From the NCBI GenBank assembly GCA_015061005.1, contig SUXJ01000007.1, positions 62,001 to 126,000 of the forward strand: a stretch of 64,000 nucleotides of DNA. The letters run 5' to 3'. Below the pieces are notes generated by a model, which was given only the letters and a program-made list of their open reading frames with translations, was not told where the DNA came from and searched no databases. The stretch comes from Bacteroidales bacterium (GTDB lineage Bacteria; Bacteroidota; Bacteroidia; Bacteroidales; Muribaculaceae). This document shows, one piece after another, positions 1-64,000 of the stretch (positions within the stretch are counted from its first letter, which is position 1; every line of letters starts with the position of its first letter). The position numbers and the translations under genes are program-made.

Positions 1-385
1 GGTAAGCCCATTGCCATGAATATTCAAAATGAGCCTCATCTTTGGGCTCATAGTTGGCAGTGTCGAGATAATTAACGCCACACTGCAAACAAGCTTCCAT
101 GATAGCTAAATCCTGATATGGAAGCGCCACGTTTATTACCAACTGCGGTTTGTGGCGATTGAGGAGTTCTACGAGTTCTTCGACCGAATCGGCATCAACG
201 CGATCGGTAAGGATTGAAGGCGCTTGGGGCACAGCAGCACGAATAGCATCTGCCACAGCGTCACACTTACTTTGTGTACGGCTTGCGATAACGATTTCAG
301 GGCCAAACACTTCGGGATGTTGCGCACATTTATGAGCCACTACAGTGCCCACACCACCTGCGCCAATAATGATGACTTTAGCCAT
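1..385 (-). CDS. Saccharopine dehydrogenase-like oxidoreductase, probable carboxynorspermidine synthase (3' part outside window)
   Basis: This gene is not in the ORF track because it runs off the window; I translated it from the ATG at 385. It begins MAKVIIIGAGGVGTVVAHKC, a Rossmann NAD(P)-binding glycine motif, and continues with IASRT..KCDAV and later NVALPYQDLAIMEACL..GVNYLDTANYE. This pattern is typical of the saccharopine dehydrogenase/carboxynorspermidine dehydrogenase family, which in Bacteroidales usually makes carboxynorspermidine for polyamine synthesis. Only about 128 N-terminal residues are visible. The exact substrate (lysine or polyamine pathway) is inferred from family resemblance. 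No clear promoter box is seen in the 148-bp gap to the sialidase gene. Confidence 0.85.
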   Translation of the reverse strand, partial: MAKVIIIGAGGVGTVVAHKCAQHPEVFGPEIVIASRTQSKCDAVADAIRAAVPQAPSILTDRVDADSVEELVELLNRHKPQLVINVALPYQDLAIMEACLQCGVNYLDTANYEPKDEAHFEYSWQWAY

Positions 386-480
386 TTACTTCGGATTTGT
401 TAAGATATGTTTTTTCAATTTGACCGCTAATTTACGAATTTATCCTCATTTCTGCAAAAAGAAATCTTTCAACGCATAAA

Positions 481-515
481 AATGAAGAACCCACAGCATT
501 TGCAGGTTCTTCATT
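481..515 (-). terminator. Intrinsic terminator after the sialidase gene
   Basis: Eleven-base arms AATGAAGAACC and GGTTCTTCATT flank a 13-nt loop, about 20 bp beyond the stop codon of the minus-strand gene ending at 534. The hairpin is symmetrical and could also act on the other strand. Confidence 0.75.
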
Positions 516-533
516 ATGGGAAAAATGCAGGTC

Positions 534-3500
534 TTAATGCTGAATAAATTTGCAACCGTCTTTAATGTATAAATGACCTTTAACCGGGTTCACCACTCTG
601 CGCCCTTGAAGGTCATACATGGGACTATCTGATACATTCGAAGGATTGATTTCCTCAATTGAGCTTTGAGATTGAACAACATCGATACGAAACAAATTAC
701 TGTAATTGGCACTAAAGCCAACAGAATTTGACCAAGAGTCGAATGTTCCTGCCGCCATGATGATAATTGCGCCATCTGTGGTGCCATCAGAACGCTTGCT
801 CACGATGTAGTAAGTGTCATCGAGCGTTGTACCTCCGTCGTTGATAGACCAATCGCAATAAGTAGCATTATAGGTGGCGAGAGTTCCGGCGTTATTATTA
901 TAGCCATAGTTTGCGCCGGCACGCCAAATCATGTAGCGTTGCGATGCTTCATTGTAAAAGCTATACTTACCGCTTGCTTCTTTAGTACATTTGAACTTAG
1001 CAGGTTCACCAACGATTTCGGCCGACGAAGTGGAAATATCCAGCACATTGTTTTGGTTAACATAAAGAACATATTCCGAACCATTCTGCTGAACGTTGGT
1101 AAAAGTCAAAACTTTACCGTCCCACTTATCTTCCGGAGCACTGCCCGCGAGCAACGCGTAGATTGCATCAACTTCTTCAGTAGTCGGATCTGCACTCATG
1201 GCATTGAGTGCATCCTCAAGGTTCGCCATGAGACTTGCAGAGGCATCGGAATCTTCTGCCAACGCCGTGAAATAGTCAATTAGGAATTCTTTGCGGTCAA
1301 CGTCACGCTTAACACTATATGCACCATTTGTGATATATTCGAGGTCATAGGCAACATAGATATTATCAAAGCCGTCAAAATTATGTTGGCCTGCACCGGT
1401 TGGGAAGCTCGTTGATACGGGATTATTACGTTTGCCAAAGCCGGTTAAGGTTTCTTCGTAGATGAAGCCGATTCTGTTATCAGCCTGAAGGTCCATTGAG
1501 CTATAAGCAGACGAAGTGTTGCTGACTTGATAAAACCCGTTCCAATCATTAGCGAAATTGGCAACAGAATTGATGTCAGTGAAATCAGTGAGTTCCTTAT
1601 AGAATATACCTACATTTGTACGCCCGGAGCCGGTTGGCAACGATTGCAAAGCAAGATACATTTCTTTGTTATCGATATTACGCTTAACGGGGACAACAAG
1701 AATTTCACCGTTGGTGGAATTGCCGCCGGGAGTAAGTCCGGAGCCTGCAAATGTGCTCTTCACAGAAGTGCTCCATTCGCCTTCACCGGTAAGGGTGTTA
1801 CTGTAAGTATATATGTTGTATATACGACCACCACCCACACGGCTTGACAGAATAACTCGTCCGTCAGGCATTTCTTCACACTTGGGTTCGTCGCCACCGG
1901 GAGCAGGAAGTGCGGAAGCTCCACCAAGGGCGTGCCATGTGCGACCGAAGTCATCAGAATAGATTACGCGGTTACCATTAGGACGCGCGCACATTGCAGC
2001 ATACAGGCGATAGTACTTATCCTTCTTAACAATACGGCTTTGGAACACCTTACCTCCACCGACAAAAGCAGCTTGAATGGGATTTCCTGCATCGAAAAGG
2101 CTATAGATGTCTTCAGTAACATTTACAGGGGTACCCCATGTATTGCCATTATCGGAACTATGAATTGTAGCAATGAGGTTGGGGTTTTGGCGAGTAGTAT
2201 TGCCATTGCCATAAACTGTACAACCGGCCACAGCTATGATAAGCACTTCATTGCTTGTACGGTCAGCAACAATTGCCGGGTCACCGAATGCGGTGTCAAA
2301 GTAGTTTTCTGTTGCAGAGGTGCGACCTGTGCCAACGGCAACATCAATCATATCGCTCCAAGTCTCGCCATGATTATCGCTGGTGCGGCACACCACGTCA
2401 ACCTGTCCGTAACCGGGATCGGTACCACAAACGAGTCGAGCGGCTGCAGTAATCAGTCGGCCATTGCTAGCCGTTGTTATGCCCGGGATACGATAAGGCG
2501 GAATAACTCCGTCTCCTTTACTGGTGTTATACAAATCTTGTTTTACAGGAGCAGCAGGAACGTCAATATTTGAAACCTTGATTGTGTTTCCTTCAACGAC
2601 AATATCGGCTCCGCTGAGAACTCCACCAAGCATTGCCGCCGAAAGCTGAGTTGCAGCAATTTCTCCTGAAGTAATAAAGAAACCTCCATTGAAAGCCTTT
2701 TCTACGGTTGCTCCATGAGTATATACAACATAAACATCGGGATTATTCTCAACTACAACGTTATAAACGTTCATATCATCAACATCAACCGACACAAAGC
2801 GCCAATTGTTGTCGTCGGCATTCGCGCCGCCATCAGTCCAAGTGGTAAGGAATGGAACTCCGCCAACCATAAAGTTGGACCCGCCATTCGTGCAGTTCAG
2901 AGCTTCAGTGAAATAGTAATAACGATATTCACCTACATCATGAGTTGAGCCAACGGTGAGCTCACTGTAAGAACCCATAACTCCTGTGCCATAGTTGGTT
3001 CCTGCTACGATAGGATTGCCATCGCCATTAACAATGCCGATTTTGTTATTATCCTTTACTTCAATGCGCCAAATTCCGTTGTTGGTTTCAACCACAGAGT
3101 TTGATTGAAGTGTGAACTTCATGCTGTTAGCTCCAAGAGTTGCATCGTTATAAAGGTGTTCGGCGCGCGAAGTTGCTTTGCTCACCAAATGATAGTAGCC
3201 CGAAGTAACATCTTTTGCTGCAGGGATCTCTACTTCTTTACCATTGAGGAAGTCTTCAAGGTCGTTAACCAAGGTCGCACAATCTTGACCTGCTATTGAA
3301 CCGGTAAAGCGTCCGAGGAGAGCATTGAGATCCGCAAGTTTTGATGCATTGTCTTTGTATTCTTCGCGAAGAATTTGAATTTTCTCATATTGGTGTATGC
3401 CCTCAATCAAACGTTCGAAACGCACACTTGAGCGATTTCCCGGATAGTAGCAATAAGTGTCGCCCGCACCAAACTTGCGGAAACGACTGTCGGTAAGCGG

Positions 3501-5549
3501 ATGTTCGTCCCAGTTAATCCAAGCCCAATGCAAGTATCCGTCGAGATTCATTTTTGCGGCATAGATGGGGAGATAAGCCGCTTCGGCAGAAAAGGCGTTG
3601 CTGAAAATATTGGGTTCAGAATTAGCGCAGCTGGTATAGAACGTGGTAACCATACCGTCAGCCTTGCGGCTTGAGAGTTGAGCCGCGGTAAAGAGGTGTT
3701 CTTGTCCGAGCTGAACGCTCTTATCATGAAGTTTATCGCAAAGCGAAGAGTGGTAATTTCCTGCCAGAGCCATTTTGAATCCGAGAGCATTAGCAATATT
3801 GTAGGCGTTCAGCATGTCGCTCTCTGCACGTTCATCCATGGCTATGCAGGTTTTTTCAAACCAACCTTTTTGCTGCAAGTGGGACTTAAACGCTGTCAGG
3901 AAGTTGTTCCACAAAGTAGAATACTCGGTAGATGAAGTCGTGGTTGTAATGAACTTATAGGTTGCAGACGCTTCGTCATAATAACGGAAACTCATATCCC
4001 ACGGCACCATGCTGAAACAGTTAATCTGCTTATCAATACCGTATTCTGCACAAAGTTCAACATATTTATCGAAAATTTCGTAATCATAGGTCCAAGTACC
4101 GTCGGCTTTCTTGACTGTTTCTACCATAGGGTCGAAAAGGTCATGAGTTTGTTCGCCCCATGGCTCATAAAAGAGAATGGCGGAGACAGTACGCTGACCT
4201 GCACGTCCGAGTGCTTTCAGGTACGGGCGAAGTGCTTCAAAGTGCTCATCGCTCCAACGTTCCACTTGATAGTAACGACTTACGGCATAAGGCTGTTGCC
4301 AAAAGTCGAGATGGAATTTCTGGTCCGCAACTTCGGGCAGAGAATGAGAGTCAACCACAATGTTGAGAGTGAGGCTCTTCACAACATTTCCGGTAGCATT
4401 AACAACCTCAAGAGCAGTCGTGTACTGACCGGCTTCAATGCTGCGCGGAACTTCGATTGTGCACCAAACAGGACGAGTTTCCATTGCAGGCACCTCATGA
4501 GGCTTATCTTGGTCAATAACGTCTGCAACGAGCCATGGTGCAAGAGTGGTCGGATGATTTCCACACGAAACATAATCATCAGTGATAACATAGTTGACAA
4601 AGCGAGCATCACCTCCATTTATACCGGTAGCAACCCCGGATTTTGTCCATTCGGTCATTCTTACAGTCAACGTGCCTTGATCTGTATTGCTAAAGAGCAC
4701 GGCTTGAATATTTGCACGTTCACCCTTCCACGCGTTAATTGTTGCAACATCTTTTTGAGTCACAGCCGGAACTTCATGGAGTTTATATTGCACATCACGC
4801 GATGCCCATGTGGCATTCAGCCCTGCGGGTATAGAATTCCAAGCCGCCACATCGGGAGTAGTGCCAACACGAGGTTCATCATAATCATCTATGGGATAAT
4901 CAACCACTACCTCTCCGGCTTCACCACTAACACGGAGCATCACATCAATTATAGAGCCGCCATCGCTGATAAAATTAGCATAGGAACCGGTCGGGTCAAT
5001 ACTATTCCACTGCACCGCATATCGCATACGAAATACGGCTCCGTCTTCAACGTCGGTCGGCACATTAAAGGAACCGGGAGCGAGAACATCACCATTGCTT
5101 TGATATATGCCTGCACTATTCCAACCGGTATCGCCGTTAGTGTTCTTACCATAGAGCGACCAGCACATGAGTTCATTACCATCACCCTTGGTATATGGGC
5201 CATCACCTTGCAAATTTACATCAAACTGCTTATTGTTATTCCAGTCAACATAAACATAACCGTGCATCCACGATCCGTTGATGGCAATCTGAGGAGTCAC
5301 TGTTTCACCTCGCATCACTTCAAAAGTAATGGCGGTCTTGTCGAAATAAGCAGCACAACGAGGTGCAGATGCAATATTTGTTATTGACTGCTGAGAACTA
5401 TGAGTCCCCACAATACCTACTGAAATGGGATAATGAGTGTCGTGATTGACATTCTCATCAGCACCATGCACAACATAGTAATCGGACTGAGAATGCGCGG
5501 CAAATACCGACATCGCAGCCGAAATCAAAAAAAGTGATAATTTTTTCAT
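534..5549 (-). CDS. Secreted multidomain glycosidase: GEVED-like, GH123-like (DUF4091) and GH33 sialidase domains, with sorting tail
   Basis: The 1671-aa protein starts with a signal peptide (MKKLSLFLISAAMSVFAAHS). Residues about 60-220 resemble a GEVED-type beta domain (YVDWNNNKQFD). Residues about 410-760 resemble the DUF4091/GH123 glycosidase catalytic region (FHLDFWQQP, LHWAWINWDEHP). From about residue 1015 there is a sialidase domain with the YRIP motif (PPYRIPGITT) and Asp-boxes SDNHGETW, SSDNGNTW and SDDFGRTW, ending near 1410. A lectin-like module (YVLYVNQNN) follows, then a tail YDLQGRRV..KGHLYIKDG that resembles T9SS or Por-type sorting ends. GH33 enzymes release terminal sialic acid, and GH123 enzymes are beta-N-acetylgalactosaminidases, so host mucin or glycolipid glycans are plausible substrates (inference). 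The gene is monocistronic, with terminators on both sides. Confidence 0.85.
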   Translation of the reverse strand: MKKLSLFLISAAMSVFAAHSQSDYYVVHGADENVNHDTHYPISVGIVGTHSSQQSITNIASAPRCAAYFDKTAITFEVMRGETVTPQIAINGSWMHGYVYVDWNNNKQFDVNLQGDGPYTKGDGNELMCWSLYGKNTNGDTGWNSAGIYQSNGDVLAPGSFNVPTDVEDGAVFRMRYAVQWNSIDPTGSYANFISDGGSIIDVMLRVSGEAGEVVVDYPIDDYDEPRVGTTPDVAAWNSIPAGLNATWASRDVQYKLHEVPAVTQKDVATINAWKGERANIQAVLFSNTDQGTLTVRMTEWTKSGVATGINGGDARFVNYVITDDYVSCGNHPTTLAPWLVADVIDQDKPHEVPAMETRPVWCTIEVPRSIEAGQYTTALEVVNATGNVVKSLTLNIVVDSHSLPEVADQKFHLDFWQQPYAVSRYYQVERWSDEHFEALRPYLKALGRAGQRTVSAILFYEPWGEQTHDLFDPMVETVKKADGTWTYDYEIFDKYVELCAEYGIDKQINCFSMVPWDMSFRYYDEASATYKFITTTTSSTEYSTLWNNFLTAFKSHLQQKGWFEKTCIAMDERAESDMLNAYNIANALGFKMALAGNYHSSLCDKLHDKSVQLGQEHLFTAAQLSSRKADGMVTTFYTSCANSEPNIFSNAFSAEAAYLPIYAAKMNLDGYLHWAWINWDEHPLTDSRFRKFGAGDTYCYYPGNRSSVRFERLIEGIHQYEKIQILREEYKDNASKLADLNALLGRFTGSIAGQDCATLVNDLEDFLNGKEVEIPAAKDVTSGYYHLVSKATSRAEHLYNDATLGANSMKFTLQSNSVVETNNGIWRIEVKDNNKIGIVNGDGNPIVAGTNYGTGVMGSYSELTVGSTHDVGEYRYYYFTEALNCTNGGSNFMVGGVPFLTTWTDGGANADDNNWRFVSVDVDDMNVYNVVVENNPDVYVVYTHGATVEKAFNGGFFITSGEIAATQLSAAMLGGVLSGADIVVEGNTIKVSNIDVPAAPVKQDLYNTSKGDGVIPPYRIPGITTASNGRLITAAARLVCGTDPGYGQVDVVCRTSDNHGETWSDMIDVAVGTGRTSATENYFDTAFGDPAIVADRTSNEVLIIAVAGCTVYGNGNTTRQNPNLIATIHSSDNGNTWGTPVNVTEDIYSLFDAGNPIQAAFVGGGKVFQSRIVKKDKYYRLYAAMCARPNGNRVIYSDDFGRTWHALGGASALPAPGGDEPKCEEMPDGRVILSSRVGGGRIYNIYTYSNTLTGEGEWSTSVKSTFAGSGLTPGGNSTNGEILVVPVKRNIDNKEMYLALQSLPTGSGRTNVGIFYKELTDFTDINSVANFANDWNGFYQVSNTSSAYSSMDLQADNRIGFIYEETLTGFGKRNNPVSTSFPTGAGQHNFDGFDNIYVAYDLEYITNGAYSVKRDVDRKEFLIDYFTALAEDSDASASLMANLEDALNAMSADPTTEEVDAIYALLAGSAPEDKWDGKVLTFTNVQQNGSEYVLYVNQNNVLDISTSSAEIVGEPAKFKCTKEASGKYSFYNEASQRYMIWRAGANYGYNNNAGTLATYNATYCDWSINDGGTTLDDTYYIVSKRSDGTTDGAIIIMAAGTFDSWSNSVGFSANYSNLFRIDVVQSQSSIEEINPSNVSDSPMYDLQGRRVVNPVKGHLYIKDGCKFIQH

Positions 5550-5595
5550 TAGTATTTAAGGTTAATTATTGATATTTCAATTGAATTTAATTCGG

Positions 5596-5632
5596 CAAAG
5601 ATAATAACATTTATTCGCATTACCCCCCCCAA
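5596..5632 (-). promoter_or_regulatory. Putative promoter of the sialidase gene with a poly-G/C tract upstream of the -7 box
   Basis: Read on the minus strand, TATCTTTG (5603..5596) matches the Bacteroidetes -7 consensus TAnnTTTG. A TTG at 5632..5630 lies 26 nt upstream, longer than the usual 19-21. The spacer contains most of a run of eight G (C8 on the plus strand, 5623-5630). Loss of several G would bring the spacing closer to consensus. Confidence 0.45.
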
Positions 5633-5647
5633 TTTGTTAATAATCAC

Positions 5648-5688
5648 TAAATCCCCGAAATTCCTGTATTTGGGATTTCGGGGATTTA
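5648..5688 (-). terminator. Intrinsic terminator after panB
   Basis: A perfect inverted repeat of about 14 bp (TAAATCCCCGAAAT and its complement) with a 13-nt loop lies 22 bp beyond the panB stop codon and ends the minus-strand 5'-nucleotidase/ferritin/panB cluster. Confidence 0.85.
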
Positions 5689-5709
5689 ATAATATGTTGG
5701 AGAAATCGG

Positions 5710-6531
5710 TTAGTATTGCTCAGATTCGTTAGGGAAGTCAACAGCCTTGACATCCGAAACATAATTGCCAATTGCATCAACAATGACATTGCCGAGATCG
5801 GCATAACGACGTAAGAAACGAGGGGAAAAGCCTTGATTAATGCCCAACATATCTTGCATTACGAGCACTTGACCGTCAGTAGCCGAGCCTGCACCGATTC
5901 CTATAGTTGGAATAGAGAGGCTCTCCGTCACTTCGCGAGCAAGGTCAGCCGGAATCTTTTCAAGCACCAACGCAAAACACCCTATTTCTTGAAGCATCAG
6001 AGCATCTTCCTTGAGTTTGGCGGCTTCAGCTTCTGATTTGGCGCGTACATTATACGTGCCGAACTTATTAATACTCTGCGGCGTAAGACCTAAATGTGCC
6101 ATTACAGGAATGCCTGCTGAGAGAATGCGCTCAATGCTTTCGCGCACTTCCGCGCCACCCTCGATTTTCACAGCCTCGGCTCCAGACTCCTTCATAATAC
6201 GAATAGCGTTGGCAAGGGCCTCTTTACTGTTTCCTTGATATGAGCCAAAAGGCATGTCGCAAACAACTAATGCACGCTTCACGCCACGCACAACCGAAGT
6301 GGCATGATAAATCATTTGATCTAAAGTAATAGGCAGCGTTGTGGTGTTACCTGCCATCACGTTTGAGGCCGAATCTCCTACCAGTATGGCATCAACACCG
6401 GCCTGATCCACAAGAGTTGCCATAGAGTAATCATAGGCAGTGAGCATGGCGATTTTCTCACCACGCTCCTTCATTTGTTGCAAACGTATAGTTGTGACTT
6501 TACGTTTGTCGTCAGTAGTGTTTGTCGACAT
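5710..6531 (-). CDS. panB: 3-methyl-2-oxobutanoate hydroxymethyltransferase
   Basis: PanB transfers a hydroxymethyl group from methylene-tetrahydrofolate to 2-oxoisovalerate, giving ketopantoate, the first committed step of pantothenate/CoA synthesis in the cytosol. The 273-aa length is normal. Family signatures are visible: [45 protein letters not shown] and [10 protein letters not shown], with metal-binding Asp and Glu residues inside them. The gene starts 1 nt inside the ferritin stop (TAATG), so the two are translationally coupled. Later pantothenate genes are not in the window. Confidence 0.97.
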
Positions 6532-7058
6532 TATTCAGCAGCTGTGGCAAGAGGTGCGGGAACGTTATATACTCGAGTGGCAAGCTCACGATCGAGAGTA
6601 TAAAGACCGGGACCGTCAGAGCCAATAAGGCTAAATTTGTTGATAAGATCCTGAGCGGCCTCTTCTTCTTCCACCTGCTCATTTACGAACCAATTGAGCT
6701 GATCGCGAGTAGCATAATCGCGTTCATCTTCTGCGAGGGCATAGATATTGTTGATTAACGCGGTTACTTTCTGCTCGTGTTCAAGAGTGGCACGGAAAAG
6801 GTCGGTTGTTGTTGCCCAACCATCAGTAGGAACAGCATCAATGGGCTTGAGAATGACACGTCCACCACGGCGAACAATATAGTTCATGAAAATTTCGGCA
6901 TGGGCCTGTTCTTCTTTAAACTGAATTCGGAACCAATTAGCAACACCGGGCAAGCCCTTATCTTCGCAGAACATACCCATTGACAAATACAAATATGCCG
7001 ACCACAGTTCAGCATTAATTTGCTCATTAAGAGCGTCTTGAATCTTTTGACTTAACAT
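6531..7058 (-). CDS. ftnA: Bacterial non-heme ferritin
   Basis: This 175-aa four-helix ferritin oxidizes Fe(II) at a di-iron centre and stores the ferric mineral in a 24-mer shell. The ferroxidase ligands fall in the expected motifs: [14 protein letters not shown] (helix A Glu/Tyr), [11 protein letters not shown] (ExxH) and the helix-C Glu in LEHEQKVT, with a later [14 protein letters not shown] segment. Family members in Bacteroidales are typically about 160-175 aa. It lies 24 bp after the 5'-nucleotidase gene and overlaps panB by one base, so it is probably co-transcribed with both. No Fur-like operator is obvious in the short gap. Confidence 0.95.
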
Positions 7059-7082
7059 AGTGAGTTACAGTTTATATTGTTA

Positions 7083-8558
7083 TTATTTCATTCGCTGTAT
7101 AGTATCCGGAACAATGACCGGATTTTTCTTAAAGTGAGAGAGAAGGTCTTCAAACACCAAATTATCGCTTTCAGCCACGTGTTTTGCTCGAGTTAACGGA
7201 GTCATATAATCACCTCCATTAGCAAGATAATCTACCGTGGCAATACGGTAAATCTTATTCGGATTAATATTTCCGGAGGCAATTACTCCGCTAACGGAAT
7301 GATCCTTGCGATATTTCATAATTTCACGAGCCTCTAAAAGATCTGAACCTTTTATATCCAATACGACAACCTTATTATGAAACGGCATCATATCAATTAC
7401 AGCACCTTCCGAAATGCCGCCCGGAGCCCACGTGGTGCGCAAGCTTCCACTATTGGCTATAGCACCCACAACTCCATTGGCCAATTCTGAACCACGCGAT
7501 GAAAGAAAATCTGCGGTAAAATTTTGCAAAGCATAACCGTTACTTTTATTCATCGGTTCTCCTCCACTCAACGTTGCCACTTCGTTATTATATAGAGAAT
7601 CAATCCCGGCGCGATATGGTTCAAGGGACTGCATCAACTGTTGGTCACGTCGTCCGTCGAGGCTCGAATCTACCGCAATGAGTTTTTCGGAGATTTTATC
7701 CGTTGAAAGGTTAATCGAGGTCACACCAAGATATTCGCCATTTCTACCGGTTTGCACTATATTTACCGGACAGCCGACAGCATTTAAGACAACAAATGCA
7801 GTGTCAAGTTTGGTATGACTGTGAGCACCTATAATCAGGTCAATCCCTTGAGTCTGTTCAGCAACTTGAACATCACCGAATAGACCCACGGACTCATCGG
7901 GATAGCTAAAGCCGATGTGAGTAACGGCTATAACGAAATCACACTGATTTTTATTTCTTAATATATCAATCGTTTGATTTACGGTTTCTTTCCACGGCAA
8001 AAACTTTATGCCATCATAGTTACCTTCGGCAATCATCCCGTTTGGATCAATATTGAGAGCAAAAACCCCTACTCTATGATTGCCATATTGCTTGATGACG
8101 TATGGAACAAACATGTCGGCGAGTTCGGATTCCGAAAAATCGTAATTACTGCTTAACAAAGTCGGCTCTGCCTCATCAAGAACATGCTTTAAGGCTTTAA
8201 CGCCATTGTCAAACTCATGATTTCCAAGAATTTGAATATCATAGTCCAACTCATTAAGAATCAATTGCTCTACCTCTCCTTTATATAGATGATAGAACAA
8301 AGTTCCTTGCACGGCATCGCCTGCGTCAATGACAAGAACATTGGGATTTGCACTGCGAATCGAATCTATCAAAACTTTTCGGCGCAACGCACCTCCGAGA
8401 CCACTCGACGGATTTGGGTCAATATGGCTGTGAGTGTCATTCGTATGGATAACCACAAGGGTATTATCAGCGTCATTTTCAGGCGCCGTCGTCTTTGACA
8501 GACTGCATCCTGCAACAAGGAAGGATGCCAATATAATGAGAATACCTTTTATTTTCAT
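7083..8558 (-). CDS. 5'-nucleotidase / 2',3'-cyclic phosphodiesterase lipoprotein (UshA-like)
   Basis: The start is set at 8558 (MKIKGILIILASFLVAGC) rather than the track start at 8579. It gives a clean lipoprotein signal with lipobox LVAGC, and the -7 promoter box lies just upstream. The 491-aa protein carries the metallophosphatase motifs IHTNDTHSH, DAGDAVQGT, LGNHEFDNG, VTHIG and GAHSHTKLD in the N-terminal half. The C-terminal half has the 5'-nucleotidase substrate domain (ANSGSLRTTWAPG, ISEGAVIDMMPFHN). It should dephosphorylate nucleotides outside the inner membrane for purine and phosphate salvage. Many Bacteroidales split the two domains into adjacent genes; here they are in one chain. 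Confidence 0.9.
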   Translation of the reverse strand: MKIKGILIILASFLVAGCSLSKTTAPENDADNTLVVIHTNDTHSHIDPNPSSGLGGALRRKVLIDSIRSANPNVLVIDAGDAVQGTLFYHLYKGEVEQLILNELDYDIQILGNHEFDNGVKALKHVLDEAEPTLLSSNYDFSESELADMFVPYVIKQYGNHRVGVFALNIDPNGMIAEGNYDGIKFLPWKETVNQTIDILRNKNQCDFVIAVTHIGFSYPDESVGLFGDVQVAEQTQGIDLIIGAHSHTKLDTAFVVLNAVGCPVNIVQTGRNGEYLGVTSINLSTDKISEKLIAVDSSLDGRRDQQLMQSLEPYRAGIDSLYNNEVATLSGGEPMNKSNGYALQNFTADFLSSRGSELANGVVGAIANSGSLRTTWAPGGISEGAVIDMMPFHNKVVVLDIKGSDLLEAREIMKYRKDHSVSGVIASGNINPNKIYRIATVDYLANGGDYMTPLTRAKHVAESDNLVFEDLLSHFKKNPVIVPDTIQRMK

Positions 8559-8566
8559 ATATGGTG

Positions 8567-8574
8567 CAAAGTTA
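8567..8574 (-). promoter_or_regulatory. -7 promoter box of the 5'-nucleotidase gene, 8 nt from its start codon
   Basis: TAACTTTG (8574..8567, minus strand) matches TAnnTTTG, with a TTG about 17 nt further upstream. Only 8 nt separate the box from ATG at 8558, so the transcript would be leaderless or nearly so. Confidence 0.6.
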
Positions 8575-8629
8575 GGCAAAAAAGTTCATTTCAACGAGAT
8601 TTTTCTTGCAAAATTATTCTTAAAGTGGT

Positions 8630-8637
8630 TATATTTG
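8630..8637 (+). promoter_or_regulatory. -7 promoter box of the nucleoside kinase gene
   Basis: TATATTTG matches TAnnTTTG and lies 20 nt before the chosen ATG at 8658. It lies inside the upstream extension of the ORF-track start (GTG at 8625), which argues against that start. Confidence 0.6.
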
Positions 8638-8657
8638 CGGAAAAGTTTTTCACAAAT

Positions 8658-10307
8658 ATGAAAGAACCCTTGAAAATATTTTGCGTAAACCTTCAAGAAT
8701 ATATTGAGGTTAACGGCGGAGAATCCTTGCTTGAAATTCTTGACAGAATTGGACATCGTTTGCCCTTCACTCCTATCAGTGCGTTTGTTAATAATAAAAA
8801 CAAAGGACTACACTTTAAAGTTTATACTCCGAAGATGGTGGAGTTTATGAGCGCAGAAAGCCCAAGTGGAAACAGAGTATATATCCGCTCACTATGTATG
8901 ATGCTGTTTGCGGCAGCAAAGCGCATATTCCCGGACAAAACTCTGCAAATTGAACACACTGTTAGCAACGGTTGGTATTGTCGACTCTCTCCGGAAGAAG
9001 AAATCACCGATTCAGCAGTTGACGCTCTCAAAAACGAACTGCAACGATTGCACGATGCGGATTTGCCATTTGAACTATATGAACAACGCACTGACGATGT
9101 CAAGCAAATCTTTGCACAGGAAGGACTTACAGACAAAGTGTTACTTTTGGAAACCACCCGAGCACTATACACAAAGTATTACCGTTTGGACGGCATTGCC
9201 AATAGTTTCTACGGGTGTTTGGCTCCAAGTACCGGAGCAATCAATTCCTTTGACATCATTCCGTACCACAACGGGTTTATCCTGATGGGAAGGAACTTGA
9301 ATCCCATCAAACAGGAAAAAATGTTTAAAGCCTTTACTGACTATGTTTCATTTAACGAGATTATCGGCGTTAGCAACGTTGGAGAACTAAACACAGCAGT
9401 GCAACAAGGCGGCGCTCGCTCACTGATAAATGTTGCAGAGGCTCTACACAATAATAAAATTGCTCGAATAGCCGACGAAATTACGCGTAGATATGATGAA
9501 GACGGCTGTCGCATAGTGTTGATTGCCGGACCTTCGTCATCAGGAAAAACGACTTCAACCAAACGCTTGGCCATACAGTTGATGACCAACCTGCTGGAGC
9601 CTCGAATGATAAGTCTTGACGACTACTTCGTTGACCGTGAGCAAACTCCTAAAGACGCCGACGGAGAATTTGACTTCGAGTCACTATATGCACTCGATTT
9701 GGAAGCGTTTAATCGCGACTTGCAAATTTTGCTCGATGGAGGAGAAGTGGAATTGCCATATTATAATTTTGAGACCGGCAAAAGAGAATATAGAGGGAAC
9801 CGCATAAAACTCAACAAGCGGTCTATACTGCTGATTGAAGGCATACATGGCCTCAACCCCGAACTAACCGCCAAGATTGACTCAAAAATGAAGTTCAAAG
9901 TCTATGTGAGCGCATTGACGACCCTCAATATCGATAATCACAATTGGGTACCAACAACTGACAACCGCTTGCTGCGTCGCATCATTCGCGACAACGCATA
10001 TCGCGGAGTTAGCGCGATTGACACAATTCGACGCTGGCCATCGGTGCGCCGAGGCGAAGAGAAGTGGATATTTCCTTTCCAAGAGAATGCCGATGCAATG
10101 TTTAACTCATCCTTACTCTTCGAACTCGGAGTCTTGAAAGAACGAGGAGAAGAGGTGTTGAAACAAGTGCCGCAAGACTGTCGCGAATATGCCGAAGCAT
10201 ATCGCTTACGCAAATTTTTGAGTTATTTTTCTGCTATCGATGAACAATATATTCCATCAACCTCATTGATACGTGAATTTATTGGAGGCTCATCATTCAC
10301 ATACTAA
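8658..10307 (+). CDS. Nucleoside kinase (uridine kinase/phosphoribulokinase superfamily) with N-terminal TGS/ThrRS-like domains
   Basis: The start is moved from 8625 (GTG) to ATG 8658 ([15 protein letters not shown]) because the -7 box falls between them, giving 549 aa. Residues about 1-60 look like a TGS-type domain, followed by a threonyl-tRNA-synthetase editing-like region ([11 protein letters not shown] further on). The C-terminal half is a P-loop kinase with Walker [15 protein letters not shown] at about residue 290 and the motifs SLDDYFVDR and [10 protein letters not shown]. This architecture is known from proteins annotated as nucleoside kinase in Bacteroidetes and Thermotogae. It would phosphorylate nucleosides such as uridine or cytidine in the cytosol. 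It is followed 5 bp later by ligA. Confidence 0.88.
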
Positions 10308-10312
10308 CTACA

Positions 10313-12325
10313 ATGCAAAAAACTGCCGAACGGATTGCGGAATTACGCCGCGAACTCAACAAACATAATCACCTCTACTACGTCATGAATGCTCCGGAAA
10401 TCTCCGACAGGGATTTCGATTTCATGATGAAAGAACTTGAAGCATTGGAAAAAGAGTATCCCGAATATGACGATCCTCTTTCTCCAACTCACCGTGTTGG
10501 CTCGGATATAAACATGAGTTTTGAACAAGCCGAACACGTGCGTCCGATGCTTTCATTAGCCAACACTTACAACATTGACGAAGTGGAAAAATGGTACTCG
10601 TCAATTTGTTCTGCATTGGGAAAAGAGCAAACAACCATTGTCGGCGAAATGAAATATGACGGCACATCCATATCGCTGATTTATGAAGGCGGCAGATTAA
10701 TTCGAGCTGTAACTCGAGGCGACGGAGAAAGAGGCGATATTGTTACCGAAAATGTTAAAACCATAAAAAGTATTCCGTTAGATATACCGGCAGAAACCGG
10801 ACGTCCGGACAGTTTTGAAATTCGAGGTGAAATACTTTTACCATGGACAGAATTCGAACGATTAAACCGCGAACGCGAAGCAAACGACGAGCCGCTTTTT
10901 GCCAATCCTCGCAATGCCGCATCCGGGACATTGAAGTTACAGAACTCTGCCGAAGCTGCGTCTCGCGGACTTGACGCATATTTCTATTACGTATTATCCG
11001 ATTCACTTCCACACTCCAATCATTTTGACAATCTAAGGGAGGCTGCAAAATGGGGATTTAAAATGGCTCCGATTCTAACACGCTTACAATCCATTAAAGC
11101 CGTAGATGATTTCATAAATTATTGGGATTCAGAGCGCAAGCATCTGCCGGTGGCTACCGATGGACTAGTATTTAAGGCAGACTCTCTACGCGAGCAATTA
11201 AACTTAGGATTTACAGCCAAATCCCCCCGATGGGCGATTGCCTATAAATTCCCTGCCGAAAGAGCTCTGACGCAACTACAATTCGTATCATTTGAAGTAG
11301 GTAGAATGGGTGTGGTTACCCCGGTGGCAAATCTTGACCCGGTATTATTAAGTGGTACTATTGTGAAGCGAGCATCACTCCACAACGAAGACATTATTAA
11401 AAAGTTGGATATTCACCAACATGATATGCTTTACGTAGAGAAAGGCGGTGAAATAATTCCGAAAATTACAGGTGTTGACGAAAAGAATCGGCAAGTAGAT
11501 GCCCGGCCAATAGACTTTGTGACACACTGCCCGGCGTGTGGCACACCGCTTATTAAAATCTCGGGCGAAGCGGCTACAATATGCCCTAACAAATACGGCT
11601 GTCCTCCTCAAATAATAGGCAGAATCGAGCATTTTGCAGCTCGGAAAATGATGAATATCGATGGCATCGGAGCCGAAACCGCAAAACAACTCTTCGACTG
11701 CGGACTGGTACGCTCAACAGCCGACATCTATGATCTTAAACCCGAACAGTTGCTTATTCTTGATGGTTTCGGACCACGCTCCGCTCAAAGAGTCATTGAA
11801 GGCGCAGAAGAATCAAAACACGCACCATTTGAGAGAGTATTGGCGGCACTCAGCATTCCGAACGTAGGAGCAACAGTTAGCAAAAAGGTTGCTCGCGCAG
11901 TAAAAAACATGAACAATCTCATGAACATGACGCACGAAGAACTCACTGCAATCCCGGATATCGGTCCCACAATTGCCGATGGCATAATTGAGTACTTTGC
12001 CGACAAAAACAATATCGACAACATATCGCGCCTACAAGCCGCCGGATTACAAATGGAAATTCGGCAGGACACAAACACGCTGAGTTCTGAAGCACTCGCC
12101 GGTCAATCAATAGTAATCTCCGGAACTTTCACTCACCATAGCCGTGATGAATATAAATCCATTATTGAATCTCACGGAGGCAAAAATGTTGGTTCTATTT
12201 CAAAGAAAACCACTGCCATACTTGCCGGCGAAAACATGGGACCGTCAAAGCTGGAAAAAGCTAATTCTTTGGGCATCCCACTGCTGACAGAAACAGAGTT
12301 TTTGAAACTTATCGGCGAAGCCTAA
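10313..12325 (+). CDS. ligA: NAD-dependent DNA ligase
   Basis: LigA seals nicks during replication and repair using NAD+. The 670-aa protein has the full domain order. The Ia domain is at the N-terminus ([15 protein letters not shown]). The adenylation domain has the nucleophilic lysine in MKYDGTS (about residue 114). An OB fold follows, then a four-Cys zinc finger (CPACGTP..CPNKYGC), helix-hairpin-helix repeats ([12 protein letters not shown]) and a C-terminal BRCT domain ([19 protein letters not shown]). It begins 5 bp after the nucleoside kinase stop and is probably transcribed with it. Length and motifs are normal, so it should be active. Confidence 0.98.
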
Positions 12326-12342
12326 AAAAAAACATGCATTAA

Positions 12343-12373
12343 TTGTTAATTTATAATTATTTTTGTACCTTTG
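12343..12373 (+). promoter_or_regulatory. Promoter of the fumarate reductase/succinate dehydrogenase operon
   Basis: TTG (12343-12345), 20 nt spacer, TACCTTTG (12366-12373): a close match to the Bacteroidetes consensus. The start codon of the cytochrome b gene is at 12436, giving a leader of roughly 55 nt. Confidence 0.7.
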
Positions 12374-12435
12374 CAAGCAATAAATAACAACAAAATTCAC
12401 TAATTTCCATAACTAATTTCACCCAACACTCTACC

Positions 12436-13578
12436 ATGTGGTTATTTAAATCATCCATAGGCAGGAAATTCGTAATGGCTTTGACCGGAATTTGCCTCGT
12501 CTTGTTTGTCACATTTCACGTGTTGATGAATGCTGTGGCCATATTCTGGCCAACGGCATACAACGAAATCTGCATCTTCCTTGGTGCAAATTGGTATGCC
12601 TTGATTGCTTCAGCCGGCCTTGGTCTGCTAATGGTAATCCACATCATCTACGCAGTAATTCTCACCATTCAGAACCGCAAAGCTCGCGGCAACAATCGCT
12701 ACAAAATTAGCGCAACTCCCAAGAGCGTTGAATGGTCAAGCCAAAACATGCTCGTGCTCGGCATCGTAGTGGTGGCTTTCTTAGTAGTTCACCTCGTGCA
12801 GTTCTGGGCAAAAATGCAAGCTCAGGAAGTGCTTGGCTCGGTTTATTCGGTTAACGGCGTTGAAGTTATGCCTCAAGCCGGCACATTGTTCATCCAACTT
12901 GCATTCCAACAAGTATGGACACCTATTATCTACATCATCGGCTTCGTTGCCCTCTGGTTCCACATGAATCACGGTTTCTGGTCAATGCTTCAGAGTGTTG
13001 GTTGGAATAATCAAGCGTGGTTGCCTCGCATCAAGTGCATCGGCAATGCATGGGTTACAATCGTTATCGGTCTGTTCACTATCCAAGCTGTTGTGTTCAC
13101 CGTACGCGCAATGGACAAGTACTATGTTGAGGACCCCGACCTGATGCAACAATATGCTGAAATGTATAACAAGCACTACGAACACGAACTCGAAAACGTG
13201 GTTCTTGAACTTCAAGCAGCAGAAAGAGAGCGTGAAGCTATCCTCAGCAATAATGAACTCAGCACTGAAGAAAAGGCGGCAGCAACACTTCCTATCGAAA
13301 GCAAACTGCAAATGCTCAATGTTAAGGGCAATGAAATCTACGGAAAAATGATGCAAATTTCAAGAGGTTCGCTTTATGATGAACTTCCCAAGATTGCAGA
13401 AGTTCAATGCTGCTTCAAGTCTTGCTGCAAAGATGACGCTTGCGAAACTGAAGCATGCGCAACACCGGAAGCCGAAAACACTGCGGCAGAAGCTGACAAA
13501 GCTGAGATTGCTCCCGAAGCCGAAGAAGCACCCGAGGCAGAGAACGCAACCGCAGAAACTCCCGTTGAAAATAACTAA
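12436..13578 (+). CDS. frdC: Succinate dehydrogenase/fumarate reductase cytochrome b subunit with extra acidic, Cys-containing C-terminal tail
   Basis: The N-terminal 220 or so residues form the five-helix di-heme cytochrome b of the Bacteroidetes/Wolinella type. Candidate heme-ligand histidines are in LFVTFHVL, MVIHIIY, VVHLVQFW and FHMNHGFWS. It anchors the flavoprotein and iron-sulfur subunits and passes electrons between the quinone pool and fumarate or succinate. The protein is 380 aa, while this subunit is usually about 220-260 aa. The extra part, from about residue 230, has a charged helical stretch, then a Cys-rich patch (QCCFKSCCKDDACETEACA), then an Ala/Glu-rich low-complexity end. 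The tail is in frame with no sign of frameshift. Its function is unknown. Confidence 0.93.
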   Translation: MWLFKSSIGRKFVMALTGICLVLFVTFHVLMNAVAIFWPTAYNEICIFLGANWYALIASAGLGLLMVIHIIYAVILTIQNRKARGNNRYKISATPKSVEWSSQNMLVLGIVVVAFLVVHLVQFWAKMQAQEVLGSVYSVNGVEVMPQAGTLFIQLAFQQVWTPIIYIIGFVALWFHMNHGFWSMLQSVGWNNQAWLPRIKCIGNAWVTIVIGLFTIQAVVFTVRAMDKYYVEDPDLMQQYAEMYNKHYEHELENVVLELQAAEREREAILSNNELSTEEKAAATLPIESKLQMLNVKGNEIYGKMMQISRGSLYDELPKIAEVQCCFKSCCKDDACETEACATPEAENTAAEADKAEIAPEAEEAPEAENATAETPVENN

Positions 13579-13598
13579 TCCACTAAATTTCAAACAAT

Positions 13599-15611
13599 AT
13601 GGAACTGACTAAAACAGCAAACGGTTGGGAAATTCCCGCAGCCGATTCAAAAATTCCCGAAGGTCCTGTTGCTGAAAAGTGGACCAACTATAAAGACCAC
13701 CAGAAGCTGGTTAACCCTGCCAATAAGCGCAAGTTGAGCGTTATCATTGTGGGAACCGGTCTCGCCGGCGCATCAGCAGCATCAACTCTTGCAGAAATGG
13801 GCTTCAATGTTCTCAACTTCTGCATTCAAGACTCACCTCGTCGCGCTCACTCAATTGCAGCGCAGGGTGGTATCAACGCGGCCAAAAATTACCAGAACGA
13901 CGGAGACTCTGTTTATCGTTTGTTCTACGACACAGTGAAGGGCGGTGACTATCGTGCTCGCGAGGCAAACGTTTATCGTTTGGCTGAAGTGTCTAATAAT
14001 ATTATTGACCAATGCGTGGCTCAAGGAGTTCCTTTTGCACGCGAATACGGTGGTCTGCTCGCTAACCGTTCATTCGGTGGTGCTCAAGTGAGCCGCACAT
14101 TCTATGCCAAGGGACAAACCGGTCAGCAACTGCTTCTCGGTGCATACTCAAGCCTTAACCGCCAGATTGAGCTCGGAAAGGTAAAAAGCTTCAATCGCTA
14201 TGAAATGCACGACGTTGTCATGGTTGACGGCCGTGCGCGCGGTATCATTGCCAAAAACCTTGTTACCGGTAAGTTCGAACGCTTTGCAGCACACGCTGTA
14301 GTTCTTGCCACCGGTGGTTATGGCAACACATACTTCCTCTCGACCAATGCAATGAGCTGTAACTGCTCCGCAGCAATCGCAGCATACCGCAAAGGTGCAT
14401 ATTTTGCAAACCCCGCGTTCGTGCAGATTCACCCCACATGTATTCCCGTTCACGGTGACCAACAGTCCAAACTCACCCTTATGTCGGAATCACTCCGTAA
14501 TGACGGTCGCATCTGGGTTCCCAAGGACATTGAAACCGCGAAGAAACTTCAGCGCGGCGAAATCAAAGGCAGCGATGTTCCTGAAGAAGAACGTGACTAC
14601 TACCTCGAACGTCGTTATCCCGCGTTCGGCAACCTCGTGCCTCGCGACGTTGCATCTCGTGCAGCAAAAGAACGTTGCGACAAAGGTTTTGGAGTTAACA
14701 ATACCGGTTTGGCAGTGTTCCTTGACTTCTCTGAAGCAATCAACCGCCTCGGCATCGACACAGTTCGTCAGCGCTACGGCAACCTCTTCGACATGTACGA
14801 AGAAATTACCGACGTTAACCCCGGCAAACTCGGTAACGAAATCAACGGCGTGAAGTACTACAACCCGATGATGATCTTCCCCGCTATCCACTACACAATG
14901 GGTGGCCTCTGGGTTGACTACGAACTGCAAACCTCTCTGAAGGGTCTCTTCGCAATCGGTGAATGTAACTTCTCCGACCACGGAGCAAATCGTCTTGGTG
15001 CATCTGCTCTCATGCAAGGTTTGGCCGACGGCTACTTCGTTCTCCCCTACACTATTCAGAACTACCTCTCTGACCAAATCTCCGTTCCCTGTCCCTCAAC
15101 CGATCTCCCCGAGTTCGTTAAGGCGGAAGAAGAATGTATTGCACGCCACGAAGGTCTTTTGAAAATCAATGGTTCTCGCTCAGTTGACTCAATCCACAAG
15201 GAATTGGGCCACATCATGTGGGAATACGTTGGCATGGCTCGCACCAAGGAAAGCCTCGAAACCGCACTCACCAAACTCAAAGAGATTCGCAAAGTGTTTG
15301 AAACCGACTTGTTCGTACCCGGCACCAGCGATGGCTATAACAATGAGCTCGACAAGGCATTCCGTCTGCGTGACTTCATCATTATGGGCGAACTCATGGC
15401 AAACGATGCATTGAACCGCAACGAAAGCTGTGGCGGCCACTTCCGTGAAGAATACCAAACAGAAGAAGGCGAAGCCAAGCGTGATGACGAAAACTACTTC
15501 TACGTTTCATGTTGGGACTACCAAGGAAGCGATGAAAAAACTCCCGTTCTCATCAAGGAACCTTTGCACTACGAAGCAATCAAAGTGCAAACACGTAACT
15601 ATAAGTCATAA
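13599..15611 (+). CDS. frdA: Fumarate reductase/succinate dehydrogenase flavoprotein subunit
   Basis: This 670-aa catalytic subunit interconverts fumarate and succinate at a covalently bound FAD. The dinucleotide-binding motif is [21 protein letters not shown]. The flavinylation region reads [17 protein letters not shown], and the substrate-binding segment has HPTCIP and [16 protein letters not shown]. The sequence matches the long Bacteroidetes form that pairs with a di-heme cytochrome b. It lies 20 bp after the cytochrome b gene and 32 bp before the Fe-S subunit, in one operon. In anaerobic Bacteroidales the physiological direction is mainly fumarate reduction to succinate. Confidence 0.97.
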
Positions 15612-15643
15612 ATCTTCACCAACCTTTAAATAAGTAACTGAAT

Positions 15644-16393
15644 ATGTCAAAAATGACCGTAACCCTTAGAGTTTGGCGTCAAGCCGGCCCTAAAGCTCAA
15701 GGCGGATTCAAGGACTACACGGTGGAGACCGACACCGACACTTCTTTCCTTGAAACCCTCGATATTCTCAACGAACAACTCGTTGCCAAGAAAGAAGAAC
15801 CTATTGCATTCGACAGCGACTGTCGCGAAGGCATCTGTGGTATGTGCTCACTCTACATCAACGGACACCCCCACGGCCCCGCTACAGGTGCTACAACCTG
15901 CCAACTCTACATGCGTCGTTTCAAAGACGGCGAAGTTATCACAGTTGAGCCTTGGCGTTCTGCAGCATTCCCCGTAATCAAGGACCTCATCGTTGACCGT
16001 AACGCATTCGATAAGATTCAACAAGCCGGCGGCTATGTAAGCTTCAATTGCGGCGGTGCTCAAGATGCCAACAATCTGCCCATCTCGAAAGAAGCGGCAG
16101 ACATGGCCATGGACTCAGCAACATGCATTGGTTGCGGCGCTTGCGTAGCAGCTTGTAAGAACGGCTCTGCAATGCTCTTTGTCAGCGCAAAAGTCAGCCA
16201 ATTTGCTCTGCTCCCTCAAGGTCAAGTGGAACGCGCCCAGCGTGCGCGCAAGATGGTTGCCAAGATGGACGAACTCGGCTTTGGCAACTGCACCAACACC
16301 GGAGCATGCGCTGCTGAATGCCCCAAGAATATCTCTCTGAGCAACATTGCCCGACTGAACCGCGAGTTCATCAAGGCAAAATGCGCAGAATAA
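15644..16393 (+). CDS. frdB: Fumarate reductase/succinate dehydrogenase iron-sulfur subunit
   Basis: The 249-aa protein carries electrons between the FAD and heme subunits. An N-terminal plant-type ferredoxin domain has the [2Fe-2S] cysteines in [16 protein letters not shown] plus a later TCQLYM. The C-terminal domain has two ferredoxin-type Cys clusters, [14 protein letters not shown] and [14 protein letters not shown], for the [4Fe-4S] and [3Fe-4S] centres. It is the last gene of the operon and is followed by a hairpin at 16409-16432. Confidence 0.97.
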
Positions 16394-16408
16394 TATTCCT
16401 GCACAAAC

Positions 16409-16432
16409 AATAACAATCAGCGGATTGTTATT
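16409..16432 (+). terminator. Hairpin after the frd operon
   Basis: AATAACAATC and its exact complement flank a 4-nt loop, starting 16 bp after the frdB stop and followed by TTAAC. The stem is AT-rich, so termination may be partial; a second, stronger terminator lies at 16647-16682. Confidence 0.5.
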
Positions 16433-16525
16433 TTAACAACATAATTGCCTCACTGAGCAGATTGGGAAACTCTTCAAACCTATTTAACTCCCGAGACAAG
16501 CTTAACGAATCAATGGCGGGCTCCA

Positions 16526-16552
16526 TCCCTTCGGGGAAGTGCCTTCGGGCAC
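16526..16552 (+). ncRNA. Two tandem UUCG-tetraloop hairpins (possible small RNA or 3' UTR structure)
   Basis: TCCC-TTCG-GGGA (16526-16537) is followed directly by GTGCC-TTCG-GGCAC (16539-16552). Both stems cap with the very stable UUCG loop. This spacing suggests a folded RNA in the 3' region of the frd transcript. No family match is claimed. Confidence 0.3.
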
Positions 16553-16646
16553 CAAGGCAGATTACAAAGGTTCGCGAGCACTCAAATCCTGTCATTCGGA
16601 GTTTCTTCCAAATCCTCAGTGAGGCTTTTTATTAAAGTAATAATAA

Positions 16647-16682
16647 AATAATGAGCGCGGCAATGATGCCGCGCTCATTATT
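16647..16682. terminator. Bidirectional terminator between frdB and lpxA
   Basis: Perfect 16-bp arms (AATAATGAGCGCGGCA and complement) with a 4-nt loop ATGA. A/T runs on both sides let it serve the convergent frd (plus) and lpx (minus) operons. Confidence 0.92.
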
Positions 16683-16703
16683 AATTATGCAATTCGGATA
16701 AAA

Positions 16704-17486
16704 TCAGTAATTGTTACCTTTAAGAATGCCGCGCTGAGAGTTGCGAATAAACTCTACAATTTCATTACGGAAATCTGATTCGGGAATTTGCTGTTCAACT
16801 GCCTCGAGTGCCACGCTGGTGTTCATATCACTATTGAAAATAATGCGGTATATTTCCTGCAAAGATGCAATTTGCTCAGGAGTGAACCCACGACGTCGAA
16901 GCCCGACAAAATTTATGCCCGTATAAGAGATTGGATTACGCGCACAGATAATGTAAGGAGGCACATCCTTATTCACAAGCGAGCCGCCCTGCATCATAAC
17001 ATGCGCACCAATATGGCAGAATTGATGAATAAGCGACCCTCCACCAATTACTGCATGATGGTCAATGACTACCTCACCGGCAACCTGACAGTCATTTGAA
17101 CAGATAACATTATCACCAATCACACAGTCATGAGCAATATGGCTGTATGCCATAATCAGACAGTTGCTGCCTACTATTGTGGTACCTTTTGACGCCGTGC
17201 CACGGTTAACGGTAGCACACTCACGAATAGTAGTATTGTCACCGATAAGTGCGGTTGTTTTCTCGCCTTTGAATTTCAGATCCTGAGGTTCTCCGGCAAT
17301 GACAGCTCCGGGGTGAATTTTACAATTGCGTCCAATTCGCGCACCATCCAAAACGACAGCTCCGGGGAACAAGTGAGTGCCCTCCCCAATCTCCACATCG
17401 GCAGCGACATATACAAACGGGTCGATTATGACTCCGTCAGCTATTTTTGCATCAGGATGGATGCTTGCAAGAGGTTGATTGACCAT
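16704..17486 (-). CDS. lpxA: Acyl-ACP--UDP-N-acetylglucosamine O-acyltransferase
   Basis: LpxA adds a 3-hydroxyacyl chain to UDP-GlcNAc, the first step of lipid A synthesis. The 260-aa protein is built of hexapeptide repeats (left-handed beta helix) such as IGEGTHLFPGAVVLDGARIG. The catalytic histidine lies in AYSHIAHDCVIG, and the C-terminal helical domain begins NFVGLRRRGFTPEQI, typical of LpxA. It is the third gene of the lpxD, lpxC-fabZ, lpxA operon, 5 bp after the fusion gene. Confidence 0.97.
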   Translation of the reverse strand: MVNQPLASIHPDAKIADGVIIDPFVYVAADVEIGEGTHLFPGAVVLDGARIGRNCKIHPGAVIAGEPQDLKFKGEKTTALIGDNTTIRECATVNRGTASKGTTIVGSNCLIMAYSHIAHDCVIGDNVICSNDCQVAGEVVIDHHAVIGGGSLIHQFCHIGAHVMMQGGSLVNKDVPPYIICARNPISYTGINFVGLRRRGFTPEQIASLQEIYRIIFNSDMNTSVALEAVEQQIPESDFRNEIVEFIRNSQRGILKGNNY

Positions 17487-17491
17487 ATATC

Positions 17492-18874
17492 TTACTTATT
17501 TTTTACAATTTGAGCCATAAATTCGCATTCAGTGACAATCTTTTCACCAACAAATGCATAACCCTTCATCACTGCACATCCACGACGCATTTCGGTGAGG
17601 AACGACACATGGAATAAGAGCGTATCGCCGGGCACAACTTTCTGACGGAACTTCACGTTGTCAATCTTCATGAAATAGGTTGAATAACGCTCGGGTTCAT
17701 CTACTTTGCTGAGCACTAAAAGTCCGCCGGTTTGAGCCATTGCCTCAATATGAAGCACACCGGGCATCACAGGCTCCTGAGGGAAGTGACCTTGGAAGAA
17801 CGGCTCATTGCCTGTTACGTTCTTAACACCCACGATGTGTTTTTCGCCGATTTCAATTACTTTGTCAACCAACAAGAATGGATATCTATGGGGTAATTTT
17901 TCGCGAATGGCGTTCACATCAAGAACGGGTTCGATATTGGGATTATAAATCGGAGCCTGAATTTCCTGACGCTTTAATTCCTTGCGAATCAGCTTGGCTA
18001 ACGCAGTGTTAAGCGAATGGCCGGGACGAGTGGCGATTATGCGACCCTTGAGAGGACGTCCGATAAGAGCAAGGTCGCCAAGCACGTCAAGGAGTTTATG
18101 GCGAGCCGGCTCGTTATCATACTCAAGCGGACGATTATTGAGATAGCCAAAGTCATCGACTGCAGTATGAGGCGCACCTGTCAAGTCTGCAATGTGGTCA
18201 AGGCGTTCTTGGCTCATTGGGCTATCGTAAATGACAATAGCGTTATCCAAATCGCCGCCCTTAATCAGATTGGCATCAAGCAGGGGTTTGATTTCGCGAA
18301 CGAACACAAAAGTGCGGCTCCCTGCAATTTCCGAATTGAAATTACCGAGACCGTCAAGGCTTGCAAATTGATTAGGAAGCACAGGGCTATCGAAAGCCAC
18401 CATGGTGTCGATTGAAAAATCGTCATCGGGAAGCACAACGATCGAGGCTCCGGTTGAGTCATCGCGAACTTCAATTTTTTGCTTTACTACATAAAATTCT
18501 TTTTCTTCGCTCTGTTCTTCAATGCCAACCTCTTCAATCGCCTCTGCAAACATTTTTGCGGAACCGTCAAGAATCGGCATCTCAGGAGCGTTTACCTTGA
18601 TGAGCACATTATCCACGCCGGCAGCATAAAGGGCTGCCAATGAATGCTCAATAGTTCCGATAAGAGCATCACCGCGCCCGATAACTGTGCCTCGATTAGT
18701 GCTCTTCACATTCTCGGCAACTGCATCCACTATGGGCTGTTCTTCCATATCAACGCGCTGAAATTTATATCCGTGACCTTCAGGAGCCGGACAAAATTCA
18801 GCAGAAATCTCGAGCCCGGTATGAAGGCCCTTGCCCGAAAGGGTGAAGCTGCTTTTAAGTGTTGTTTGCTTCAT
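17492..18874 (-). CDS. lpxC/fabZ: Bifunctional UDP-3-O-acyl-N-acetylglucosamine deacetylase / 3-hydroxyacyl-ACP dehydratase
   Basis: The 460-aa protein joins two enzymes. Residues about 1-310 are LpxC, the zinc-dependent deacetylase that commits the pathway to lipid A, with zinc-ligand segments EHSLAALYAAG (His near 77) and HKLLDVLGDLALIG. Residues about 320-460 are FabZ, the beta-hydroxyacyl-ACP dehydratase, with LPHRYPFLLVDKV and the catalytic GHFPQEPVMPGVLHIEAMAQ. This fusion is well known across Bacteroidetes. It balances use of 3-hydroxyacyl-ACP between lipid A and fatty acids. It lies between lpxD and lpxA, 13 bp and 5 bp away. Confidence 0.98.
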   Translation of the reverse strand: MKQTTLKSSFTLSGKGLHTGLEISAEFCPAPEGHGYKFQRVDMEEQPIVDAVAENVKSTNRGTVIGRGDALIGTIEHSLAALYAAGVDNVLIKVNAPEMPILDGSAKMFAEAIEEVGIEEQSEEKEFYVVKQKIEVRDDSTGASIVVLPDDDFSIDTMVAFDSPVLPNQFASLDGLGNFNSEIAGSRTFVFVREIKPLLDANLIKGGDLDNAIVIYDSPMSQERLDHIADLTGAPHTAVDDFGYLNNRPLEYDNEPARHKLLDVLGDLALIGRPLKGRIIATRPGHSLNTALAKLIRKELKRQEIQAPIYNPNIEPVLDVNAIREKLPHRYPFLLVDKVIEIGEKHIVGVKNVTGNEPFFQGHFPQEPVMPGVLHIEAMAQTGGLLVLSKVDEPERYSTYFMKIDNVKFRQKVVPGDTLLFHVSFLTEMRRGCAVMKGYAFVGEKIVTECEFMAQIVKNK

Positions 18875-18887
18875 AGTTAAATATCTT

Positions 18888-19916
18888 TTATTTGTTATTT
18901 ATATTCTTCTCAATTTGTGAAACTCGTTGAAACAAATCCGGTAGGCGATTAAGGTAAACGCATTGACGCAGCCATTTCGACGAATCAATTGCCGGATAGC
19001 CCATAAGCGTCTTATCTGAGGGCACCGATGAAGGAATTCCGGTCTGCGCACCAACATTCACTTTGTCGCCAACCGTAATATGCCCGGCAATGCCAACCTG
19101 ACCCCCTATCATGCAGTTAGAGCCAATTTTAGCCGACCCTGCCACTCCCACTTGCGATGCCATCACGGTGTTGGCTCCCACTTCAACGTTATGCGCTATC
19201 TGAATCAGATTGTCGAGTTTAGTGCCGCGCGAAATGTGAGTGCGCCCCATAGTGGCTCGGTCAATCGTGGTATTCGCTCCGATTTCAACGTCGTCATCAA
19301 TTTCAACGTAACCCAACTGCGGTATCTTGCTATAAGTACCATCTGCCATAGGTGCAAAACCGAATCCGTCGGCTCCGATCACCGCACCGGCATGAATCAC
19401 GCAGCGATTGCCAATCTTGCAACCATGATAAATCTTCACTCCGGGATAAATCACCGTTCCGTCTCCGATTGTCACTCCGGCACCGACATACGCTTGAGGG
19501 TGAATTTGCACTCCGGCACCCAACTTCACGCCTTTGCCTACGTAAGCAAATGCCCCGATATAGGCATCGGAAGGGACTGTCACCGACTCATCAACAAACG
19601 ACGGCTGCTCCACTCCACAAGGGCGCGGACGAGTCAGCTCATCGACCATACGCATTAGTTGCGCCAATGCGGCATAAGGGTCTGCCACACGAATCAGCGT
19701 CACTTCAACCGGCTGAGTCGGCACAAAATCCTCTGCTATAAGCACAGCACCGGCCTTACTCGTATAGAGAAACGACGCATACTTTGGATTAGACAAAAAC
19801 GTCAATGCCTTCGGTCCGGCACTTTCAATCTTATCAAACGTCTGCAGCGGCGCATCCGGATTTCCCTCAACCCTACCGCCTATAATATCTGCAATCTGCT
19901 TAGCTGAAAATTCCAT
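18888..19916 (-). CDS. lpxD: UDP-3-O-(3-hydroxyacyl)glucosamine N-acyltransferase
   Basis: LpxD adds the second hydroxyacyl chain after LpxC has deacetylated the sugar. The 342-aa protein has the uridine-binding N-terminal domain ([27 protein letters not shown]). A hexapeptide left-handed helix follows with GADGFGFAP and the catalytic-type histidine in [19 protein letters not shown], then a short C-terminal helix. It is first in the lpx operon. A TAACTTTG box (19961..19954, minus) lies 37 nt upstream of the start. Confidence 0.97.
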
Positions 19917-20049
19917 TTCCTAATTAGAGAAATTTTTCTTTTTTTCAATACTGCAAAGTTACTCCATTTTATTCACATCTGCAACCCCTCATCACTTTTC
20001 ACTATCCACTCTCCACTAAAATCTACGATTTTGTCCTCCGAACCCTTCG

Positions 20050-20057
20050 TAACTTTG
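20050..20057 (+). promoter_or_regulatory. -7 box of RNA1, copy A
   Basis: TAACTTTG within CCCTTCGTAACTTTGCA, a string shared exactly with copy B (56691-56698). The flanking AAATCTACG about 30 nt upstream is also shared, so the promoter itself is conserved between copies. Confidence 0.55.
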
Positions 20058-20063
20058 CATCAG

Positions 20064-20222
20064 CAATGTTCAATGGAGTTCTTTGACGTATTGGAAAAAA
20101 GAGGGTGAATGATCCGTCCCGGTCATTCCAAACACGCCGCCGGGCAGGCCGCGGTCGGCAAAACTCAAGGTGGCTCCACCGATGCAAGCCCGGGAAACTT
20201 GCGCCGACCGAGCCGCCCTTTT
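20064..20222 (+). ncRNA. Structured RNA candidate RNA1, copy A
   Basis: The start is estimated 7 nt after the -7 box and the end is at a TTTT run. A conserved hairpin GAATGATC/GGTCATTC opens the core. CGGTCGGC (20152-20159) can pair with GCCGACCG (20203-20210), and GGTGGCTC (20169-20176) with GAGCCGCC (20210-20217); the interleaved order would make a pseudoknot. Between them lies the small hairpin GCAAG..CTTGC. Compared with copy B, the second helix changes on both strands and stays paired, which supports RNA structure. The U-run after the second helix may act as a terminator. I recognise no known family. Confidence 0.5.
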
Positions 20223-20261
20223 GTTCTCACCTTTCAGTTTTCACTTTTCACATATTTTCAC

Positions 20262-20269
20262 TACCTTTG
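20262..20269 (+). promoter_or_regulatory. -7 box of RNA2, copy A
   Basis: TACCTTTG directly followed by CAGCGCA. The same TAnnTTTGCAGCGCA string precedes the tRNA-Ala and tRNA-Asn genes of this window, which suggests a stable-RNA type promoter. Confidence 0.6.
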
Positions 20270-20364
20270 CAGCGCAGACCGCACCGCAGAAGCCCGGTCA
20301 TGGGCAAAGCGAGAGGGTCGGCTGACATACATAACTGAAAAGCGTTTACTCAACGCTCTTTTTT
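20270..20364 (+). ncRNA. Small RNA candidate RNA2, copy A
   Basis: About 95 nt between the promoter box and a clear intrinsic terminator (AGCGTT, loop TACTC, AACGCT, then CTTTTTT at 20341-20364). The core AGACCGCAC.GCAGAAGCCCGG and TCATGGGC is shared with copy B at 56972-57062, as is GAGGGTCGGC. GCCC/GGGC can form a hairpin with GGTCAT in its loop, and CCCGGTCAT also occurs in RNA1. It lies just upstream of an LRR lipoprotein gene. No known family recognised. Confidence 0.5.
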
Positions 20365-20395
20365 GTTCATCAATAATTATATCATTCAATTATAA

Positions 20396-21949
20396 ATGAA
20401 AAAGTTACTATTAATGATGTCACTGTTGAGCATCATTATTGTGAGTTGCAATAATGGCAACTTTGACGACCCCGAAGACCCGAATAATTCTACGAGCCAA
20501 CAAGATCCGACAAGACTCCCCGAACCTGCCGCAAATGAAATCTACTACACCACAACCGATGGATACCTGATTGATTTCTCAAAAGAAAGTTGGTATAAAA
20601 CCTCAGTTATAGACCATTCCGTAAAAGATGGAACAATTTGTGTCCTGACTTTCGCCGCTAACATAAAAGCAATTATTAAAGAGCAATTTTACGATCAAGA
20701 CGACTTAGAATCAATTATACTGCCTCATGGCATCACAAAAATAGAAGAAAATGCATTTTATGGTTGTAAAAACATGCAGCAAATCAGCATCCCAAATTCG
20801 GTAACTGAAATTGGGTCCTTTGCGTTCTGTGGATGTTCAAGCCTACAAACCATCAGCATCCCAAATTCGGTAACTGAAATTGAGCACTCTGCGTTCAAAA
20901 GATGTTCAAGCCTACAAACCATCAGCATCCCGAATTCGGTAACTGAAATTGGGTACTATGCGTTCGAAGAATGTTCAAGCCTACAAAACATCAGCATCCC
21001 AAATTCGGTAACTATAATTGGGTACTCTGCGTTCTATGGATGTTCAAGCCTACAAACCATCAGCATCCCAAATTCGGTAACTGAAATTTGGGACTCTGCG
21101 TTTGATGGTTGCTCAAGCCTCAAAAATATAATATTACCGGAGTCTTTAACTAAGATTGCTGAGTCTTTATTTAGTGAGTGCTATAGCTTGGAAAGTATTA
21201 CAATTCCCAACTCCGTAACCGAAATTGAAGCAGGCGCCTTTGATGGTTGTTATAGCCTCAAAAATATAACATTACCGGAGTCTTTAACTAAGATTGCTGA
21301 GTCTTTATTTAGTGAGTGCTATAGCTTAGAAAACATCTCAATTCCTAACTCCGTAACCGAAATTGAAGCAGACGCCTTTTTTGGTTGTTTAAGCCTCAAA
21401 AATATAATATTACCGGAGTCTTTAACAAAGATTGGTAAGAAAGCGTTCGGTAGCACCGGTTTGGAAAACATCTCAATTCCTAACTCCGTAACCGAAATTG
21501 AAGTATATGCGTTTTTCGGTTGTACAAATCTCAAAAATATAATATTACCGGAGTCTTTAACAAAGATTGCTGGGTATTTATTTTGTGTGTGCCGTAGCTT
21601 AGAAAACATCTCAATTCCAAACTCCGTAACCGAAATAGAAACAGGCGCCTTTGATGGTTGTTCAAGCCTACAAACCATCAGCATCCCAAATTCGGTAACT
21701 AAAATTGGTGAAGGTGCGTTTGGCAATTGTCAACACTTAAAAAGTTTCTATTGTAAACCGACGACTCCGCCCTATATCTCTGATGCTGGTCCTGGGATAT
21801 TTGACTCTTATGATTACGAATCTACTGCTCATGAGTCATTAGTGATATATGTTCCAACCGAAGCCGTTGAGACATATAAAAGCGCCAGTGGCTGGATCCT
21901 TTATAAAGACAGAATTCAGGGATATGATTTTAGTGCGGATAATAAATAA
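20396..21949 (+). CDS. BspA-type leucine-rich-repeat surface lipoprotein
   Basis: The 517-aa protein has a lipoprotein signal (MKKLLLMMSLLSIIIVSC) with cysteine at the lipobox. The acidic stretch after it (NNGNFDDPEDPN) resembles the Bacteroidetes surface-export signal. From about residue 95 it consists of roughly 14 LRR_5/BspA repeats of 23 aa, of the form ISIPNSVTEIGxxAFxxCSSLQ. In the second half these alternate with LPESLTKIAESLFSECYSLE. Proteins of this family in oral and gut Bacteroidales often bind host or bacterial surfaces, but the ligand cannot be told here. Unlike the three LRR proteins at 57-61 kb it lacks the DLQGRKV tail. It starts 32 bp after the RNA2 terminator. Confidence 0.88.
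   Translation: MKKLLLMMSLLSIIIVSCNNGNFDDPEDPNNSTSQQDPTRLPEPAANEIYYTTTDGYLIDFSKESWYKTSVIDHSVKDGTICVLTFAANIKAIIKEQFYDQDDLESIILPHGITKIEENAFYGCKNMQQISIPNSVTEIGSFAFCGCSSLQTISIPNSVTEIEHSAFKRCSSLQTISIPNSVTEIGYYAFEECSSLQNISIPNSVTIIGYSAFYGCSSLQTISIPNSVTEIWDSAFDGCSSLKNIILPESLTKIAESLFSECYSLESITIPNSVTEIEAGAFDGCYSLKNITLPESLTKIAESLFSECYSLENISIPNSVTEIEADAFFGCLSLKNIILPESLTKIGKKAFGSTGLENISIPNSVTEIEVYAFFGCTNLKNIILPESLTKIAGYLFCVCRSLENISIPNSVTEIETGAFDGCSSLQTISIPNSVTKIGEGAFGNCQHLKSFYCKPTTPPYISDAGPGIFDSYDYESTAHESLVIYVPTEAVETYKSASGWILYKDRIQGYDFSADNK
20760..21730 (+). repeat. DNA-level tandem repeats in the LRR lipoprotein gene (69-bp units, 138-bp dimers)
   Basis: Units of 69 bp beginning near ATCAGCATCCCAAATTCGG repeat with very few differences in the first five units. 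From about 21120 two unit types alternate, giving a 138-bp period. The near identity at the nucleotide level points to recent gain and loss of repeats by recombination. Confidence 0.85.
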
Positions 21950-21966
21950 TTGCCACAAATAAAAAT

Positions 21967-22005
21967 TGCGCTCCAAAGGATTGATATCGGACCCATTGGA
22001 GCGCA
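21967..22005. terminator. Bidirectional terminator between the LRR lipoprotein and exonuclease III genes
   Basis: Perfect 10-bp arms TGCGCTCCAA and TTGGAGCGCA with a 19-nt loop, then TTTTG on the plus side and an A-run (T on the minus strand) on the other. It serves two convergent genes. Confidence 0.8.
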
Positions 22006-22018
22006 TTTTGTGTATTAT

Positions 22019-22774
22019 TCAGGTGAGGGTGAGTTCTACCGGGCAGTGGTCGGAACCATAGATGTCGGTGTGGATTTTAGCGTCGTGAAGGCGTGGTGTT
22101 AGGGCTGCCGAAGCGACAAAGTAGTCAATGCGCCAGCCGGTGTTCTTTTCGCGTGCTTTGAAGCGATAGGACCACCATGAGTATATGTCGGCTTGGTCGG
22201 GATAAAAGTGGCGAAAAGTGTCGGTGAAACCTGCCGCCAAAAGGTTGGTGAACTTTTCACGCTCTTGGTCGGTAAAACCGGGGTTTTTGCGGTTCGTTTT
22301 CGGATTTTTAAGGTCGATTTCTTGGTGAGCCACGTTTAAGTCCCCGCAAATTATGACGGGTTTTCGCTCATCGAGATTTTTTACGTAGCTTAAGAAAGCG
22401 TCTTCCCAACGCATACGATAGTCAAGGCGCTTGAGTTCATCTTGCGAGTTGGGAGTATAGACTGTGATAAGGTAGAAATCGGGCATTTCGAGAGTAATTA
22501 CACGACCCTCATGGTCATGTTCGTCGATGCCGATACCAAATGTGACCGAAAGCGGAGTGTGACGCGTAAAGATAGCCGTGCCGGAGTATCCTTTTTTGTC
22601 AGCATAGTTCCAATATGACTGATAGCCTTCAAACTGCAAGTCGAGTTGCCCGGCTTGCATCTTGGTTTCTTGCAGACAGAAGAAATCGGCATCAAGTTGA
22701 CGGAAAATATCTCTAAATCCTTTGTCACAACAAGCACGAATGCCGTTGACGTTCCATGATATAAATTTCAACAT
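22019..22774 (-). CDS. xth: Exodeoxyribonuclease III / AP endonuclease
   Basis: This 251-aa enzyme of the EEP nuclease fold cuts DNA at abasic sites and has 3'-5' exonuclease activity in base excision repair. Visible catalytic motifs are WNVNGIRA at the N-terminus, LQETK (metal-binding Glu), [11 protein letters not shown] (Asp/Asn) and the C-terminal SDHCPVEL (Asp-His pair). Length and motifs are standard. It is monocistronic, convergent with the LRR gene and divergent from tRNA-Ala. Confidence 0.96.
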
Positions 22775-22831
22775 ATAACTAAAAATTATTAAGGTTTCAG
22801 ACTGCTAAGATAAGAATTTTTTGCGGGAAAC

Positions 22832-22862
22832 TTGCATGAATGAAAAAATCATTGTAAATTTG
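22832..22862 (+). promoter_or_regulatory. Promoter of tRNA-Ala
   Basis: TTG (22832-22834), 20 nt spacer, TAAATTTG (22855-22862), followed by CAGCGCA. This is the full Bacteroidetes consensus. Confidence 0.7.
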
Positions 22863-22882
22863 CAGCGCAAAAACAGATTAAA

Positions 22883-22956
22883 GGGGTATTAGCTCATCTG
22901 GCTAGAGCGCGACACTGGCAGTGTCGAGGTGAGCGGTTCGAGTCCGCTATACTCCA
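22883..22956 (+). tRNA. tRNA-Ala (anticodon GGC)
   Basis: The cloverleaf folds with acceptor GGGGTAT/ATACTCC, D-arm GCTC..GAGC, anticodon stem CGACA/TGTCG with loop CTGGCAG, and T-arm AGCGG-TTCGAGT-CCGCT. Discriminator base A; CCA is not fully encoded. The 74-nt length is normal. Confidence 0.96.
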
Positions 22957-22967
22957 CAAAAAAACTG

Positions 22968-22989
22968 ACGGCTTCGATTTCGAAGCCGT
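22968..22989. terminator. Shared terminator between convergent tRNA-Ala and tRNA-Gly
   Basis: ACGGCTTCG and CGAAGCCGT around a 4-nt ATTT loop, with an A-run before it and T-rich sequence after it. The two tRNA genes face each other across it. Confidence 0.8.
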
Positions 22990-23020
22990 TTCTCATTTTA
23001 GGGAATACTCTTTGCGAGGG

Positions 23021-23093
23021 AGCGATAGACGGGGTTCGAACCCGCGACCCTCAGCTTGGGAAGCTGATGCTCTACCAACTGAGCTACTATCGC
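23021..23093 (-). tRNA. tRNA-Gly (anticodon CCC)
   Basis: On the minus strand the acceptor stem is GCGATAG/CTATCGC, the D-arm GCTC..GAGC, the anticodon stem TCAGC/GCTGA with loop TTCCCAA, and the T-arm GCGGG-TTCGAAC-CCCGT. CCA is not encoded. 73 nt. Confidence 0.96.
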
Positions 23094-23127
23094 AATTGAT
23101 TTGGTTAGTGCAAAGTTAAGAATTTTC

Positions 23128-23158
23128 TTGTTCACCTCCAACAAATTTTGTAATTTTG
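23128..23158 (+). promoter_or_regulatory. Promoter of the glycosyltransferase pair
   Basis: TTG (23128-23130), 20 nt, TAATTTTG (23151-23158). The chosen ATG (23170) lies only 11 nt after the box, so the message would have almost no leader. Confidence 0.6.
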
Positions 23159-23169
23159 AGGTGCGAATT

Positions 23170-24297
23170 ATGAGCGATACACCTAAAATACTTCTGCTGG
23201 GCGATTATAGTAACTGTCATCGCACATTGGCAACCGGATTGCGTCGACTTGGCTGCGAAGTTACGCAAATGTCGTCGGGGTCATCGTGGATGGATTGCGA
23301 GCGACAGATTGACATGAGCCGCAAAGCCGGCAAGTTGGGCGGACTGGAGCTATATTGGCGCATGATGTATGGAGACCTGCGTCGTCACCTGAAAGGGTTT
23401 GACATAGTGGCTCTTCACGACCCACATTTTGCATCATTAAGACCTGAGCGGCTACGCACACTGTTTCAACGTCTCAAGCGAGACAATGGCGGAATATTTC
23501 TGACAGCGATGAGCACCGATATTGCATATCTCGACATGGTTTCAGCGCCGGATTGTCCATTGAAATACAGCGAATGGTATGTAGGAAGTGAACCATCGAG
23601 AATGCACGCTGCAAATCCCCAAAAATGGGCAGAATGGCACTCTCCGGAGTTGATGAGCTATCAAGAAGAAGTATTTGCAGAATTAAGCGGAGCCGTGTCC
23701 GTATTGTATGAGTACCAACTTGGCATGGAGCGCAAATTGGGCTCAGAAAAAGCGGCCTATGGAGGACTACCAATTGATATTTCTCGGTTTGAACCGCTCG
23801 ATTTGTCAAACGACATTGAATGCGTAAAGCTGTTTCTCGGCAGAGACCGCACCCGAAAACTGATGAAAGGGTCTGATTTGCTTGAAGAAGCGGCAAAGAT
23901 AGTGATTGAGCGACATCCCGGACGAGCAGAGTTGGTCATCGTTGAGAATCGTCCGTATGCTGAATTCGTAGAGTTACTAAAAGGAGCTCATGTGGTTTTA
24001 GATCAAATTTACAGCTACACACCTGCCACTACGGCACTAATGGCCATGGCCTACGGACTGAACGTGGTGAGCGGAGGGGAGCCGGAGTACTATGACTTTA
24101 TTCATGAGTATGACAATCGACCGATTATCAATGCGCCTATTGAACTTGAAGCATTAATCGATACGATTGAGCAAATCGTTCTTCACCCCGAAGAAATAGC
24201 CGAACGAGGCAAGAATAGCCGCAAATTTGTAGAAAAGCACAATGAGTGCGAAATTGTGGCGAAAAGATTTTTGGAATTCTGGACCTCACGCCTATGA
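23170..24297 (+). CDS. Glycosyltransferase, GT-B fold (GT4-like)
   Basis: The start is moved from 23101 to ATG 23170 (MSDTPKILLLGDYSN) because the promoter boxes lie in the extension; the product is 375 aa. The first half starts with a Rossmann strand and the segment LHDPHFASLRPERL. The second half has the donor-binding features of GT-B enzymes: GSDLLEEAAKIV, AHVVLDQIYSYTPATTALMAMAYGLNVVSGGEPEYYD and a C-terminal helix. It probably moves a nucleotide-activated sugar onto a surface glycan; donor and acceptor are unknown. The next glycosyltransferase overlaps its stop codon (ATGA). Confidence 0.8.
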   Translation: MSDTPKILLLGDYSNCHRTLATGLRRLGCEVTQMSSGSSWMDCERQIDMSRKAGKLGGLELYWRMMYGDLRRHLKGFDIVALHDPHFASLRPERLRTLFQRLKRDNGGIFLTAMSTDIAYLDMVSAPDCPLKYSEWYVGSEPSRMHAANPQKWAEWHSPELMSYQEEVFAELSGAVSVLYEYQLGMERKLGSEKAAYGGLPIDISRFEPLDLSNDIECVKLFLGRDRTRKLMKGSDLLEEAAKIVIERHPGRAELVIVENRPYAEFVELLKGAHVVLDQIYSYTPATTALMAMAYGLNVVSGGEPEYYDFIHEYDNRPIINAPIELEALIDTIEQIVLHPEEIAERGKNSRKFVEKHNECEIVAKRFLEFWTSRL

Positions 24298-25109
24298 TTA
24301 CACTTGACATTGCCATTATAACATATAAGCCGGATGGAATTAAGCGTTTGGCAGCAAATACCCTACCCCAAATTCCCGGAGTGAAATACGTTATTTCATG
24401 GCAAGCTCATGAATCAGCCCCCATACCGGAAGAATTACAGCGACCTGACATCAAAATCTATCGATTTGACGGAATCGGCTTATCACACAACCGAAATAAT
24501 TCCATTAAATATTGCACCTCAGATATAATTATATTAGCTGATGATGACATTTTCTTTTTTACAGATGGAATCAATAAATTACGAGAGGTGTATGAAAACG
24601 AACTTGATACAGATTTAATCACGTTCAAATCATTGCGTCATGGAGATACGATTTATCCGGAGAATGCATGCAAACTAAAAGCTAAATTGCCTGCCAACTA
24701 CAATATCGCATCGATTGAATTGTCTTTTCGAAGGGCAACTGCGGGATGGCTTCGAGCCTGCCCCGAATTGGGATTGAATTCACCGCGATTTCATGGAGGA
24801 GAAGATGAAATGCTGCTCCACACCGCGATTAAACGAGGTTTGAATTGTTGGTTTTATCCGATTACTGTTTGCAAACACGAACACCCGTCAACCGGTTCAA
24901 AAGCACATCTGACCAAAGGCAATTTGCTCGCGAATGGTTGCGTTATCGCCCTAACCTACCCTAAAACCGTGCTCTTACGTATCCCCATAAAAGCATGGCG
25001 GCTACACAAATCAAAGCAAGCTAATTTTTTCCGCGCATTGTTATATTTAATTCAGGGCGCCGCCGGTGCACTCGGCGTATTAAAGCGAAACAAAGAATAC
25101 TTATATTGA
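24294..25109 (+). CDS. Glycosyltransferase, GT-A fold (GT2-like)
   Basis: The start at ATG 24294 (MITLDIAIITYKPDG) overlaps the previous stop by four bases and is better than the track start at 24246. The 271-aa protein has the GT-A opening strand, a DDD motif in IILADDDIFFFTDG that binds metal and nucleotide sugar, and FHGGEDEMLLHTAIKRG, which fits the acceptor/base region of GT2 enzymes. It is translationally coupled to the GT-B gene, so the two likely act on the same glycan. The sugar specificity is not visible. Confidence 0.8.
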   Translation: MITLDIAIITYKPDGIKRLAANTLPQIPGVKYVISWQAHESAPIPEELQRPDIKIYRFDGIGLSHNRNNSIKYCTSDIIILADDDIFFFTDGINKLREVYENELDTDLITFKSLRHGDTIYPENACKLKAKLPANYNIASIELSFRRATAGWLRACPELGLNSPRFHGGEDEMLLHTAIKRGLNCWFYPITVCKHEHPSTGSKAHLTKGNLLANGCVIALTYPKTVLLRIPIKAWRLHKSKQANFFRALLYLIQGAAGALGVLKRNKEYLY

Positions 25110-25116
25110 AAATATT

Positions 25117-25506
25117 ATGAAACGTTGTACGAATTGTAACCGCCAATTTCCTGATTCTGCTCAATTTTGCAGCAATTGTGGTTGCCAACTTGAGTACATC
25201 CCGACTCCCCCACCGCCTTATTACGGCAACAGTTATGATCGCAATAACGCATTTGATGCTTCAGGCCCGCAAGGCAAAAGTCGCGGAGTAGCAGCACTAT
25301 TGGCCATATTCCTTGGAGGATTGGGAATTCAGTACTTTTACCTTGGAAAGGTAACCGGCGGACTGCTAACCATTTTACTTACAGTAGTTACTTGCGGAAT
25401 TTGGGAAATCATCACCCTTATTCAAGGAATAATGATGTTATGCATGTCAAATGCTGAATTCCAAAGCAAATTCGTTGATTCTCCCTCCAAACTCCCTATT
25501 TTCTGA
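25117..25506 (+). CDS. TM2 domain membrane protein with zinc-ribbon N-terminus
   Basis: The 129-aa protein begins with a small zinc-ribbon, CTNCNRQFPDSAQFCSNCG (two CxxC pairs), then a Pro-rich linker. The TM2 domain has two hydrophobic helices joined by the typical segment LGGLGIQYFYLGKVTGGLL and ITLIQGIMML. TM2 proteins are widespread small membrane proteins of unclear function. It starts 7 bp after the glycosyltransferase. Its stop codon lies inside the palindrome CTGACGTCAG, which also contains the stop of the convergent Usp gene. Confidence 0.88.
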   Translation: MKRCTNCNRQFPDSAQFCSNCGCQLEYIPTPPPPYYGNSYDRNNAFDASGPQGKSRGVAALLAIFLGGLGIQYFYLGKVTGGLLTILLTVVTCGIWEIITLIQGIMMLCMSNAEFQSKFVDSPSKLPIF

Positions 25507-25508
25507 CG

Positions 25509-26645
25509 TCAGACAGGGATAACCAAAAGCGCCACATCGGTGTGGAACAAAATGCGATGAGCTGCTCCCGGGTTGAACAAACGGGCAAGAATATTTTTCT
25601 TTCGACTGGGCACAACAATTAAGTCCACATCACCCGTTTCCAACTTGGGATTGGCTTTGTCGTGTACCGTAATCGTAAATTCATAAGTTGGGAAGTGTTC
25701 TTTAAAATACACCTTCAAGGCATCACGTGCAGCATCATTTGTGGCACGCGAATACCTATCATTTGGCATACAAACAATATTTACGGCAACGTCGGTTTGC
25801 TCCTTAGGCAATATGCGATGCAGCGCATCAAGCGCTAAGAAGTCCTCTTGTTCCATGTGAGAAACAAGCGCAACACTCTTAACAGATTCGAGCGACACAA
25901 ACTGAGTATTCTGCTCCGGCACTGTTAAGGTTTGCACTCGGCAACTATCCAATACTTCTGCAGTAATACTACCGGCCATGTCGGCAGATTTCTTCTCGGC
26001 GGCACGCGTACCCATCACTAAAAGACTCACTTCCGGGTGCTCTTTCACGTATCGACCAATACACTCTTCAGGAACCCCTTCAAGCAAAACCGACGAATAT
26101 TTCACTACGGGCAGATTCCCATGTTTGATTTCAGAACGCAAGTCCTTTTCAAGCTTGCGCATTTTATCACGCGCAATCTTCGCTATTTCAACAGCCGTTA
26201 CAGCGTCCTCAATATCACCGGATGAATCACCGACATTTAATGACACACCTATTCCGGTGAGAGGGTTTGTATGTGGGACAAGGAAGGAGTGAAGAAGAAC
26301 TATTTTAGAATTAAGGGTTGCAGCTATTGCACAAGCAACTTTGGCCGCATGAAGTGTCTTTTCAGTAAAATCAACCGGCACAAGAATGACTCTATCGGAC
26401 TTGATAGAAGCGTCGATATCATCAATCTGAAAAATTTCAGGATTCTCAATAATGCGCAATGCCAACGGCAAATCAGATTCTGAAATCCGCACACGCACAC
26501 CTGCCGACATTACCGGATTAGATAAGTTCACATTTTGCAAACAAACCTCGATTCCTTCACGCTCTAAAAGAGTTTTCAATTCAGTTGCTCGATTAAGCGT
26601 ATGAATCGCCACAGTTATCATTCTGGATTGGTCGGCAGAATTCAT
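25509..26645 (-). CDS. DUF2007 domain fused to universal stress protein domains
   Basis: The 378-aa protein starts with a roughly 75-residue domain of the DUF2007 type (LNRATELKTLLEREGIEVCLQN.., VRISESDLPLALRIIENPE), a small fold thought to act in signalling. It then has a UspA domain (ILVPVDFTEKTLHAAKVACAIAA) ending LLVMGTRAAEKK with a partial nucleotide-binding G motif. A second, degenerate Usp half ends DLIVVPSRKKNIL..HTDVALLVIPV. Tandem Usp proteins are common stress proteins in Bacteroidales; the DUF2007 fusion is less so. The ligand is unknown. Confidence 0.8.
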   Translation of the reverse strand: MNSADQSRMITVAIHTLNRATELKTLLEREGIEVCLQNVNLSNPVMSAGVRVRISESDLPLALRIIENPEIFQIDDIDASIKSDRVILVPVDFTEKTLHAAKVACAIAATLNSKIVLLHSFLVPHTNPLTGIGVSLNVGDSSGDIEDAVTAVEIAKIARDKMRKLEKDLRSEIKHGNLPVVKYSSVLLEGVPEECIGRYVKEHPEVSLLVMGTRAAEKKSADMAGSITAEVLDSCRVQTLTVPEQNTQFVSLESVKSVALVSHMEQEDFLALDALHRILPKEQTDVAVNIVCMPNDRYSRATNDAARDALKVYFKEHFPTYEFTITVHDKANPKLETGDVDLIVVPSRKKNILARLFNPGAAHRILFHTDVALLVIPV

Positions 26646-26680
26646 AAAAAGAGAGGCAGAGAGAAGAATGAGAAAATTGT

Positions 26681-26935
26681 TTACTTATTGCTTTCGGCGA
26701 GAATTTCAATAGCCATGTCGTATATTGTGGTATCATCAAGAACTACGATGCCACCATTGGGACCCGGTTCGATGTGAACGCCAAGATTCTTACCAAATTC
26801 ATAGTTTGTTCCGCCAAAATAGTTCCTTACGGTTTGTACTGTGATATTCAGTTTGTCGGCAATGCGGTGCATCGAACCATCAGGCAGGCTGTCTTTAAGT
26901 TGACGCAGTTCGTTGAATGTGATTGTCTTGCTCAT
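26681..26935 (-). CDS. Small helix-turn-helix DNA-binding protein
   Basis: The 84-aa protein has a helix-turn-helix-like segment, SMHRIADKLNITVQTVRNYFGG, in the first half. A short conserved end reads HIEPGPNGGIVVLDDTTIYDMAIEIL. Proteins of this size and pattern are conserved in Bacteroidales as putative DNA-binding proteins with no assigned target. It stands alone between the Usp gene and the bat operon, with a near-consensus -7 box (TAACTTTA) roughly 50 bp upstream. Function unknown. Confidence 0.75.
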   Translation of the reverse strand: MSKTITFNELRQLKDSLPDGSMHRIADKLNITVQTVRNYFGGTNYEFGKNLGVHIEPGPNGGIVVLDDTTIYDMAIEILAESNK

Positions 26936-27076
26936 AATTGTAAAGCGTTAATGATTTGTTAAAGTTTATGATATTTGAGGTAAAGTTACTCAGAATATCA
27001 TTAATAACAAAATTATAAAGCCAAGCAAAAATATGTTATAAAACATATTTGACTCATAATTCAGATAATCAAGCAT

Positions 27077-27844
27077 TTAAATAATCTCAATCGCGCTCGC
27101 TGGAATCCATGCTCGATGACTATCATCAACCATTACATCATACCAAGTCTCATCTCCGGGCGTGATTGAGGTCAAAATATATACCTTAGCTCCCTCATGA
27201 AGAAGCAAGGCTTCCTCACTCCTATTCATGGGAGTACGCGGGGTTGTTGATAGATTAACGGATTTAACCATCACTATTGCCTCATTATCCGCAGTCGCTT
27301 TGGACGCCTCTCGATATGCTAAAATGTTAATGACCACACACAGCATCAGCGTTAATCCTCCGCCAAAGAATCCAACCTTACGAATCATCACTCCTTGACC
27401 AAAGAAATAGATAACTGCGCCGATCAGAGTCAACACAAAGAAAACTATCCCGATGATACTCCACGCATTAGGAGGCATTAACCGACCAACTTTATCGGTC
27501 ATAGCACCCACAAACGATTCCTGAGTCTCAATTCTGTCAACTGTCTTAGAGTTCACAAAATCCAAGTTTTCTCTGATATCATTATTATTCGGGTCCAATC
27601 TTAGTGCTCGCTCATAATTCAAGATTGCTGCACCTAAGTTGCCAAGACGGTAATGCGCGTTTCCGAGATTATAATATCTCTCGGCAGAGGGGCCTAATTC
27701 ATCAATGGCTTGACTATACAAGCGCACAGCATCATCATATTTATCGCTGAGATACGCGGAGTCAGCTTCTGCAACGACTCCGGCTCGAACGGGCAACAAA
27801 GTGAAGAATGTCAGTATGAGAAATAAGATTTTTTTCATATACAA
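27077..27844 (-). CDS. batE: BatE: TPR and SH3-like protein of the Bat operon
   Basis: The 255-aa protein has a signal peptide, then TPR repeats (AVRLYSQAIDELGPSAERYYNLGNAHYRLGN, LGAAILNYERALRLDPNN). Two membrane helices follow at about 130-190, and a C-terminal SH3-like region (LLHEGAKVYILTSITPGDETWYDVMVDD). It is the last gene of the bat cluster, 3 bp after batD. Bat genes were linked to aerotolerance in Bacteroides fragilis; the biochemical role remains uncertain. Confidence 0.92.
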   Translation of the reverse strand: MYMKKILFLILTFFTLLPVRAGVVAEADSAYLSDKYDDAVRLYSQAIDELGPSAERYYNLGNAHYRLGNLGAAILNYERALRLDPNNNDIRENLDFVNSKTVDRIETQESFVGAMTDKVGRLMPPNAWSIIGIVFFVLTLIGAVIYFFGQGVMIRKVGFFGGGLTLMLCVVINILAYREASKATADNEAIVMVKSVNLSTTPRTPMNRSEEALLLHEGAKVYILTSITPGDETWYDVMVDDSHRAWIPASAIEII

Positions 27845-27847
27845 TAA

Positions 27848-29737
27848 TCAAACTTTAAGACGTTCAATTTCGTCAATTACACCGCGTGCTGATTCATATA
27901 TGCTTTCGGCTCCCCCCGAAGTTTGAGGCGAATAACGAGCCATTTCGCAATCATCAATGATGTTGACCGTTTGCTTAATCAATTCATCGGAAGCTCCGAG
28001 AGATTGAAGAGCATCTATAACCTTTTCTCGACTAAATTGAGATGCGGGAAGAGACAATTTACTGATAAGGTATTCTTGCATGGCACGAAGCAATTCGGCA
28101 TAATAGTCATCGTATTGCTTTGCGCGCAAATACTTACCTGCTTTCGACAAACTTCTGCGAGCAACCTTACCTGCGGCTTTCACCCTTCTTCCATCGGGAT
28201 TAGCATGACGCGCACGCCCATAGGCAAACATTCCAATCACGAAAAACGCAAGAGTAATCGGATATGCAGCCCAATACCATGATTTTTGTGCAATATAAGA
28301 AGGTCTCTCTGCAATATTGTCGGCTCCCATCATGATATGTCTGATATCAGTATTCTTTGCTTGAATATCGCGCTTATTCACACCGGGAACTGCAGCTGAG
28401 CTGACAGAAGCCCCCTGCGCGACGCTTATATCAAAGCCTTGCACAATCTGAGTTTCATACTGACCGGTTGAAGGATTAAAATATACAAAATTCAAATCGC
28501 CAATATGAAAATCTCCAACACTTTGAGGCACAAAAGTATATTCTACAGTTTGAGTGCCTGTCATATTAGAGCCTGCCACTCGAGCACTTGTGGTTACATT
28601 CGGCTCATAAACTTCAAACTCATTCGGAAAATCAATTTGAGGAGCATTAAAGAATTTAATATTTCCCGTTCCGGTAAAAGTGTATACGACATTAGATGCT
28701 TCATTTGTCTTAAATGAACTACTTAACAACTCGGCATTGGCGTTAAATTGTCCGACAGCACCCGAGAAATTAACCGGACGAGGTTCCGGAAGAGGCTTAA
28801 CGTTGATTTTGGCATCTGAAGGACGTAAAACTATTTCCTTACGCTCCGGATAAACTCTATTGAACATAAAATCCTGCACAACAACCTCACGATAAATCGT
28901 CAGATTATAATCAAGCCCTTTGAGCTCAATCTCTCCGGTACGTTGCGGATAAAGGAGTGCGCTGTAAATAACAGCCGAATACATCTTGCGACCATTAACG
29001 GTTTCTTCTCTCCACTGAATGTTCTGAATCTGGTCAAGAGGCTCAATCAAACACCCATCGAACGTGGGCAAACCGGTTGCCGTTATGTTTTCAATTTGCT
29101 GGGCCGTTGAATATACCTTAATATCGCATCTAACGGGCTGCTGCTCATAAACCGAATTTGCAGATACATGAATCTTCATGAACAAGTCATTTGGATTGTC
29201 ATGAAAAGAATCTCGTCCGCCGGTATTCTGTGGCTGAGATTGTCCCTGATCATAATAATCACGCTCATCAAAGGGAAATCCGCCAAAAAAATCATTGGGG
29301 TCGGGAAACGGGCTTTGATTATTGCGTCGACCGCTATTGGCATCGGGAGCACTCACGGTAAATTGCTTAGGCTGAGTTGAAAATTCTTTGCCACCAATAT
29401 TAACAATAATAGACGGCACCTTGACCACAGTTTCCGCTTCAGCTAATACAGTAAAAGTATATGATTTCATCTGTATTGTCTGACGATTCCCATTAAAAAT
29501 ATAGGTCTGGTGCGAAGTGGACACAGAGGGATTATCCATAAGCACTCTACAACCCTGAAGTTCAGGCAATATGGGAGTTGAAATTGCGCCATCCGGATTG
29601 GTAACTTCGATTGTTATGGAGAACGGAGTACCGGCATAAGCCTTTCGAGGCACAGAGACGTCAACGGAAGTTTGCGCCAAAACCGTAGTCACAGCGCACA
29701 CTAAAAACACGATTAATATATATGCTTTGCGTATCAT
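27848..29737 (-). CDS. batD: BatD: membrane protein with large periplasmic beta-rich region
   Basis: The start is set at 29737 (MIRKAYILIVFLVCAVTTVLAQ), which gives a proper signal peptide and follows the batBC stop by 10 bp; the track start at 29833 lies inside batBC. The 629-aa protein has repeated beta-domain oxygen-tolerance segments (VSVPRKAYAGTPFSITIEVTNPDG; VYTFTGTGNIKFFNAPQIDFP). A transmembrane helix lies near residue 460, followed by a cytoplasmic helical tail. A Q/N/G-rich linker with DPNDFFGGFPFDERDY is typical of BatD. Confidence 0.93.
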   Translation of the reverse strand: MIRKAYILIVFLVCAVTTVLAQTSVDVSVPRKAYAGTPFSITIEVTNPDGAISTPILPELQGCRVLMDNPSVSTSHQTYIFNGNRQTIQMKSYTFTVLAEAETVVKVPSIIVNIGGKEFSTQPKQFTVSAPDANSGRRNNQSPFPDPNDFFGGFPFDERDYYDQGQSQPQNTGGRDSFHDNPNDLFMKIHVSANSVYEQQPVRCDIKVYSTAQQIENITATGLPTFDGCLIEPLDQIQNIQWREETVNGRKMYSAVIYSALLYPQRTGEIELKGLDYNLTIYREVVVQDFMFNRVYPERKEIVLRPSDAKINVKPLPEPRPVNFSGAVGQFNANAELLSSSFKTNEASNVVYTFTGTGNIKFFNAPQIDFPNEFEVYEPNVTTSARVAGSNMTGTQTVEYTFVPQSVGDFHIGDLNFVYFNPSTGQYETQIVQGFDISVAQGASVSSAAVPGVNKRDIQAKNTDIRHIMMGADNIAERPSYIAQKSWYWAAYPITLAFFVIGMFAYGRARHANPDGRRVKAAGKVARRSLSKAGKYLRAKQYDDYYAELLRAMQEYLISKLSLPASQFSREKVIDALQSLGASDELIKQTVNIIDDCEMARYSPQTSGGAESIYESARGVIDEIERLKV

Positions 29738-29747
29738 TGTTCGGTGA

Positions 29748-31547
29748 TTACCAATTATTTCCTCTTCTACTCGGAGGAGTGGGTGGCACTTGGTTCTTTT
29801 TGCGTGCAGCGGCATCTTTTGCCTCAACAGCATTGAGAATTTGCTTTCTCGTTTCAGGGCTCAGACTGCCTTGTCCGCCCTGCTGTTGTTGCTGTTGCTG
29901 CTGTTGTTGCTGCTGCTGTTGTTCTTGTTGTTGCTGCTCTTGATTTTGCTCGTTTTGTTGATCTTGGCTTTGTTGATTATTATTTTGTTGCTGTTCGAGC
30001 AGTTTTTGGATATAGCGCATATTTCTGCGTGCCTCCTCATTAGTCGGATTCACACGCAATGCGCGCTTATAACAATCAAGTGCTAAATTAAGAGCTTGTG
30101 GATTCTGTTGCTGATATGCTTCGAACATTAAGTTACCAAGATTAAATGCAGCCGATTCCTTTACCAACGGGTCATTGGCATTCATTGCCAAACCTGCAAA
30201 AGAATCCAAAGCGAGCTCTCGAGGAGTCACTTTGCTGCTATCACTCGTTGCAACACTCATTTGAGGGTCAAGCATAAGCCGTGTTAGAGCAAGATTATAT
30301 TTAGCAACTTCACTTTCATTATTAGCATCTAATGCATTTAAATATAAGAGTTCCGCATCACCAAAATTTCCGGCTGTAAATTGCTCATTACCTTCGCGAA
30401 CATACTTTCTTTCCTTACGAGTGGTCGTGTCCTCGTTCGGCTCTATTGGTGGCATAAGTGCTTGTGCTGAGGCACTAAATCCGGCACAGAGTAGCATGGC
30501 AACGACAGTTGAGCCCTTCCCAAAGAAATTATATTTACGCAAGAAGCCGATTTTACGATTCGAGAACAAGCAATCCAACAGGATAAAAATTAAAGCAATC
30601 CATGCAAAGACCGGGAAGCGTTCATCATTAGTTCCATAATTGACTTTGCCGAGATTAGCAGTCTTCATTTCGCTCAAATGAGTAACGAGTTCATTGATTG
30701 CAGAACCGGAGGCACCATTAACGTATATACCACCACCCTCTTCTGCTATAGACTTTGCCAATTCCTCATTCAAGTATGTAGTTACAACTTGACCTGAATC
30801 GTCTTTCAAGAAATTCTTATATGAATTATCCAACGGGATTTGTGCTCCTTTACCTGAACCAAGTCCAACGACATTTATTTGTATACCTTCCTCGGCGGCG
30901 ACCTTTGCCATAGTCATGGCGTCGCCAATTTGATCCTCAGCATCTGTTATGACAATTATTGAACGCTCAACATCCGGTTCACCACTAAAAGAGTTCATTG
31001 CAAGCTGAATAGCAGCACCAATATCCGTTCCCTGATTACCAACCATGCCGGTGGAAATTTCATTCAGATACATTCGCGCGGATATATAGTCCGGAGTGAG
31101 AGGCAGTTGAGTAAAAGCATCGCCGGCAAAAACAATCAGCCCTATCCGGTCATTTTTCAGTCGAGAAATCAGCGAATTGAGAATAAACTTGGCTCGTTTC
31201 AAACGAGAAGCCCCACGCAATTCATCTGTTGACGAAGCGAGCATTGAATTAGAAACGTCGACCGCCACGATCAACTCAATACCTTGTAATTCCTCCTCAA
31301 TAACTTTTCCTTTTGTTCGAGGTCGGGCTAACATAATAGACATTGCCGCTATCGCGGCGAGTGCCACTATAATTTTAAACGTTGGAAGATACTTGGACAC
31401 GTCCGGCATTAACGTCTCCAATAAGTCCTGTCGCCCAAAACGTGTCAACATTTTACGACGACGATAACGAGCATACCAATAGAGCAATGCAAAGAAAGGC
31501 ACTGCAATGAGCAGTAACAAAAGTAGAGGATATGCAAAGTTTACCAT
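29748..31547 (-). CDS. batB/batC: BatB-BatC fusion: von Willebrand A domain plus TPR and polyglutamine region
   Basis: The first 330 or so of 599 residues are BatB: two N-terminal membrane helices, a von Willebrand A domain with the MIDAS parts DVSNSMLAS, FAGDAFTQLP and ITDAEDQIGD, and a closing membrane helix. The second part matches BatC: REGNEQFTAGNFGDAELLY and further TPR repeats, then a Q-rich stretch with a run of 15 or so glutamines and a short basic end. In many Bacteroidetes BatB and BatC are separate. The join is in frame, so this is a true fusion. The VWA faces the periplasm. Confidence 0.93.
   Translation of the reverse strand: MVNFAYPLLLLLLIAVPFFALLYWYARYRRRKMLTRFGRQDLLETLMPDVSKYLPTFKIIVALAAIAAMSIMLARPRTKGKVIEEELQGIELIVAVDVSNSMLASSTDELRGASRLKRAKFILNSLISRLKNDRIGLIVFAGDAFTQLPLTPDYISARMYLNEISTGMVGNQGTDIGAAIQLAMNSFSGEPDVERSIIVITDAEDQIGDAMTMAKVAAEEGIQINVVGLGSGKGAQIPLDNSYKNFLKDDSGQVVTTYLNEELAKSIAEEGGGIYVNGASGSAINELVTHLSEMKTANLGKVNYGTNDERFPVFAWIALIFILLDCLFSNRKIGFLRKYNFFGKGSTVVAMLLCAGFSASAQALMPPIEPNEDTTTRKERKYVREGNEQFTAGNFGDAELLYLNALDANNESEVAKYNLALTRLMLDPQMSVATSDSSKVTPRELALDSFAGLAMNANDPLVKESAAFNLGNLMFEAYQQQNPQALNLALDCYKRALRVNPTNEEARRNMRYIQKLLEQQQNNNQQSQDQQNEQNQEQQQQEQQQQQQQQQQQQQQGGQGSLSPETRKQILNAVEAKDAAARKKNQVPPTPPSRRGNNW
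29878..30003. repeat. CAG/CAA microsatellite encoding polyglutamine
   Basis: Read on the plus strand this is a mix of CTG, TTG and CTT triplets over about 125 bp. It encodes the Q-rich part of BatC. Such triplet runs can change length by slippage without breaking the frame. Confidence 0.85.
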
Positions 31548-31559
31548 AAAGAGTACTCG

Positions 31560-32561
31560 TTAAGGAATTGAACGACCAATTGTAAGCTTTAACAATAATT
31601 GGAGAGCAAACAGTCCGAAAGCCAACCAAGCCCACAACATATACTCATCATCAGCATGAGTAAAGTTCTTCACATCAAACTTAGTTTTTTCAAGTTTGTC
31701 GATTTCCGCAAAGACGTCTTGTAATGCACCTTCTGACGTTGCAGCAAAATATTTGCCGTTGGTCATTGACGCAATATTTTGCAAAGAGGTGAAATCAACA
31801 GGATCAGTTTGAGCCACACCAATAAACGCGCCCTTCTCATCGAGATATGCAACTTCTTGCGTCTTATTGGCTCCAACTCCAATCGTATAGATTTTAATAT
31901 CTAATTCACGCGCAATCTCTGCTGCTGTCTCCGGGGCAACAATTCCGGTATTGTTAGTGCCATCAGTAATAAGAATTATACTCTTACTTTTGGCAATACC
32001 ATCTTTAATACGATTAATCGCAGAAGCTATTCCATCACCAATAGCAGTGCCGTTTGCACGTATCTGCCTAACGTTAACAGCATTAAGATAATTCATCAAT
32101 AATGCTCTATCCGATGTGAGCGGGACCGCGGAATAACTTTCTCCGGCAAAGAGCACAAGACCCATATTGTCATTTTGACGAGCTTCTACGAATTGACTCG
32201 CCATCTTCTTTGCGACTTCCAAACGATTGTTTTTTCGATCAAGGTCAGCAGCAAGCATTGACTCGGATATGTCAAGAGCCAAAAGAATGTCAGTGCCTTC
32301 AACGTGACTCTTACTCCATGAATCAAAGTTCATTGGGCGAGCGATAACAATTATAAGGCAAGCTATCGCTCCACATCTCATTGCAAACAGAACGTGCCGA
32401 AGCCATAGCTTCCAACCGGCACTAACGTTGGCAAAAGGCTTGGTAGATGAAACACCCATCGTCGGTTCCTTATGTCGGCTCACCACATACCATGCAATCA
32501 ATGGTATGAGCAACAGCAACAACCACAAGGCCTCCGGATGCATAAATTCCTGTCCAATCAT
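31560..32561 (-). CDS. batA: BatA: von Willebrand A domain membrane protein
   Basis: The 333-aa protein has N-terminal membrane helices, a VWA domain with MIDAS residues in LALDISESMLAADL, FAGESYSAVPLTSD and LITDGTNNTG, and a C-terminal membrane helix. It pairs with BatB in the same operon and overlaps the preceding gene by four bases (ATGA). BatA and BatB are thought to form a periplasm-facing complex with the other Bat proteins, driven or chaperoned by the MoxR ATPase encoded upstream. Confidence 0.94.
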   Translation of the reverse strand: MIGQEFMHPEALWLLLLLIPLIAWYVVSRHKEPTMGVSSTKPFANVSAGWKLWLRHVLFAMRCGAIACLIIVIARPMNFDSWSKSHVEGTDILLALDISESMLAADLDRKNNRLEVAKKMASQFVEARQNDNMGLVLFAGESYSAVPLTSDRALLMNYLNAVNVRQIRANGTAIGDGIASAINRIKDGIAKSKSIILITDGTNNTGIVAPETAAEIARELDIKIYTIGVGANKTQEVAYLDEKGAFIGVAQTDPVDFTSLQNIASMTNGKYFAATSEGALQDVFAEIDKLEKTKFDVKNFTHADDEYMLWAWLAFGLFALQLLLKLTIGRSIP

Positions 32562-33535
32562 TTCTTAACCTCCTTTTCTTGGATTTGAGGTTCAGGCTTC
32601 GTATCCTCAACAAAGGTTACTGCTTGATTATATGCACGCATATTATCCTCGGGGAGCGGTCTCATACGGGCAAACTTAACGTAGTCTGCCATTTCAAGAA
32701 TCTCACTCATGAGTTTTGACGCTGTTTTTGCCGGAACTGCGGCATAAACCGCACGTTTGATTTGAGGGGTTGTCATTTCCATAGCATAAATACCGAATCT
32801 ACCTTCGAGATATTCACGCAAAATTTCGGTCAGTATGGTGTAATATTGTTTTTCTTGACCCTTTTCACACAAATTACGCTCACGCAGTTCATTGAGTCGC
32901 CCTATTGCTTTTTCATAAGGCGGTATGACTTTCACTAATGGCATTCTCATCCGAGTAATGAGTTTTTTGCTGAAAATCAGATATGCTAAAATACCACCAA
33001 CGATTAAGGCAATACAGATTACAAATATCCACCAATTATAATACAACCAATCGGGCACCCAATCAAAGAAATGACGTTCTTGATCCACAACAGGCATATA
33101 CGCCTTGGTGTCAATCGTCGTCATTGTGTCGGTATAAGCCGGAAGGACTTTTAGTACAATACTGTTTGAACGAAAAGTATCAAGATTAGCGGTCAAAAAG
33201 AGCCCGGGTATTACATACTCTCCGGAATCCCACGGCTGAATGAGCAAGCTTCTGCGTAATTCCATTTTGTCGCCGGAGAGCATAGTATCAATGCTTGAAA
33301 TATTGCGGATTTCTATGCTCGGAAATAACTCTTGAATCACGTTCTTGTCTTGTTGCTCTTTTACGCTCCACTCAAGAGTGACATCGGGCGATTGCAAAAC
33401 CGTCACATCAATCTTGCGCAACTTACCCTGAACGGTTTCAACAGAGTCTATTGTGGCTGTAACTTTCACATCATGCGCAAAAGCGGAGCACACACAAATG
33501 AGCACTAATGACAATATAAATTTCAATCTTTTCAT
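32558..33535 (-). CDS. Bat-operon membrane protein, unknown function
   Basis: The 325-aa protein starts with a signal peptide (MKRLKFILSLVLICVCSAFAH). It has a beta-rich periplasmic part to about residue 150, one membrane helix (WWIFVICIALIVGGILAYLIF) and a cytoplasmic helical domain with YTILTEILREYLEGRFGIYAMEMTTPQI. A protein of this plan commonly sits between the DUF58 gene and batA in Bacteroidetes; it resembles the DUF4381 group in layout. No catalytic motif is visible. Confidence 0.8.
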   Translation of the reverse strand: MKRLKFILSLVLICVCSAFAHDVKVTATIDSVETVQGKLRKIDVTVLQSPDVTLEWSVKEQQDKNVIQELFPSIEIRNISSIDTMLSGDKMELRRSLLIQPWDSGEYVIPGLFLTANLDTFRSNSIVLKVLPAYTDTMTTIDTKAYMPVVDQERHFFDWVPDWLYYNWWIFVICIALIVGGILAYLIFSKKLITRMRMPLVKVIPPYEKAIGRLNELRERNLCEKGQEKQYYTILTEILREYLEGRFGIYAMEMTTPQIKRAVYAAVPAKTASKLMSEILEMADYVKFARMRPLPEDNMRAYNQAVTFVEDTKPEPQIQEKEVKK

Positions 33536-33543
33536 AGGTTCAA

Positions 33544-34419
33544 CTACTTTATGCCGCGATGATGAAACATTCCCATCAACGCTTTAACATAATCTTCATC
33601 AGTTGCCACACTTGCACAATCAACATGACACCTTGACAAAGTGTAAGTCATCACTTGCTGACGTTCATACCACCATCTGGAGTACGCGTTGCGAACCTTC
33701 TTTGAAGAAGTGTCAACCCAGCATTCCTCACCGCTCTCCAAGTCATTCAAACGTATCAAACCTATCGAGGGCAGCTGAGTATCTCGCTTATCATAGACTT
33801 GAATTGCAGTAACATCATGCTTTCGGGAGGCAATTGACATGGGTTGATAGTAATCAGATGAGTCAATAAAGTCGCTGATTAGGAACGCTGTGCAGCGCTT
33901 CTTTAAAACATCGCTTAAATACCTCAAAGCCTCCCCGATATTAGTTCCCATATTTTCCGGTTGGAAATCCAATAACTCACGAATGATATACAGGATATGA
34001 CGCATACCCTTCTTCGGAGGTATGAACTTCTCGATCTTAGAGGAGAAAAAGATTACTCCGATTTTGTCATTGTTTTGCGAAGCAGAGAACGCCAAAGTCG
34101 CTGCTATCTCCGCAATCATTTCCCGTTTTTGCTCGCCAACCGCTCCAAACAAACGGCTTCCGCTGACATCAATCAGAAGCATCATAGTCAACTCTCGCTC
34201 CTCCTCGTAGACCTTTACGTAGGGGTGATTTTGACGCGCCGTAACGTTCCAATCAATATCGCGAATATCGTCGCCATACTGATATTCACGCACTTCGCTA
34301 AATGTCATGCCACGCCCTTTAAAGGCCGAATGGTACTCTCCCGCAAAAATATTGCGCGACAATCCCTTGGTCTTAATTTCAATCCTGCGGACTTTCTTAA
34401 GAAGTTCGTTGGCATCCAT
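33544..34419 (-). CDS. DUF58 domain protein (VWA-like)
   Basis: The 291-aa protein has the DUF58 signature early (GRGMTFSEVREYQYGDDIRDIDWNVTAR). A VWA-like fold follows with LIDVSGSRLFG and ISDFIDSSDYY. DUF58 proteins are partners of MoxR ATPases and lie next to them here (24 bp). It has no membrane helix and probably acts in the cytosol as the link between MoxR and the membrane Bat proteins (inference). Confidence 0.92.
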   Translation of the reverse strand: MDANELLKKVRRIEIKTKGLSRNIFAGEYHSAFKGRGMTFSEVREYQYGDDIRDIDWNVTARQNHPYVKVYEEERELTMMLLIDVSGSRLFGAVGEQKREMIAEIAATLAFSASQNNDKIGVIFFSSKIEKFIPPKKGMRHILYIIRELLDFQPENMGTNIGEALRYLSDVLKKRCTAFLISDFIDSSDYYQPMSIASRKHDVTAIQVYDKRDTQLPSIGLIRLNDLESGEECWVDTSSKKVRNAYSRWWYERQQVMTYTLSRCHVDCASVATDEDYVKALMGMFHHRGIK

Positions 34420-34443
34420 TACTCAAAAAAATTAGCGAAGCGA

Positions 34444-35439
34444 TTAGGGTACTTGAACTCGGTCAAGTATATTGGATATAATCTCGTCAGTGGTGATATT
34501 ATTAGCCTCGGCTTCGTATGACAGACCAATACGGTGACGCAATACGTCGTGACATACCGCACGAACATCTTCAGGGACTACGAAACCTCTATGCTGCAAG
34601 AAAGCATAAGCTCGCGCAGCCTTAGCCAACGAGATTGATGCACGCGGCGATGCTCCGAAAGAAATAATTCCGGTCAAATCATCAAGACCATAGTCTGACG
34701 GGAAACGTGTTGCAAAAACGATATCAACAATGTAACGCTCAATCTTTTCATCAATATATATTTGAGCTACCGTTTGCTGAGCATCCAAGACTTCTTCAGG
34801 ACGAATCAACGGACGCACATCTGTCTTCACCGGCGAAATATTCTGACGAATAATCAATTTCTCATCTTCGCGAGTCGGATATCCAATGACTACCTTGAGC
34901 AAGAAACGGTCCACTTGCGCTTCCGGCAGAGGATATGTGCCTTCTTGTTCAATCGGGTTCTGAGTCGCCATCACAAGGAATGGTTCGTCGAGTTTGAATG
35001 AATTATCTCCAATCGTTACCTGACGTTCCTGCATTGCCTCAAGAAGTGCACTTTGAACCTTAGCCGGAGCACGGTTTATTTCATCGGCAAGCACAAAGTT
35101 CGCAAAAATCGGGCCGCGCTTAACCTGAAAAGTTTCATTTTTCACAGAATAAACCATCGTGCCAATCACGTCGGCAGGGAGCAAGTCCGGAGTAAATTGA
35201 ATGCGACTATAGTTTGCATCAATCAACTGACTCAAGGTTTTAATCGCTAATGTCTTTGCCAAACCGGGCACACCCTCCAAGAGAATATGACCGTTACTTA
35301 AAAGTGCAATAAGTAGAGATTCAACAAGGTGCTTTTGGCCAACAATTGTCTGATCCATGCCCTTGACGATCATGTCTATAAAATTACTTTTTGCGGCTAC
35401 CAATTCATTTAGCTCGCGGATATTGACAGATTCGCCCAT
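34444..35439 (-). CDS. MoxR-family AAA+ ATPase
   Basis: This 331-aa AAA+ ATPase has Walker A GVPGLAKT, Walker B LADEINRAPAKVQSALLEAM, sensor 1 ATQNPIEQEG and the C-terminal lid helical domain. MoxR ATPases act like chaperones for VWA proteins. It is the first gene of the bat operon. A TAATTTTG box (35497..35490, minus) lies about 50 nt upstream of the start. Confidence 0.96.
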   Translation of the reverse strand: MGESVNIRELNELVAAKSNFIDMIVKGMDQTIVGQKHLVESLLIALLSNGHILLEGVPGLAKTLAIKTLSQLIDANYSRIQFTPDLLPADVIGTMVYSVKNETFQVKRGPIFANFVLADEINRAPAKVQSALLEAMQERQVTIGDNSFKLDEPFLVMATQNPIEQEGTYPLPEAQVDRFLLKVVIGYPTREDEKLIIRQNISPVKTDVRPLIRPEEVLDAQQTVAQIYIDEKIERYIVDIVFATRFPSDYGLDDLTGIISFGASPRASISLAKAARAYAFLQHRGFVVPEDVRAVCHDVLRHRIGLSYEAEANNITTDEIISNILDRVQVP

Positions 35440-35557
35440 AAAAAGAGTATTAGAAAATTGCTTTATTTGTCATTTAGTTTTTTGCGGTGCAAAATTAACT
35501 ATTTAACAAATAAATCGGCCAAAAAGGTTTGTTAATTATTGTTGTTTTAAATTTTTA

Positions 35558-36538
35558 TCAGTTAAACCGCTGATAAATTTCACGAGCCAGCCGTGATGCT
35601 TCACGAATTTTAACATCATCACCGGCAACAAGGCCATATTTCTCGGCAGGCGGTATAACCACAACTGTACCGGCGCCAAGCCTATCGGGATGACCAAGGC
35701 TATCGGCATTTTCCTCATAAATATATACCCAATAATCCATCTGACCATAATGTTGACGAGCCATGGTGGTCAAGAATCTACCGGGCACAATAGTATCAGT
35801 GACTACAACAATAGGTTCCGGCTCGGGTTCGAGCACAATTTCCTGCTCCAAATCTGCTAAGAGTTCTACTTCATCCCCTTCGGTTTCAATGTTAATAGGT
35901 TCACTCATTTCGCATACTTCATCAGAAACAGATTCAGATGGTGCCAAAATAACATTTCTGCTACCAAAATACCATCCGGAAATAAAGCACACCACACAAG
36001 CTACTAACCATGCAATCCAACCAAATGAATTGCGTTTAACATTTGAATCTGATTCTACATCATTTTCCGTTTGAGCTACACCGGCATAACTCGAGTCCGG
36101 TTCTTCATACATTTCCAATTCAACTGAAGGCTCTACTTCGGCAGTAAAATCCTGCTGCTCAGTAACACGATCGGATTCGCATTCTTGTTCCAATAATGGA
36201 GCCTCAGACTCCATATTCTTCCCTATATGCACTTCAGATTCATCTTCTGAATGAGACTCATCATCAAGTTCAAAATCGTCCGGCAATTCCACGGCTTCAA
36301 ACGCTGAAAACGGAGCGTTAACAGCAGCAGCCAAATCGGCATCCGGAGCAAATTCAATCGAATCTCCGGTCACCTTAAAAGATCCAACCTCAGGTATTAA
36401 TACCTCTCCGTCAGATTCTAACCGTTCCGCCGCAAGCATGAATAACTCGCGCACAAAATTTTCCGCATCGGCGACAGAACATTCTGTCAATTCCGCAATG
36501 GACTTCCCAAGTTCTGACAAAATAATAATCCTATCCAT
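35558..36538 (-). CDS. HU-like domain, transmembrane helix and LysM domain protein
   Basis: The 326-aa protein starts with an HU/IHF-like fold (ELGKSIAELTECSVADAENFVRELF, VLIPEVGSFKV). An acidic linker follows, then a single membrane helix (WIAWLVACVVCFISGWYFG, about residue 180), another acidic linker and a C-terminal LysM module (RFLTTMARQHYGQMDYWVYIYEENAD..VVIPP). The layout places an HU-type domain in the cytosol and a peptidoglycan-binding LysM in the periplasm. It follows a conventional HU gene by 5 bp. The HU part lacks the long basic arms, so DNA binding is uncertain. Confidence 0.8.
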   Translation of the reverse strand: MDRIIILSELGKSIAELTECSVADAENFVRELFMLAAERLESDGEVLIPEVGSFKVTGDSIEFAPDADLAAAVNAPFSAFEAVELPDDFELDDESHSEDESEVHIGKNMESEAPLLEQECESDRVTEQQDFTAEVEPSVELEMYEEPDSSYAGVAQTENDVESDSNVKRNSFGWIAWLVACVVCFISGWYFGSRNVILAPSESVSDEVCEMSEPINIETEGDEVELLADLEQEIVLEPEPEPIVVVTDTIVPGRFLTTMARQHYGQMDYWVYIYEENADSLGHPDRLGAGTVVVIPPAEKYGLVAGDDVKIREASRLAREIYQRFN

Positions 36539-36543
36539 AACGC

Positions 36544-36825
36544 TCAGTCTTCAAGATTACGATTTGCCAATTTTCGAAGTTTTCCGCCGGGACAGAACGT
36601 CAGTTCCACTTCCGGAGGCAACAGAAGTCGAGAACCGGAGGCATGATCTACCACTATCTGCTCCCGATGCTTCACTGCCACGAAATTACCGAACGAAGGA
36701 ATCGCAACGGTATCTAACTCCCCACAATGACGGCGCAAGGCTTGTCCAAGAGCCTGAAGCAGAGTTTCTGTGGCTTTTTTATCGCGGCCAATGCGCTTGG
36801 CTAAATCTGATGTTATGGATTTCAT
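36544..36825 (-). CDS. HU-family DNA-binding protein
   Basis: The 93-aa protein has the HU fold order: N-terminal helices ([24 protein letters not shown]), then [14 protein letters not shown] and a C-terminal arm with [15 protein letters not shown]. It differs from housekeeping HU and resembles the HU-related proteins common as paralogues in Bacteroidales. It overlaps engB by four bases and precedes the HU-LysM gene, forming a three-gene unit. Confidence 0.88.
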
Positions 36826-37445
36826 TGCTGAGAATCAAAAGTTGTTAAAACGGGGAGATTATTCATCTCATCAATATAATCAAGTATTTCTTCTCGACCT
36901 TGACCCGTTTCTGATGAGGTCACGAAAATCGGAGGCAACTCCTCCCATTGTTTCAAGAGTTGTTTCTTATATGATTCTACATTAGCAACAGCAGCCCCTT
37001 TACTCAGTTTATCAACTTTAGTGAAGATGATTGAGAAAGGAACGGCATTTTCGCCGAGCCACTCCATGAATTCAAGATCAATCTTTTGCGGCTCAAGACG
37101 AGAATCGACCAAAACAAACAAAGAGGTCATCTGCGCACGCTCTAAAATATAGTCTTCTATTATGCGCTGAAGCTTTTCGCGATCGGCTTTACTGCGACGA
37201 GCATAACCATATCCGGGCAAGTCAACAATATACCAACTGCCATTAATCAAGAAATGATTTATTAAAGTGGTTTTACCGGGAGACGCCGACGTCATAGCCA
37301 ACTTCTTTTTACCGGTCAACATATTAATCAAGGACGACTTACCGACATTACTTCTGCCGATAAACGCATATTCATGGCGCTCGGTAGCCGGACATTTAGC
37401 CACGTTGCTATTACTGATTTCAAATTTTGCAGATGTTATAAGCAT
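36822..37445 (-). CDS. engB: Ribosome biogenesis GTPase YihA/YsxC
   Basis: The 207-aa GTPase helps assemble the large ribosomal subunit. The G motifs are clear: [12 protein letters not shown] (G1), [11 protein letters not shown] (G2/switch), DLPGYGYA (G3), FTKVDKL (G4) and TSSETGQG (G5). A TAACTTTG box lies 19 nt before the start. It heads a unit with the two HU-type genes. Confidence 0.96.
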
Positions 37446-37526
37446 AATCCATAATGTTATTCTGCAAAGTTACGGATTTTTTTTGAATCTCTGCCGAACC
37501 TTGCCGCGCTTAATCAAAAAATAACC

Positions 37527-40397
37527 CTACTCATAATCAACCGAATCACCCACTTCTTGTTGTTCAAAATCTTCAGAGGTGTCCGGTATATACATGTCCT
37601 CAGTGTTCTCAAACGACTCTTCAGAGGCTGCACGGAAATACTCCTCAAGAGTGCGTCCTCCGGAAAGCAGGATATTGAAATCATCTTCCGAGATTATTAC
37701 CGGAGTTACCGAAGGCGGCAAGGTGTATATACTTGAGCGTCCGAGAAGTGTGCGATAATGCTCAGCATCAGCAAGGTCATCAAAACTCTTAACCAACAAC
37801 ATTCCAAGTCTGCCAAAATTCATCTGTTCAAGATCAAAGTCTTTTACCACAAATGTGTTGAAATTATGACGTGCTATTTGGAAAAGAAGTTCCTTAGGGT
37901 TAACCTCCTCAGTGGAATAAGCAAGGACCAACAGATGAGGCACATCGGGATTAAATTCAAACGCCAGTCCCGAATCGCCGGCAACATTAGTTGAATCGCC
38001 CGACGCATTTAATGCTATATCCCAAAGCATACCGCTAGTATTACTAACTCCTTCATTGAGTTGACGTCCCGCAGACATTCCCTTAAGATATGCAGATGCA
38101 ATTGGTGTGATATCAGTTTCGGGATAACGCTCAAGGAGTTCACGTAACGTAGCATTAAATTCCTCGGGTTTCTTCTCGGTAACGTAGGCAAGCGCATGTA
38201 AGAACATGAATTTTGGCATGATATCACTAACGGGATATTTGCGCATCATCTCCTCATAAGACCAATGCACTTTCTCATTATCATTATCCAAATATGCCTG
38301 ATATGCGGTTTCATACATGGCTTGCTGAGCAGCGGGCATTTGTCTGAGATTTTCAATATAATTCGGATCTTGAAGTGCCACACCATACTTCGAATCGGGG
38401 AAATCGCTCAAAATTAGTTGACGCCATTTTTCCGCCTCATCCGTTCGACCAAGTCTTATATGCAATATATATAAATTGTAGTAAACGTCAAGCCTATAAA
38501 CATTATCGGGATATTTATCAAGCAGTTTTGCCCACTCGATTTGAGCGGCAGTGAAATCCTCGAGTTTATCTTTAAGAATTGAGCCCATAGTATACAATCC
38601 TTCTTGAATAATATCGTGAGCCGTTGCCTTATCTTCATCGGTTTTAGGGATTTGCGCAAGATAATATTCGGGGAAATGTGGATCTTGGGCACGTTCTGCA
38701 GCCTCCTCTTCAGCCTTGGCTTCTTCTTCAGAAAGTTCCGAAACAGCTTCAACGCCTACATCAGACTCCATTTCGTCCGAATTAGTTTCTTCTTCCGTTT
38801 CAGAGAAATCACTGAAAGAAAAAGATGATTTGTTACGCCTGCGCCAATCGTCTTCCAATTTACGTGAACCCCACAATCGCTGGAATGCTGTTCGCCCTGC
38901 CGAGACCGTGGCGGGATTATAGAAATACCAAGAATCGTCACTATTTGGCATTTGAAATTCGGCAGGAGCATTATCATCAACATCTCCGCCTCTATTTGCG
39001 GCAACTTCCGCCTCATATTCTGCCCGTGCGGCTTCTTCGGCTTCTGCTTCTTCCTTTTTCTTCAGTTCCTCAATAATTTTATTGATTATTTCAAGTTGTT
39101 TTTCCTCAGGAAGTTCCGACAAATACAGCAATGAATCTTGAAGCACCACATTCTGGGAATATACTGCCAATTCATCGAGTACATCAGAGCGTTTCTTAAG
39201 CAATGCATAATCGGCAAACGATTCCGGCAATTGCGGCATAGCCTCTGAAAAACGCGGTTGAGCAAGGTCATAACGCCCTTGTGCAAAATAGATTTGACCG
39301 AGAGTTATATTATTAATGGCTTTCTCAATGCCGTTACGTTCAGATTTTTCCGCTGCCAACACGTAATTTTCAATTGCATTAGCCGTATCTCCTCTACTCA
39401 AATATAAATTGCCTATGGCATAATAAATCTGGTCTAAATATTTCTTATTTCGTCCAAAACGAGTCATTTTTTTCAAAGATCTGATTTCCGGCTCGATTTT
39501 TGTACCGGCATATACTTCACTTTGCTTTATGCGTGCATTAAGTTTTGTGCGGTACGTAGTGCCTCCCCCTGCAGCGGCCTTGGAAAAGGCTTTATAAGCC
39601 TCTTCCTTTCTCCCCTCGCGGGCCAAACATTGCCCTAAGAGAAAATTGAGACGCACCTTCTGCGCCCCCGAGGTGCGCTTAATGGTTCTCTTAAGTGGCT
39701 CAATCGCCTCTGCATATTGCTTGCGACGCAGTGCCAAGTCTGCCTCCACAAAATCATATAAAGCCTTTAGATTTCCCGTTGTGAGCTGTTCAGGTTTAAT
39801 GCGTTGGAATACGGCTTCAGCCTCGTTTGCCCAATCAAATGCTATATAGGATCTGGCTTGCCAAAGTTGCGCTTCAACAACAACTTCAGGCAACCACGTA
39901 AAATGCATTGAAATATAATAGAACGTGGCTGCAGCACCGGAAAAATCCCCATTGAGATACTGACTTTTAGCCATCATTAGCCAAGCATTGTGGATAAACG
40001 GGTTGTATTCTTCCCGTTTTAACCATTGCTTATAAGCCTCACTTTGTCTTCCCCCTTTGCGCTTGGGCTTCTTTTTTATGCTATGAAGCTGAATGGCCTT
40101 CTGAGCCTTCTCAATGGAACGCGTAAAATCACCTGATGGCTGAGGTACTTGAGAAACCCCTTTTGCCTCGGCTGGATGAGGGAATAAAAAATCCGTATAG
40201 TCGTCCTCATACTTTCGCTCCATATCCGCCAACGTTTCTTTGAAATGTTCATTGCCATTAAAATAAACATTGTAACGGGTTATAAAAGCTTGATAATTAC
40301 GGCTCGCTGCCGTATTCTTTTTTGCCGAACACGACACAAACAAACTCGCAACAATCGTTACGAGCGTCCCAAAAAATATCATGCGGACTTTTGCCAT
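37527..40397 (-). CDS. porW: PorW/SprE-type TPR lipoprotein of the type IX secretion system
   Basis: The start at 40397 (MAKVRMIFFGTLVTIVASLFVSC) gives a clear lipoprotein signal with lipobox LFVSC; the product is 956 aa. The mature part opens with KNTAASRNYQAFITRYNVYFNGNEHFKE, typical of SprE/PorW. It continues with many TPR repeats (for example ALYDFVEADLALRRKQYAEAIEPLKR) and a long acidic, Glu-rich middle region. PorW is an outer-membrane lipoprotein needed for T9SS in Porphyromonas and gliding in Flavobacterium. The nearest T9SS core genes are not in this window. It is divergent from the PD40 gene. Confidence 0.85.
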   Translation of the reverse strand: MAKVRMIFFGTLVTIVASLFVSCSAKKNTAASRNYQAFITRYNVYFNGNEHFKETLADMERKYEDDYTDFLFPHPAEAKGVSQVPQPSGDFTRSIEKAQKAIQLHSIKKKPKRKGGRQSEAYKQWLKREEYNPFIHNAWLMMAKSQYLNGDFSGAAATFYYISMHFTWLPEVVVEAQLWQARSYIAFDWANEAEAVFQRIKPEQLTTGNLKALYDFVEADLALRRKQYAEAIEPLKRTIKRTSGAQKVRLNFLLGQCLAREGRKEEAYKAFSKAAAGGGTTYRTKLNARIKQSEVYAGTKIEPEIRSLKKMTRFGRNKKYLDQIYYAIGNLYLSRGDTANAIENYVLAAEKSERNGIEKAINNITLGQIYFAQGRYDLAQPRFSEAMPQLPESFADYALLKKRSDVLDELAVYSQNVVLQDSLLYLSELPEEKQLEIINKIIEELKKKEEAEAEEAARAEYEAEVAANRGGDVDDNAPAEFQMPNSDDSWYFYNPATVSAGRTAFQRLWGSRKLEDDWRRRNKSSFSFSDFSETEEETNSDEMESDVGVEAVSELSEEEAKAEEEAAERAQDPHFPEYYLAQIPKTDEDKATAHDIIQEGLYTMGSILKDKLEDFTAAQIEWAKLLDKYPDNVYRLDVYYNLYILHIRLGRTDEAEKWRQLILSDFPDSKYGVALQDPNYIENLRQMPAAQQAMYETAYQAYLDNDNEKVHWSYEEMMRKYPVSDIMPKFMFLHALAYVTEKKPEEFNATLRELLERYPETDITPIASAYLKGMSAGRQLNEGVSNTSGMLWDIALNASGDSTNVAGDSGLAFEFNPDVPHLLVLAYSTEEVNPKELLFQIARHNFNTFVVKDFDLEQMNFGRLGMLLVKSFDDLADAEHYRTLLGRSSIYTLPPSVTPVIISEDDFNILLSGGRTLEEYFRAASEESFENTEDMYIPDTSEDFEQQEVGDSVDYE

Positions 40398-40511
40398 ACT
40401 CGATAATAACGAATTCAATACCATATAAATTGCAAGCTACACCCGAAAATTGAGAAAATCACAGATTTTTTTCATAAATTTGCCGTTAGAAAACCTTAAA
40501 CCTTAGGATTG

Positions 40512-41723
40512 ATGAATAAAATTATTCCGATTCTCATAATGACATTAATGACCGTGAATGTCACGGCTCATGCGCGATCCACACGCAATAAGAAACCGAC
40601 TGCCGAAGAACTAATTGAACAAGTAAATGAAGCTTTCAATGGCTACAACACGGACTTGGCGAAGGAAAAGATCGCAGAACTCAGAAAGCTTAAAAAAGGA
40701 GTAACGGTCGAAACCATTGACAGCATCGAACAGAGAGTGGAAAGAATGAGCGAAATGATTCAACGCGTTGAGGATATAATTGTTATTGACTCACTGACGC
40801 TTAATCGAGATGACTTTTTCCGACACTACAGAATGGCATCTTCGGCCGGGGTCTTGGCAAGCCCGGAAGAAGTTGGAGCAGAAAAAGCCGCTGACTCCAC
40901 TGTTGTATATCTGACTCAAGACTGCAATTTGATGATATGGGGCGGAACCGACGGACTCATGCAAGCGAGAAAATTCACAGACGGTTCATGGGAAGAGCCA
41001 ACAATGCTAAGCGACATATTAAATCACGGCGGAACCGCGAACTTTCCATTCCTATTGTCTGATGGCATAACGCTCTATTATGCAACAGATGGCGAAGATT
41101 CTCTGGGCGGGCTTGATATCTACATGACACGCAATGATCGGGAAGACTATGCTTCACCGCTTAATCTTGGCATGCCTTATAACTCACCCTACGATGACTA
41201 TATGTTGGCAATAGACGAGGAAACGGGGATTGGTTGGTTTGCCACTGACCGCAACAAATTGGGCGACTTGATAACAGTCTATGTATTCATTCCAAATGCA
41301 GTCAGAATTAATATCAACGTTGATGATAAGAACCTAAGTAATCGCGCCAAGCTTGCGTCTATCGCAGAGACTCATCGACCAAACGAGGACTACACCGCAA
41401 TACTGCATAAGATTGCCAATATCAGCGATGTAGCTCAATCAAACGATGAACCGGATTTCATTTTTGCATTTCCGAACGGAAAAGTATATACCCGATGGTC
41501 AGACTTCAAATCTCCTCAAGCGCGTCGCTTAATGGAAGCGTATATTGATGCTCAAAACGAAGCCAACGCAGACTCACACAGATTGGAAGAATTGCGCATG
41601 AATTTCAAACAAGACGATTCAAATACCGCTAACGCAATTCTCTCTTTGGAAAAGAAAATCAAACAGGCGCCAATCACCCTAAAACGTATGGCCAACCAAG
41701 TCATTAGTATTGAAATGAAATGA
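40512..41723 (+). CDS. Periplasmic PD40-like beta-propeller protein
   Basis: The start is taken at ATG 40512, one codon after the track's TTG, giving 403 aa with a signal peptide (MNKIIPILIMTLMTVNVTAHA). A helical region follows (TAEELIEQVNEAFNGYN). The middle holds PD40/WD40-like blades: FPFLLSDGITLYYATDGEDSLGGLDIYMT and IDEETGIGWFATDRNK. The C-terminus is helical. Proteins with PD40 repeats include PorE of the T9SS, but the OmpA-like C-terminal domain of PorE is missing. Divergent from porW, it could relate to the same system (inference). cstA overlaps its stop by four bases. Confidence 0.7.
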   Translation: MNKIIPILIMTLMTVNVTAHARSTRNKKPTAEELIEQVNEAFNGYNTDLAKEKIAELRKLKKGVTVETIDSIEQRVERMSEMIQRVEDIIVIDSLTLNRDDFFRHYRMASSAGVLASPEEVGAEKAADSTVVYLTQDCNLMIWGGTDGLMQARKFTDGSWEEPTMLSDILNHGGTANFPFLLSDGITLYYATDGEDSLGGLDIYMTRNDREDYASPLNLGMPYNSPYDDYMLAIDEETGIGWFATDRNKLGDLITVYVFIPNAVRININVDDKNLSNRAKLASIAETHRPNEDYTAILHKIANISDVAQSNDEPDFIFAFPNGKVYTRWSDFKSPQARRLMEAYIDAQNEANADSHRLEELRMNFKQDDSNTANAILSLEKKIKQAPITLKRMANQVISIEMK

Positions 41724-43198
41724 CAACATTCCTAATAGCATTTGCAGTACTCATCGGCGGCTATATTTTCTATGGAGGCATAACCGCAAAAGTATTCGGT
41801 GTAAACACTCAAAAGTTAACTCCGGCAGTTGAACACCCCGACGGAGTAGACTTCGTGGTTCTGCCAACTTGGAAAGTATTTCTCATTCAGTTTCTCAATA
41901 TTGCCGGATTGGGTCCGATTTTCGGCGCAATAATGGGAATTATGTATGGTCCTGCGGCTTTTATTTGGATAGCAATAGGAACAATTTTTGCCGGTGCGGT
42001 TCATGACTATATCTCCGCAATGATTTCATTAAGGTCCAACGGAGCCTCTCTGCCGGAAATAGTCGGCACGGAATTAGGGAACAAGATAAAAGCTGTTATG
42101 CGTATTTTTTGCATCGGATTGCTGCTATTGGTTACGGCAGTTTTTGTTGTCAGCCCCTCAACAATCATAGCGGGAATGTTCGATGCCAACAGCTTTTGGA
42201 GCAACAGCACTCTATGGATTCTAATCATCTTCATTTATTACGTATTTGCCACAATTGTACCGGTCGACAAGCTAATCGGTAAAGCATATCCTATTTTTGG
42301 CTTTACATTACTTTTTATGGCCGTTGGAATCTTGACCATATTCATTTTCGGGGACGTGACAATCCCCGACGGCATTGCCGATGGACTACATAACCGCAGG
42401 GCAGATGCAGATTCAATGCCGATTTTCCCGATGATGTTTGTTAGCATTGCTTGCGGTGCAATATCAGGCTTTCATGCAACACAAAGCCCAATGATGGCTC
42501 GTTGCCTGAAAAATGAGAAATTAGCTCGTCCGGTTTTTTACGGGGCAATGGTTGCTGAAGGAATTGTGGCCCTTATTTGGGCAGCTGCAGCAATCGCGTT
42601 TACAGGCGGGTATCAAGAATTGGCACATTATATGTCAACCGAAGGAAACTCTGCCGGCACTCTTGTTCGCGAAATATCCATCAATTGGTTAGGCACATTA
42701 GGCGGTATTTTAGCGATAATCGGAGTTGTGGCTGCTCCTATTACTACAGGTGACACAGCTCTTCGATCTGCCCGGCTTATTTCAGCCGACATTTTCAAAA
42801 TCGATCAAAAACCGACATCGAAGAGATTAATCATCGGTCTGCCTTTGTTTTTAGTGGCGGCTATATTAACATATTTTGCAGCATCACCCAAGCAGTTTGA
42901 AGTTATTTGGCGATATTTCGCATGGTTCAATCAAACCTTGTCGGTATTTACTTTATGGGCGTGCACGGTATACCTGAGAAAAAACGGCAAAGTTTTTTGG
43001 ATAACCTTGCTCCCGGCAATGTTTATGACGGCAATATGCGTAAGCTATATGTTTGTTGCCCCCACATCACAAGGAGGTTTTGGAATTTTCACCAATGAGC
43101 ATTCCGTTTATGGAGTTGCCATAGGAGTCCTTGCCGCAATTGCTTTATGCGCAATCTTCTTTTTCAAACCTTCAGTTAAATACGCCAAAAATGCTTGA
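41720..43198 (+). CDS. cstA: Carbon starvation protein CstA family peptide/pyruvate transporter
   Basis: The 492-aa protein has about 13 hydrophobic helices and the CstA signature at the N-terminus: YGGITAKVFGVN, HPDGVDFVVLPTWKV and GLGPIFGAIMG. Further markers are SIACGAISGFHATQSPMMARC and TGDTALRSARL. CstA proteins carry peptides or pyruvate into the cell; which one applies here is not clear. It is the short Bacteroides-type form. It is translationally coupled to the PD40 gene before it and overlaps the PAP2 gene after it by 8 bp. Confidence 0.92.
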   Translation: MTTFLIAFAVLIGGYIFYGGITAKVFGVNTQKLTPAVEHPDGVDFVVLPTWKVFLIQFLNIAGLGPIFGAIMGIMYGPAAFIWIAIGTIFAGAVHDYISAMISLRSNGASLPEIVGTELGNKIKAVMRIFCIGLLLLVTAVFVVSPSTIIAGMFDANSFWSNSTLWILIIFIYYVFATIVPVDKLIGKAYPIFGFTLLFMAVGILTIFIFGDVTIPDGIADGLHNRRADADSMPIFPMMFVSIACGAISGFHATQSPMMARCLKNEKLARPVFYGAMVAEGIVALIWAAAAIAFTGGYQELAHYMSTEGNSAGTLVREISINWLGTLGGILAIIGVVAAPITTGDTALRSARLISADIFKIDQKPTSKRLIIGLPLFLVAAILTYFAASPKQFEVIWRYFAWFNQTLSVFTLWACTVYLRKNGKVFWITLLPAMFMTAICVSYMFVAPTSQGGFGIFTNEHSVYGVAIGVLAAIALCAIFFFKPSVKYAKNA

Positions 43199-44771
43199 AC
43201 AACTCGATCATAACATTCTGTTCTTCATAAACGGACACCACTCCCAATGGGCTGATACTGTAATGATGACTATCACGGGAAAGTGGACATGGATACCGCT
43301 TTATATTTTACTCGTTGGCTTAATGTTGTGGCGTTGCGGTTGGCGTAGGACTATCGTATATATATTGGGAATTGCAGCAGTCATTACATTGACTGACCAA
43401 GCCTGCGCCTCTTGGATTCGCCCCGCGGTTGAACGTTTGCGTCCATGCTCACCCGAGAATCCGATTAATCCGTTGATTCAAACCGTTAACGGCTATGCCC
43501 CGGGTTCATATAGCTTCCCTTCATGCCATGCTGCCAACACGTTTGCATTAGCAACATTTTTATCTCTTGTTTTTCGCAATAGGAGAATGACAATATTCAT
43601 CTACCTGTGGGCCGCCATTATAAGCATTTCAAGATTATATTTGGGCGTACATTATCCGTCTGATTTGTTAGGAGGAGCATTGATTGGCTCTGCAATTGCG
43701 ATTATTATATACTTCATTTGTTCCCGAATCAAATTCGGTCGAAAAGTACTTTTAATTCTATGCTTGATTTCCTCAACTCAGATTTCATACGCTCAAAAAT
43801 TTGAGTGGGGAGGCGAATTTTCAACAATATTCGACAATCGCGAAGGAAATGCTCGCCACACTGCCGCCGAAACATATTTCTTAACTCGCTTAGCACCGGA
43901 AATAGGCCTATCCCTCAACGACGGACAGCATAAAATAATGGGTGGCGTGGTATGGACTCAACCGATAGGTGCAGAATGGGACAACTATAAAATTTCACCC
44001 ACACTTTATTATCGTTTTGAATCGAAAAAGTTACGAGGCTCTTTAGGTATGTTCCCTCGCACTCAGTTAGTGCGCCAACTGCCCGAATACCTTGTGAGCG
44101 ATTCCCTGAGTTATTTCCAACACAATCTTCGCGGTGCACTATTTCAAATAGTCGATAACAACGGATTCTTTGAATTTATCGTGGATTGGCGAGGAATGCA
44201 AAGCAAAACTCGCCGCGAAGCATTCAGCATAATCGGACAAGGAGAATGGCAAAACCCTCAAAAAATATTTCTCTGTGGCGGCACTGCAATGCTAAACCAC
44301 TTGGCTAAAGTCAAAAACGCCCCGGTCAATCAATTTGTGGTTGACAACATTGTTGTAAACCCATTTATTGGAGTTGATTTCAAGCCATTGCTGAAGCCGT
44401 GGAACAATTGGCATAATCTATCGTTACGGGTGGGATTTTTAACATCGCTTACCCGCGACAGAGGGAATTGCAACTGGCTGACCGCAATGGGTGCTCGATG
44501 TGAACTTGACGCAACTTTTTGGCGTTTTACATTAAAAAATACAACTTGGGCAGGCAACAAGCCACTGTTTCCGTTATACTCTAAATTTGGCGCGCAATTA
44601 CATGAAGGCGAGCCATATTACTCATCAAAATGGTATAATCGCACACAAGTATCATGCCTAATTTTACAATATAGAAATCTCGTTAAACTTAAAGCTGAAT
44701 TTGATTTCCATTTTGCCGACACCAATGATTTCATGTTTTATCAACGAATAAACTTATCCGTAACAATATGA
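43191..44771 (+). CDS. PAP2 phosphatase fused to an outer-membrane beta-barrel-like domain
   Basis: The start at ATG 43191 (MLEQLDHNILFFINGHH) is preferred over the track start at 43131. Residues about 1-185 are a PAP2 phosphatase with six helices and the active-site motifs RPAVERLRP, FPSCHAA and SRLYLGVHYPSD. Next comes a hydrophobic segment that looks like a signal peptide (KVLLILCLISSTQISYAQ). The remaining 320 or so residues resemble an outer-membrane beta-barrel (FEWGGEFSTIFDN, aromatic alternation, C-terminal YQRINLSVTI). The frame is intact across the join. PAP2 enzymes remove phosphate from lipids such as undecaprenyl diphosphate or lipid A. How one chain could span both membranes is unclear. 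Confidence 0.78.
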   Translation: MLEQLDHNILFFINGHHSQWADTVMMTITGKWTWIPLYILLVGLMLWRCGWRRTIVYILGIAAVITLTDQACASWIRPAVERLRPCSPENPINPLIQTVNGYAPGSYSFPSCHAANTFALATFLSLVFRNRRMTIFIYLWAAIISISRLYLGVHYPSDLLGGALIGSAIAIIIYFICSRIKFGRKVLLILCLISSTQISYAQKFEWGGEFSTIFDNREGNARHTAAETYFLTRLAPEIGLSLNDGQHKIMGGVVWTQPIGAEWDNYKISPTLYYRFESKKLRGSLGMFPRTQLVRQLPEYLVSDSLSYFQHNLRGALFQIVDNNGFFEFIVDWRGMQSKTRREAFSIIGQGEWQNPQKIFLCGGTAMLNHLAKVKNAPVNQFVVDNIVVNPFIGVDFKPLLKPWNNWHNLSLRVGFLTSLTRDRGNCNWLTAMGARCELDATFWRFTLKNTTWAGNKPLFPLYSKFGAQLHEGEPYYSSKWYNRTQVSCLILQYRNLVKLKAEFDFHFADTNDFMFYQRINLSVTI

Positions 44772-45316
44772 CAAACTTACACCAACTCTTAGTGGAACGC
44801 AGAAGCATCCGCCAATATACAGGGCAAACATTAGACCCTGAAGTAGTAAAAACAATTCTTGAAGCCGGACTCCTTTCCCCCACCGGAAAAAATAAACGTG
44901 CGTGGCATTTTATTGCAGTTGACAATAAGGACACTCTTGCGCAACTGAGCGAATGCAAAACATCAGGTGCCATGCCCGTAAAAAAATGCACTCTTGCCAT
45001 AGTGGTATGTTGCGATGTGACCGAAGCTGAAACATGGATTGAGGACTCCGCCATTGCTGCTGCTTATATGATGCTTCAAGCCAAAGATTTAGGCGTTGGC
45101 TCATGCTGGATTGAAGTAAATGGACGACTATCGGCAGACGGGACTCCCGCCGAGGAAATCGTACAAGAAATTCTCGGATTGCCCGAACAAGTACAACCGC
45201 TCTGCATCTTGGCTCTCGGCATGCCAAACGAAGACCGCAAACCGCAGAACACCGAAAAACTCCTTTGGGAAAGAGTCCACATAGGCCGATTTAACCCTGC
45301 ACAATGCTCAGAGTAA
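44768..45316 (+). CDS. Nitroreductase-family FMN protein
   Basis: The 182-aa protein starts LLVERRSIRQYTGQ, the FMN phosphate-binding signature of the nitroreductase family. It continues with AGLLSPTGKNKRAWHFIAV and AAAYMMLQAKDLGVGSCWIEV. Such enzymes use NAD(P)H to reduce nitro compounds, quinones or flavin; the true substrate cannot be told. It overlaps the PAP2 fusion by four bases and the DUF2520 gene by 13 bp. Confidence 0.92.
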   Translation: MTNLHQLLVERRSIRQYTGQTLDPEVVKTILEAGLLSPTGKNKRAWHFIAVDNKDTLAQLSECKTSGAMPVKKCTLAIVVCCDVTEAETWIEDSAIAAAYMMLQAKDLGVGSCWIEVNGRLSADGTPAEEIVQEILGLPEQVQPLCILALGMPNEDRKPQNTEKLLWERVHIGRFNPAQCSE

Positions 45317-46029
45317 GTTTCATAGGCTCAGGCAATGTTGCCACACGCATGGCGACACGATTGCGAGAGGTTGGCGCACAGATTGTGCAAATATGCTCTC
45401 GGAGTGGCACTCCCGTCAGCGAATTGAACCCAAATGCCGCAGATTTGATTATCGTAGCCGTAAGTGATGACTCTATCCAGCAAGTCTTAAACTCGATTGA
45501 AAGCGCAGGAAATGCGATATGGGTACATACGGCAGGCTCGGTTGGCATGAATGTTTTTGATACAAAAAAATTTCCGCGTCACGGAGTGCTGTATCCCCTT
45601 CAAACAATGCTGAAAACTCGTGCTGTTGATTGGAACACTGTGCCTCTATTGATTGAAGGAGATCCGGAAATTGAGAACGTGGCTCGCATGATGTCACCAA
45701 CAGTCATTCAACTCGACTCGAACTCACGGCTACGCTTGCACGCAGCTGCAGTTATGTGCTGCAACATGGTAATGTTTCTGTGGCAGCAATCGCAACAAAT
45801 CGCTGAATGTTCGAAACTTGACTACTCATTATTAAAGCCCTTAATGAAGATGACATACGAGCGCGCAGCAGAAATCGGGCCTGAAAATGCAATGACCGGG
45901 CCTGCGAAACGCGGAGACCTGAACACAATCAAAAAACACATTGAAGCTCTGCCTGACGACATAGCGGAGACATACCGCGAAATCTCACGTCAGATGCTTG
46001 CAAAATTTCACCCTGAAATAGAACTATGA
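45304..46029 (+). CDS. Rossmann-like / DUF2520 oxidoreductase-type protein
   Basis: The 241-aa protein has a Rossmann nucleotide-binding start (VSFIGSGNVATRMATRL). A later half matches DUF2520 (RHGVLYPLQTM; LHAAAVMCCNMVMFLWQQS; MTGPAKRGD). The layout recalls pyrroline-5-carboxylate or ketopantoate-type reductases, but the family has no settled function. It overlaps both neighbours by a few bases. Confidence 0.88.
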   Translation: MLRVSFIGSGNVATRMATRLREVGAQIVQICSRSGTPVSELNPNAADLIIVAVSDDSIQQVLNSIESAGNAIWVHTAGSVGMNVFDTKKFPRHGVLYPLQTMLKTRAVDWNTVPLLIEGDPEIENVARMMSPTVIQLDSNSRLRLHAAAVMCCNMVMFLWQQSQQIAECSKLDYSLLKPLMKMTYERAAEIGPENAMTGPAKRGDLNTIKKHIEALPDDIAETYREISRQMLAKFHPEIEL

Positions 46030-46544
46030 TTCCCTATGACTTAACTAAAATCAAGGCATTCGTGTTTGATGTTGACGGCGTATTATCTCCCAATATGGTG
46101 CCGATTGACCAAGACGGTTGCCCGGCACGAATGGCAAATGTCAAAGATGGCTACGCCTTGCAACTCGCCGTAAAACACGGCTACAAAATTGCCATAATCA
46201 CCGGCGCTGATACCGAAACCGTGCTTTTACGATATAAACTGCTGAGAATTAAAGATATTTTCCTCAAAGCCGGAGAAAAGCTCCCGATTCTTGAAAAGTG
46301 GATAGCCAAAAATGGGCTGAAACCTGAAGAAGTGGCATACTGCGGCGATGACGTTCCGGATTTACCTTGTATGAAAGCCGTTGGACTATCTATTGCTCCG
46401 GCAGATGCGTCAGTTGATGCAAAAAACGTAGCGACATACGTATCCCCCACCCCGGGAGGTCACGGCGTGGCTCGTGAACTTATCGAACAAACTCTCAGGG
46501 CTAACGGACAGTGGCTCCACGTTGATACTGCATACGGATGGTAA
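46026..46544 (+). CDS. kdsC: HAD phosphatase, KdsC-like
   Basis: The 172-aa protein has HAD motif I (VFDVDGVLS), motif II (IITGADTETV), a motif III lysine (LKAGEKLPILEKWI) and motif IV (YCGDDVPDLPCM), in the short form without a cap domain. KdsC removes phosphate from KDO-8-phosphate, making KDO for the LPS core. It is part of the overlapping gene run and fits with the lpx genes of the window. The family also includes close relatives with other sugar phosphates. Confidence 0.85.
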   Translation: MIPYDLTKIKAFVFDVDGVLSPNMVPIDQDGCPARMANVKDGYALQLAVKHGYKIAIITGADTETVLLRYKLLRIKDIFLKAGEKLPILEKWIAKNGLKPEEVAYCGDDVPDLPCMKAVGLSIAPADASVDAKNVATYVSPTPGGHGVARELIEQTLRANGQWLHVDTAYGW

Positions 46545-47107
46545 ACAAGAAATACATACTTGCAAGCGGGTCTCCACGGCGCCGAGAACTCATGGCAATG
46601 TTAGACGTTGACTTTCGTGTTGACACATCGAAAAGTGTTGATGAAATAGTTCCGGAGGACCTCCCGGCAGAGGAAGTGCCGGGATTTTTATCTCGACTCA
46701 AAGCTCAACCCTACCTCGATGAACTCCGAGAGAATGAAGTGCTTATCACGGCTGACACAGTGGTCATTCTTAACGGCAAAGTTATCGGCAAACCCCGAAA
46801 TGAAGCAGATGCACACCGGATTCTCACGGAACTTGCCGGACACGTACATCAAGTAATCACCGGAGTAACAATATGCCATTACGGCAAAACGCCCGAAACT
46901 TTTTCAGAGGTAACCGAAGTTGAATTTGATTCACTCACAAAAGAAGAAATCACCTATTACGTTAACAAATATCAACCACTGGATAAAGCCGGAGCCTACG
47001 GCATACAAGAATGGATTGGCGCCGCTGCTGTAAAAGGCATAAAGGGCAGTTTCTACAACGTCATGGGACTCCCGATTCATCGCCTCTACACTGCGTTAAA
47101 AGACTAA
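46538..47107 (+). CDS. maf: Maf-family nucleotide pyrophosphatase
   Basis: The 189-aa protein starts KYILASGSPRRRELMAML, the Maf signature. It also has ITADTVVILNGKVIGKP and the end segment GAYGIQEWIGAAAVKGIKGSFYNVMGLP. Maf proteins hydrolyse non-canonical nucleoside triphosphates to monophosphates, a house-cleaning role. It overlaps the KdsC-like gene by 7 bp and ends the run before the terminator at 47124. Confidence 0.96.
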   Translation: MVNKKYILASGSPRRRELMAMLDVDFRVDTSKSVDEIVPEDLPAEEVPGFLSRLKAQPYLDELRENEVLITADTVVILNGKVIGKPRNEADAHRILTELAGHVHQVITGVTICHYGKTPETFSEVTEVEFDSLTKEEITYYVNKYQPLDKAGAYGIQEWIGAAAVKGIKGSFYNVMGLPIHRLYTALKD

Positions 47108-47123
47108 CCTAACGCCACAAAAA

Positions 47124-47168
47124 TAATGGAAACTGCCGGATCAAATTCATGATTTGCAGTTTCCATTA
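47124..47168. terminator. Bidirectional terminator between maf and the MFS gene
   Basis: Perfect 13-bp arms TAATGGAAACTGC and GCAGTTTCCATTA with a 19-nt loop, between two convergent operons. Confidence 0.85.
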
Positions 47169-47190
47169 CAACATTAACGAGATAGAAATC

Positions 47191-48780
47191 TTAAAGAGTT
47201 GGTTCTGATGTTGTGTTTGGGCGTAAAATCCACCGAGCTACAGAGGTCATTGTTGGTAAGATTCTATTCATCGGTGGACTAAATCGAGCCAATAATATGG
47301 TCAGCATCATTACCATACCGAAAATTGCCAAACAGCCATAGCACTCTTGAATAGAAAGCATAATGGTTTGCTGAGTAAAGTAATCGGAAAACCACGACGA
47401 ATTTTGAATTATAGCGTAATCACATTCTGAAGACAACATCATCGCATTCTTGGTCATCGACCATGCCAACAATCGTTCGACGATTGCACCTGCAGCAGCT
47501 AAACCTACTCCGCAACGCACAAATCCGATTATTGCGATATTCATGAACATGTGCTGAAACGGCACTGTACGGCAAATCATATATGTTGCCCCGCACTCCA
47601 TCATCACTTCCCCCATACCGAGAGCAAATAACGGAATGTAAAATTGCCTTGCTTCTGTATTTATATCTATCAAGAAGTATGATGCCATTATATAGAACAG
47701 AATAAACATAATGGCCGTCAAAAAAAACGTTTTCATGCGCCACTTCCAACGAACTAAGGCAAAATAGGTAAAAACACCACCAATAATGATACCATATATT
47801 TCCGGATAATTGAACCTAATTATCGAAAAATAGTCATACCCGGCAATCCTATTCATAAATATTGGTTGAAGCACATGCGCCGAGGCTTGCAGGACCCCAA
47901 CCCCCATGAGCACACACATAACGCGCCAAGCAACGGGATAAGTAAACGCTTTCAATGGCAAATAGGGGGTTTTATGATAATATGATTCCAATAGAGTAAC
48001 CGCAAATACGATGAAGAATATCCATGTGGCAAACCATATTTCACTACTATGCCACCAATCATAATGTTCTCCGAAATTGAAAATCCATGCAGCTATACAG
48101 CACGTCGCAGTCCAAAGCATGTGGCCGGTCCAATCAACCCCTTTTAATGGGACATAAGGAGCCGCACGATGATCATGATTCATCGTAAAATAAACGATTG
48201 CATCAATGATAAGCATCAAGCCTATAATAATTAAGTACACAAATTTCCAATTATATTCAAACGAGATATAAGCTGTCATCAAGCCTGAAATCTGTATTGC
48301 ACTACACACAATTACATAAAGCACCGGAAAAAACACTCCATAGTTTCTGGTTGGGGTTATGTTGAGTTGTATTGTACTCATACAGCCAAACATACCCATC
48401 ATTTTGAAGTATCCGGCAAATAGGCACACGGTCCATAGTACCCACGGGACCGTGGAGAGCGGCGCCAATATCGCACACAAAATTGAACCTATGCTTGAAA
48501 CAAACCACATTTGACGACTGTAGAAGAAGAACTTCCACCGAAATAATATCGGGAAAATCATATTGAGTCCGATGAGCGAGCAGTAACTAGCCATAGTCAC
48601 GTCTGCGCTAATAAACGACATCTCGCCAACCATTTGTGTTAGTGCTGCAAGATAAACTCCTCCTGTTAGCTGATAAAATATGGCAAACATCACTATTAGC
48701 CAAAAGCGAAGTGAACGCGGTACCCACGGCTTATAGACTAATAAGCGATTGTTTATCAGAGGTGTTGGTCCGTGTCCCAT
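47191..48780 (-). CDS. MFS drug-efflux transporter (EmrB/DHA2 type)
   Basis: The 529-aa protein has around 14 hydrophobic helices, the DHA2 layout. The N-terminal part reads RFWLIVMFAIFYQLTGGVYLAALTQMVGEMSFISADV. It shares one base with the upstream fusion-protein gene (TAATG). With HlyD-type and TolC-type partners it should form a tripartite pump across both membranes. Substrate unknown. Confidence 0.88.
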   Translation of the reverse strand: MGHGPTPLINNRLLVYKPWVPRSLRFWLIVMFAIFYQLTGGVYLAALTQMVGEMSFISADVTMASYCSLIGLNMIFPILFRWKFFFYSRQMWFVSSIGSILCAILAPLSTVPWVLWTVCLFAGYFKMMGMFGCMSTIQLNITPTRNYGVFFPVLYVIVCSAIQISGLMTAYISFEYNWKFVYLIIIGLMLIIDAIVYFTMNHDHRAAPYVPLKGVDWTGHMLWTATCCIAAWIFNFGEHYDWWHSSEIWFATWIFFIVFAVTLLESYYHKTPYLPLKAFTYPVAWRVMCVLMGVGVLQASAHVLQPIFMNRIAGYDYFSIIRFNYPEIYGIIIGGVFTYFALVRWKWRMKTFFLTAIMFILFYIMASYFLIDINTEARQFYIPLFALGMGEVMMECGATYMICRTVPFQHMFMNIAIIGFVRCGVGLAAAGAIVERLLAWSMTKNAMMLSSECDYAIIQNSSWFSDYFTQQTIMLSIQECYGCLAIFGMVMMLTILLARFSPPMNRILPTMTSVARWILRPNTTSEPTL

Positions 48781-49814
48781 TACTCAAGAACTCTACATTC
48801 GACATTCATTCCGGCACGCAGTTTGGCCATATAATCGGCTGAAGTTTCTGTAATAAACCGAATTTTGACGGGAATGCGCTGCTCCACTTTTACAAAGTTG
48901 CCCGTTGCATTATCGTGAGGAACGGGAGAATACTTGGCTCCTGTTGCATTTGACATTGTTTCAACAACTCCGCAAAAGTCTATTCCAGGCAACGCATCGA
49001 CATCTATTCTAACAGTATCACCAATCATTATGCGCGCGGCTTGAGTTTCTCGATAATTTGCGATAACCCATGTATCTGCAGTATCCACTATGGAGATCAT
49101 TGTTTGCCCCGGTTGCACTAACTGCCCCGGCTGTATGCCTCTGCGTGAAGTTACACCATCACATGGAGAAAGAATCACAGTGTACGACAGATTTAACTCG
49201 GCAAGACTCACTGCTGCTCGCGCAGCTTCAATGCCGGCATCGTTTTGGTCAAGACGCCGGCGCTGTTGTTGTGCAACTAAACCTGTTGATTCTTTTCTTC
49301 GCAGCAACGCGTCATGCTTGGCTTTTAACGCCAAATAGTTCGTTTCTACTGCATCAAACTGCTGCTGCGTCACTGCATCTTGTTCAAGCAGAATGGCATA
49401 TCTGTCGTAGTCTCGTTTGGCATTACACATCAATACATAGACTTCTGAAATTTCCGATTCAGTGATTGAAATATCGTTAGTAGAACTCGAAACAACCGAT
49501 TCTGCGACATTGCGACCTGACAATGCATTCTGAAAATTAGCCTTGGCCTGCGCCAACTGAAGTATAAAATCAGCATCTTCTATTATGACCAATGTATCGC
49601 CCTTTTGCACAAATGTATAGTCATCAAATCTAACCTCCTTCACAAAGCCTTGTATACGACTGTTAATTGGTATAATACGCTGATTAATCTGAGCATTATC
49701 CGTATACGTTGAGGTTCTAAAGCCGATAAAATTATAACCGAGCCATACAAATCCGGCTAAAATCAGAAGGATTACTCCTAAATTCTGGAGTCCACGTCGT
49801 GTTTTCTGTTTCAT
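48780..49814 (-). CDS. HlyD/EmrA-type membrane fusion protein
   Basis: The 344-aa periplasmic adaptor has one N-terminal membrane helix (LGVILLILAGFVWLGYNFIGF). The first half of the lipoyl domain is NSRIQGFVKEVRFDDYTFVQKGDTLVII, followed by a coiled-coil hairpin at about 90-200. The second lipoyl half is LNLSYTVILSPCDGVTSRRGIQPGQLVQPGQ, then a beta barrel. It links the MFS pump to the TolC-type channel and overlaps both genes. Confidence 0.94.
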   Translation of the reverse strand: MKQKTRRGLQNLGVILLILAGFVWLGYNFIGFRTSTYTDNAQINQRIIPINSRIQGFVKEVRFDDYTFVQKGDTLVIIEDADFILQLAQAKANFQNALSGRNVAESVVSSSTNDISITESEISEVYVLMCNAKRDYDRYAILLEQDAVTQQQFDAVETNYLALKAKHDALLRRKESTGLVAQQQRRRLDQNDAGIEAARAAVSLAELNLSYTVILSPCDGVTSRRGIQPGQLVQPGQTMISIVDTADTWVIANYRETQAARIMIGDTVRIDVDALPGIDFCGVVETMSNATGAKYSPVPHDNATGNFVKVEQRIPVKIRFITETSADYMAKLRAGMNVECRVLE

Positions 49815-51130
49815 AATTTTGAAATTGTTCCTGCTATGTAATGAAGTAAATAATAATAGTAACGTGTGGAGATTTCTGCATTCACAAGGCGCACTCCTGC
49901 ATCTAATCGAGCATTTGAGGCATCTAACATATCTGTAAGCAAAGCCAAACCATTTTCAAATCGATTGGATACGATGCCATAGTTTTCATTCGCAAGCTGC
50001 AAGTTTTTTTGCTCAATTACTAATCTGTCGACAGATTGATTATATAATGTCAGAGCCTCATAAATTTCACGATTAAGATTAGACTCAACAGTTTCTTTCT
50101 GGCGCCTGATTTGAAACAGTTCTAGTTCATGTTTTTTCGTCGCCTTTGAGGTGCAGAATAGAGAAGATATGTTCCACTTAATATTTATGCCAACAAACCA
50201 AGCATTGTAGTTCTTGTTCAGTGCCGGCACCTCAAAAGTTACAGGTCCGTTGAAACTGTCACCGGCAACAATGCCAATTTTCGGCAAATATTCTGAATGC
50301 GTAATCTTTCTATTCAATTGTTCAAGATCTGAGCGCAAACTTAGTGACTCCAGTGACGGAGCATTTTCCGCAGCCAATTGAACCCACTTTTGCATCACCG
50401 AATCTACAATCGCAATTGAATCCACCTCAATATTCGGCAGTATTCGCATTTCGGATTTCATGCCCAGAAGAGTCAAAAGATTCGAGTTACAAATGTCAAT
50501 CGCATTCCGAGTGGCCAATCTATCGTAAGATATAGATGACAAACGCAATTCATAGCGCGTTATATCATTGCCTAACACTATCCCTTCACTGTGTTTGGTC
50601 TTCATCTCTTCAATCAGCTGCTCTGTCAGCCGAATATTATCATCAAAAACTTTTAGTAAATTATTGTGTTTTGCCAATTCAAGATAATTGGTAACGATTG
50701 ACATTCTAACCGAGTTCTCGGCCTTTAACTTATCGGTCTCGGCTAATTGCGTACCAATTTTTGAGGCTTTTACTCCTGAATAAATAGCTCCTCCGGTGTA
50801 GATAGGTTGATATAGTTCCAATCCCAAGCTATTATTAAAGTGAGGCAATGGATCTCGCCTAATATTCCTGAAATCCCTATCTAAGATCGTACCATCACCA
50901 AGATAGCTGAGCGTTAATGACGCCGAGATTTGGGGTAGGTACGCATTCTTTGCCACGGATTCTGTCTGTTTCGAAACCGCAATCTTGGCATTTGCCACTC
51001 CAATATCGGGATTTTGTTCGCTTGCAAGCTCAAAAAGCTCTGACAGCGACATTCTCTTTACCTCCTGGCCAACTATTGTCAAATTAAAGCCGAACAGGAA
51101 TGCAATTAAAATTTTGATTGATTTGGACAT
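49811..51130 (-). CDS. TolC-family outer-membrane efflux protein
   Basis: The start at 51130 (MSKSIKILIAFLFGFNLTIVGQ) gives a signal peptide; the track start 51223 is upstream of it and crosses a palindrome. The 439-aa protein has the outer-membrane efflux repeats: LFELASEQNPDIGVANAKIAVSKQ..YLPQISASLTLSY in the first half and a matching repeat in the second (NLNREIYEALTLYNQSVDR..). It is first in the tolC-hlyD-MFS operon. Confidence 0.93.
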   Translation of the reverse strand: MSKSIKILIAFLFGFNLTIVGQEVKRMSLSELFELASEQNPDIGVANAKIAVSKQTESVAKNAYLPQISASLTLSYLGDGTILDRDFRNIRRDPLPHFNNSLGLELYQPIYTGGAIYSGVKASKIGTQLAETDKLKAENSVRMSIVTNYLELAKHNNLLKVFDDNIRLTEQLIEEMKTKHSEGIVLGNDITRYELRLSSISYDRLATRNAIDICNSNLLTLLGMKSEMRILPNIEVDSIAIVDSVMQKWVQLAAENAPSLESLSLRSDLEQLNRKITHSEYLPKIGIVAGDSFNGPVTFEVPALNKNYNAWFVGINIKWNISSLFCTSKATKKHELELFQIRRQKETVESNLNREIYEALTLYNQSVDRLVIEQKNLQLANENYGIVSNRFENGLALLTDMLDASNARLDAGVRLVNAEISTRYYYYLLHYIAGTISKL

Positions 51131-51180
51131 AATTAAAACTGTATAATAAATTTGACATACACACACTATGCGCCTCACCC

Positions 51181-51197
51181 ATACTACGCCGTAGTAT
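51181..51197. promoter_or_regulatory. Palindromic operator candidate near the tolC start
   Basis: ATACTACG-C-CGTAGTAT, perfect 8-bp arms with a single central base, centred about 60 bp upstream of the TolC start. The shape suits a TetR-type or similar dimeric repressor. Confidence 0.45.
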
Positions 51198-51288
51198 AGT
51201 GAAACACAACTATTACGATTCAATATAGGTCAACCTACTGAAGCGTATTCCAAAAATCGGTCAAATAATTTAAAGAAATCAACGTGAT

Positions 51289-51311
51289 TTTCGTTTTGTC
51301 ACAAAACGAAA
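51289..51311. promoter_or_regulatory. Second palindrome upstream of the tolC operon
   Basis: TTTCGTTTTG-TCA-CAAAACGAAA, perfect 10-bp arms. It lies downstream of the -7 box at 51440..51433, in the presumed leader, so it could be an operator or an RNA hairpin. Confidence 0.45.
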
Positions 51312-51508
51312 TGCTACCGTCGTCAAATAACTGATTGAATGTTTCAAAATGTGATGAAACTTGAAAATCTTTCTGCATTGATGGTCGGCTTTCCGCAGTT
51401 AAAATTGCTAACTGCTTCCTCCAAATTCGGCGCAAAGTTAACGAAATTTACCGAAAACGGCAAATTTCACTCAGAACCAATGCCAACAAAAAGATGGCTT
51501 TTTTCTAC

Positions 51509-52705
51509 TTATTTTACTTTCGCAAGACCGCCCTTTGAAGTTTCCTTATAAATAGACGGAAGGTCGTGTCCCGTCTGCTTCATCACCTCAACGATTCGGT
51601 CAAACGAAACGGAATGACGACCATCGGAAAACGCCGAGTAAAGGTTGGCATCTAATGCTCGCGCAGCCGCATAAGCATTACGCTCAATACATGGTATCTG
51701 CACTAAGCCGCATACCGGATCACATGTCAACCCAAGGTGATGTTCAAGCCCCATTTCTGCAGAGTATTCTACCTGACGGGGTGTTCCTCCAAATAGTTGA
51801 CTCGCTGCCGCTGCAGCCATGGCACAAGCGACTCCGACTTCACCCTGACATCCCACTTCGGCGCCACTGACCGAGGCATTGTATTTAACAACGTTGCCAA
51901 ATAGCCCTGCCGTTGCCAAAGCTCGGAGTATGCGTTGCTCGCTGAACCCCTTAGATGTATACAAATGATATAGAACTGCGGGAAGCACTCCGCATGAGCC
52001 GCATGTGGGCGCTGTCACAATCTTTCCGCCGGCAGCATTCTCTTCACTGACACCAAGTGCGTAAGCATAGACAAGACCGCGAGACTTGAGCGATGCATTA
52101 TACCCTGAGGCGTGCATATAGTAACTCGTGGCTTTGCGTGCCACCCCCAAACCGCCGGGGAGCACCCCTTCATTTTCAATGCCTCGCTGCACTGCAGCCT
52201 TCATCGTTGACCACACTTCTGCAAGGTAATCCCAAATCGAAGCATCTTCACAAATATCAACATATTCCCAAAAACTGTGTCCGGTAGTGTCACACCATTT
52301 CAGAATCTCTCCGATTGTAGTCATCTCATAGACTTTCTCCGCACCCTGACGCTTTTCGCCTTCAGCAATAACGTCACCGCCGCCGATTGAAAATTGCGTA
52401 ACTTCGTCTAATACGCTCCCATCCGCATTAATTGCGCGAAAACGCATTCCGTTAGGGTGAAACGGTAAAAACACATCTGGTTCCCACAAAATCTCGGTCG
52501 GAGCCACCGGATTTAACACGTCTTCAATTGCCTTATCAGTCAAGTGGCCCTTGCCGGTTGCAGCTAAAGAGCCATAAAGGGTTACTTCAAAACGTGCTGC
52601 TTCAGAATTTTTCTTACCAAACTGTTTTGCGGCATTTCGCGGACCCATTGTGTGCGAACTGCTGGGGCCATAACCTATTTTGTAAAGTTGCTTTATCGAT
52701 TCCAT
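51509..52705 (-). CDS. sdaA: L-serine ammonia-lyase (serine dehydratase), iron-sulfur type
   Basis: The start is placed at ATG 52705 (MESIKQLYKIGYGPSSSHTMGP); the track extension to 53035 is a shadow of the opposite gene. The 398-aa protein joins the beta part (SSSHTMGP, the substrate loop) and the alpha part. The alpha part has the Fe-S cysteines in APTCGSCGVLPA, CQGEVGVACAMAAA and TCDPVCGLVQIPCIERN. It deaminates L-serine to pyruvate and ammonia in the cytosol. Its -7 box lies 9 nt before the start codon. Confidence 0.95.
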   Translation of the reverse strand: MESIKQLYKIGYGPSSSHTMGPRNAAKQFGKKNSEAARFEVTLYGSLAATGKGHLTDKAIEDVLNPVAPTEILWEPDVFLPFHPNGMRFRAINADGSVLDEVTQFSIGGGDVIAEGEKRQGAEKVYEMTTIGEILKWCDTTGHSFWEYVDICEDASIWDYLAEVWSTMKAAVQRGIENEGVLPGGLGVARKATSYYMHASGYNASLKSRGLVYAYALGVSEENAAGGKIVTAPTCGSCGVLPAVLYHLYTSKGFSEQRILRALATAGLFGNVVKYNASVSGAEVGCQGEVGVACAMAAAAASQLFGGTPRQVEYSAEMGLEHHLGLTCDPVCGLVQIPCIERNAYAAARALDANLYSAFSDGRHSVSFDRIVEVMKQTGHDLPSIYKETSKGGLAKVK

Positions 52706-52714
52706 ATCTGACTG

Positions 52715-52722
52715 CAAATATA
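52715..52722 (-). promoter_or_regulatory. -7 box of the serine dehydratase gene, 9 nt from the start codon
   Basis: TATATTTG on the minus strand matches TAnnTTTG. The very short distance to the ATG implies a leaderless or near-leaderless transcript and supports the revised start. Confidence 0.6.
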
Positions 52723-52770
52723 CAACAAAGAAATTTAAGTTTCGGTAAAATGAAAGCAAAATATTTTTCA

Positions 52771-52778
52771 TAACTTTG
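52771..52778 (+). promoter_or_regulatory. -7 box of the CobW gene
   Basis: TAACTTTG, 30 nt upstream of ATG 52809. I see no palindrome that would suggest a zinc-dependent operator here. Confidence 0.5.
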
Positions 52779-52808
52779 CAATAAGAATAAACTTCGATTA
52801 AATTAATC

Positions 52809-54014
52809 ATGGAAAGAAAGAATGACACTCCGATATTGCTGCTAACAGGATATTTAGGCAGCGGCAAAACAACGCTCCTCAACGAAATTCTCGCTAACAA
52901 ACGCGGCATAAAATTTGCCGTTATAGTTAATGACATCGGTGAGGTCAACATTGATGCCTCGCTAATTCGCGATGGTGGAATCGTCGGGCAATCGGAAGAA
53001 TCATCTGACTTGATTGCACTGCAAAATGGCTGCATATGTTGTTCTTTGCAAACAGATTTGATGAAACAGATTGATGACCTGATCTGTTCACATCAATTTG
53101 ACTACATTGTAATTGAGGCAAGCGGCATTTGTGAACCCGCGCCCATTGCCCAAACAATATGCACAATGGCAGATGCAGGCGAAAAATCTTCCGCAAATGA
53201 AGTCCCTCGATTGGATTGTATCTGTACGGTGGTTGACGCTCTGCGCATGGCAAGCGAATTTGCGTGCGGTGAAAGCTTGCAAGCGTTTGACCGCACTGAC
53301 GACGACATTGAAAGTTTAGTTATCAGTCAGGTTGAATTCTGCAACATTGTTATTCTCAACAAGATTTCCGAGATAAGCCACGAAGATGCCGGACGAGTTC
53401 GAGCCGTGATTCGTGCCCTACAGCCGAAAGCCAAAATAATTGAAACTGACTATGCAAAGATAGACCTTGATGAAATCATCAACACTGATTTGTTTGACTT
53501 TGAAGAAGTGGCAACGTCTGCAACTTGGGTACGCGAAATAGAGGGGCATCACGACGACCACGAACATGAGCACCACGAACACCACCACGAACACCACCAT
53601 GGTGAGCACTGCCACTGCCATGACTGCGAATCTCATCATTCTCACCTACATTACGGAATTGAAACTTTCGTCTATTATACTCGAAAGCCTTTTGACCTGA
53701 ATAAGTTTGATTACTTTGCCGGGAAACGCTGGCCAATGGGTGTGATTCGCTGCAAAGGGCTCTGCTATTTTTCAAACAACAGAGATATGTGCTATCTGTT
53801 TGAACAAGCCGGTGTTCAAAAAAATCTCAAGCAAGCCGGCTATTGGTATGCGACTGCCCCGGCAGAAGAATTGGAAATCATGTTGGCGCGCGATGCACAG
53901 CTGCGCCGTGACTGGGACCCCGACTATGGCGACCGTATGATTAAATTGGTGTTCATAGGTCAACATCTTGACAAAGAAGAAATCACAAAAGCCCTTGATG
54001 CATGTCTTGCATAA
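52809..54014 (+). CDS. CobW/COG0523-family GTPase, putative metal chaperone with His-rich loop
   Basis: The 401-aa GTPase has Walker A GYLGSGKTTLLNEIL, the metal-binding CxCC motif in NGCICCSLQTD, and ILNKISEI as the G4 motif. Between about residues 240 and 280 lies a His-rich stretch (HEHEHHEHHHEHHHGEH, then CHCHDCESHHSH), followed by the CobW C-terminal domain (VYYTRKPFDLNKF..). Members of this group hand zinc or other metals to client proteins. The metal and client are not visible. The LD-carboxypeptidase gene starts 13 bp inside its end. Confidence 0.9.
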   Translation: MERKNDTPILLLTGYLGSGKTTLLNEILANKRGIKFAVIVNDIGEVNIDASLIRDGGIVGQSEESSDLIALQNGCICCSLQTDLMKQIDDLICSHQFDYIVIEASGICEPAPIAQTICTMADAGEKSSANEVPRLDCICTVVDALRMASEFACGESLQAFDRTDDDIESLVISQVEFCNIVILNKISEISHEDAGRVRAVIRALQPKAKIIETDYAKIDLDEIINTDLFDFEEVATSATWVREIEGHHDDHEHEHHEHHHEHHHGEHCHCHDCESHHSHLHYGIETFVYYTRKPFDLNKFDYFAGKRWPMGVIRCKGLCYFSNNRDMCYLFEQAGVQKNLKQAGYWYATAPAEELEIMLARDAQLRRDWDPDYGDRMIKLVFIGQHLDKEEITKALDACLA

Positions 54015-54907
54015 CTCCTCCACTGCTCCAAAACGGCGACGTCATAGCAATCACCTCACCGGCCTCTGCCATAGCCCCCACCCTAATCGAAGGCGCGGTC
54101 AAAGCTCTGGAAACTGAAGGGTTCTCGGTTCGGGTAATGCCCCATGCGGCAGGTCGCCATGGAAGTTATTCCGGAACTGAATCCGAAAGACTTTCCGACA
54201 TTCAAACTGCGCTGGACTGCCCGGAGATAAAAGCGATTCTGTGTGCTCGTGGGGGCTACGGAGCCGTCCATCTGCTCCCTCACCTCCACTTGAGCCATCC
54301 CAAATGGATCATCGGCTTTAGCGACATTTCCGCGCTTCACGCCCTATGGCACAACCAAGGGTGGCAGTCAATTCACGGTTCAATGGCAAAGGAATTGGCA
54401 CTGTGCAAATGTGAAGGGAATGAAGCAAATCGCCGACTTTTTGAAATCCTTCGCACCGGAATGATGCCTGAAATTGCCTACAATACCCACCCCGGAAGCA
54501 TTCCGGGTATCTCCCAAGGCAAAATCATCGGAGGCAACCTTGCTGTATTGGAGGGTTTGGCCGCTACTCCTTATGATATTCTCAACGAACCATGCATTCT
54601 CGTTATTGAAGATATTGCCGAACCAATCTACAAAGTGGAACGCATCTTTCGGCGGCTAAGATTATCAGGAGCGCTCCAAAGCCTGAAAGGACTCATTGTC
54701 GGACAATTCACCGACTACAAACCCTCGGCTGACTTCTCTGATATGTACTCCATGATTTCATGCGAAATTGCAGACCTTCAATGCCCCGTATCGCTTGGTG
54801 CGCCCATCGGTCACATCGACAATAACCTCCCGTTTATTGAGGGAGCAGAGATTACCCTCAACGTCAACAATAAGACAACGACAATTCAACAAATTGCAGC
54901 AAATTGA
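54002..54907 (+). CDS. ldcA: Muramoyltetrapeptide (LD-)carboxypeptidase, S66 family
   Basis: The 301-aa protein starts NGDVIAITSPASAIAP. It has the family motifs ILCARGGYGAVHLLPHL, WIIGFSDISALH (nucleophilic Ser), LVIEDIAEPIYKVERI (catalytic Glu) and GAPIGHIDNNLPF (catalytic His). LdcA trims the terminal D-alanine from the murein tetrapeptide for recycling. It overlaps the CobW gene and is probably translated with it. Confidence 0.94.
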   Translation: MSCITPPLLQNGDVIAITSPASAIAPTLIEGAVKALETEGFSVRVMPHAAGRHGSYSGTESERLSDIQTALDCPEIKAILCARGGYGAVHLLPHLHLSHPKWIIGFSDISALHALWHNQGWQSIHGSMAKELALCKCEGNEANRRLFEILRTGMMPEIAYNTHPGSIPGISQGKIIGGNLAVLEGLAATPYDILNEPCILVIEDIAEPIYKVERIFRRLRLSGALQSLKGLIVGQFTDYKPSADFSDMYSMISCEIADLQCPVSLGAPIGHIDNNLPFIEGAEITLNVNNKTTTIQQIAAN

Positions 54908-54937
54908 TTGCAAATTAATGCAAAATGCGTAAATTTG
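54908..54937 (+). promoter_or_regulatory. Promoter of gdhA
   Basis: TTG (54908-54910), 19 nt, TAAATTTG (54930-54937). The start codon is at 54990. Confidence 0.65.
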
Positions 54938-54989
54938 TCGCGATTTTACTAACGTATCACTATTATTCGTCAAAATAACTCACTAAAGA

Positions 54990-56333
54990 ATGAAAGCAAT
55001 AGAAGTAATCGACGAACTCCGCCGTCGTTTTCCGAATGAGCCCGAATATATTCAGGCAGTAGAAGAAGTTCTGTCAACAATTGAAGATACATACAATCAA
55101 TATCCGGAATTTGAACGCTATAATCTGATTGAACGCCTGTGCATACCCGACCGTATTTTCTCATTTCGCGTTTCATGGGTAGATGACTCGGGTAAGGTTC
55201 GCACAAACATGGGCTATCGCGTTCAGCACAACAATGCCATCGGCCCATACAAAGGCGGAATCCGATTTCATAGCTCCGTTAACTTATCGATTCTGAAATT
55301 CCTCGCTTTTGAGCAAACATTTAAGAATTCACTGACCACTCTCGCCATGGGCGGAGCAAAAGGTGGCTCCGATTTCTCGCCTCGCGGCAAGAGCGACATG
55401 GAGATTATGCGCTTCTGCCAAGCCTACATCACAGAGTTATGGCGTCACATTGGAGCTGACACCGACGTGCCAGCAGGCGACATCGGCGTTGGAGGACGTG
55501 AAGTCGGCTACATGTATGGTTACTATAAAAAAATGGCTCGCGAATTCACCGGCACTTTCACCGGCAAAGGTCGCGAATTTGGCGGCTCCCTCGTGCGCCC
55601 GGAAGCCACAGGCTACGGCAACTGCTACTTCCTGCTCAATATGCTTGCCACTCGCGGCATTGATATACGCGAAAAGCGTGTTGCCATTTCCGGCTCGGGA
55701 AATGTTGCAACCTACACTGCCAAGAAACTCATGGAACTGGGGGCTGTGGTTGTGAGCATGAGCGACAGCGATGGTTCAATCTATGCCGCCAATGGTCTGA
55801 CTCAAGAACAGCTCGACTTCATCTTTGAATTGAAAAACGTGATGCGCGGACGCATTCGTGAAGCCGCCGAAGAATATCCCGAAACCATTCAATACTTCCC
55901 CGGCGAACGCCCGTGGCACATCGCCAAGTGCGACATCGCAATGCCTTCTGCCACCCAAAATGAAATCGACGGCGATGATGCGCGCGCTCTGCTTGCTCAA
56001 GGAGTAATCGCCGTGAGCGAAGGTGCAAACATGCCCTCCACCCCGGAAGCAATCAAGGAATTTCTCAACGCAAAAATTCTCTATGCTCCCGGCAAGGCCG
56101 CAAACGCCGGCGGCGTATCGGTCAGCGGACTCGAAATGGCTCAAAACTCCCAGAAACTCTCTTGGAGTGCAGCTGAAGTAGATGCCAAACTAAAAGAAAT
56201 CATGGCGTCTATCCACGAAGCATGCCGCGAATTCGGACAAGAAGACGGCGGATACATCAACTACGTTAAGGGAGCGAACGTGGCCGGATTCATGAAAGTG
56301 GCTCGCGCAATGATGGCTCAGGGCATAATTTGA
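54990..56333 (+). CDS. gdhA: NADP-specific glutamate dehydrogenase
   Basis: The 447-aa enzyme makes glutamate from 2-oxoglutarate and ammonia, the main ammonia-assimilating step in many gut Bacteroidales. The hexameric GDH signatures are clear: GPYKGGIRFHSSVNLSILKF, TTLAMGGAKGGSDF (catalytic Lys), ADTDVPAGDIGVGGREVGYM and the NADP-binding VAISGSGNVATYTA. It is monocistronic with its own promoter. Confidence 0.97.
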   Translation: MKAIEVIDELRRRFPNEPEYIQAVEEVLSTIEDTYNQYPEFERYNLIERLCIPDRIFSFRVSWVDDSGKVRTNMGYRVQHNNAIGPYKGGIRFHSSVNLSILKFLAFEQTFKNSLTTLAMGGAKGGSDFSPRGKSDMEIMRFCQAYITELWRHIGADTDVPAGDIGVGGREVGYMYGYYKKMAREFTGTFTGKGREFGGSLVRPEATGYGNCYFLLNMLATRGIDIREKRVAISGSGNVATYTAKKLMELGAVVVSMSDSDGSIYAANGLTQEQLDFIFELKNVMRGRIREAAEEYPETIQYFPGERPWHIAKCDIAMPSATQNEIDGDDARALLAQGVIAVSEGANMPSTPEAIKEFLNAKILYAPGKAANAGGVSVSGLEMAQNSQKLSWSAAEVDAKLKEIMASIHEACREFGQEDGGYINYVKGANVAGFMKVARAMMAQGII

Positions 56334-56361
56334 AGATTTTTTTGAAAAAAATCCCCAAAAG

Positions 56362-56393
56362 TTTGCACAATTGAAAAACTCTCGCTAACTTTG
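56362..56393 (+). promoter_or_regulatory. Promoter of the tRNA-Asn pair
   Basis: TTTG (56362-56365), 20 nt, TAACTTTG (56386-56393), then CAGCGCA, the same start-region string as tRNA-Ala and RNA2. Confidence 0.75.
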
Positions 56394-56434
56394 CAGCGCA
56401 ATTACGGAAACGACCGTAAGTTGGCGAGAAAAAT

Positions 56435-56508
56435 GCTTCAGTAGCTCAGTTGGTTAGAGCACCTGACTGTTAATCAGGGGGTCGTTGGTTCAAGCCCATC
56501 CTGAAGCG
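56435..56508 (+). tRNA. tRNA-Asn (anticodon GTT), copy 1
   Basis: Acceptor GCTTCAG/CTGAAGC, D-arm GCTC..GAGC, anticodon stem CCTGA/TCAGG with loop CTGTTAA, T-arm GTTGG-TTCAAGC-CCATC. The T stem has one T:T mismatch at its second pair. Discriminator G; no encoded CCA. 74 nt. Confidence 0.95.
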
Positions 56509-56537
56509 CAAAATAAACATTCTTTCAAAATAACTTT

Positions 56538-56611
56538 GCTTCAGTAGCTCAGTTGGTTAGAGCACCTGACTGTTAATCAGGGGGTCGTTGGTTCAAGCCC
56601 ATCCTGAAGCG
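56538..56611 (+). tRNA. tRNA-Asn (anticodon GTT), copy 2
   Basis: Identical to copy 1 over its whole length, including the T-stem mismatch, with a 29-bp spacer between them. Tandem duplication of the gene is the simplest origin. Confidence 0.95.
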
Positions 56612-56690
56612 CAAAACTCCACCACTCTCGGTGGAGTTTTTTTTGCACCTTTTTTACGAAAATCTACGCTTTCACCCTCCATACCCTTCG

Positions 56691-56698
56691 TAACTTTG
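56691..56698 (+). promoter_or_regulatory. -7 box of RNA1, copy B
   Basis: TAACTTTG in the same CCCTTCGTAACTTTGCA context as copy A. Confidence 0.55.
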
Positions 56699-56704
56699 CA
56701 ACAT

Positions 56705-56866
56705 CCAAATGTCAAAGTTAGTACATTGAAATGTTGGAACAAGAGGGTGAATGATCCGTCCCGGTCATTCCAAACACGCCGCCGGGTAGGCCGCGGTCGG
56801 CAAAAACTCAAGGGGGACTCTGTCAGTGCAAGCCTGGGAAACTCGCACCGACCGAGTCCCCCTTTT
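56705..56866 (+). ncRNA. Structured RNA candidate RNA1, copy B
   Basis: The GAGGGTGAATGATCCGTCCC core and its downstream part match copy A almost exactly over about 60 nt. Helix a is CGGTCGG (56794-56800) with CCGACCG (56848-56854). Helix b is GGGGGACTC (56812-56820) with GAGTCCCCC (56854-56862), then TTTT. Copy A has GGTGGCTC/GAGCCGCC at helix b, so both sides changed together. The central hairpin differs similarly (GTGCAAG/CTCGCAC here, TGCAAG/CTTGCG in copy A). Confidence 0.5.
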
Positions 56867-56963
56867 GTCATCTCCGTCTCAATCCACTTAAAACACATTA
56901 GCCCCATAAATCACATAAATTTTAAAAATCATATACACTCTTTCCGATTTCACATTTTTTCAC

Positions 56964-56971
56964 TAACTTTG
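56964..56971 (+). promoter_or_regulatory. -7 box of RNA2, copy B
   Basis: TAACTTTG followed by CAGCGCAGACCGCAC, matching copy A except for one base inside the box spacer. Confidence 0.6.
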
Positions 56972-57062
56972 CAGCGCAGACCGCACTGCAGAAGCCCGGT
57001 CATGGGCATTGTGGGAGGGTCGGCAGACATAATGATTAGAAAGCGTTTACTCAACGCTCTTT
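56972..57062 (+). ncRNA. Small RNA candidate RNA2, copy B
   Basis: Shares AGACCGCAC.GCAGAAGCCCGG, TCATGGGC and GAGGGTCGGC with copy A. Its terminator hairpin (AGCGTT-TACTC-AACGCT, 57042-57058) is identical, but the T-run after it is broken (CTTTCTTGG), so readthrough into RNA3 is possible. Confidence 0.45.
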
Positions 57063-57090
57063 CTTGGCTTTTCGAAATCTGGTAAATTTC

Positions 57091-57278
57091 AATCACAGTC
57101 AGGTTAGATGCAGCGGTAGATGCCTTTGTGGATATGTATAAATATTGATTAACGCGATAGCGCTAATCCGTATCTCATATTCAGCGTGGGCTTCTGCGTT
57201 GCTCGTTCTACTGTGATGGGCATACCAGAGCCTCGAAAAGCGGGACGAGTAACAAGTACAGACTCTCACGCTTTTTTT
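57091..57278 (+). ncRNA. Third structured RNA candidate (RNA3) upstream of the LRR genes
   Basis: About 188 nt ending in T7. Predicted helices: GATTA.CGC/GCG.TAATC around a GATA loop (57147-57168); an 11-bp helix 57198-57208 with 57243-57253 (two G-T pairs); ATCACAGT (57092-57099) with ACTGTGAT (57210-57217), which would form a pseudoknot with the previous helix; and AGCGTG (57183-57188) with CACGCT (57267-57272) just before the T-run. It may be a separate RNA or a leader of the LRR gene at 57322. A weak box TAAATTTC lies at 57083. Family unknown. Confidence 0.4.
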
Positions 57279-57321
57279 ATTTCTCGCCTAAATCCGGAGC
57301 GTCTATAAGGCAAAACATTCA

Positions 57322-58644
57322 ATGCTTATGCATACCTTAAAACACATCATCACGGCAGCCATGCTCCTATGCACTGCCACAGCCTTCGCCTATGACTTCG
57401 AAGTCAACGGCATCTATTACAACATCATCTCCGACTCCGAAGTCGAAGTAACCAACGGAGAAAATGCCTATGCTGGCGAAATAATAATCCCCGAAACTGT
57501 AACTTATTCCGAATACTCTACTTCGCCCCTTAAAGTCACTGCAATCGGTGGGGCCGCATTTCTTGGTTGCAGCAGCCTTACGTCAATTGAGATCCCTAAT
57601 AGCGTTACCACTATCAAGGGGAATGCATTTGACTTTTGCATCAGTCTTACGTCAATTGACATTCCTAATAGCGTTACCACTATCGAAAAATATGCCTTTT
57701 ATCGATGCAGATCTTTGGCACAAATTGAAATTCCTAATAGCGTTTCCACTATCGGCAATGGAGCATTTAGTCAATGTAGCAGCCTCACGTCAATTGAGAT
57801 CCCTAATAGCGTTACTGCTATCGGTTATTCCGCATTTCTTGGTTGCGGCAGCCTCACGTCAATTGAAATTCCTAATAGCGTTACTGCTATCGGTCATTCC
57901 GCATTTCGTGGTTGCGGCAGCCTCACGTCAATTAAAATTTCCAATAACATAACCTCTCTTCCCAGTGATATTTTTCGTGGATGCAATGGCTTGACATCAA
58001 TTGACATTCCCAATAGCGTAACCAATATTGATGATTATGCATTTGGCGATTGCACTAGCCTTACATCAATTACGATTCCTAATAGCGTAACCATTATCGA
58101 TGTTTTCGCATTTTACGGATGCACTAGCCTTACATCAATTAAGATTCCTAATAGCGTAACCTATATTCATGATGGCGCATTTTACGGATGCACTAACCTG
58201 ACATCAATTGAATTGCCCAATAGCATAACCAAACTTTCTCCTGTTACTTTTGCTAATTGCAGTGGCCTAATCTCAATTAGATTACCCAGCAACATCGGTG
58301 CAATTGGGGATGGAGCTTGCTATAATTGTAGTAATTTACAACACATATACTGTCTACGTGAAGTTCCTGCTGCGTGTTTGATGGAGGATAGAGGATGTTT
58401 TCAAGGCGTCCCGGTTGAAACCTGCGTACTGCACGTGCCGGCAGGCTGTGTTGAGGCGTATCAAGCTGCCGACGGTTGGAAAGACTTCGTAAACATCGTG
58501 GGCGACGCAGCCGGCATCGAAAACGTCACAACCGCTGACGGTCCGGCGGAATACTTCGACCTGCAGGGCAGAAAAGTCACCGCCCCATCCAACGGTATCT
58601 TCATCAAAAAACAAGGCAACTCCACCTCAAAAATCAAACTCTAA
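57322..58644 (+). CDS. BspA-type LRR protein with sorting-like tail, LRR-1
   Basis: The 440-aa protein has a signal peptide (MLMHTLKHIITAAMLLCTATAFA; MHTLK at 57328 is a possible alternative start). A short beta region DFEVNGIYYNIISDSEVEV follows, then about 12 LRR_5 repeats (SIEIPNSVTTIGxxAFxxCxSL). A capping segment is HVPAGCVEAYQAADGW and the tail is YFDLQGRKVTAPSNGIFIKKQG. The tail resembles those of putative T9SS cargo in Muribaculaceae. It is the first of three adjacent LRR genes. From residue about 33 on it is identical to the second. Confidence 0.85.
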   Translation: MLMHTLKHIITAAMLLCTATAFAYDFEVNGIYYNIISDSEVEVTNGENAYAGEIIIPETVTYSEYSTSPLKVTAIGGAAFLGCSSLTSIEIPNSVTTIKGNAFDFCISLTSIDIPNSVTTIEKYAFYRCRSLAQIEIPNSVSTIGNGAFSQCSSLTSIEIPNSVTAIGYSAFLGCGSLTSIEIPNSVTAIGHSAFRGCGSLTSIKISNNITSLPSDIFRGCNGLTSIDIPNSVTNIDDYAFGDCTSLTSITIPNSVTIIDVFAFYGCTSLTSIKIPNSVTYIHDGAFYGCTNLTSIELPNSITKLSPVTFANCSGLISIRLPSNIGAIGDGACYNCSNLQHIYCLREVPAACLMEDRGCFQGVPVETCVLHVPAGCVEAYQAADGWKDFVNIVGDAAGIENVTTADGPAEYFDLQGRKVTAPSNGIFIKKQGNSTSKIKL

Positions 58645-60095
58645 ACAGGTATGAAACTAAAATCATTAGTAGCATCTATAATGTGCTGCATGGCTGCCAC
58701 AGCCTTCGCCCAAGACTTCGAAGTCAACGGCATCTACTACAACATCATCTCCGACTCCGAAGTCGAAGTAACCAACGGAGAAAATGCCTATGCTGGCGAA
58801 ATAATAATCCCCGAAACTGTAACTTATTCCGAATACTCTACTTCGCCCCTTAAAGTCACTGCAATCGGTGGGGCCGCATTTCTTGGTTGCAGCAGCCTTA
58901 CGTCAATTGAGATCCCTAATAGCGTTACCACTATCAAGGGGAATGCATTTGACTTTTGCATCAGTCTTACGTCAATTGACATTCCTAATAGCGTTACCAC
59001 TATCGAAAAATATGCCTTTTATCGATGCAGATCTTTGGCACAAATTGAAATTCCTAATAGCGTTTCCACTATCGGCAATGGAGCATTTAGTCAATGTAGC
59101 AGCCTCACGTCAATTGAGATCCCTAATAGCGTTACTGCTATCGGTTATTCCGCATTTCTTGGTTGCGGCAGCCTCACGTCAATTGAAATTCCTAATAGCG
59201 TTACTGCTATCGGTCATTCCGCATTTCGTGGTTGCGGCAGCCTCACGTCAATTAAAATTTCCAATAACATAACCTCTCTTCCCAGTGATATTTTTCGTGG
59301 ATGCAATGGCTTGACATCAATTGACATTCCCAATAGCGTAACCAATATTGATGATTATGCATTTGGCGATTGCACTAGCCTTACATCAATTACGATTCCT
59401 AATAGCGTAACCATTATCGATGTTTTCGCATTTTACGGATGCACTAGCCTTACATCAATTAAGATTCCTAATAGCGTAACCTATATTCATGATGGCGCAT
59501 TTTACGGATGCACTAACCTGACATCAATTGAATTGCCCAATAGCATAACCAAACTTTCTCCTGTTACTTTTGCTAATTGCAGTGGCCTAATCTCAATTAG
59601 ATTACCCAGCAACATCGGTGCAATTGGGGATGGAGCTTGCTATAATTGTAGTAATTTACAACACATATACTGTCTACGTGAAGTTCCTGCTGCGTGTTTG
59701 ATGGAGGATAGAGGATGTTTTCAAGGCGTCCCGGTTGAAACCTGCGTACTGCACGTGCCGGCAGGCTGTGTTGAGGCGTATCAAGCTGCCGACGGTTGGA
59801 AAGACTTCGTAAACATCGTGGGCGACGCAGCCGGCATCGAAAACGTCACAACCGCTGACGGTCCGGCGGAATACTTCGACCTGCAGGGCAGAAAAGTCAC
59901 CGCCCCATCCAACGGTATCTTCATCAAAAAACAAGGCAACTCCACCTCAAAAATCAAACTCTAAACAGGTATGAAACTAAAATCATTAGTAGCATCTATA
60001 ATGTGCTGCATGGCTGCCACAGCCTTCGCCCAAGACTTCGAAGTCAACGGCATCTACTACAACATCATCTCCGACTCCGAAGTCGAAGTAACCAA
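57418..60095 (+). repeat. Perfect tandem duplication, period 1320 bp, covering the LRR genes
   Basis: Positions 57418-58775 read the same as 58738-60095, base for base (1358 bases), when I compare lines at an offset of 1320. Left of 57418 the copies diverge (TATTAC against TACTAC at 57417). Right of 58775 they diverge at ACCAACGG against ACCAAAAA. The second copy thus has the N-terminus of the third gene and the body of the first, as expected from unequal crossover in the shared signal and beta region. Confidence 0.95.
58651..59964 (+). CDS. BspA-type LRR protein with sorting-like tail, LRR-2 (duplicate)
   Basis: The 437-aa protein has the signal peptide of LRR-3 (MKLKSLVASIMCCMAATAFAQ) followed by a body identical to LRR-1. 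It starts 6 bp after LRR-1, so the three genes form an operon. Repeats, cap and tail are as in LRR-1. The hybrid structure shows it arose by recombination between LRR-1 and LRR-3 rather than by slow divergence. The identical copy could also be a collapse or expansion artefact of assembly. Confidence 0.85.
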   Translation: MKLKSLVASIMCCMAATAFAQDFEVNGIYYNIISDSEVEVTNGENAYAGEIIIPETVTYSEYSTSPLKVTAIGGAAFLGCSSLTSIEIPNSVTTIKGNAFDFCISLTSIDIPNSVTTIEKYAFYRCRSLAQIEIPNSVSTIGNGAFSQCSSLTSIEIPNSVTAIGYSAFLGCGSLTSIEIPNSVTAIGHSAFRGCGSLTSIKISNNITSLPSDIFRGCNGLTSIDIPNSVTNIDDYAFGDCTSLTSITIPNSVTIIDVFAFYGCTSLTSIKIPNSVTYIHDGAFYGCTNLTSIELPNSITKLSPVTFANCSGLISIRLPSNIGAIGDGACYNCSNLQHIYCLREVPAACLMEDRGCFQGVPVETCVLHVPAGCVEAYQAADGWKDFVNIVGDAAGIENVTTADGPAEYFDLQGRKVTAPSNGIFIKKQGNSTSKIKL

Positions 60096-61410
60096 AAATT
60101 CCGATTGGTTCAGTAATGAATATGCCGGCGACATTGTAATTCCTGAAACTGTTACTTATTTCAACAAAACTTACAATGTAACCAAGATCGCAGGTCAAGC
60201 TTTCATGCACAGTGGTATAACCTCAATCACAATCGACAACAATGTTAAAGAAATTGGCGAAAGCGCATTTGCACTGAGTACAAATTTAACAACAGCAAAA
60301 CTTCCAGATGGTATTCAAAGCATTAGCAATGAGATGTTCCATGGTTGCAGCTTAACTGCTATCCATATTCCCGAGAGTGTTACTCAGATTGGTTATTCAG
60401 CATTCTTTGAGTGCGACTTTGAAGAAGTGAATATTCCGAATAGTGTTACTAAAATCGGGTTTAGTGCATTTGATTGTTGTCATAATTTAACTTCGATAAA
60501 CATTCCATGCGGCGTTACGATTATTGAATACAGAACATTTTATAATTGCTCATCTTTGGCATCAGTTACAATTCCTGAAAGCGTTACGGAGATACAGGAC
60601 GAAGCATTCAGTTTTTGTAAAAATTTAACGTCAATATATATTCCAGAGAAAGTTTCAAACATCGGGAATAGAGCCTTTCAATCTTCAGGTTTAGCATCGG
60701 TAACACTGCCTGCGAATTTAAGCGAAATCGGCTCATACACTTTCCACAATACTCCATTTTATAACAATTTACCTGATGGCACCGTATATTTAGGCAAGAT
60801 TCTTTACTCATATAAAGGAGAAATGCCGGAAAACGCCTCAATTTCTATCAAAGAAGGAACGTTCAGTATAAGCGGCAATGCTTTTTACAACTGCATAAAT
60901 TTGACTGCAGTTAACATTCCCAACACCGTTAAAAATATCGGAATGTACGCTTTCGCTGGATGTAGCAACCTGAAATCTGTCGAAATTCCTAATGGCATAA
61001 CCGTTTTAGACGAATGCGTTTTCTCCGGATGCAGCAGCTTGAAAACAATCACTATTCCCGAAAGCGTTACTTCCTTTAATTGGCGAGCAATGGCAAATTG
61101 CTCAGCATTAGAACACATCTATAATCATGCAAAAACTCCTGCGTATTGTTCCGAAGGTGTCTTTGAAAATACTCCGGTCGAAACTTGCGTCCTTCACGTG
61201 CCCACCGGCTGCATCGATGCTTATCGTGCGGAAGAATCCAATTGGAACCAATTTAAAATCATCGTTGATGACGCTGCCGGCATCGAAGACGTTACAACCG
61301 CTGACGGTCCGGCGGAATACTTCGACCTGCAGGGCAGAAAAGTCACCGACCCATCCAACGGCATCTTCATCAAAAAGCAAGGCAACTCCACAGAGAAAGT
61401 ATTGCTATAA
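59971..61410 (+). CDS. BspA-type LRR protein with sorting-like tail, LRR-3
   Basis: The 479-aa protein has the same signal peptide and first 42 or so residues as LRR-2. Its LRR body is distinct (for example ITIDNNVKEIGESAFALSTNL, IHIPESVTQIGYSAFFEC) with a non-LRR insert around residue 265 (FYNNLPDGTVYLGKILYSYKG). The cap HVPTGCIDAYRAEESNW and tail YFDLQGRKVTDPSNGIFIKKQG match the other two. It is last in the operon and is followed by a terminator. Confidence 0.85.
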   Translation: MKLKSLVASIMCCMAATAFAQDFEVNGIYYNIISDSEVEVTKNSDWFSNEYAGDIVIPETVTYFNKTYNVTKIAGQAFMHSGITSITIDNNVKEIGESAFALSTNLTTAKLPDGIQSISNEMFHGCSLTAIHIPESVTQIGYSAFFECDFEEVNIPNSVTKIGFSAFDCCHNLTSINIPCGVTIIEYRTFYNCSSLASVTIPESVTEIQDEAFSFCKNLTSIYIPEKVSNIGNRAFQSSGLASVTLPANLSEIGSYTFHNTPFYNNLPDGTVYLGKILYSYKGEMPENASISIKEGTFSISGNAFYNCINLTAVNIPNTVKNIGMYAFAGCSNLKSVEIPNGITVLDECVFSGCSSLKTITIPESVTSFNWRAMANCSALEHIYNHAKTPAYCSEGVFENTPVETCVLHVPTGCIDAYRAEESNWNQFKIIVDDAAGIEDVTTADGPAEYFDLQGRKVTDPSNGIFIKKQGNSTEKVLL

Positions 61411-61429
61411 TCCGATAATATGAAAAACA

Positions 61430-61471
61430 ATTCGGGCTGAGCGCATCACGCACTCCGCCCGAATGTTTTTT
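61430..61471 (+). terminator. Terminator after the LRR operon
   Basis: ATTCGGGC (61430-61437) and GCCCGAAT (61457-61464) with a 19-nt loop, then GTTTTTT. Confidence 0.8.
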
Positions 61472-61534
61472 ACAATGCAAAGTCAAAACTTATATAACTC
61501 ACTCTGCAAGAAACTCCTCACTCTTATTTGCACA

Positions 61535-63529
61535 TTATTTTGCAAAGTCAACGCTAAGCCCCATCATGAAGCGCGCCGGATTCAGCGGATGATGAACCAC
61601 CGAGAATTTACCTTTTCCACCAAACAAACCGTCGTTAAAGTGCGAATAAAGCACATAGAATTTCACTCGCTTGAGTTTCATATTAAGATAAACGTCCATC
61701 ATCGGATAACTACCGAGTTTCAATTCTTGCTGATTGGTAAAGCTCATTGTGGCCGGCTGATAGCCATGGGCATAATAGCGAGTGGTGTATGTGCAATCAA
61801 CGCCAAGTTGAGCATAAAGAGTGGCAATCCTAAATTTGATATAAAGGTTTGAATAAACCGTTAAGTCGGGCAATGGAATGACACTCTGATTAGAGGATTT
61901 TTGATAAGTAATCTTATTGTCCCAATGTAAAATGCCGACTTTTAAGCGTTGATCAAGGCTTGCAGAGAAAATTTGAACATTTCCGCCGTGTTGCATCGGC
62001 ATTCCTACGGAATTGAAGTAAACCACGTTCTGAGCATTTTCAAGCCCTGCAGTTAGATAGGTTGATGTATGAGGTATAGCCAACATCCCACCGAAACGCA
62101 AACGCCGGGTTTTGCCGAAGTCATTTTGCCACATGAAATGGTTGCTGACAAACTCACGCAAGAAAAACGATGGTTTGAGATTGGTGAAGTCTATGTAAGC
62201 ACAGAAATTTACCGTGTCGCGCAGCATTCGGAACCGCAAATCAAGATTGCCGTGTGCATCAATCTCACCCGCCTTTGCTCCAGCCACTCCGATTCTTGCA
62301 TCGGCACTATATCGAAGCAATGAACCCTGCTGTTTCGACAGTCTCGCACCAACGAACAGAGAATGCTCGGTTGCCTTGGGACGAATGCCGGTATTGACGT
62401 CAGGGAGAGTGTCGGCGCGCGTTTGGGTGTAATTTGCCCACTCATGCATAGCATAAGCTGCCAACCCGGCCTTGGCATACTTGTTGAAACCTTCCAGAAG
62501 TTCAATACCAATTGCGTTGCTCATGGTCCACTGACGAGTCACATCGTAGGTCTTACCGATGGTAAAATACGTGTTTTCAAAATAATCATCATCGGCAGAA
62601 GCATTATCCACGAATCGATGCTCATCTGAACGCCAATCGAAAGTCCAAAACACCTGACTGACCGGAACAAACACCTCTGTGGAGTCCTCCTCGTTGAATT
62701 TCTTAAAGCCCATACGATAGCGATGCGTCATCCACACCTCATGGCCAATAAGATGACTATGCGCATCCTGAAGATTCACCGGAATTTGCTTGGTATTAAC
62801 CTTAGTACTACCGCCTTGAACCTCAGCCGGATCTGTGATATAACGATCATCCTGAATGCCACCATTCTCCTTGGCAAGCGGATTCCAATTATTGAATATC
62901 GCCATCATCTGATATCGTTCGCCCAAATATGAGCCGCTAAAGCCCCAATTGAAATGCTTCGCTGCCTGCGCTTCATACATACCCCTGCTATATAGATAAC
63001 TGAGGAAACCTCCAACCTGTGCTTTAGAGTTTATATTACCGCTCAAACGCACCTTGAGCCAATCTTGTGTCGTTTCAGAACTACCCCCGGTATTAAAACT
63101 TGCCAGAGTCATTGGAATTCGGGTGTTATAAAACGGAGTTGAGCTGACCGCCGGAATGTATGGTAACATTGCGTCATTAAAGAAGAAATTGGCAGGCTGC
63201 TGACGCTCAAAATAATTCATATTGCGACCCGACCCACCAAGATTCCCCGTAATGGCTGATATGGTCCCATATTGGAATGAGGGAATTGCCACCGATTGTG
63301 CATAGTTCTCCATCGCTGTGTCAACTTGAGCGGCTGTACGATCGGCAAGAATTTCGCTGACGGTCCATGCCTTTTTAGCAGCCACCGCCTCATTCCATTG
63401 CTGCTTGGCCTGCGCGGAAGTTCCTGTATGCGACTCTCTGCCTCCGGACGAAGACATCATTTGCTGCGCAGCCGCTGTAAAAGCGACCGCCACAACCATT
63501 AACCCAAATATTCGCAATCTACGAACCAT
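61535..63529 (-). CDS. Putative outer-membrane porin (Porin_10 type)
   Basis: The start at 63529 (MVRRLRIFGLMVVAVAFTAAAQ) gives a signal peptide; the track start is 12 bp further out, between the -7 box and this ATG. The 664-aa protein resembles the Bacteroidetes putative porin family: an N-terminal region with QYGTISAITGNLGGSGRNMNYFERQ, then many amphipathic beta strands (VRLSGNINSKAQVGGFLSYLYSR) and a C-terminal strand ending in MMGLSVDFAK. Its cargo is unknown. The terminal residues fit an outer-membrane barrel. Confidence 0.8.
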   Translation of the reverse strand: MVRRLRIFGLMVVAVAFTAAAQQMMSSSGGRESHTGTSAQAKQQWNEAVAAKKAWTVSEILADRTAAQVDTAMENYAQSVAIPSFQYGTISAITGNLGGSGRNMNYFERQQPANFFFNDAMLPYIPAVSSTPFYNTRIPMTLASFNTGGSSETTQDWLKVRLSGNINSKAQVGGFLSYLYSRGMYEAQAAKHFNWGFSGSYLGERYQMMAIFNNWNPLAKENGGIQDDRYITDPAEVQGGSTKVNTKQIPVNLQDAHSHLIGHEVWMTHRYRMGFKKFNEEDSTEVFVPVSQVFWTFDWRSDEHRFVDNASADDDYFENTYFTIGKTYDVTRQWTMSNAIGIELLEGFNKYAKAGLAAYAMHEWANYTQTRADTLPDVNTGIRPKATEHSLFVGARLSKQQGSLLRYSADARIGVAGAKAGEIDAHGNLDLRFRMLRDTVNFCAYIDFTNLKPSFFLREFVSNHFMWQNDFGKTRRLRFGGMLAIPHTSTYLTAGLENAQNVVYFNSVGMPMQHGGNVQIFSASLDQRLKVGILHWDNKITYQKSSNQSVIPLPDLTVYSNLYIKFRIATLYAQLGVDCTYTTRYYAHGYQPATMSFTNQQELKLGSYPMMDVYLNMKLKRVKFYVLYSHFNDGLFGGKGKFSVVHHPLNPARFMMGLSVDFAK

Positions 63530-63538
63530 TTCTAACTG

Positions 63539-63546
63539 CAAAGTTA
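63539..63546 (-). promoter_or_regulatory. -7 box of the porin gene, 9 nt from the start codon
   Basis: TAACTTTG on the minus strand, followed by CAGTTAGAA and ATG. A near-leaderless message is implied. Confidence 0.6.
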
Positions 63547-63592
63547 TGAAAAATTTAACCGGTTAAACGTATAATAAGCCAAAAAGTTTTGC

Positions 63593-63600
63593 TAAATTTG
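63593..63600 (+). promoter_or_regulatory. -7 box of the epimerase gene, 8 nt from the start codon
   Basis: TAAATTTG, then CAGAAATT and ATG 63609. The porin and epimerase promoters are divergent, back to back. Confidence 0.6.
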
Positions 63601-63608
63601 CAGAAATT

Positions 63609-64000
63609 ATGAAGATTCTGCTAACGGGAGCTGCCGGATTTATCGGAGCAGCAGTATGGCAACGCTTGATTGAAGCGCACCACGTTGTTGTGGGTATTGA
63701 CAATCTCAATGCCTACTATGACCCTACGTTGAAACGCGACAGACTTGCCAACATAAGTCCCTCACCGAATTTTCGCCAAATGGACATTGCCGATAGCGAT
63801 GCCATAACCGCCTTAATGGCCTCGGAAAAGTTTGACATAGTCATTCACCTCGCCGCTCAAGCCGGCGTGAGATATTCATTGGAAAACCCTCATGCCTACA
63901 TTAGCAGTAACATTGTCGGGTTTCTCAACATCATTGAGGGTTGTCGATTCAACGGAGTAAAACACTTGATATATGCGTCATCATCCAGCGTTTACGGACA
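63609..64000 (+). CDS. NAD-dependent epimerase/dehydratase, UDP-glucuronate 4-epimerase-like (3' part outside window)
   Basis: This gene is not in the ORF track because it runs off the end; I translated it from ATG 63609. It starts MKILLTGAAGFIGAAV (Rossmann GxxGxxG). It continues with VVGIDNLNAYYDPTLKRDRL, the typical UDP-glucuronate/UDP-galacturonate epimerase segment, and VIHLAAQAGVRYSLENPHAY and YASSSSVYG at the edge. Such enzymes make sugars for capsule or LPS. About 130 residues are visible; the catalytic YxxxK lies beyond the window. Confidence 0.9.
   Translation, partial: MKILLTGAAGFIGAAVWQRLIEAHHVVVGIDNLNAYYDPTLKRDRLANISPSPNFRQMDIADSDAITALMASEKFDIVIHLAAQAGVRYSLENPHAYISSNIVGFLNIIEGCRFNGVKHLIYASSSSVYG

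Follow-up and report, generated by a model that had tools for sequence, protein, structure and literature searches.

Gene transfer agents are known in Rhodobacter, Bartonella and Brachyspira (PMC12946183), and a 2026 gut survey assigned packaging of this kind chiefly to Ruminococcaceae and Oscillospiraceae, with lateral transduction in Bacteroides (PMC12946183). The literature that we searched yielded no Bacteroidales gene transfer agent and no paper joining gene transfer agents with Muribaculaceae. The genome discussed here resembles the known systems in part: phage-type terminase, capsid and lysis genes are kept in the chromosome, and portal and tail genes were not identified; it is unlike them in that the genes, known here from their sequences alone, stand singly among housekeeping genes under one promoter.

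The window, the 64,000-nucleotide stretch of this genome that was analysed, also carries two RNA-like elements, which we call RNA1 and RNA2. Terminator-type riboswitches and attenuator leaders are the closest counterparts of RNA2, which shares with them a 300-nt structured 5' leader, conserved and mutually exclusive partners for its terminator, and a short distance to the start codon; it differs from terminator-type riboswitches in having no known aptamer or Rfam match and in preceding functionally diverse surface and accessory genes, not those of one pathway. The Rfam Bacteroidales-1 RNA (RF01693) is likewise a structured RNA of Bacteroidales, and one copy is present in the window at 16446–16632 (133 bits), but this is a separate locus, and RNA1 and RNA2 gave chance-level matches only against Rfam at both gathering and permissive thresholds. 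We think it likely that RNA1 is part of a phage regulon that is dispersed and gene-transfer-agent-like, and that RNA2 is a separate, new attenuator-type leader.

Copies A and B and the dispersed RNA1 repeat

Copy B (56655–57064) and copy A (20015–20365) are 73% identical over 413 columns (E 4e-65); an RNA1 core of 60 nt is almost the same in the two and much of RNA2 is shared, while the spacers diverge, as a preliminary description of this DNA had proposed. The features of both copies are on the + strand. In copy B, RNA1 is a predicted small structured RNA at 56700–56866, its start placed from the promoter, with hairpins at 56749–56770 and 56778–56801 (from the sequence and the alignment of copies) and an intrinsic-terminator helix, AAGGGGGACTC/GAGTCCCCCTT, at 56810–56820/56854–56864. 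Copy A contains RNA1 with its promoter at 20019–20220 (AAATCTACGA at 20019–20028, TAACTTTG at 20050–20057, terminator helix at about 20168–20220) and, judged by alignment to copy B and to full-length copies, only the first third of RNA2 (20262–20365). Within the window GGGGGACTC is found solely as both arms of the RNA1 terminator hairpin. Two tandem, nearly identical tRNA genes (56435–56508 and 56538–56611) lie directly 5' of copy B; their anticodon, read from the sequence, is GTT, which makes them tRNA-Asn genes.

The terminator helix is the one in which compensatory change had been reported, and the sequences agree with that report: it reads AAGGTGGCTC/GAGCCGCCCTT in copy A and AAGGGGGACTC/GAGTCCCCCTT in copy B, so that a T.G pair is replaced by G-C and one matched A-T pair is gained. 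BspA-type leucine-rich repeat (LRR) genes do lie 3' of both copies (PF13306 in Pfam, E 2e-147 and 1e-141). Two copies had been counted; the genome (2.12 Mb, 18 contigs) actually holds about 18 of RNA1, leaving out opposite-strand matches to the palindromic terminator and short matches at chance level, and seven of RNA2. RNA1 was not detected in 60 relatives (10 congeners and 50 genomes further removed), its core has no match in viral contigs, and neither RNA1 nor RNA2 has a match in phage and plasmid record collections.

The RNA1 copies form two subfamilies. Class 1 (L001–L008 and copy A) is composed of promoter and RNA1, and class 2 (L009, L011–L013 and L015–L017) is a longer form. In five longer copies (L072, L073 and L077–L079) the same promoter is followed by an open reading frame, ORF X, and RNA1 is at the 3' end; L014 and L018 are deletion forms, and L074 and L075 also have internal deletions. 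The 60-nt core is near-invariant in both subfamilies and the flanks vary widely. Some elements, for example L003 and L077, are flanked in the intergenic DNA by tandem 9-nt repeats such as ACATAAGNN / TTATAAATC, and TTGACRTRYTGG, which is similar to the boxA-like sequence CTTTGACATNTTGG, is found immediately 5' of the core in this genome.

An LRR gene is downstream of RNA1 in only three of the 18 copies, each of which adjoins RNA2. The genes that follow other copies include those for PGK, DUF349, a TypA-type GTPase, a citrate-type transporter, a FadL-type porin, Fe-ADH, an aminotransferase, a GDSL lipase, a BamD-like protein and LysE. RNA1 is thus a dispersed repeat, with 15 of 18 copies before unrelated genes, and such a distribution is what the preliminary description had itself held to speak against RNA1 as a regulator linked to LRR genes.

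Like MITEs and REP-type repeats, RNA1 is short, multicopy, palindromic and lineage-specific and has a longer coding form, and it could be just such a DNA repeat, a non-autonomous form derived from the ORF X element, with hairpins that act as DNA ends for movement and without function as RNA. The multiple, species-specific copies, the ends held in common with the ORF-bearing form, the internal deletions (L014, L018, L074, L075) and the variable neighbours all fit this explanation. It accords poorly with a core almost invariant between subfamilies that have otherwise diverged, with the phage-type promoter on most copies, and with orientation, RNA1 being co-directional with the upstream gene in 16 of 18 copies and with the downstream gene in 16 of 18; inspection of the flanks by eye also showed no target-site duplication. 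RNA1 is further unlike these repeats in its phage-regulon promoter and RNA-type terminator, and its partner protein is terminase-like, not a transposase. We regard a purely DNA-level repeat as possible but rather doubtful, and prefer to read RNA1 as a transcribed part of the phage regulon.

The A/B comparison had been offered as direct evidence for selection on base pairing. Across 17 RNA1 copies the 36 pairs are 98.4% paired, with double changes at three pairs (nine cells) and a covariation score of 0.050, compared to 0.027 for shuffled and at most 0.036 for slid alignments. Copy A supplies two of the three doubly changed pairs, the B-type G-C pair is kept in 16 of the 17 copies with copy A as the exception, and in L012 and L014 an A-U pair of the stem is broken to A-C without compensation. 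Because A is the odd copy and only 3 of 36 pairs are doubly changed, the A/B comparison contributes a minor share of the evidence. The signal in RNA1 is weak but real; selection on its pairing, judged from these recent copies, is plausible but not strong; the claim holds overwhelmingly for RNA2 (below).

A shared promoter, scattered phage-like genes and ORF X

The RNA1 promoter motif consists of AAAATCTACGCT, 21 nt and TAnnTTTG. In copy B the putative promoter is at 56660–56698, with AAATCTACGC at 56660–56669 (TCTACGC from 56663) and TAACTTTG at 56691–56698, and AAATCTACGCTTT is found at the 5' ends of the majority of RNA1 and ORF X elements, as well as at a few other sites. The pattern TCTACGC-N(16-27)-TAnnTTTG has 30 sites in this genome (reversed control pattern, 0+2), 26 of which have a span of exactly 36 nt. 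Seventeen of the 30 fall in RNA1 or ORF X elements, or in what remains of them. A further nine keep the 36-nt span and carry AAAA upstream, and all nine precede phage-like genes; the remaining four (nadA and others), with spans of 33–35 and lacking the AAAA, resemble chance matches.

Two of the phage-like genes that share the promoter encode terminases (PHROG terminase, E 2e-20), and an operon among them includes the gene for an SU10-type major capsid protein (PF17236, E 8e-48). A gene of 633 aa, which has no family match, is called tail-like solely because in other genera it stands before terminase; a holin-like/lysozyme pair was assigned by its sequence; and four further genes belong to a single family, of which the one scanned weakly matches Lin1244_N/DUF1376-type phage replication domains. 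No portal, tail tube or tail genes were identified in this set. The nine loci (C1:101376, C3:134862, C2:9966, C5:21274, C18:100560, C4:7423, C9:105558, C14:23499 and C17:87820) each sit among apparent housekeeping genes. Of the 27 family genomes examined, 24 carry the terminase, mostly as a single copy, and viral contigs contain only distant relatives (best 46% identity), a pattern like that of gene transfer agents; unlike in the classical agents, the terminase locus differs in each congener. TCTACG-like boxes are retained in the terminase promoters of several congeners. The simplest reading of these sequences is that the set is dispersed, domesticated and gene-transfer-agent-like.

ORF X is 180–210 aa long and is encoded in the five longer RNA1 elements, at C8:13.7k (L072), C12:13.2k (L073), C3:35.8k (L079), C6:11.4k (L078) and C8:222k (L077, frameshifted). 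Searches of Pfam, PHROGs, NCBIfam and PDB gave nothing convincing, and viral contigs, as well as genome contigs queried with a single protein, gave no match; one match in genome G002 was discarded as due to chance. Homologues (E ≤ 0.001) are present in 15 of 297 family genomes, often in multiple copies, with a maximum of 12 matches per genome. The kinship of ORF X to terminase emerged only through this genome's own terminases: a profile comparison with terminases of the same family gave an hhalign probability of 96.7 (E 3e-10, 135 columns), which places ORF X in homology with the terminase ATPase domain. The Walker A motif of the terminase, KSRQWGCST, is aligned opposite about NDPSGTLTR of ORF X, in which conservation extends over only about 160 aa and takes in neither an intact Walker A nor a nuclease domain; ORF X probably has no ATPase activity. 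The dN/dS between copies, within seven genomes, is 0.05–0.25, indicating purifying selection.

A promoter-like TAnnTTTG box precedes most of the ORF X homologues inspected, and a CATTATCGCAC-like upstream box is present in three genomes. The homologue at C18:5734–6094 of genome G007 (L085) has a TTCTACGCT-type promoter that is cut by the contig end, as is expected for a repeat. ORF X elements in several genomes (G178, G214, G238, G297 and G155; L115, L119, L117, L113, L109 and others) have a GCGG hairpin at their 3' ends, followed in several genomes by the boxA-like CTTTGACATNTTGG; the assembly contains no 16S gene whose leader could be compared with this sequence.

We therefore picture RNA1, within the phage regulon that we favour, as the 3' portion of an element present in many copies and specific to this species; in its longer form the element also encodes ORF X, a degenerate relative of the large terminase. 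A dedicated promoter, common to the scattered phage-like genes, would drive RNA1, which would then be made when the gene-transfer-agent-like genes are switched on, and RNA1 and ORF X may modulate or parasitise packaging.

RNA2, a probable leader of surface and accessory genes

RNA2 of copy B (+ strand) is preceded by a putative -7 box, TAACTTTG, at 56964–56971 that has no TCTACGC element upstream. The element had been thought to end at a hairpin at 57062; this hairpin lies inside RNA2, and full-length copies, alike over about 300 nt up to a closing CTCTCACGCTTTTTT, extend the predicted structured leader from about 56977 to about 57290. It leads a BspA-type LRR gene at 57322–58644 (Pfam), the first of an array with further + strand open reading frames at 58651–59964 (LRR by Pfam) and 59971–61410 (seen as an open reading frame only).

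A scan that required an exact 24-nt motif, GCGTTTACTYNNCGCTCTTTYTTG, and so biases both the distribution and the apparent conservation of that stretch, found at least 115 instances in at least 114 stretches of genome contigs and one viral contig. The exact motif is present in four of seven genomes of this organism's own family and in 0 of 385 others in a sample of the order. The titles of the matching records are mostly Muribaculaceae or uncultured Bacteroidales, and the few RNA2-bearing MAG titles that name other taxa may be mislabelled; from these titles the family is very likely Muribaculaceae. Copy number varies among genomes. RNA2 is not named in the main text of a catalogue from 2021 that lists candidate RNAs of human microbiomes (PMC8040213), whose supplement may list it under a number. 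RNA2 is an uncatalogued, Muribaculaceae-type RNA family with no match in Rfam.

At least 105 copies are followed by an open reading frame on the same strand, with a median of 57 nt from terminator to ATG. BspA-LRR proteins (PF13306, LRR_5) are the commonest downstream family, at 15 of 80, and are accompanied by DUF6567, DUF4595, C10 peptidase and TerB-like proteins and many unknowns. Among upstream neighbours PF13306 accounts for at most 1 of 66, since it is absent from the 25 commonest families listed there. This difference indicates that the LRR association proposed in the preliminary description belongs to RNA2 and not to RNA1.

The structure of RNA2 was derived by helix scan and pair counts from 58 nonredundant, diverse copies; RNAalifold missed long-range helices that the scan later recovered. 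Its 48 pairs have 97.1% of cells paired and double changes at 29 pairs (438 cells), and the covariation score is 0.461 compared to 0.181 for shuffled and at most 0.083 for slid alignments, some of the excess over slid being expected by construction, as the structure came from the alignment that was scored. Helix H1, GCTTTTCGA/TCGAAAAGC (57067–57075/57233–57241), has the strongest covariation of all; further helices are H2, TCTGGTA/TACCAGA (57078–57084/57223–57229), and H3, TCACAGT/ACTGTGA (57093–57099/57210–57216). Many pair types are found in H1 and H2, for example UA:27 AU:16 GC:10 CG:3 at one pair.

The putative terminator spans 57184–57278, with arms GCGTG.. (from 57184) and ..CTCTCACGC (57263–57271), an inner stem TTGCTCGTTC/GGACGAGTAA (57199–57208/57243–57252, from pair counts) and a U tract at 57272–57278. 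A long-range 5' helix, GCAGAAGCC/GGCTTCTGC (56988–56996/57189–57197), overlaps its 5' arm. Alternative pairings that reuse the same strands are 94.1% paired and have 77 double-change cells: the 5' GCAGAAGCC with the terminator 5' arm, AAAGCGU with the 3' arm and U tract, and AGCAAAC with GUUUGCU. Just upstream of the start codon is a hairpin whose loop is complementary to the terminator 3' arm; this match is short in the window's copy, and on average the native sequence matches better than every one of 200 shuffles. A covarying, structured 5' leader whose terminator takes part in mutually exclusive pairings has, as far as sequence can tell, the anatomy of a terminator-type switch.

RNA2 might instead be a packaging, processing or recombination element that moves as a unit with one accessory gene, an explanation suggested by the diversity and accessory nature of the downstream genes and by the genome-dependent copy number. 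The geometry of promoter, terminator and start codon, together with the mutually exclusive terminator pairings, fits a regulatory leader better, and we consider the mobile-unit explanation unlikely. As a leader, RNA2 would be a large cis-acting element in front of surface and accessory genes, most often BspA-LRR genes, and its long-range helices would fold around a terminator with conserved partners elsewhere for both arms. It may act as a transcription attenuator or riboswitch-like switch, with transcripts that would start at TAnnTTTG, stop at CTCACGCTTTT and read through to a variable extent.

Adjacency of RNA1 and RNA2, and what the elements mean

RNA1 and RNA2 adjoin at three loci, in the same order and each before BspA-LRR genes, and this adjacency could be meaningful. 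The constant order and context are what speaks for the original model, in which the two are one regulatory cassette for LRR genes. That model is largely refuted by the contexts of the copies, as 15 of 18 RNA1 copies and four of seven RNA2 copies stand alone, RNA2 does not have the TCTACGC promoter, and it occurs in species that have no detectable RNA1; we judge a joint cassette very improbable. Two of the three loci, L001 (copy B) and L002, are duplicates, 93% alike in the leader and the start of the LRR gene. The LRR gene of copy A differs from theirs, and its RNA2 is incomplete. From these sequences the adjacency is probably due to co-duplication of LRR loci with a chance insertion of RNA1, and needs no functional link. 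Taken as a whole, the preliminary observation is partly confirmed and its interpretation partly supported.

RNA1 leads to scattered phage genes under one promoter and hence to a possible gene-transfer system, a kind of system that is not described for the order in the literature searched. More speculatively, and we put this forward only tentatively, a family of Bacteroidales may possess a dispersed, gene-transfer-agent-like phage regulon with a promoter class of its own, whose small RNAs and catalytically degenerate terminase-like proteins multiply as species-specific satellites and steer or exploit packaging, and, separately, a new class of 300-nt RNA switch for surface and accessory genes. 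Some RNA2 matches are in isolate-titled records (Isolate-104 HZI, Isolate-002 NCI), so a direct test for its ligand or signal is feasible. As a large, covarying family of RNAs, RNA2 occurs in a dominant, poorly understood family of gut bacteria, and many of the genes that it leads are probably host-facing.
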